Source of the DNA: a virus
Reading direction: 5' to 3' (one strand)
Length of the DNA: 24,187 nt
IMG/VR virus record: IMGVR_UViG_3300025647_000269
Coordinates: 1-24,187 of that record
A program made the translations under genes and the position numbers. Every line of letters starts with the position of its first letter. The first letter of the stretch is position 1. The notes under the pieces are model-generated. The model was not told the DNA's origin. It made no database searches and saw only the letters and a list, made by a program, of their open reading frames with translations. Shown here piece by piece: positions 1 through 24,187 of this stretch.

Positions 1-77
1 GGTGAAATGCATTATCACCAGCAGATATTAGAATAAAATTCAAAGGTAGAGAACTTGAACATGCCTACGGAAAGGCA

Positions 78-983
78 ATGGATGATTTTCAAGATGCTAT
101 ACATTCATTATCCGATAAACAATCTGAAAAGATTTTTGCTAATGGATCGAAATGGATGTCCATAGAAGTAATGGGTAATGGTGCTGAGAATATTATAGAA
201 TATGGTGTTCGTGAATTAAGATTACATGGAACAATAGAACATAATGAGGCTGGAGAGCAAATAGGTCCTATAGACAAGGAAGCCGCTAGAGTTTTCGATG
301 GTATGCTACGTCAACGCGGTACTCACCAACAATCAGAATTTACTATTAAAAAACTAAATAGAGTTAAGTTACCAAAGGTTGAAGATTTTAAAAGTTTGGA
401 ATCTAAATATAAAAAAGAACTTTCTTCAATAATGAAGAACTATTCTCTGAAAGGTTCTGATAATATTGAAACACTTAAAATTAAAGCATGGGAAAAAGAA
501 TTAAAAAAAGCAAATATTACTAATAAAGAATTACATGATTTGCTGATTAATAGATGGGCAAAATATAATAAGCAACCATCAATTAGTAATATTAAAAAAT
601 CATTTCCAGAATATTCAAAGTTTATAGATTCCACTGAAAAAAATATGCCATCTATAAACAAACAAATAATGTTACCAATTGAAAAATTGTTTCTATCTTT
701 AGGTGCTGATAGACTTAAAACAATGTCGGAATTTATGTCAATTAATCCAGATAAAACTGTTGATTCATTAAGAAATAAAATAGAAACCGCTATTGATAAA
801 ATAAAAACATCCGGTAATGTTGAATTATTAAATAAATTAGAAATTGAAATGGATAGATTAAATGCTTCTGGTAAATTATTACCTACAGAAGGAATAACTT
901 TCTTTTGGAATGGACATTTTCTTAAATTAACCGGATCATTTGCACCAGCTAATCAGATAATAGGAATGTTGTATAGACTATGA
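78..983 (+). CDS. DUF6267-like phage protein, 5' end missing or disrupted
   Basis: The protein of 301 residues from the first ATG has an N-terminal part (MDDFQDAIHSL, then NGSKWMSIEVM and RLHGTIEH) that resembles a family of uncharacterised T4-like phage proteins annotated as DUF6267; the function is unknown. The rest is Lys/Glu-rich and helical. The reading frame continues as protein-like sequence upstream of the ATG back to base 6 (ALSPADIRIKFKGRELEHAY), where family members also have sequence, so 78 is probably not the natural start. A TGA at 3-5 closes the frame at the window edge, and the ATG at 78 has only a poorly spaced GGAAAGG before it. The gene is therefore either cut by the window plus a frameshift near base 5, or a 5'-damaged copy. 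Its end overlaps the next gene by ATGA (980-983). The family name is from memory and moderately sure; the coding call is firm. Confidence 0.6.
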   Translation: MDDFQDAIHSLSDKQSEKIFANGSKWMSIEVMGNGAENIIEYGVRELRLHGTIEHNEAGEQIGPIDKEAARVFDGMLRQRGTHQQSEFTIKKLNRVKLPKVEDFKSLESKYKKELSSIMKNYSLKGSDNIETLKIKAWEKELKKANITNKELHDLLINRWAKYNKQPSISNIKKSFPEYSKFIDSTEKNMPSINKQIMLPIEKLFLSLGADRLKTMSEFMSINPDKTVDSLRNKIETAIDKIKTSGNVELLNKLEIEMDRLNASGKLLPTEGITFFWNGHFLKLTGSFAPANQIIGMLYRL

Positions 984-1987
984 AATCATTTAGTAGTTTT
1001 CTAAAAGAAGAAAGACGTTATAATAATGCCGAAGAAGTAATTAATGCGATTAAAGATGCTTTGACGCAAGATGAAATTCTCAATCCAGATTTTAAGCGGA
1101 TGAATGATGCTGCCAGAAGAGAATTTGGTAGAGAAGCAAAATTATTTAAAGATAAAGCATATAATATATTTAGTCCGATTAGTTCTGATTATAATGTATA
1201 TCAAGATGATATACGTGAATTTATGTGGAGTGTGCCTTGGGATAGTTTTCAGGAACTTAATAAATTTTCTAAGGCCGTTGGTCAACTGAGAAATGTTAGG
1301 TCAAAGGCAACAAATGATGTTAAGAAAATGATTGATAAAGTATTAATGGATTCTAATTCTTTACTTGATAAGTGGATACCTGTACGAGACAATCTAAAAA
1401 ATATTAAACCTAAGGTTGTTAAGGTTACACAGAAAAGAGCCGAAGCAAAAGTCAAGAAACAGGAAATTATATCCAAGAAAATGGTTTCATCCTCATCACT
1501 TGTTAGTGAACTTGAAGGACATAGAAAAGAATATCTAGATACTGTAAAAAAGAAAACTATATCTTTTATTGATCGTAAGATGAAACAACTTGAAGATAAA
1601 GATATGGATTTAAATAAATTGGTTCCAAAAAACGGTGATAGCCAACTTAAAGCGTTTTATAGAATTATTACAGTTAGTAAAAATACAGGCGGGTATCAAA
1701 TAAATGGTCCTGATATTAGAGAGATTTCTGGTAAAGGTGTACGTAATTATATAGAAAATACAATTAAGTCAGCCGAAATGGACTATGATGCATTTATACA
1801 AAAACTAATTGAAAAAATAGGTAAACCAGTAGTAAATGCTAAAATGATAGGTAACATTTGGACTAATTGTATGTTAACTGTTGTATGTGAAGATGGTGAA
1901 CAGCAGAAATGGCACACACAGGCAATTATTAATTTTTCTAAATATGGCAAAGCATTTAACCAATTTCCAACAAGGCGAAAAAAATGA
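980..1987 (+). CDS. hypothetical protein with capsid-targeting-like N-terminus
   Basis: This 335-residue protein is not recognised as a known family. It begins MKSFSSFLKEE, which resembles the N-terminal capsid-targeting peptide of T4 internal proteins (MKTYQEFIAE in IPIII). L8-K9-E10 fits the L/I-x-E site after which the T4 gp21 prohead protease cuts. The middle (about residues 95-210) is Lys-rich and probably coiled coil. The C-terminal third has short beta-like stretches, a WTNCMLTVVCEDGEQQKWHT segment and a basic tail (RRKK). It overlaps both neighbours by ATGA, which implies translational coupling. By inference it may be packaged in the head and delivered with DNA, like T4 IP or Alt proteins; an enzymatic role cannot be read from the sequence. 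Confidence 0.75.
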   Translation: MKSFSSFLKEERRYNNAEEVINAIKDALTQDEILNPDFKRMNDAARREFGREAKLFKDKAYNIFSPISSDYNVYQDDIREFMWSVPWDSFQELNKFSKAVGQLRNVRSKATNDVKKMIDKVLMDSNSLLDKWIPVRDNLKNIKPKVVKVTQKRAEAKVKKQEIISKKMVSSSSLVSELEGHRKEYLDTVKKKTISFIDRKMKQLEDKDMDLNKLVPKNGDSQLKAFYRIITVSKNTGGYQINGPDIREISGKGVRNYIENTIKSAEMDYDAFIQKLIEKIGKPVVNAKMIGNIWTNCMLTVVCEDGEQQKWHTQAIINFSKYGKAFNQFPTRRKK

Positions 1988-2250
1988 AAAACTTTAAAGA
2001 ACTAATAAACGAATTAAGCAAAGATACTTACGATAGATATAACGATAAGGCGTCAGATGATGTTGTGAAGCGTTATAAAAGCGGCGATATGGATAGTCGT
2101 AAAGTGCAGAACAGAGAAAAGGGCATAGCTCATTCTGCATTTAAAAGTTCAGAATCCGAAAGAAAAGACCCTACCGGTCAAAAGAGTCGCGCAATGCGTC
2201 ACAAAAATCAACAGGATACTGCTAACAGAGGAGTTAAATCAAGAAGATGA
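1984..2250 (+). CDS. small basic protein with capsid-targeting-like N-terminus
   Basis: The 88-residue protein starts MKNFKELINEL, again MKxF followed by I8-N9-E10, a good prohead-protease site. The rest is very polar: about 13 Lys and 10 Arg against 14 acidic residues, with no hydrophobic core, ending KSRR. Such a chain is probably disordered and could bind DNA. Similar short basic proteins with an ELSKxTxxxYxxKA start are common in T4-like and marine phages without assigned function. It is linked to both neighbours by ATGA overlaps, so its start is well fixed. A DNA-condensing internal head protein would fit, but that is inference from composition and the N-terminus only. Confidence 0.7.
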   Translation: MKNFKELINELSKDTYDRYNDKASDDVVKRYKSGDMDSRKVQNREKGIAHSAFKSSESERKDPTGQKSRAMRHKNQQDTANRGVKSRR

Positions 2251-2699
2251 AAAATTTTAAACAATTTATGTTAACTGAACAAATGGATTCTGAATCACCA
2301 TGTCAGGAACTTTTAGATTCGGTTTTTAACTTGTATATGAAATTCCAGAACTATCATTGGAACGTGCAGGGTCAAAGTTTTGCTGAATACCATGAATTCT
2401 TTGGTGATCTGTATGAGTTTGCATATAATAATGTAGATAAGATTGCGGAGCAAATCAGAACATTGGGATACAAAGCAAATTTGTTTGATGTTGGTACTGA
2501 GTCAATTAATTCCGAATTAAATTCAATTGGAATGATGTTGGATATTGTACAAGATATGAAACGTACAAGAGAAATCGCAACAATGGCCGCAGAATACGCC
2601 GAATCAGAATTACAAAACAGAGGTTTGGTTAATTACATTGAAGGCTTTATTGATGAAATGTCAAAACATATTTGGATGGCCGAATCATATACTAAGTAA
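2247..2699 (+). CDS. dps: Dps-family mini-ferritin with capsid-targeting-like leader
   Basis: The 150-residue protein has the Dps/ferritin-like signature. The ferroxidase ligands are H37 (in YHWNV), H49 (in EYHEF), D64 and E68 (in VDKIAEQI); the spacings of 12, 15 and 4 match E. coli Dps H51/H63/D78/E82, and the conserved Trp follows the first His. Dps proteins form dodecamers that oxidise and store iron, protect DNA from Fenton chemistry and sometimes bind DNA. The family length is about 150-170 residues, so it looks complete. The N-terminus MKNFKQFMLTEQ replaces the usual Dps tail and carries L9-T10-E11, a possible prohead-protease site that would leave a mature protein starting at Q12. The start overlaps the upstream stop (ATGA). 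A gap of 47 bases without a clear terminator separates it from phoH. The Dps call is strong; packaging is inferred. Confidence 0.9.
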   Translation: MKNFKQFMLTEQMDSESPCQELLDSVFNLYMKFQNYHWNVQGQSFAEYHEFFGDLYEFAYNNVDKIAEQIRTLGYKANLFDVGTESINSELNSIGMMLDIVQDMKRTREIATMAAEYAESELQNRGLVNYIEGFIDEMSKHIWMAESYTK

Positions 2700-2746
2700 A
2701 AAAATATTATGCGTGGAGTGAATAAAAACTAAAATGAGGATACTCT

Positions 2747-3505
2747 ATGTCAAAACAACTGTCTCCGGATGAAATAGCAAATTTTGAATATTATGCTGAA
2801 AAGCGGGCAAGAAAAAAAGAAAGAAAGAGAAAAACACAACATTCGGGGTTAGTAATACAGAATATAGAACCCATGACGGATACACAAGAGGAAGTATTTG
2901 AATCATATTTCACAGGAAACCAATTAGTATTACATGGTTGCGCTGGAACAGGAAAGACATTTTTATCATTATATCTTAGCATAAAAGATGTAATAGATAG
3001 AGTAGAAAATAAACAAAAAGTTATTATTGTTAGAAGTGTAGTACCCACTAGAGATATGGGTTTCTTACCGGGAAACATGACAGAAAAATCTAAAGTCTAT
3101 GAGTTACCTTATAGAACAATATTTTCGGATATTTTTGGTCGTGGCGATGCATATGACATTTTAAAAAATAAAGAAGTGGTTGAATTTACAACCACTTCTT
3201 TTGTGCGTGGTGTAACTTGGGATGATTGTATTGTTGTCATTGACGAGGCGCAGAATTTATCATTTCAAGAACTAAATTCTATTATTACGCGCATTGGTGA
3301 GAATAGTAGAATTATATTATGTGGAGATACACACCAAGACGATTTAACTTCCGAGAGATTTAAGGAAGAATCCGGTTTGGCTAAGTTTATAAATATTTTG
3401 ACAAATATGAAATCTTTTGATATTATCGATTTTAAAGTTGATGATATTGTTCGAAGTGGATTAGTGCGTGAATATATAAGAGTATGCTATAGTATGGGCT
3501 TATAA
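2747..3505 (+). CDS. phoH: PhoH-like P-loop ATPase
   Basis: The 252-residue product has Walker A GCAGTGKT (residues 64-71) followed by the PhoH-typical VIIVRSVVPTRDMGFLPGN block. It then has Walker B IVVIDEAQN (about 163-171) and ILCGDTHQDD. This is the phage PhoH family, very common in marine T4-like phages; its role is not settled (nucleic-acid or RNA-linked ATPase rather than a proven phosphate-starvation function). An N-terminal basic helix (RARKKERKRK, about residues 20-29) precedes the core. The start follows TGAGGA with reasonable spacing. Unlike its neighbours it lacks the MKxFxxF leader, so it is presumably made for use in the infected cell. The 3' end contains several promoter-like sequences, listed separately. 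Confidence 0.93.
   Translation: MSKQLSPDEIANFEYYAEKRARKKERKRKTQHSGLVIQNIEPMTDTQEEVFESYFTGNQLVLHGCAGTGKTFLSLYLSIKDVIDRVENKQKVIIVRSVVPTRDMGFLPGNMTEKSKVYELPYRTIFSDIFGRGDAYDILKNKEVVEFTTTSFVRGVTWDDCIVVIDEAQNLSFQELNSIITRIGENSRIILCGDTHQDDLTSERFKEESGLAKFINILTNMKSFDIIDFKVDDIVRSGLVREYIRVCYSMGL
3398..3426 (+). promoter_or_regulatory. sigma70-type promoter candidate inside phoH
   Basis: TTGACA (3398-3403), a 17-base spacer and TATTAT (3421-3426) lie inside the phoH coding sequence. The predicted transcript start near 3433 would serve the 17-codon ORF and the two MKxF genes downstream. The match is one base from full consensus, but in AT-rich coding DNA it could be chance. Confidence 0.4.
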
Positions 3506-3508
3506 ATA
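3501..3508 (+). promoter_or_regulatory. T4-type late promoter (TATAAATA)
   Basis: TATAAATA is the exact T4 late-promoter -10 element, recognised by gp55-bound RNA polymerase with gp33 and the sliding clamp. It overlaps the phoH stop codon and sits 20 bases before the ATG at 3528, leaving room for a transcript start near 3514 and the AGG ribosome-binding site at 3518-3520. Late expression would suit genes whose products enter the prohead. A second TATAAATA lies at 3388-3395 inside phoH. In DNA this AT-rich the 8-mer arises often by chance, so position rather than sequence supports this one. Confidence 0.55.
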
Positions 3509-3527
3509 AAAAATAACAGGAAATAAT

Positions 3528-3581
3528 ATGGAAAAATCAGTAGAAGAATATTGGAAGTGGATGAAAGGTAATTTTCAATGA
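3528..3581 (+). CDS. 17-residue leader peptide or small protein
   Basis: The short ORF encodes MEKSVEEYWKWMKGNFQ. It has a Shine-Dalgarno AGG at 3518-3520 with good spacing, follows the TATAAATA element at 3501, and its TGA overlaps the next ATG as ATGA (3578-3581). The amphipathic peptide may be functional or may only load ribosomes onto the following gene by coupling. There is no homology evidence. Confidence 0.45.
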   Translation: MEKSVEEYWKWMKGNFQ

Positions 3582-3760
3582 AAACTTTTAAACATTTTAA
3601 TGAATCTATGGAAGACTATGCAAAAAAGGTCGGTGAATTAACTTCTTATGTTAAAACTGTTATAGAATATGCTGAAATTATAATCAACCCAAAATCCAAA
3701 GATTATGAAGTTCAGGCTGCAATTAAAGGCATAGAAAGAATTAAAGGAAAAGTTAAATGA
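3578..3760 (+). CDS. 60-residue hypothetical protein with MKxFxxF leader
   Basis: The product begins MKTFKHFNESM, close to the MKxFxxF segment of neighbouring products, but the expected L/I-x-E protease site is only weakly matched (F7-N8-E9). The rest (residues 11-60) is one or two helices with the repeated pattern VGELTSYVKTVIEYAEIII and ends in Lys-rich KGIERIKGKVK. The family is not recognised. It is joined to the ORF before and the gene after by ATGA overlaps, so the three are translated together. A small helical scaffold or internal protein is possible but unproven. Confidence 0.6.
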   Translation: MKTFKHFNESMEDYAKKVGELTSYVKTVIEYAEIIINPKSKDYEVQAAIKGIERIKGKVK

Positions 3761-4332
3761 AATCTTTTAAACAGTTCATTGATATATATGAAGCATTAGA
3801 TTCGGAAAATTATAATAAAAAGGGTACCACCAAAGGATCATTATTTTTGGGTAGAATGCAACCCATTCATAATGGACACGATGCTATTATAAAAATGCTA
3901 AAAAATAAACCTTTTGTTATCGTTGTGAAAGGTGCTAAATCTTCACAGGATAAAGAAAGAAATCCATTTGATTTTAAATATCAAAAAGAATTGATTAAAA
4001 AATTAAATCCTAATGTTGATGTGCTTGAATTTTCATCTGGGTATATTCCAGATATGATTAATGAATTGCGTAAAAAAGGTGTTGAAATTGTAGAAGTTTT
4101 GGCTGGTAATGATAGAATTAAAGGTTATGAAAATCAAATAAAATCATTTAATAAACAAATGCCAGATGATAAGAAAATTGATGTTAAATTCAAGGAAACT
4201 CCTAGAATTACTTCCGCAACTACTGTACGAAATGCTATTAAACAAGATGATAAAAATACATTTGAAAAAAATGTACCCAAAAAACTTTGGTCTGAATATG
4301 ATAAAATGAAAAAAATTATGGGAGTTAAATAA
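3757..4332 (+). CDS. HxGH nucleotidyltransferase (NMNAT/cytidylyltransferase-like)
   Basis: The 191-residue protein has a Rossmann-type nucleotidyltransferase core. A beta strand GSLFLGRMQPIHNGH includes the HxGH motif at residues 38-41, which binds the ATP phosphates. Near residue 150 is ITSATTVR, matching the ISxTxxR motif of NMN adenylyltransferases (NadM/NadR) and related cytidylyltransferases. It could therefore make NAD from NMN, or activate a head group or sugar; the substrate cannot be decided from motifs. The N-terminus MKSFKQFIDIYEAL is a capsid-targeting-like leader with I10-Y11-E12 before A13. The core starts only after about residue 27, so the leader is an added piece. It overlaps both neighbours (ATGA, TAATG). 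A virion-delivered NAD-metabolism enzyme is an attractive inference. Confidence 0.82.
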   Translation: MKSFKQFIDIYEALDSENYNKKGTTKGSLFLGRMQPIHNGHDAIIKMLKNKPFVIVVKGAKSSQDKERNPFDFKYQKELIKKLNPNVDVLEFSSGYIPDMINELRKKGVEIVEVLAGNDRIKGYENQIKSFNKQMPDDKKIDVKFKETPRITSATTVRNAIKQDDKNTFEKNVPKKLWSEYDKMKKIMGVK

Positions 4333-4844
4333 TGGCTTGGAATAATGTTCCCGGAAGTAATGGATTATGGCAATATGATGATGCTCCACCAGAACCAACC
4401 GTTGGTACTAGAGAGCATGATTTATGGACTTTACAAACAAATGGTATAAGAACTTATACGGTTAGCGGAGCAGTTACAGGTATTTCTATTGTTGAATCCG
4501 GTACAGGATATTTGTCAGATGGAACAAACGTATTTGCATTATATGATCTTTCAGGTACAGGTTCAGGTTTAACTATTGATTATACTACAGATGGTAATCA
4601 GGTATTAACCGTTTCGATTAATAAAGCCGGATATAATTATGAAGTTGGTGATATATTAAAAGTTAATTCTGGAAATGGAGATTCAACAATACAAGTAGAT
4701 TCAATTGATGTAAATACTAAAATGGAAATTTATACTAGAGTTAGAAGAGTTATTGATGGTACTCCTGAGGATTTAACTGGTTATGGAAATGAATTTTATC
4801 AACGTGGTGAATTAAATAAAACCTACTATGATAATTTAATTTAA
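4332..4844 (+). CDS. putative virion structural protein, tail-fibre-type Gly-rich repeats
   Basis: The 170-residue protein starts MAWNNVPGSNGLWQYDDAPPEP, an N-terminal module seen in phage structural proteins. It then shows two turns of a loose repeat, VTGISIVESGTGYLSDG and VLTVSINKAGYNYEVGD, of the type found in tail-fibre and adhesin-like phage proteins. The C-terminus (EIYTRVRRVIDG, then ELNKTYYDNLI) is also typical of these. There is no catalytic motif, signal peptide or membrane segment. It has no MKxF leader although its start overlaps the preceding stop (TAATG), so it differs from the cargo-like genes before it. The exact place in the particle is unknown. Confidence 0.6.
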   Translation: MAWNNVPGSNGLWQYDDAPPEPTVGTREHDLWTLQTNGIRTYTVSGAVTGISIVESGTGYLSDGTNVFALYDLSGTGSGLTIDYTTDGNQVLTVSINKAGYNYEVGDILKVNSGNGDSTIQVDSIDVNTKMEIYTRVRRVIDGTPEDLTGYGNEFYQRGELNKTYYDNLI

Positions 4845-4850
4845 AAAAAC

Positions 4851-4879
4851 TTGACAAACAAGTGGAGTTAGTGTATAAT
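4851..4879 (+). promoter_or_regulatory. perfect-consensus sigma70 promoter for gp33-gp59
   Basis: TTGACA (4851-4856), a 17-base spacer and TATAAT (4874-4879) match the bacterial consensus at every position, as in strong early promoters of T4-like phages. The -10 box contains the first ATG of the gp33 frame (4878-4880). Transcripts starting near 4886 therefore cannot use that ATG and must start at 4914. Confidence 0.85.
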
Positions 4880-4913
4880 GTTACCATTAGATGATGATAT
4901 TGAGGATTTTGAA

Positions 4914-5135
4914 ATGGTTAATTCTGAAGATTTTTCAATGAATTTAATTGAAAATTCCATAAATAGTAATTTAGATATTATTGAAACTATTGTTTCGTTT
5001 TGCGAAGAAAACGAACTTTCTATGGAAGATGTTATTCCACTATTAGATAAGAATATCATCGATAGAATAAAAGTTTGTGGTGTTGAAAATAGGTATATTA
5101 TTGATAATAGTTTGAATAGAAATAAATTATTCTAG
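4914..5135 (+). CDS. 33: gp33-like late transcription coactivator
   Basis: The start at 4914 gives 73 residues and is preceded by GAGGA at 4902-4906. It is the first start available to the transcript from the promoter at 4851-4879. The ATG at 4878 would give 85 residues with an extra acidic segment (MLPLDDDIEDFE) and could only be used on read-through transcripts. The core DIIETIVSFCEENELSMEDV, followed by IPLLDKNIIDRI, resembles T4 gp33-type coactivators, which link RNA polymerase to the sliding clamp at late promoters. The position directly upstream of gp59 and gp32 is the same as in T4. It is shorter than T4 gp33 (112 residues), and the C-terminal clamp-binding motif of T4 gp33 is not obvious. 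The call depends on synteny as much as on sequence. Confidence 0.65.
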   Translation: MVNSEDFSMNLIENSINSNLDIIETIVSFCEENELSMEDVIPLLDKNIIDRIKVCGVENRYIIDNSLNRNKLF

Positions 5136-5147
5136 GAGTGAAAAATT
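5134..5147 (+). promoter_or_regulatory. Shine-Dalgarno pointing to an ATT start for gp59
   Basis: AGGAG at 5134-5138 is followed after six bases by ATT at 5145-5147, in the gp59 frame. A GTG at 5138-5140 is in another frame and stops after AAA AAT. It would enter the gp59 frame only if the A-run at 5141-5145 had four bases instead of five. No ATG, GTG or TTG lies in the gp59 frame between the stop at 5139 and TTG 5187. Confidence 0.6.
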
Positions 5148-5711
5148 AATACATTTGAGGCTTATAAGGATTTTCAAGCAATTAAATTGCACTTTAAATC
5201 CGATTATGATTATTTTAAATATAGAGGTAAAACAAGAGTAAATTGGAATTCTTTTGAGAAGTTTTCAGGAAAAAGAATACTACATAATATTCTAAAAGAA
5301 CATGAGAAAGATTTTAAAGAATTTATTGCAACTGGTTTTGCTTATAATTATGATATATCTTGGGTTGGTGATTTTAGCAATCAATCTATAGATGAATGTT
5401 GGTTAAAGCATCAGAAAAATATGCAATCAATTACTAGAACATTCACAAATGAAGTTAGTGAATTGTTTGAAGATAATACACTAAAAGATATTTTTATCGG
5501 CGGTAGCGATTTACCACTTATAGAGAAAAAAAGAATTGATGGCTCAGTTTCACTGGAAACTTGTGTCATTTTAGATAATATTTTTGACTATATAAATACA
5601 AATAAATGTATTCATCCTTTATGGGATAGAGTATATGTGGTTAAAAAATATTCACCATTTTTGGATATTAATTTATCCAAATTCAAATCATTACTTAAAA
5701 ATATGATTTGA
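5145..5711 (+). CDS. 59: gp59-like DNA helicase loader, apparent ATT start
   Basis: From ATT at 5145 the protein has 188 residues (T4 gp59 has 217). It contains FEAYKDFQAIKLHFKSDYDY, then FKYRGKTRVN, WVGDF and SLETCVILDNIFDYI. These align by eye with T4 gp59 (KSVYKLYLMIKQHMNGKYDV, IKYN, WIGDIS, SFETFILLDSFLNII). gp59 loads the gp41 helicase onto gp32-coated forked DNA, and here it lies just before gp32, as expected. The part of the family fold encoded at 5154-5186 lies upstream of the TTG at 5187, so 5187 is unlikely to be the true start. The only well-placed ribosome-binding site points to ATT 5145. Its stop overlaps the -35 box of the gp32 promoter. Alternatives are a one-base error in the A-run or a real low-expression start. 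Confidence 0.8.
   Translation: MNTFEAYKDFQAIKLHFKSDYDYFKYRGKTRVNWNSFEKFSGKRILHNILKEHEKDFKEFIATGFAYNYDISWVGDFSNQSIDECWLKHQKNMQSITRTFTNEVSELFEDNTLKDIFIGGSDLPLIEKKRIDGSVSLETCVILDNIFDYINTNKCIHPLWDRVYVVKKYSPFLDINLSKFKSLLKNMI
5591..5598 (+). promoter_or_regulatory. possible late promoter upstream of gp32
   Basis: TATAAATA occurs inside gp59 about 180 bases before the gp32 start. T4 gene 32 also has late transcription, but a chance match in AT-rich coding DNA is likely. Confidence 0.2.
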
Positions 5712-5736
5712 CATAAACCAAGCGAAATGCTACAAT
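5708..5736 (+). promoter_or_regulatory. sigma70 promoter of gp32
   Basis: TTGACA (5708-5713), a 17-base spacer and TACAAT (5731-5736) lie between gp59 and gp32, with the -35 box overlapping the gp59 stop. The predicted start near 5743 leaves a leader of about 38 bases before ATG 5781, which includes AGGAG at 5768-5772. Confidence 0.8.
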
Positions 5737-5761
5737 ACTTAAAGAAAAAGGCGAAATGCTA
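5722..5761 (+). repeat. two direct copies of GCGAAATGCTA in the gp32 promoter and leader
   Basis: The 11-mer GCGAAATGCTA occurs at 5722-5732, ending in the -10 box, and at 5751-5761 in the early leader, 29 bases apart. The copies are GC-richer than their surroundings. T4 gp32 represses its own translation through a leader structure; a protein- or RNA-level operator is possible here but not shown. Confidence 0.5.
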
Positions 5762-5780
5762 TTAAACAGGAGAAAATACT

Positions 5781-6665
5781 ATGTCATTCAGCGCACTTAA
5801 AAAACGTAAAAACAATCTTGAATCCTTGAAAAATAAAATGCAATCAAATTCTGGTGGACAGCAATCATATGATGATGATCGTTATTGGACACTTGAGCGC
5901 GATAAAGCAGGTAATGGTTATGCTGTTATTCGCTTTCTTGATGTTTCGAAAGCAGACCAAGAAAAAGCAGGTGATTCTGAAGTCGCACCATGGGCACATT
6001 ACTATACACACGCATTTAAAAATGAACAGGGTCGTTGGTTCTTTGATAACTGTCTAACATCAATTGGTAGTAATTGCCCTGTTTGTGAAGCAAATTCGGA
6101 ATTGTGGAACTCAGGTGTTGATGCCAATAAAGAAGTTGCTCGTCAACGCAAACGTAAAGAACATTATGTTACTAACATTTATGTTGTAAAGGATTCAGCT
6201 AATCCACAAAATGAGGGTAAAGTTTTTCTTTATAAATTTGGTCCTAGTATCTTTGATAAAATTAAAGATGCGATGACACCTGAATTTGAAGATGAAGTTG
6301 GATTTAATCCATTTGATTTCTGGGAAGGTGCTAACTTTAAACTGAAAGCACGTATGTCTGATGGATATGTTAAATATGATAAATCAGAATTTGATTCTCA
6401 AGGTCCTCTTTTAGATGATGATTCTGAAATGGAATCTGTATGGTCTAAATCATATGCATTGCATGAGATTACTGATCCATCTAATTTTAGATCATACGAT
6501 GAACTTAAATCAAAACTTAATAAGATTATTGGTGCTACACAACCTAAGATTGTTGAATCTGCTCCAGTAGCAGAGGTAAATAGTGTTCCTTTTTCATCCG
6601 ATGATGATGATGACGACGACGATGATAGTCTGGAATACTTCCGATCAAAACTAGCAGACGATTAA
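5781..6665 (+). CDS. 32: gp32-like single-stranded DNA-binding protein
   Basis: The 294-residue protein has the three-part layout of T4 gp32 (301 residues). The N-terminal basic segment (SALKKRKN) serves for cooperative self-binding. The OB-type core has a zinc module, with H77, C91, C99 and C102 as likely ligands (T4 uses H64, C77, C87, C90), and FLYKFGPSIFDKI. The acidic C-terminal tail includes a run of nine Asp and ends LEYFRSKLADD, and recruits other replication proteins. gp32 coats single-stranded DNA in replication, recombination and repair. The start has a strong AGGAG. The gene has its own sigma70 promoter and is followed by an intrinsic terminator, so it can be expressed as a separate high-level unit, as in T4. 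Confidence 0.96.
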   Translation: MSFSALKKRKNNLESLKNKMQSNSGGQQSYDDDRYWTLERDKAGNGYAVIRFLDVSKADQEKAGDSEVAPWAHYYTHAFKNEQGRWFFDNCLTSIGSNCPVCEANSELWNSGVDANKEVARQRKRKEHYVTNIYVVKDSANPQNEGKVFLYKFGPSIFDKIKDAMTPEFEDEVGFNPFDFWEGANFKLKARMSDGYVKYDKSEFDSQGPLLDDDSEMESVWSKSYALHEITDPSNFRSYDELKSKLNKIIGATQPKIVESAPVAEVNSVPFSSDDDDDDDDDSLEYFRSKLADD

Positions 6666-6679
6666 TAAGTCTTAGTTTA

Positions 6680-6701
6680 CCCCGCCTAGGCGGGGTTTTT
6701 T
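6680..6701 (+). terminator. intrinsic terminator of gp32
   Basis: CCCCGCCTAGGCGGGG (6680-6695) is a perfect palindrome followed by six T, 15 bases after the gp32 stop, and is the most GC-rich spot of the area. There is no T-run on the other side, so it works for the plus strand only. The stop codon of the convergent tape-measure gene overlaps the T-run. Confidence 0.93.
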
Positions 6702-8658
6702 ATATATTGCCGAAAACCATAAATCTTTCTGACATTCTCTGTACAGATGAATCTGGATTTCTAGCGGATGATAAAGGTATAGTTCGTGCATTTCCACCAG
6801 ATGTTGTTGTGTTATTATTGATAACATTATTAACAACACCCATCGATTTTGATTTATCTTTTTCCGCGTTTACTTTAGATTCTATAACTTTATTGTTAAT
6901 TGTTTCTACAATATCTTTACGTTTTTGGGATTGTTCGATATTTTGTTTCTCTGTTGATATGGCTGGTTTCTTTGTTTTTTCAGCCAAACGTTTCTGTTTG
7001 TTTTCATATGCTTCTGGATTGAATACTTTCAACATAGCATCGGATAACATTTTATCTGTACCGAATGTCTCATTTAAGTACTCACCTATTTGCCAACCAC
7101 CATATGCGGAAGAAGCGAGTGCTGCGGCTGGTCCTGCAAAACCCAATGCTTTTGATCCCAATCCTTTACCAATATCTAGTATTTTACCGCCGGCTCCTTT
7201 AGCTAGATTCATAGCACCTTTACCAATATCTAGTATTTTACCGCCGGCTCCTTTAACGGCATTAAAAGCACCTTTACCAACATCCAATATTTTACCGCCG
7301 GCTCCTTTAGCTAGATTCATAGCACCTTTGCCAACATCCAATATTTTACCGCCGGCTCCTTTAACTAGATTTTTACCAACATCCAGTATTTTACTAGGTG
7401 CACCTTTAACGGCATTAAAAGCACCTTTACCAACATCCAATATTTTACCGCCGGCTCCTTTAACTAGATTTTTACCAACATCCAGTATTTTACTAGGTGC
7501 ACCTTTAAGTGTACTCATAATATTTTTTATATTTTTTAAACCAAAAATTCCACCGGCGCTGGCCAAAAAACCACCCAGTATTTTTTTAAGTCCATCAAAC
7601 TTGAAAAGTGTTTTAAATTTACTAAAAAAACCGGACTCTTCTTCATTTTCAATATTAGTACTGGTATTATTACCTTCTTCTTTTTTACATAAACAATCTT
7701 TTATATTATCCAATCTATCAAACAAGCCATCCCTAAATATAGTATCATTAGCTCTATCTTGTTCTTCTGATTGTTCTTTCTGTTTTTCCTTTTGCTGTTC
7801 TTCAGCTATACCTTCATTGGATAAATCAATGGGTGATTGTGGTTCAATTGTTGGTGTTGATTCATCGGTTTCTTTAGATTCATTGGTTGCTTTAGATGAG
7901 CCTCTAGCACTCTCCAATTCCGATTCTCTAATTCTATCAAAGTTTTGACTTAATTCTTCTGAATATTTTTCACGTTCAACTATATTTGCTTTTGAAACAT
8001 CCGACTGTTGTTGTTTTTTTCTTTCTCTTCTTCTAGATATAATTGATTTTGTTACATCCGAACCAATATTAAATGCCGCCATAGCTAATGGATTATTATT
8101 TACTAATCCGGCAAATAATCCTCGCATATCAAGATAATTACCAATCTGATTTTTAGCTGATTCAAGTGCTACACCGCCAATTCCCTTTTTTTGTTTTTTC
8201 TCACTTTGTAAAAACTTTTGTGTATGTGAATACTGAATAACCATGAATTTTTTCATATCTTCATCCATAGAAGAATCTTTAAGACGCTTCAATGTTTCTT
8301 CCAGTCTTTTCAACTGGGTATTCACATCCATTTTTGTTTCACCTCTCCTTGATTCCTCAAGCATATCCTTTAATTCATCATTATAAAAATTCAGAATTTT
8401 ATCATCTTTCCATTTTGACTGTAAATCATTTACACCCTGTTCCTCATTTTTACCGGATCTTATATTTTCAATTCTTCTTTTTTGTAATACTTCCTCAATT
8501 TTTTGTGTCATTACCTCTTGATTTGACAACGTTTGAAAAGATGTATTAAGATCGGCATTATACGCATTTTCATCATATCTTTGCATGGGTAATGGATTAG
8601 GTCTACTTCTTGAAAGTATACCAGCGGTTAAAAGTGTCGTTAAGCCTACGTCAGCCAT
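6700..8658 (-). CDS. tail tape measure / gp29-like baseplate hub protein
   Basis: The 652-residue protein comes directly after gp26 and gp51, where T4-like phages and lambda-type phages place the tape measure. Residues 1-160 and 210-310 are charged, coiled-coil-like helices. Residues about 383-498 hold seven copies of KGAxxKILD(V/I)GKxx. Next is an Ala/Gly-rich hydrophobic stretch (ALGFAGPAAALASSAYGGW), possibly membrane-active, and a polar C-terminus. Tape measures set tail length at about 1.5 angstrom per residue, which would give roughly a 100 nm tail, close to T4 (gp29, 590 residues). The start overlaps the gp51 stop by eight bases and has AGAGG upstream. Sequence similarity to gp29 is not visible; the call rests on position, length and composition. 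Confidence 0.7.
   Translation of the reverse strand: MADVGLTTLLTAGILSRSRPNPLPMQRYDENAYNADLNTSFQTLSNQEVMTQKIEEVLQKRRIENIRSGKNEEQGVNDLQSKWKDDKILNFYNDELKDMLEESRRGETKMDVNTQLKRLEETLKRLKDSSMDEDMKKFMVIQYSHTQKFLQSEKKQKKGIGGVALESAKNQIGNYLDMRGLFAGLVNNNPLAMAAFNIGSDVTKSIISRRRERKKQQQSDVSKANIVEREKYSEELSQNFDRIRESELESARGSSKATNESKETDESTPTIEPQSPIDLSNEGIAEEQQKEKQKEQSEEQDRANDTIFRDGLFDRLDNIKDCLCKKEEGNNTSTNIENEEESGFFSKFKTLFKFDGLKKILGGFLASAGGIFGLKNIKNIMSTLKGAPSKILDVGKNLVKGAGGKILDVGKGAFNAVKGAPSKILDVGKNLVKGAGGKILDVGKGAMNLAKGAGGKILDVGKGAFNAVKGAGGKILDIGKGAMNLAKGAGGKILDIGKGLGSKALGFAGPAAALASSAYGGWQIGEYLNETFGTDKMLSDAMLKVFNPEAYENKQKRLAEKTKKPAISTEKQNIEQSQKRKDIVETINNKVIESKVNAEKDKSKSMGVVNNVINNNTTTSGGNARTIPLSSARNPDSSVQRMSERFMVFGNI
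7164..7510 (-). repeat. seven tandem 54/45-bp repeats in the tape measure gene
   Basis: Units begin at about 7164, 7218, 7272, 7326, 7371, 7425 and 7470, with periods of 54, 54, 54, 45, 54 and 45 bases, all multiples of three. Neighbouring units differ at few bases, and a stretch of about 55 bases recurs almost exactly 99 bases apart (near 7355 and 7454). The near-identity at DNA level means recent expansion by unequal recombination or slippage. Each unit encodes 18 or 15 residues. Confidence 0.92.
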
Positions 8659-8827
8659 TTTTTCTAGCCTCTTCCTCTTTTCTTAATTGATCTAGTAACA
8701 TATTTGTGTAAATATTTAATTCAAAGGGAATCAGATTTTCGATCTCGGTTAATGAATATCCAAAATGATATATCATCATGAAATTATTTCTATACATTGA
8801 AATAAGTTCACCCTTTCCAAAGATCAC
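8651..8827 (-). CDS. 51: gp51-like baseplate hub assembly protein, probably made by -1 frameshift from gp26
   Basis: A short reading frame between gp26 and the tape measure reads VIFGKGELIS, then MYRNNFMMIYHFGYSLTEIE and NLIPFELNIYTNMLLDQLRK. This is the type of small protein annotated as gp51 next to gp26 in T4-like phages of marine bacteria: a single helical hairpin with a Y-x-N-F-x-M-M core and an LIPFE/MPWE turn. From GTG 8827 it has 58 residues, from ATG 8797 it has 48. Neither start has a well-spaced ribosome-binding site (AAAGGG lies 13 bases before the ATG). The frame is -1 relative to gp26 and overlaps the gp26 stop, with a slippery heptamer just before. By analogy with lambda G/GT it may act as a tail-assembly chaperone. 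T4 gp51 is much longer (249 residues), so the name follows usage in distant relatives. Confidence 0.65.
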   Translation of the reverse strand: MIFGKGELISMYRNNFMMIYHFGYSLTEIENLIPFELNIYTNMLLDQLRKEEEARKNG

Positions 8828-9522
8828 CCTAAAAAATCCGATAATCCCTCTAATTTAACTTCTGATTCTGCACCACAACTAATACACTTAATATTAATAT
8901 CCTTCTTTAATTGTGGTTGATTTCCAACATAATCTTCTATTTTATTGAATGCTTCTGTTGGTAAACTTTCTAAAAATTCATAAAGATCAACTTCAGTAAA
9001 ATCATTTCTACTATAAATCTGATTCTTATCAAAAACTTTATCAATTGATGCTAATATTAATTTATATCCTTTATCAATATCCATCTTTTCTTCTGATGCT
9101 TCTTTAATATCTTTATATGTTGCTATTTTCATAAGCACACCAACATCATCATTAATCATTATTTTCTCATCCATTTGCTCTTTAACAACTGTTACGGTTG
9201 ATAGTTGTAAATCAACAGGATTCTTTACACCACACTCATTACATTTAAATGATAATTCTACACTTTCACCTACGGATTTTGCTCTTAAATTTAATATTAA
9301 AAATTCAACATCGGCAAGTGGTAATTCATCAATGTTTATTTCTCCAAATGTACATGATCTAGCAATATCTTCAATAGCATTATTTAATTGTTCATCATCA
9401 CCCATTTCAAGAGCTTGTAATAAAACTTTTTGTTCTTTTACTAGAAATGGGCGAAATTTAATTTTTTTACCGGTTACTGGTAATTCCAGATCAAGTTTCG
9501 GTGTTTCGATTTTAGGTAACAT
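8824..9522 (-). CDS. 26: gp26-like baseplate hub / tail assembly protein
   Basis: The 232-residue protein opens with LPKIETP and TGKKIKFRPFLVKEQKVLL, the signature of the T4 gp26 baseplate family (T4 gp26, 208 residues). Two CxxC pairs, C94-C97 and C213-C216, probably form a zinc ribbon closing the C-terminal domain. gp26 acts in assembling the central hub of the baseplate. The start has GGAGT at good spacing, 15 bases after the stop of the tail-tube-like gene. The gene ends on a slippery sequence that may send some ribosomes into gp51. A TATAAATA on the minus strand (9599-9592) might give it a late promoter. Confidence 0.88.
   Translation of the reverse strand: MLPKIETPKLDLELPVTGKKIKFRPFLVKEQKVLLQALEMGDDEQLNNAIEDIARSCTFGEINIDELPLADVEFLILNLRAKSVGESVELSFKCNECGVKNPVDLQLSTVTVVKEQMDEKIMINDDVGVLMKIATYKDIKEASEEKMDIDKGYKLILASIDKVFDKNQIYSRNDFTEVDLYEFLESLPTEAFNKIEDYVGNQPQLKKDINIKCISCGAESEVKLEGLSDFLG
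8830..8851 (-). promoter_or_regulatory. -1 ribosomal frameshift signal at the end of gp26
   Basis: On the minus strand AGAGGGA (8851-8845) is followed after eight bases by T-TTT-TTA (8836-8830). The heptamer is in the gp26 frame as X-XXY-YYZ, two codons before the gp26 TGA. A Shine-Dalgarno-like element about ten bases upstream of a slippery heptamer is the arrangement that stimulates -1 shifting in E. coli dnaX. Slipping gives AGG-GTG-ATC-TTT, directly in the gp51 frame. I see no strong downstream hairpin. Confidence 0.55.
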
Positions 9523-9537
9523 AATTTAACTCCATAA

Positions 9538-10176
9538 TTAATTTGATACTTTTCTAAAAAAATAATCAGATTTATAATCTATATTATTCCAATATTTATA
9601 TGACATATTAACGGTACATGATAATATTTCATTGGAAGAAGCATAAGAATAGTTTATATCACTAAGAGCAATTGGATACGCTTCTCTAAGTTCAACACCA
9701 TAAGTAACTTTATTACTCTTATCTAATTGGTATATTCTAATTGTAGATACATACTCATTATAAAAATTCATTGTACCATCAATAGTATTAACAATAACTT
9801 CTTGCCAATATTCGAAATATTTTCTTTCTTTTAAATTAGCCGATAGTGTAAAAGTAAGTGATACTGGATCATATGCTTGTGAATTTGGTATTGTAATTGG
9901 ATAATTTTCATGTTTATGCTCACTGGTATTTAATCTTCTACCTGGCATTGTTACTGAAGAACACATCATTGATAATTCTCCATTTCTATTGAATGAATTA
10001 TCAACCTGAGCCGCATTATCAACATTAAATAGTGTTTCTGATGTATTATCTGAAACCTGAAAATCATCACCCATAAATGGAAAAGTAAATTCAACCCAAT
10101 ATCTATTTGGATTTGCTATTGAATTTGATTTTATTACTTGGTTGACAAAATTTTCAACTCCACTATTGTAAGCCAT
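9538..10176 (-). CDS. tail-tube-like protein (gp54/gp19-type)
   Basis: The 212-residue protein shows the tube-protein pattern of T4-like phages: NRYWVEFTFPF near the start, then MMCSSVTMPGRRLNT, AYDPVSLTFTLSANLKERKY, FEYWQEVIVN, TIRIYQLDKSNKVTYGVEL, EAYPIALSDINYSY and MSYKYWN. This matches the shared fold of tail tube gp19 and the tube initiator gp54 (T4, 320 residues). By position in the hub operon, as opposed to the sheath/tube operon, it is more likely the baseplate-tube junction protein than the main tube subunit. The start has AGGAGT (minus strand) ten bases after the stop of the preceding gene. The fold call is firm; gp54 versus gp19 is open. Confidence 0.75.
   Translation of the reverse strand: MAYNSGVENFVNQVIKSNSIANPNRYWVEFTFPFMGDDFQVSDNTSETLFNVDNAAQVDNSFNRNGELSMMCSSVTMPGRRLNTSEHKHENYPITIPNSQAYDPVSLTFTLSANLKERKYFEYWQEVIVNTIDGTMNFYNEYVSTIRIYQLDKSNKVTYGVELREAYPIALSDINYSYASSNEILSCTVNMSYKYWNNIDYKSDYFFRKVSN
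9592..9599 (-). promoter_or_regulatory. possible late promoter before gp26
   Basis: TATAAATA read on the minus strand lies 70 bases upstream of the gp26 start, inside the previous gene, where it encodes part of SYKYW. It may be a chance match. Confidence 0.2.
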
Positions 10177-10185
10177 TTCTTACTC

Positions 10186-10704
10186 CTAATAAGGTTTCTT
10201 ACCTTGCCACTGAGCCGGAGGCAAGTGAATAATATTTGAATAATCATCATCTAGTTCTATAACGTTATATTTTGTTTTGATATGTTTTGTCAAATATCTA
10301 TGCAATGTTGGTTCGTATAATTTGGTTTTCGCAACAGCTTGTAAAATTTTATATGATAATTTAAATCTAGTATTTTTATTTCTTGTTGTTTTTTTAACTT
10401 TTTCCAATGCCTTTAATAATTGCATTCTTTCCCGCAATGGTAGATAATGTAAATTTATTCCTAACCAACCGTCATTATAGAATTCAATAGGAATAGATAT
10501 TGGAAAAGCATCCCATGTTGGTAGTTTATCTTTGTGCTTCGCGTCATATACAAAATTATGAATGACTCCTATTTCAGGTGTTGTGGTTGTTTTATATTCA
10601 GACTTACCCTTGATTGTTTTATCAATCATTTTATTAAACCAAGCAGTAGCATTTTTAGCTTTTGCTTTTGATGTGTTAATAATTTTTTTAAGTTGATTTT
10701 CCAC
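10186..10704 (-). CDS. conserved T4-like phage protein of unknown function next to gp4
   Basis: The 172-residue protein contains YKTTTTPEIGVIHNFVYDAK, then LPTWDAFPISIPIEFYNDGW and LGINLHYLPLRERMQLLKAL. This pattern is conserved in an uncharacterised family of T4-like marine phages, usually in the tail or head-completion region. The C-terminus is basic, then acidic (IELDDDYSNIIHLPPAQW). It starts at GTG 10704 inside the last 17 bases of gp4, with AGGAA upstream. I cannot assign a function. Its operon partners suggest a role in head or baseplate completion, and Lys-rich residues 1-35 could bind DNA. Confidence 0.7.
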   Translation of the reverse strand: MENQLKKIINTSKAKAKNATAWFNKMIDKTIKGKSEYKTTTTPEIGVIHNFVYDAKHKDKLPTWDAFPISIPIEFYNDGWLGINLHYLPLRERMQLLKALEKVKKTTRNKNTRFKLSYKILQAVAKTKLYEPTLHRYLTKHIKTKYNVIELDDDYSNIIHLPPAQWQGKKPY

Positions 10705-11164
10705 GTTTTTTTATTCCTAGTTCGTATTCGGTCATTATTTTAAATTGCATATTATGTTTTATAGCAAATTCTCTTGCTGCCTTCCACTTATCTTGATTCC
10801 TCTCATAAGTTATTCTTTCATTAATATATTTAGCTTGACTTTTCTTAGTGATTTTCTTTGGTGATGTTGGTGGTAATGTTTCTTTATATGGTTTAACTTC
10901 AATTATTATTTTCTGTTCTATACCTTCAGTATTTCTAATCAATAGCCAGAAATCTGGAAAATATCTACGTACTTTGTTATCTATTGATGAATAATATGGT
11001 ATTGGATGTATTTCAGAACCCCATTTTAAAACTGAAGCATTTTTATCACACCAATTCATCATTTTTAATTCCCAAGATGATCTAAATACTATATTAGATT
11101 TATCTCCAATATATTTAGATTCATTGATTAATTTATATTTTCCTTGTGTATATTGTAAAGTCAT
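10688..11164 (-). CDS. 4: gp4-like head completion protein
   Basis: The 158-residue protein closely follows T4 gp4 (150 residues). It has NIVFRSSWELKMMNWCDKNA, then WGSEIHPIPYYSSIDNKVRR and YFPDFWLLI, then IIIEVKPYKET, KWKAAREFA and FKIMTEYELG. The E in SSWE, the D in FPDF and the ExK pair in IEVKP are in the order of a restriction-endonuclease-like PD-(D/E)xK site. gp4 acts after DNA packaging to make heads competent for tail joining and may trim DNA ends. No clear ribosome-binding site precedes ATG 11164, whose T begins a palindrome (11164-11175). It heads the minus-strand operon and is divergent from gp48. Confidence 0.88.
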   Translation of the reverse strand: MTLQYTQGKYKLINESKYIGDKSNIVFRSSWELKMMNWCDKNASVLKWGSEIHPIPYYSSIDNKVRRYFPDFWLLIRNTEGIEQKIIIEVKPYKETLPPTSPKKITKKSQAKYINERITYERNQDKWKAAREFAIKHNMQFKIMTEYELGIKKRGKST

Positions 11165-11175
11165 AAATATATTTA
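11164..11175. promoter_or_regulatory. AT palindrome in the gp4-gp48 divergent intergenic
   Basis: TAAATATATTTA is a perfect 12-base palindrome in the 33-base gap between divergent gp4 and gp48. It could serve as a variant late -10 element for gp48: a start near 11181 would leave a short leader with AGGAA before ATG 11198. For gp4 it would be leaderless. No consensus TATAAATA is present here, although this is where both operons need promoters. Confidence 0.3.
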
Positions 11176-11197
11176 GTTATTTTTCATAGGAATAAAA

Positions 11198-12022
11198 ATG
11201 TCTGATAAAAAAATATTAGCTTATCCTTCATATATGAGGGGCGATGCAAGACCAAAAAGTTCTACCGATCCAAATTCACCGCATACTGTTAGAAATGATA
11301 TGCTAACTTGTGTACACTTTAAATTTTTTGAGAGATTATCTGAAGAACAAACAAACGATGATTCCGAAATATATTTATATATGCCGTCAACATTAAGAAA
11401 TCCAGGTAAAGTTGAGTGGGAACAGAAAGGTATTGGTAAAATTGGAAATACAATGACTACCTTTGCTCAAGAAGGATTTTTGGATACTTTATCTAGTGCA
11501 TATAATGAAATTTCTTTTGGTGATATTATGGACATTGGCAAAACAATGGCACAACAATCTATTTTGGGTGATGCTGGTGCATTTAATTCTGGTAAAGCAG
11601 AAAACCCATACTTAAAGATGTTCTTTAAGGGTGTCGGTATGAGAACATTCGAATACACATTTAAATTTACACCAAAATCTTCAGATGAATCTAGAATAAT
11701 ATATCAAATTATACAAGAATTCCGCAGGGCTTCTTTACCTGAAAAGATACCATTTAACTTCTATTTAAATTATCCAAAGGAAATTGAAATTAAATACCTA
11801 CAATCAAATGGCGGTGGTAGATTTGAAGAATTAGTTTGGATGAATAAATTTAGACGTTGTGTTATAACGAGTATTGATGTTGATTATGCATCTGCTGGAT
11901 TTTATGTTCCTATGCGAGATGGATTTCCATCAGAAACAACATTGACATTACAATTCACCGAAACGGATATTATAACTAGAGGTGACGTTGATAGTGACGT
12001 TACAAATGGAGCATCATTCTAA
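11198..12022 (+). CDS. 48: gp48-like baseplate tail tube cap protein
   Basis: The 274-residue protein carries the gp48/gp54-type pattern: EIYLYMPSTLRNPGKVEWEQ near residues 58-77, NPYLKMFFKGVGMRTFEYTF and KFTPKSSDESRIIYQIIQEF in the middle, then FNFYLNYPKEIEIKY and CVITSIDVDYASAGF near the end, finishing with LTLQFTETDII. gp48 caps the baseplate and starts the tail tube on the hub. It is shorter than T4 gp48 (364 residues). The start has AGGAA eight bases upstream. The stop overlaps the gp53 start (TAATG). Confidence 0.82.
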   Translation: MSDKKILAYPSYMRGDARPKSSTDPNSPHTVRNDMLTCVHFKFFERLSEEQTNDDSEIYLYMPSTLRNPGKVEWEQKGIGKIGNTMTTFAQEGFLDTLSSAYNEISFGDIMDIGKTMAQQSILGDAGAFNSGKAENPYLKMFFKGVGMRTFEYTFKFTPKSSDESRIIYQIIQEFRRASLPEKIPFNFYLNYPKEIEIKYLQSNGGGRFEELVWMNKFRRCVITSIDVDYASAGFYVPMRDGFPSETTLTLQFTETDIITRGDVDSDVTNGASF

Positions 12023-12588
12023 TGGCTTATTTCGATAAATTTAGTAAAATTAATTACCAAGATCAATTGGTTGTTAATATATTTGATTCTATTATAATGA
12101 AATATCGTGAATTAGATTATACAAATATATATTTTAAATATAACTTAAAACCGGGAGAAAAGCCCGAGCATGTAGCATATGATTTTTACGGTAGTGAAAC
12201 GCTACATTGGATTTTACTATTAACAAATAAAATTGTTGATCCTATGTTTGATTGGTATCTATCGTATAATGAATTGGTTGATAACGCAAAAACAAAATAT
12301 AATAATATTTACGAAACACATCATTATGAGGTTATCGAAGCATTTGATAGATTTAAAGTTGGAGATTGGACTGATAGTTGGTATGACGAAGTTGAATTAC
12401 CCGATTATATTGCTATTAATGGAGAATTACCACATAATATAACTCCAATATCAAACTTAATGTATGAGGAGCAATTGAACGAGGAAAAAAGGATTATTAA
12501 CGTTATTTCAGAAGAACATATACAAACTATTGTTAGAGATTTTGAATTAATGTTAAGTGATGATTACATTTATCTTACAGAAATTTAA
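12022..12588 (+). CDS. 53: gp53-like baseplate wedge protein
   Basis: The 188-residue protein (T4 gp53, 196) contains KPGEKPEHVAYDFYGSETLH, then WILLLTNKIVDPMFDWYLSY. This is the LysM-like core of gp53 (T4: PRPEELANAIYGNPQLYWVL, then LMCNDNYDPYYGW). gp53 joins six wedges around the hub. The C-terminal part ends in a long acidic helix. It overlaps gp48 by one base and is followed after two bases by gp27, so the operon is continuous. Confidence is high because of the YGSxxLHW motif and the neighbours. Confidence 0.88.
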   Translation: MAYFDKFSKINYQDQLVVNIFDSIIMKYRELDYTNIYFKYNLKPGEKPEHVAYDFYGSETLHWILLLTNKIVDPMFDWYLSYNELVDNAKTKYNNIYETHHYEVIEAFDRFKVGDWTDSWYDEVELPDYIAINGELPHNITPISNLMYEEQLNEEKRIINVISEEHIQTIVRDFELMLSDDYIYLTEI

Positions 12589-12590
12589 AT

Positions 12591-13880
12591 ATGGCTAATA
12601 ATAAAAATTATACATTCGGCGGTGATTTTAAATCACATAGAGTACTAATAGAAGGTTCTGATTTATCTACGATAGTATCTGAAATAGAAATATATCAAGA
12701 TATTACTACGCCATTTTGGACTGCTTCAGTTTCATTTTTTGATACACAAAATAGATTAATGCAGGATGCTATAATTCAGGGTAGTAAGGTTACTATTCAA
12801 ATAGAAGATTCTACAAATAAACAAACATTCAAATTTATGGTCTATGAAATTTCAGATAGAGAAATGATAGGACAGCAAAAATATGTTTATAGAATTAAAT
12901 GTATAGATGAAGCATTTTTTAAAGACCAAAAGCAGAGAATTAATAAACATTATGATGATAAAAAAGCATCAGATATATTTAAGGAAGTTATTAATAAAAT
13001 AGGTGGTTCTGGTAAAGTTGATGAAACAAAAGATAAATTTTCTATTATAGTTCCAAATTTATCACCGATGGCGACAGCCGAATGGTTAGCTACATGGGCT
13101 ACTAAAAAGGTACAGGAATTTACAGGACTAACCGATGACTATGGACTAGAATATACGCGTGAAGGTGCTAACGCCGAACAAGCCGATTATATTGTTTTTC
13201 AGCAAGATCATGGTAAGTGGAGTTTTCGACCATTGGAGAAAATGTTCATAGATAAAAGTGGTAAACTACCTAATTTAGTTCAAAGACCCGCAAACCTTAA
13301 GGAAGATGAAGCAGGAGAAAAAGAACCGGAAGATTTTAAATATTCTATGCAGGGTTATAGATTTATTAGTCACTTCAATGCTATTACTAATTCTATTAGT
13401 GGTGGTTTTGGTTCAACTGCTATTGTACATGATATTAAGAATAAAAATGCAAAACTTCATACATATACATATTCACAAGATAATAAAAAAGATTATAGTA
13501 AAAAACCATTTACTAATATTGATGGTATGTCAAAAACAAATATCGTTTATCAACCATATTTGGATTATTCAATCGAATCTGGTAAGGATACCATATCAAC
13601 AAAGTATTATAAGTGGAGAGGTTCTAGAAGATCAAATTTATTAAAATTAGATACTAATAGATTAATTGTATCTATTGCAGGTCGTATAGATATATATGAT
13701 CAATTAGGTAAAATGGTAACTGTAGATTTACCAAAGAATAATGATGAAGATGATGGTAAATATTATGATACACATTATAAATTTGCTTGGGTTATTTTGG
13801 CTATGAGACATGTTTGGACACAAAAATCTTTTATGACATATATTGAACTTGGTAAGAAACGATTGGATAAATCAATATGA
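12591..13880 (+). CDS. 27: gp27-like baseplate hub protein
   Basis: The 429-residue protein (T4 gp27, 391) is located directly before the gp5 spike, as hub proteins are. Its N-terminal HRVLIEGSDLSTIVSEIEIY and TASVSFFDTQNRLM resemble the first hub domain of gp27/gpD-type proteins. The part FSIIVPNLSPMATAEWLATW, then WSFRPLEKM, is the type of second domain, and the last third forms a closing beta domain (GRIDIYDQLGKMVTV, YIELGKKRLDKSI). Three copies would form the ring that holds the gp5 trimer. Similarity to T4 is weak, so the name rests on fold-like patterns and synteny. Its stop overlaps the gp5 start as ATGA. Confidence 0.8.
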   Translation: MANNKNYTFGGDFKSHRVLIEGSDLSTIVSEIEIYQDITTPFWTASVSFFDTQNRLMQDAIIQGSKVTIQIEDSTNKQTFKFMVYEISDREMIGQQKYVYRIKCIDEAFFKDQKQRINKHYDDKKASDIFKEVINKIGGSGKVDETKDKFSIIVPNLSPMATAEWLATWATKKVQEFTGLTDDYGLEYTREGANAEQADYIVFQQDHGKWSFRPLEKMFIDKSGKLPNLVQRPANLKEDEAGEKEPEDFKYSMQGYRFISHFNAITNSISGGFGSTAIVHDIKNKNAKLHTYTYSQDNKKDYSKKPFTNIDGMSKTNIVYQPYLDYSIESGKDTISTKYYKWRGSRRSNLLKLDTNRLIVSIAGRIDIYDQLGKMVTVDLPKNNDEDDGKYYDTHYKFAWVILAMRHVWTQKSFMTYIELGKKRLDKSI

Positions 13881-15175
13881 TAGATAATCAAATAGAGAAT
13901 GGTGGATTTTCATTCGGTAATTTTAATTGGTGGTTTGGTGTAGTTGAAAAACGAGATGATCCTGAAAAATTAGGTAGACTTCGCGTAAGAATTCTAGGAT
14001 ATAATTCACCTGATACATCCGATATAAAATCTGAAAAGCTAATATGGGCTTATCCAATTCAACCAATTATATCATCTGCTATGAACGGAATTGGTTTATC
14101 GCCAACGGGTATTGTAGAAGGTACTTGGGTATTTGGATTTTATCGTGATGGCCATTTCGCGCAAGACCCAGTTATACTTGGAACAGCAGGTGGTATTCCT
14201 TCCGATAAGAAACAATTTAAGGGTGGTGATGGATTTATTGATCCTCTGGGTACTTATCCTAGAGATGACTTCATTGGTGAATCTGATACAAATAGATTGG
14301 CTAGAAATGATCCACCAGACGATTCTGGTGATAAGCCACAAACTATATTAGAAAAACAGAAAAGCGGTGAATCTCAAAAAGTACCTATTGCATTAGAGGG
14401 TTTGTCAAAGCAAGTCGCTCAAGCTAAACAACATAAGCAGGATGTTGAAGAAAAGAAAAATTGGACTGAGAAAGTCACTACATACAATGCACTCTATCCA
14501 TTCAATCATGTTAAAGAAACCGAATCTGGTCATATTGAAGAATGGGATGATACTAGGGATGCTGAACGATTTAAACGTTGGCATCGGTGTGGTACCTTTA
14601 TTGAAGAACATAATGATGGAGATGTTGTACGTAGAGTTAAAAGAAATAATTATGAATTGATTATGGGTGAGAATTTTGTTCAGGTTATTGGCGACTGTTC
14701 AATTACTATTGGTGCTGGTGATGATTTTGGTACTATAGAATCTGATGAAATGGATTGGACAAAAGAAGATTCTAATCCAAATATTGAACGCGGTGAAGAA
14801 CCACATCTAAAAGATGTTCCTGAAATGTGGGATGAAGAATTGGATGATGACGCATATGTTGATCCGGACTTAGATGTTAAGAAATATAAAAAAGCATGGA
14901 AAAATGAGAGAAATATTGGTAAATCATCTTTGAATCTATTGGTTAAGGGGGATGTAAACCTTGAAGTTGAAGGTGATAGATATGAGAAGGTTCATGGTAA
15001 AATGGAATTATATGTTGAGAAAGATTTGCATATAAAGAGTGGTGGAACTATTTACGCCGATGGTGGACCCGATATACATCTGAATAAACCCGGACCCACT
15101 CTTGATGTTGAATCTATTGCTTCTCCTGATTGGAGTTCAAATAAAAAAGGTAGAATAGATCCAGATGAGCAATGA
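13877..15175 (+). CDS. 5: gp5-like central spike protein without lysozyme domain
   Basis: The 432-residue protein begins with the gp5 OB domain (about residues 12-110): NWWFGVVEKRDDPEKLGRLR, GTWVFGFYRDGHFAQDPVIL, GTAGGIP. A polar linker follows (about 110-205). Then comes the VgrG/gp5-type spike entry, ETESGHIEEWDDTRDAERFK, with HRCGTFIEEHNDGD and VQVIGDCSITIG. Last is a repeating beta-helix (LNLLVKGDVNLEVEGD, LYVEKDLHIKSGGTIYADGG). The T4 protein (575 residues) has a lysozyme domain between OB and helix; here that part is only a linker with no catalytic Glu-Asp-Thr pattern, as in several marine T4-like phages. Cell-wall digestion must come from another protein. It overlaps the next gene by 11 bases. 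Confidence 0.88.
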   Translation: MIDNQIENGGFSFGNFNWWFGVVEKRDDPEKLGRLRVRILGYNSPDTSDIKSEKLIWAYPIQPIISSAMNGIGLSPTGIVEGTWVFGFYRDGHFAQDPVILGTAGGIPSDKKQFKGGDGFIDPLGTYPRDDFIGESDTNRLARNDPPDDSGDKPQTILEKQKSGESQKVPIALEGLSKQVAQAKQHKQDVEEKKNWTEKVTTYNALYPFNHVKETESGHIEEWDDTRDAERFKRWHRCGTFIEEHNDGDVVRRVKRNNYELIMGENFVQVIGDCSITIGAGDDFGTIESDEMDWTKEDSNPNIERGEEPHLKDVPEMWDEELDDDAYVDPDLDVKKYKKAWKNERNIGKSSLNLLVKGDVNLEVEGDRYEKVHGKMELYVEKDLHIKSGGTIYADGGPDIHLNKPGPTLDVESIASPDWSSNKKGRIDPDEQ

Positions 15176-18100
15176 ATTAGTTCTACGAAATCAAGGTGAG
15201 TGGGAATTTCCCTATTATGATCCAAGCTATCAAAAAACCGATAGAATTATCGAAATGGCGATTAACTCAAAATATATCGCCTACTCCTTTAGTGGTTATA
15301 GAGAAGATTTACTTGATTATTATGAATACATAGAAATACGTGATTTGGAAACTAATGATCTAGTTACCACATTATATACAACTCTTATGTATGATGAAAC
15401 ATTTGGTGGCGCTATGGCCATGAATGAAAATTATCTTGCTGTAGGTACAGGGGGCATATTTGCTGATTATGGATATCCCAATACTAGCAGAATTGAAGTC
15501 TTTAATTTAAATACGTTTGAATTTGAATATGAAATTACTGAACCAACATTACAGCAAGTAGAAAATCATTTATCAAGCTATACTAGTAATACATTAAATG
15601 TTTATGATGGCTATATTGGATCGTTTAATTCAACCAATGGCATGAAACTACAACTAACAAATGATGATAATTTAATATCGCTTACTGATATTAGTGTTTC
15701 TTGCATTATTGATGCACCCGTACAAATTTATACATTTAATGAGTATGGTCCACAAAATGGTTATGCAAATGTGGGTGTTACTCAGAAAAATACAGTAACA
15801 ATAGATGGTCGGGATCCAGATAATTATGATAATATTTTAGAAAATTATGCTGAATATACACCATTCATAGAAACAGATTATCAATTAGTTTTTGATGGAT
15901 ACTATGATGATAGAGCATTTAATTTAAATTGTCCTTTTCCAGTTGTATATTTAAATGTAGAATATGCCGCAAATGAAACATGGTTAAATGCTAACTCAAT
16001 AATAACATTTGGTGATTCGACTTTTGAATATAATTTTGATTATTCTTATCCTGAACTTCCAAAAATATTTATAGATTATAGTGATGGATCCATACATAAA
16101 ATATATGAAAAAACTATCGGTGATATTGGAAATAGAACACATCATGTCGTACCACATTTTTCGTTTGAACGTGATGAATATGGTAATATTGATTTAATAT
16201 ATGAAATTATTTTTCATGAAGCAGAACCTTGGCGTATTGATATTTTAATTCATCATAGAGAACCGAATCCACAGTTTTATAATAACATGAACGGTTATGA
16301 TTTGAATGTGGGTGATGAACTGATTTCACTTAATTTATTATATAGTTATGACTTAAAGAATAATAATTTTATAGATTTCTATAGAATATTTGATGCAAAT
16401 ATAAATTATTTAAACGAGATGGTTAGAATCTCCGGAGAAAGCTTCGCGCAGGCTTTTGGTTCCGAATTTGCTATTGAAAATGATGGTACTGTTGCTTTAT
16501 CATATTTTAGATCCTATGATACAATACCACCTACTTGGGTGGATGAATCAAATGTGGGTGCTTTAATATTTGACACATATAGTCATGAATTGATTAGCGA
16601 TAATATTATGATTGGTGAAAACTCAATTGAAGTTGATAGTAATTACGTTTATACCGTTGGCACAAACATTGTTAATGCTAATGATTCCACTCCATTACAA
16701 CCTATAACTGGAAAATACGCATATAGGTTTGATGTTAATGCACAATTTAAAGTATATACATCATTAACTATAGATACATATAATGATAATTTTCTGAAAT
16801 ATTCCAGAATATATGTTGATAAATTTTATTCAGTTAATACACAAAATATAAATGGTTCTTATGTACAACATGGAGAAATAACACCAGTAGTTGATGAAAA
16901 TCATCCAGATTATAATGGGTTTGATGATACATTCGGACAAGATGTATTTTTATTGGATGATAAAATTTATATTACATCATCAAAATATCAATCAATATAT
17001 GTTTTTAATGCGGAAACTTTACAATTAATAACCGAATTTAAAAATCCAATAAGCACCAATTTATATTTCGGTGAATATGTTTCTTTTAGTGATTCTACAA
17101 TTGCTTGTTCGGTTTTTGATTCCGTAGCAAATACTAATTCTGTATTGATATATGACATTAATACATTTGATCTACTTCTGACAATTAACGATCCTAATAA
17201 TTATACGGGTAGTATGTTTGGTCGTTTATATGATACGTATTCAAAAACTATTGCTATGACTGATACGAGAATTATAATATCGGATCCAGCATATTTAAAT
17301 GATGTTGGAAATGGAATAGTTTATGTTTTTAATATTATCTATGGAAATCTAATACATCAAACAGAAAACATACATAGTGGCACAATTGATTTTGGTTTTG
17401 CCGTTGATTTGGATTCACAATATTATTATGTTTGCTGTCCAAATATAACTTCAATATTTTCATTAGAAACGGGCAATACCATTAATTCAATATCTAATTC
17501 TGGGTATTCAATAGACGTTAGCGATAGTTATATTTATTTAATAGACAGTCCGACAGTTGATTCTATACAAACAATTACAGTTTTGGATAAAAATGATTTT
17601 TCAGTTTTTGCATTGGCACCAACAACAATTAGAGTAAATGCATCTGAAGGTTTTAAAAGAATAAAAGAATTTTCCGATAAAATTTATTTAAGTATTCCGG
17701 AGAGAAATCTATTAGATGAAAAAATATTCGATGAGCAACATGACTATAGTAAAATACTTTCATTTCCAACAAATCATTTAATTCAAGAATTTGGTTCTAT
17801 TGTTGATTTTGAATTATTATCCGGAAGATCGTCGATTATTTCAAATTATATAACATATAGTTCCGATTCTAGACTTAATGATAATTTTGGACATGATATT
17901 GCATTATCTCCAGATGGTAAAACACTCTACGCATACGGTAGAACAAATGATACTTTTAATGAAGATAAAGTTTATGTAATTGATACCGAAACAAAATTAG
18001 TTAAGCATATTATAGAGAATCCAAATTTGGGTACAGCCTATGGTGATTTAGCTGATCTTTTTGGAAGAAGAAGTTTTAGTCAGGATCCCGGTACTACTAT

Positions 18101-21100
18101 CGCGGCTGTTGATAATTATATTATCATTGGCGCAATGTCCGAAGATTCAAATATTAATGGCGTTGATGTTTCTAATACAGGTATAGTATATGTTTTTGAT
18201 GCTACAACATATGAATTGTTATATACGTGGGAAACAGATGATTACTATTGGAGTAATTTTTTTGGTAGTAAAATAAGGGCATATGGTGACCATGTATTAT
18301 GTTCTGGTATAGTATCCGCTAAATTATATAGTTTATCTACTGGTTTAGAATTGTGGGATGGCTATTCTACTTATCAAAATTCATATCTGGGTTATGATAT
18401 TGCTATCTCCGATAAGTACTTTGCTATTGGTGGTGCAGAAGGCGCTACTAAATTTGTAGATGTTTATGATATTTTAACGAAAACGTTGTTAACTAGATAT
18501 ACGCTTCAGATTGATCGTGGTGCAGTAGATATAATTGGTGATACATTACTTGTAGATAAAGAAAACTCAACAAATATCTATACTATTGATATTTTAACGG
18601 AAGTAATATCTGAAGTTACAATTGATCCGGCAAAAAACACAAGCAGGATTAGAATAGAGCATAATGATTCTTATATTTTTGTAGTTGATTATGATCATAA
18701 TGAACATTATGCTGTCAGCGTATTGACTCATAATTTTGCAATTGTCAACCAGTATATTGACACATCATTAGCACGTCCGGATTTTATTCAAGATAATTTT
18801 CAAGTAGGATCTTTTGCCGGATCATTAGCATTTGCAAATGATAATAAAATATATTTCGGTTGGCCAAATTATTGGAGTATTTATGGTGAAGAATCTGGTA
18901 GAATTGAAATATTTTCTTTTGATAATGATTTACTTGAATTTACATGGAATGATTGGATTGAAGCAATTGAGGATTCTAATGGAACAATACCGGCTGTTGA
19001 TACGAATGTAAATTATTCAATAAGTGGTTTAAAGTCAAATGATAGATGGGAAATTATTGGACATGTTAGTGGTCCTCATGTACCTGAACCTACTGTAAAT
19101 AATGCTGATTGGACTGTTGAGGTTATCGACAAGTATTATGAAACAACTTTTCCTAATATAAGATTGAGGAGATATACATCACCATCATTATACTATCGTG
19201 ATGATGGTTTTGGTAAAGTTGTTGAGATTTCAGATAATGGTATAATGGCTATTTCGGCTCCAGATCACTGGGATGGTTCATTAATACCTTATGCCGGTAT
19301 TGTTTATTTATTTGATTTAACATCAAATCAGATGACCTATACTAATTGGATTGAAGAACCAACTACCGCATCAAATCATTATTTTGGTTCAATTTCATCA
19401 ATATCACCAAATGGCAGATATTTATCTATTGGAAATACAGTTGGTAATGTTTACGTTTATGATTTAATTTCGACTCCAACATTAGTAGCCACTTTAGATA
19501 GTACAACAGGAAATTTACAGTTTGGTCGAGGTATAGCATCATCAAACGATTATGTTGCTATTGTGGATAATAAATTTGTTGAAATATTTTCATTAGTTGA
19601 TTTTAGTCTATTAGCAACGATTGATCCATCAATCGATGCTCCTTTAGGTGTAAACTTTAACAGAATATTTGAAAAATATATTAAAATTCAAGGTAATAAA
19701 TTATTTATTCCAATTGATCAAAATTCAAAATATATTTTAATATATGATTTAACAGATATAAACTCGGTATCTTTTATTAAATATATTGATGTTCAAACTA
19801 CTAGTTATTTTTCTTATGATGTTTGTGGTGCTTATTTGGCTGTAGGTACTAATAAAGTATTGGTGTATGATAATCAAGATAATGCATATCCTCTAATTAA
19901 AGAATATTCAAGTTATGCATATGCTAATCTAATGGTTTATGATACATTCGCTATTTCCAATGATGGTAGAATATTGCACCAATATAATGACTCAACAATT
20001 ATTAGTTTAGATGATATAATATTTGACATGTTTGATTATTATGAAAGAATAGGTAAGAATATACGTGATCTGAAATCAGAAAATGAAATGTTGGAAATTA
20101 AAGTATATGATAAAAATAATGGAGATTTTTTAGATTCAAATACAATAGGTGGTTCTCAAGTTTATCAAAATAATTTTAATAGTTCCGCTGGTGGTTTTTA
20201 CACTACAAGGCTGGATGTTGAAGATTATGATATTAGAAACACATATTCAGTTGAAATGAAAGGAGCATGTTTGGTTATTTCTAATCCATATGAAGTTTAT
20301 TATGATAACAATGGAAATTTAGTTGAAGGTGCAATTCGCGTTGTCAAAAAGAGTACATTAAATGAAATATTCTATTATAGAGAAAAAAATCTTTTTGAAT
20401 CTGGATATACGAATAATATAGATCAATCAATAACTAAAAATAGATTTGTTAGTTGGACTGGAGATGAGGTTTTTAATCTTTATGATAGAGTTATAATCAA
20501 CAGTAATAAAATTGTATCTTTAACAGATACATCATATGACGATATTGATACTCAAGGACCAAATTTTTTCTGGGGTGTTTGGGATTATTCATGTGGATGT
20601 AAAATAACTTATATAACTTCATCCACACTATACAATGATTATCTACCATTAACTGAAACCGAACATAATGATGATTATCCTGAAGTAGCCATGGAAAATT
20701 ATGAATTCTATAAAAAGATAGAATATACTGCTGATTCAGAACCAGAAATATTTGAAATTGTTTCGGGTGAACTACCGAATGGATTGGATATTGATTTACA
20801 TACACTTGAAATTACTGGTATACCAACACTTGGCTGTAATATAGAGAATGGAAATATTCCGTTTAATCAATGGCATATTAATGAGGATTCATATAGACAG
20901 GCGACACCATCTTTTGAATATACAATTATTATTAAAGCAGATTGTGATGAAGATTCTTTTCCATATACGATACCTGTTTATCCAAACTGGACTCCGTATA
21001 AAGATGCACTTAATAATTCTGAGCAATATTTTGAAAGACCAATTAAAAATAAAATAATTACTGAATATGAATATACATATGAAAAAACAATCGGTTCGGA

Positions 21101-21338
21101 ATTATGCCCATGCGGTACTGAATTAACAACCGAAATAAAAACTTCTACTATTATTGAAAATAAGTATAAATACCAACATAACGATTTAATTGAACATTTC
21201 GAAACAGAATCTACATGTACGCCATTTAGGTTAACTGAAAATAACGAACAATTAATTATAACAGAAGAAAAAATAAAACCCAAAGTAACATCAAAATTAA
21301 AACCTATAGATAAAACGGGTTTATGTTGTGAGGAATAA
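15165..21338 (+). CDS. giant beta-propeller-like virion protein (2057 residues)
   Basis: This is one uninterrupted frame covering a quarter of the window, inserted between the gp5 spike and the PAAR tip. Most of it is built of irregular beta repeats of the form DNYIIIGAMSED, GIVYVFDATTYELL and SPDGKTLYAYG. These resemble FG-GAP, YVTN or WD-type propeller blades (clear around residues 590-760, 900-1050, 1060-1130 and 1340-1520). Residues about 1866-1889 (SGELPNGLDIDLHTLEITGI) look like an Ig-like He_PIG domain. The C-terminus is Cys-rich (CPCGTE near 1981, final LCCEE). There is no signal peptide or membrane segment. The composition is rich in Asn, Asp, Tyr and Ile. By inference it is a large baseplate-attached fibre or receptor-binding protein. 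The start ATG overlaps the gp5 end and lacks a clear ribosome-binding site, so coupling is likely. A TATAAATA occurs at 21165-21172 near the 3' end. The specific function is unknown. Confidence 0.75.
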   Translation: MSNELVLRNQGEWEFPYYDPSYQKTDRIIEMAINSKYIAYSFSGYREDLLDYYEYIEIRDLETNDLVTTLYTTLMYDETFGGAMAMNENYLAVGTGGIFADYGYPNTSRIEVFNLNTFEFEYEITEPTLQQVENHLSSYTSNTLNVYDGYIGSFNSTNGMKLQLTNDDNLISLTDISVSCIIDAPVQIYTFNEYGPQNGYANVGVTQKNTVTIDGRDPDNYDNILENYAEYTPFIETDYQLVFDGYYDDRAFNLNCPFPVVYLNVEYAANETWLNANSIITFGDSTFEYNFDYSYPELPKIFIDYSDGSIHKIYEKTIGDIGNRTHHVVPHFSFERDEYGNIDLIYEIIFHEAEPWRIDILIHHREPNPQFYNNMNGYDLNVGDELISLNLLYSYDLKNNNFIDFYRIFDANINYLNEMVRISGESFAQAFGSEFAIENDGTVALSYFRSYDTIPPTWVDESNVGALIFDTYSHELISDNIMIGENSIEVDSNYVYTVGTNIVNANDSTPLQPITGKYAYRFDVNAQFKVYTSLTIDTYNDNFLKYSRIYVDKFYSVNTQNINGSYVQHGEITPVVDENHPDYNGFDDTFGQDVFLLDDKIYITSSKYQSIYVFNAETLQLITEFKNPISTNLYFGEYVSFSDSTIACSVFDSVANTNSVLIYDINTFDLLLTINDPNNYTGSMFGRLYDTYSKTIAMTDTRIIISDPAYLNDVGNGIVYVFNIIYGNLIHQTENIHSGTIDFGFAVDLDSQYYYVCCPNITSIFSLETGNTINSISNSGYSIDVSDSYIYLIDSPTVDSIQTITVLDKNDFSVFALAPTTIRVNASEGFKRIKEFSDKIYLSIPERNLLDEKIFDEQHDYSKILSFPTNHLIQEFGSIVDFELLSGRSSIISNYITYSSDSRLNDNFGHDIALSPDGKTLYAYGRTNDTFNEDKVYVIDTETKLVKHIIENPNLGTAYGDLADLFGRRSFSQDPGTTIAAVDNYIIIGAMSEDSNINGVDVSNTGIVYVFDATTYELLYTWETDDYYWSNFFGSKIRAYGDHVLCSGIVSAKLYSLSTGLELWDGYSTYQNSYLGYDIAISDKYFAIGGAEGATKFVDVYDILTKTLLTRYTLQIDRGAVDIIGDTLLVDKENSTNIYTIDILTEVISEVTIDPAKNTSRIRIEHNDSYIFVVDYDHNEHYAVSVLTHNFAIVNQYIDTSLARPDFIQDNFQVGSFAGSLAFANDNKIYFGWPNYWSIYGEESGRIEIFSFDNDLLEFTWNDWIEAIEDSNGTIPAVDTNVNYSISGLKSNDRWEIIGHVSGPHVPEPTVNNADWTVEVIDKYYETTFPNIRLRRYTSPSLYYRDDGFGKVVEISDNGIMAISAPDHWDGSLIPYAGIVYLFDLTSNQMTYTNWIEEPTTASNHYFGSISSISPNGRYLSIGNTVGNVYVYDLISTPTLVATLDSTTGNLQFGRGIASSNDYVAIVDNKFVEIFSLVDFSLLATIDPSIDAPLGVNFNRIFEKYIKIQGNKLFIPIDQNSKYILIYDLTDINSVSFIKYIDVQTTSYFSYDVCGAYLAVGTNKVLVYDNQDNAYPLIKEYSSYAYANLMVYDTFAISNDGRILHQYNDSTIISLDDIIFDMFDYYERIGKNIRDLKSENEMLEIKVYDKNNGDFLDSNTIGGSQVYQNNFNSSAGGFYTTRLDVEDYDIRNTYSVEMKGACLVISNPYEVYYDNNGNLVEGAIRVVKKSTLNEIFYYREKNLFESGYTNNIDQSITKNRFVSWTGDEVFNLYDRVIINSNKIVSLTDTSYDDIDTQGPNFFWGVWDYSCGCKITYITSSTLYNDYLPLTETEHNDDYPEVAMENYEFYKKIEYTADSEPEIFEIVSGELPNGLDIDLHTLEITGIPTLGCNIENGNIPFNQWHINEDSYRQATPSFEYTIIIKADCDEDSFPYTIPVYPNWTPYKDALNNSEQYFERPIKNKIITEYEYTYEKTIGSELCPCGTELTTEIKTSTIIENKYKYQHNDLIEHFETESTCTPFRLTENNEQLIITEEKIKPKVTSKLKPIDKTGLCCEE

Positions 21339-21360
21339 TAAATTTAACAGAGCATATCAT

Positions 21361-21420
21361 ATGAATAATTTAGAAAAATTAATAGGAGAATATCATGCCC
21401 AGTGTACACCGATTAGGTGA
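21361..21420 (+). CDS. possible 19-codon leader ORF overlapping the PAAR start
   Basis: MNNLEKLIGEYHAQCTPIR is encoded between the giant gene and PAAR, in a frame different from PAAR, and ends inside it. Its ribosome-binding site is weak (ACAGAG). Its translation would open the hairpin that hides the PAAR start codon, so it might act as a coupling leader. It may equally be chance. Confidence 0.2.
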   Translation: MNNLEKLIGEYHAQCTPIR

Positions 21421-21436
21421 TTTTTGCACTGGGCAT
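21395..21436 (+). promoter_or_regulatory. hairpin enclosing the PAAR start codon
   Basis: ATGCCCAGTG (21395-21404) and CACTGGGCAT (21427-21436) are perfect inverted repeats, extended in RNA by a U-G and an A-U pair. The stem contains the start codon and ends one base before the GGT that precedes the TAA. Confidence 0.8.
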
Positions 21437-21691
21437 GGTTAACTAGGTTGTTTCCCAACTAGAATGAATGATGAAGCAAGTGATGATGTTTTTGTCAATG
21501 ACATAGGTTGGCATCGTGAAGATGATCATTGGGTTAACCATTGCTGTGCTATATCTTGTCATGATTCATATTTGCTAGCCGGTTCTTCTACTGTTTTTGT
21601 CAATGACAAACAGGCGGCTAGAGTTAATGATCCAGTTGCTTGTGGTAGTTTCTGCTTAGATGGATCGGAAAATGTATTCGCCGGAGGATAA
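21395..21691 (+). CDS. PAAR-repeat spike tip protein, interrupted in frame by TAA
   Basis: PAAR proteins form the sharp zinc-bound tip on gp5/VgrG spikes (T4 gp5.4). The first 15 codons read MPSVHRLGDFCTGHG, the standard N-terminus of this family. The frame then has TAA-CTA-GGT (21440-21448) and goes on, still in frame, with CFPTRMNDEASDDVFVNDIG. It continues to STVFVNDKQAARVNDPVACG and ends ENVFAGG. Without the nine bases the product would be the usual CTGHGCxPxR form of about 95 residues. AGGAG stands seven bases before ATG 21395, while ATG 21464, the only later start, has no ribosome-binding site and would lose the first strand and metal-site Cys/His. I therefore annotate one gene that needs recoding (bypass or readthrough) or carries a recent insertion. 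gp25 follows after three bases. Confidence 0.8.
21437..21463 (+). other. GGT-TAA-CTA-GGT recoding candidate with downstream hairpin
   Basis: Codons GGT (21437-21439), TAA, CTA and GGT (21446-21448) are followed by TGT. Take-off and landing codons are identical, as in the bypass of T4 gene 60 (GGA to GGA across a stop). CTA (21443-21445) and GTTG (21447-21450) can pair with CAACTAG (21456-21462) with one bulged G, forming a hairpin just after the stop. Confidence 0.5.
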
Positions 21692-21694
21692 TAA

Positions 21695-22075
21695 ATGTCA
21701 TTTTACGCTGACTTAGATTTGGATTTTTTAATGCATCCAATGAATTCAGATATTTCTAGGAAATATGATGAACAAGCAATTGCTAGATCGATAAAAAATC
21801 TAATATTAACCAATAAATATGAAAGATTATTTAATGTGGATGTTTATGGTGGAATTTCTGCTTTACTATTTGAGCCGGCTGATATTGTTACATTACATAC
21901 ACTTGAAGGTAAAATTAAAAGCGTAATAAACAGATATGAACCTAGGGTTAAAGATGTTTCCGTTGAATGTTATATAAATTCAAGTGGTGATGGTGTTGAT
22001 ACTACTATATTTTTTACACCCATAAATAATAGAATACCCACACAAATAACACTTTATCTAAAACGAGTAAGGTAA
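21695..22075 (+). CDS. 25: gp25-like baseplate wedge protein
   Basis: The 126-residue protein (T4 gp25, 132) shows the gp25 pattern. DISRKYDEQAIARSIKNLIL lies near the start, LFEPADIVT in the middle, and INRYEPRVKDVSV contains the EPR motif conserved in gp25 and its T6SS counterpart TssE. The IFFTPINNRIPTQITLYLKR end is also typical. gp25 is the first layer of the wedge and starts sheath assembly. The ribosome-binding site GGAGG lies seven bases before ATG. It is joined to PAAR by three bases and to gp6 by six. Confidence 0.93.
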   Translation: MSFYADLDLDFLMHPMNSDISRKYDEQAIARSIKNLILTNKYERLFNVDVYGGISALLFEPADIVTLHTLEGKIKSVINRYEPRVKDVSVECYINSSGDGVDTTIFFTPINNRIPTQITLYLKRVR

Positions 22076-22081
22076 AAACAA

Positions 22082-23845
22082 ATGGCTAACACATTAATAA
22101 AACAAGATTTAGATTTTAAATCAATTAAGAAAAACTTAATTGAATATCTAAAAACCCAAGATGAATTTAAAGATTACGAATATCTTGGTTCTGCTATGAA
22201 TATCTTAACCGATCTTCTTGCTTATAATACTCATTATATGGGGTATTATGCTCATATGTTAGCTAATGAATCTATGATTGAATCGATTCTTAGAAAAGAA
22301 AATATGAATTCGAAAGCTAAATTCTTTAATTATTTACCTAAATCTAAGAAAGCATCTAAAGCATTAGTTACAATAACTGTACCGAATCCATCTCCAAACA
22401 CAAGTGTAAAAATTGATAGAGGTGAATCTTTTAACGCAAAAAGAGATAATCCAACACTATCAGATATTAGAACATTTATACTTACAGATGATTTATATAT
22501 CTATTATAACGCCGAAACTGGAGACTATACTTCAACTGAAGTTTTATTATATGAAGGTGAATTCATAACACAATTATTTAAATCTGGTCCGGAAAAACGA
22601 TATGTTATTAATGATAATGATATTGATACTGACACATTAAAGGTAGTTGTTAAAGAAAATGAAAATTCTACAGTATCAACAACATATACATTGGCTGATG
22701 ATTTTACAAATATTAATGGTGAATCTCAGGTTTATTTTTTAAACTTGAACGAAAATGATCAGTATGAAATATCATTTGGTAATGATGTTTATGGAAAATC
22801 TGTTAATGACTATTCATATATTGAAGTAACTTTCGTATCAACTAATGGATCATTAGGTAATAGTGTAACTGCTTTTAGTGCGCCAGAAGGAATTACTTCC
22901 GTCAATGTTATTGAAAATTCAACAGATGGAACCGATGCTGAAACGCTAGAAGATTTACGACACAATATAAAACATCATTACCGCAGACAAAACCGTTTGG
23001 TTACAGTAGATGATTTTAAAAATATAGTATTGTCTGAATATAAAAATATTAATTCGGTGAATGTTTGGGGTGGTGAAGATAACATACCAAAAGCATATGG
23101 TAAAGTATTTGTTTCAATTAAACCACTGTTCGGTGAAGTTTTGTCAAATGAAACAAATAAACAAATATTGAATAAACTTAAAAAATACACAATGGCAACA
23201 ATTGAACCTGTTATTGTTGATCCAGAATATACCTATATTAATTTAGATGTTTATGTTAAGAATAACACGTTATTAACAAGTTTACGTCAGGGTGAACTGA
23301 AGAAATTAATAATCGATGAAATAAATTATTATAATACAGAAATTTTAAATAAGTTTGATTCTTATTATTCCGATGTTAAATTAAATACAAGAATCATGTC
23401 GCTATCTACTAGTTTCATGTCAACTTATAATAAGATAGTATTGGAAAAAAGATTCATACCAAATTTATTATCCAGTGAAACTTATTTTATATATTTTTTG
23501 AATAAAATTGATGAAACCACTGTTACATCAAATAACTTCTATTTTAGAAATAAAATTACAAAAATTGCCGATGATGGTTTAGGAAATGTAATAGCATTTT
23601 TCTATGATGAAAATAAAAAGGAATTTATTAAGTATTCAAATGAAACATTTGGTACTGTTGATTACGAACAGGGTATTGTGAAAATTTCTGATATTGTTTT
23701 CTCAAAACTTATTGAGGATGATATTAAGGTTTTTGCAAATCCAATCAATCCTTTATTCTTTGCTAAACTGAACAATATTATTTCAATAGATAATGTTCAG
23801 ATTTTCATTGAAGATTATCATGGTAGAGAAAGCGAAAAATCATGA
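22082..23845 (+). CDS. 6: gp6-like baseplate wedge protein
   Basis: The 587-residue protein (T4 gp6, 660) opens with DFKSIKKNLIEYLKTQDEFK and DYEYLGSAMNILTDLLAYNT. This matches the gp6/J-type N-terminus (T4: IKQNLIEWLNGQNEFLDYDF, then SRLNVLCDLLAYNT). The middle has the baseplate-J pattern FGNDVYGKSVNDYSYIEVTF and the TDAETLEDLRHNIKHHYRRQ, NRLVTVDDFKNIVL segment. gp6 dimers form the ring that clamps the wedges together. The C-terminal part is shorter than in T4. It overlaps the next gene by ATGA. Confidence 0.93.
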   Translation: MANTLIKQDLDFKSIKKNLIEYLKTQDEFKDYEYLGSAMNILTDLLAYNTHYMGYYAHMLANESMIESILRKENMNSKAKFFNYLPKSKKASKALVTITVPNPSPNTSVKIDRGESFNAKRDNPTLSDIRTFILTDDLYIYYNAETGDYTSTEVLLYEGEFITQLFKSGPEKRYVINDNDIDTDTLKVVVKENENSTVSTTYTLADDFTNINGESQVYFLNLNENDQYEISFGNDVYGKSVNDYSYIEVTFVSTNGSLGNSVTAFSAPEGITSVNVIENSTDGTDAETLEDLRHNIKHHYRRQNRLVTVDDFKNIVLSEYKNINSVNVWGGEDNIPKAYGKVFVSIKPLFGEVLSNETNKQILNKLKKYTMATIEPVIVDPEYTYINLDVYVKNNTLLTSLRQGELKKLIIDEINYYNTEILNKFDSYYSDVKLNTRIMSLSTSFMSTYNKIVLEKRFIPNLLSSETYFIYFLNKIDETTVTSNNFYFRNKITKIADDGLGNVIAFFYDENKKEFIKYSNETFGTVDYEQGIVKISDIVFSKLIEDDIKVFANPINPLFFAKLNNIISIDNVQIFIEDYHGRESEKS

Positions 23846-24187
23846 ATAGTCTTTCTTCACTAATTAATTACCAGTTACCTCAATTTATAGTTGAAGATCA
23901 TCAATTATTTGTTGCTTTTGTTCAGACTTATTTTGATAACTTGGAAATGGATGAAAATTTCATCCATTTCTTTAGAGATTTCCAAGAATCTTTGAATATT
24001 GATAACGCAAGTGATAAATTTGTTGAAGAATACTATAAAGAATTTTGCGAAACTTTCCCCGTTTCTCAATATGTAGATAAAAAAACAATTATAAAACATA
24101 TAAAAGAATTTTACATATCGAAAGGTTCTGAATCATCGTTTAAGTTTATTTTCACCATTCTTTTTAATTCTGATATTGAAATTATAT
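23842..24187 (+). CDS. conserved myovirus baseplate/tail protein, N-terminal part
   Basis: The ATG overlaps the gp6 stop (ATGA), and the frame stays open to the window end (115 codons). LPQFIVEDHQLFVAFVQTYF, then VSQYVDKKTIIKHIKEFYIS and KGSESSFKFIFTILFNSDIE, is a known pattern in large structural proteins after gp6 in T4-like phages (LPEFVREDYPxFVAFLxxYY, DKRxLLKHIKxFYxxKGTExS). Those proteins are usually annotated as gp7-like wedge or tail proteins. The position is that of T4 gp7, but T4 gp7 itself is not obviously similar over this part. The product continues beyond the window, so length and C-terminal domains are unknown. Confidence 0.75.
   Translation, partial: MNSLSSLINYQLPQFIVEDHQLFVAFVQTYFDNLEMDENFIHFFRDFQESLNIDNASDKFVEEYYKEFCETFPVSQYVDKKTIIKHIKEFYISKGSESSFKFIFTILFNSDIEII

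Follow-up and report, generated by a model that had tools for sequence, protein, structure and literature searches.

A predicted −1 frameshift joins gp26 to a gp51-like module in a T4-like phage and its relatives, in the manner of lambda G/GT

Phage lambda makes a short product and a −1-extended long product from G/GT, which is flanked by a tube-family gene and the tape measure gene, and its slip site, the heptamer GGGAAAG, comes shortly before the short ORF ends. This −1 frameshift was reportedly described by Xu, Hendrix and Duda in 2004. It was reviewed in Atkins 2016 (PMC5009743), where lambda-type G-T frameshifting was stated to be conserved in long-tailed phages ‘except T4’. T4 gp26 and gp51 are listed as hub assembly chaperones, and gp51, which tail assembly requires, is not part of the completed virion (PMC3004832). 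Vladimirov, Gautam and Davidson 2022 (Virology 566:9), as cited in two later papers (PMC10885494, PMC12846349), identified both proteins as tail assembly chaperones, and the title of that article argues for a mechanism other than frameshifting. In the PRFect paper (PMC10885494), it is the source given for T4-like phages that have one short gene and a separate gene for the fused long form, and in the Adele paper (PMC12846349) for poly-T slip signals in the chaperone genes of T4-like phages. The tail chaperones of Vandenendeviridae and Andersonviridae carry a GTTTTT slip motif (PMC12846349). As at the locus described here, their poly-T −1 slip lies close to where the short chaperone ends, and the extension has been listed as a hypothetical gene of its own, but they belong to other phage families, GTTTTT is not T-TTT-TTN, and the likeness is one of motif and layout. 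As these papers (PMC5009743, PMC10885494, PMC12846349) describe it, the kind of system is already known, and going by the citing passages, some T4-like phages are probably known to use it as well. The present analysis adds its extent across the sampled phages, a codon-level test with a T4-group contrast, the start-codon argument, and an explanation of the short cyanophage gp51.

The window, a stretch of 24,187 nucleotides, is a fragment of an uncultivated T4-like phage with relatives of the T4-like genes gp32, PhoH, gp5, gp53, tail tube cap, gp25, and gp6. The order on its minus strand is head-closure protein, DNA end protector, tube-family protein, gp26, gp51-like segment, and a 652-residue ORF (Table 1). 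The gp26 gene and the gp51-like segment are located between the tube-family gene (5′) and the tape-measure-like gene (3′), similarly to G/GT in lambda. The initial annotation equated this order with lambda V, G, T, H. The outline holds, but the tube-family neighbour is not clearly the major tube protein; the gene adjoining gp26 is annotated as a gp54-like tube initiator in several relatives, and the neighbour in the window may be one too. The 652-residue ORF, whose ATG overlaps the end of the −1 frame, showed no tape-measure family match of its own except one partial match, and the gene at its position in HTVC008M is annotated as ‘putative tail tape measure’. Compared with lambda, the heptamer is different, and gp26 is larger and has two extra Cys-Cys motifs.

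Table 1. Features of the gp26/gp51 locus, in window coordinates.
Feature	Coordinates	Strand	Support
gp26-like ORF, 232 aa, short tail assembly chaperone (TAC-N)	8824..9522	−	PF12322 E 1.4e-56; phrog_150 E 2.7e-58; AlphaFold2 N-terminus vs HK97 chaperone 2OB9 Z 6.8
Slippery heptamer T-TTT-TTA	8830..8836	−	Sequence; T-TTT-TTN in 35/37 distinct relatives
gp26 0-frame stop TGA, one codon past the slip site	8824..8826	−	
gp51-like −1 frame extension, 59 codons + stop, predicted C-terminal module of the long chaperone	8651..8830	−	phrog_634 E 4.9e-16; conservation from first post-slip codon
AGAGGGA, possible internal Shine-Dalgarno stimulator	8845..8851	−	Synonymous-recoding median P 0.39
652-aa ORF 3′ of the gp51-like segment, probable tape measure protein, 18-residue repeats	6700..8658	−	HTVC008M same-position annotation
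Tail tube / tube-initiator family protein, upstream of gp26	9538..10176	−	phrog_45 E 7.8e-42; PF06841 E 2.9e-06, just under its cut-off

The 3′ end of gp26 reads TTA-GAG-GGA-TTA-TCG-GAT-TTT-TTA-GGG-TGA. Inside it, T-TTT-TTA occupied the correct X-XXY-YYZ register close to the gp26 stop, where the initial annotation had placed it. After the slip, the −1 frame reads AGG-GTG-ATC-TTT... and remains open over 8830-8654, giving the translation RVIFGKGELISMYRNNF...KNG, and its stop (8653-8651) falls within the first codons of the downstream ORF. A second ORF in −1 therefore overlaps the end of gp26 at a slippery heptamer, as in systems of the lambda G/GT kind. This single sequence was weak evidence, because the window ORFs contain 69 in-frame XXXYYYZ heptamers in 7718 codons, codon shuffling gave P = 0.064 for a heptamer among the last five gp26 codons, and the DNA is AT-rich. 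The junction was therefore compared across T4-like relatives, a comparison which the initial annotation had proposed.

The comparison sample consisted of 80 viral relatives and 14 named phages, and conservation was counted over 37 representatives with less than 70% protein identity. T-TTT-TTN was present in all but two of these 37. In the 35 relatives that carry it, the gp26 stop lies zero or one codon past the slip, with the exception of L076, in which the stop is eight codons further on and the heptamer is still in place. All 35 have T followed by TTT here, for which the joint log10 P, given the amino acids and the codon usage of each locus, was −14.3, a value that treats the lineages as independent although they are not fully so. 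The slip TTT codon was identical in 100% of same-residue pairs and the preceding codon in 94%, and the two slip codons ranked first and second of the 171 testable gp26 columns for codon identity (mean 49%). As the relatives retain the same site, the slip-site signal is real. A reading without frameshifting, in which the heptamer only reflects a conserved Asp/Ser-Phe-Phe motif and the AT-richness of the gene, would fit the retention of Phe-Phe for protein reasons even in T4 gp26, and also the chance value obtained in the window alone. However, T4-group gp26 codes the same residues mostly by the non-slippery TTC-TTT, no codons of the gene are better conserved than those of the slip site, and phages in which TTT is rare still use it here, namely the less AT-rich Menderavirus (TTT = 21% of Phe) and RHph_I34 (18%). 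The explanation without a frameshift thus has a negligible probability.

The last base of the heptamer varied, being mostly C and also A, T, or G, which is expected of the Z position. Most relatives have six T only, ended by C (T-TTT-TTC). Transcriptional slippage occurs in other systems, and at this T run, RNA polymerase would add or drop a U, and the mRNA would code the fusion directly. The run of six or seven T does exist, but the six T of most relatives are short for polymerase slippage, and the codon-register pattern suits tandem tRNA slippage instead; we consider the polymerase route highly improbable.

The −1 frame was under protein constraint from the first post-slip codon in the 35 relatives, which confirms the earlier claim that the gp51 frame is conserved 5′ of its first ATG. 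The first −1 residue was Arg in 28 of the 35, coded by CGN in 26 and by AGG or AGA in L003 and in L002, a near-identical relative of the window. Where the heptamer ends in A (window, L003), the first −1 codon is AGG or AGA, and Arg is retained. As to starts, the first ATG of the window extension is residue 12, a GTG overlaps the gp26 stop (GTGA), and no Shine-Dalgarno motif was found before any start of the −1 segment in the window, in agreement with the proposal that gp51 has no well-spaced ribosome-binding site of its own. There was no ATG before extension residue 18 in 24 of the 35 relatives and no ATG, GTG, or TTG in the first 18 extension residues in 13; L050 and L076 showed none of the three before residue 32. 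As the conserved block spans this stretch, independent initiation does not explain the start-less relatives. These results also bear on translational coupling, in which gp51 would be a separate short protein made by reinitiation, either at the GTG within GTGA or some 30 bases later at the ATG. Both starts are available in the window, K474, D510, and Mendera have an ATG overlapping or near the gp26 stop, and public annotations list gp51 as its own gene. Against this stand the start-less relatives and the missing Shine-Dalgarno in the window, and coupling would conserve neither the TTT-TT codons nor the residues 5′ of the start. Coupling is therefore unlikely, with a small residual probability.

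The position of AGAGGGA, eight bases 5′ of the heptamer, was as initially annotated, but its role as a stimulator did not stand. The AGAGGGA-type Shine-Dalgarno ranked above the rest of gp26 in strength (median rank 0.10), and synonymous recoding detected no selection on it beyond the amino acids. Codon identity at the site was 0.49, 0.23, and 0.22 for Glu, Gly, and Leu, respectively. The element is explained by the conserved Glu-Gly codons, and we do not claim an internal Shine-Dalgarno stimulator, as there was no excess over synonymous recoding (median P 0.39). Downstream RNA folding was weak (mean z −0.9 near +15), and no conserved downstream hairpin or pseudoknot was found, as RNAalifold on 20 relatives gave no pairs.

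The proposed −1 shift fusing gp26 to gp51 is strongly supported by the slip site, the frame, the missing starts in many relatives, the codon conservation, and the T4 gp51 comparison described below. It is very probable that a −1 frameshift at the gp26 end yields short and long tail chaperones of the G/GT type. The shift in the cell, its efficiency, and the partners of each product are inferred. Most ribosomes would halt at the gp26 TGA and release the short chaperone. In a minority, the tRNAs on TTT (P site) and TTA (A site) would slip back one base onto TTT-TTT, and these ribosomes would read on in the −1 frame to give a fusion of roughly 290 residues with the gp51-like helical module. On the lambda model, the short form, in many copies, would wrap the tape measure protein and keep hold of it, the long form, in few copies, would bring in tube subunits, and the shift would set the short/long ratio.

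The AlphaFold2 model of gp26 had a pLDDT of 88. Its residues 1-84 matched the HK97 tail assembly chaperone 2OB9 (VIA-align: rmsd 3.9, 83 aligned) with Z 6.8, and 3FGX was matched with Z 7.9 and the row after these two had 3.4, where a Z below 8 can mean a common arrangement. Foldseek of the gp26 model against the PDB gave no match below E 0.3, and no tail chaperone was among the structure matches listed for the T4 gp51 model. The model comparison is supportive, not proof, of a chaperone fold in the short product. Gene order and this fold match together support the lambda G/GT logic put forward in the initial annotation.

The window proteins are homologous to T4 gp26 (PF12322) and gp51 (phrog_634), but the arrangement differs. 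In T4, genes 26 (minus) and 51 (plus) are separate and divergent, gp51 is full-length, and gp26 lacks the slippery codons. In the window, both lie overlapping on one strand, the gp51 segment has no N-terminal domain, and the long form would come from one locus via the predicted shift. An hhalign alignment of T4 gp51 (249 residues) with the predicted gp26-gp51 fusion ran end to end through the junction (232 columns, probability 97.5, E 5e-12), and the T4 gp51 stretch VFKLLVNPDEIFTFYQ paired with the fusion junction FFRL..RHD.L.NYY. Because the alignment crosses the junction, T4 gp51 is the single-frame counterpart of the long product. T4-group gp26, which has no need of the slip signal, still ends in Phe-Phe without it. 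Long T4-type gp51 was found in 1339 phage records, so the frameshift and separate-gene solutions are both common. The view of gp26/gp51 of T4-like phages as G/GT-type therefore applies outside T4’s own subgroup and the separate-gene relatives; the qualifier is needed because T4 itself does not frameshift. The ‘except T4’ statement (PMC5009743) is likewise qualified by the predicted frameshifting in T4 relatives, and at gp26/gp51 one can test whether a separate gene took the place of frameshifting. In one record (L123:1836-1860), a T4-type gp51 is split over two reading frames, by sequencing error or a real interruption.

Two kinds of exception were observed. At 18 Ackermannviridae-type loci and in Maynard, the gp26 3′ end reads GA[A/G]-ATT-TTC-AT[T/C]-TAA, a sequence that all of L097-L114 and L090 (Ackermannviridae type) have, and gp51 is in the −1 register. 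At the Ackermannviridae-type loci, the gp51 segment is free of start codons up to about residue 15. As an early start codon is missing, these loci may shift too, at a non-canonical site (T-TTC rather than a tandem heptamer). Two Vibrio phages have CTT-TTT or CTT-TTC, with gp51 still in the −1 register and an ATG or GTG at the gp26 stop, where they may reinitiate. With gp26 of Vibrio K474 as the query, a scan of viral contigs gave no match, and gp26 was not found in the genome regions examined of ACP17 and Variovorax V45v66. It is possible, although we lean slightly against it, that frameshifting at gp26/gp51 was ancestral in the wider T4-like group, that the T4 subgroup swapped it for a gp26 duplicated into a hard-wired long gp51, and that in Ackermannviridae the −1 register persisted with a non-canonical slip in place of a tandem heptamer (NTT-TTY, perhaps by slippage of one tRNA on T-TTC).

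The frameshift reading puts right an error that runs through the annotations: wherever we inspected an annotated relative of the same layout, gp51 had been shortened to begin at an internal start, entered as a gene apart from gp26, or overlooked. It also accounts for cyanophage gp51 having only about 20% of the usual length (Sullivan 2010, PMC3037559), the missing part being gp26, joined by the predicted frameshift, and the same account probably holds for gp51 reported absent in Aeh1. In Aeromonas phage Ah1 (L092:3214-3381), gp51 is unannotated, and the −1 segment falls in the unassigned stretch that separates gp26 from its neighbour, which may explain the gp51 reported missing in the related Aeh1.

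Two further observations concern other genes of the window. The probable tape measure gene contains tandem 54-base (18-residue) repeats at 7163-7508 on the minus strand, and tail length could change through their expansion. On the plus strand, 15165-21338 is a single ORF of 2057 residues, whose one WD40 match falls below threshold; its product may be a very large protein of the tail or for adhesion.
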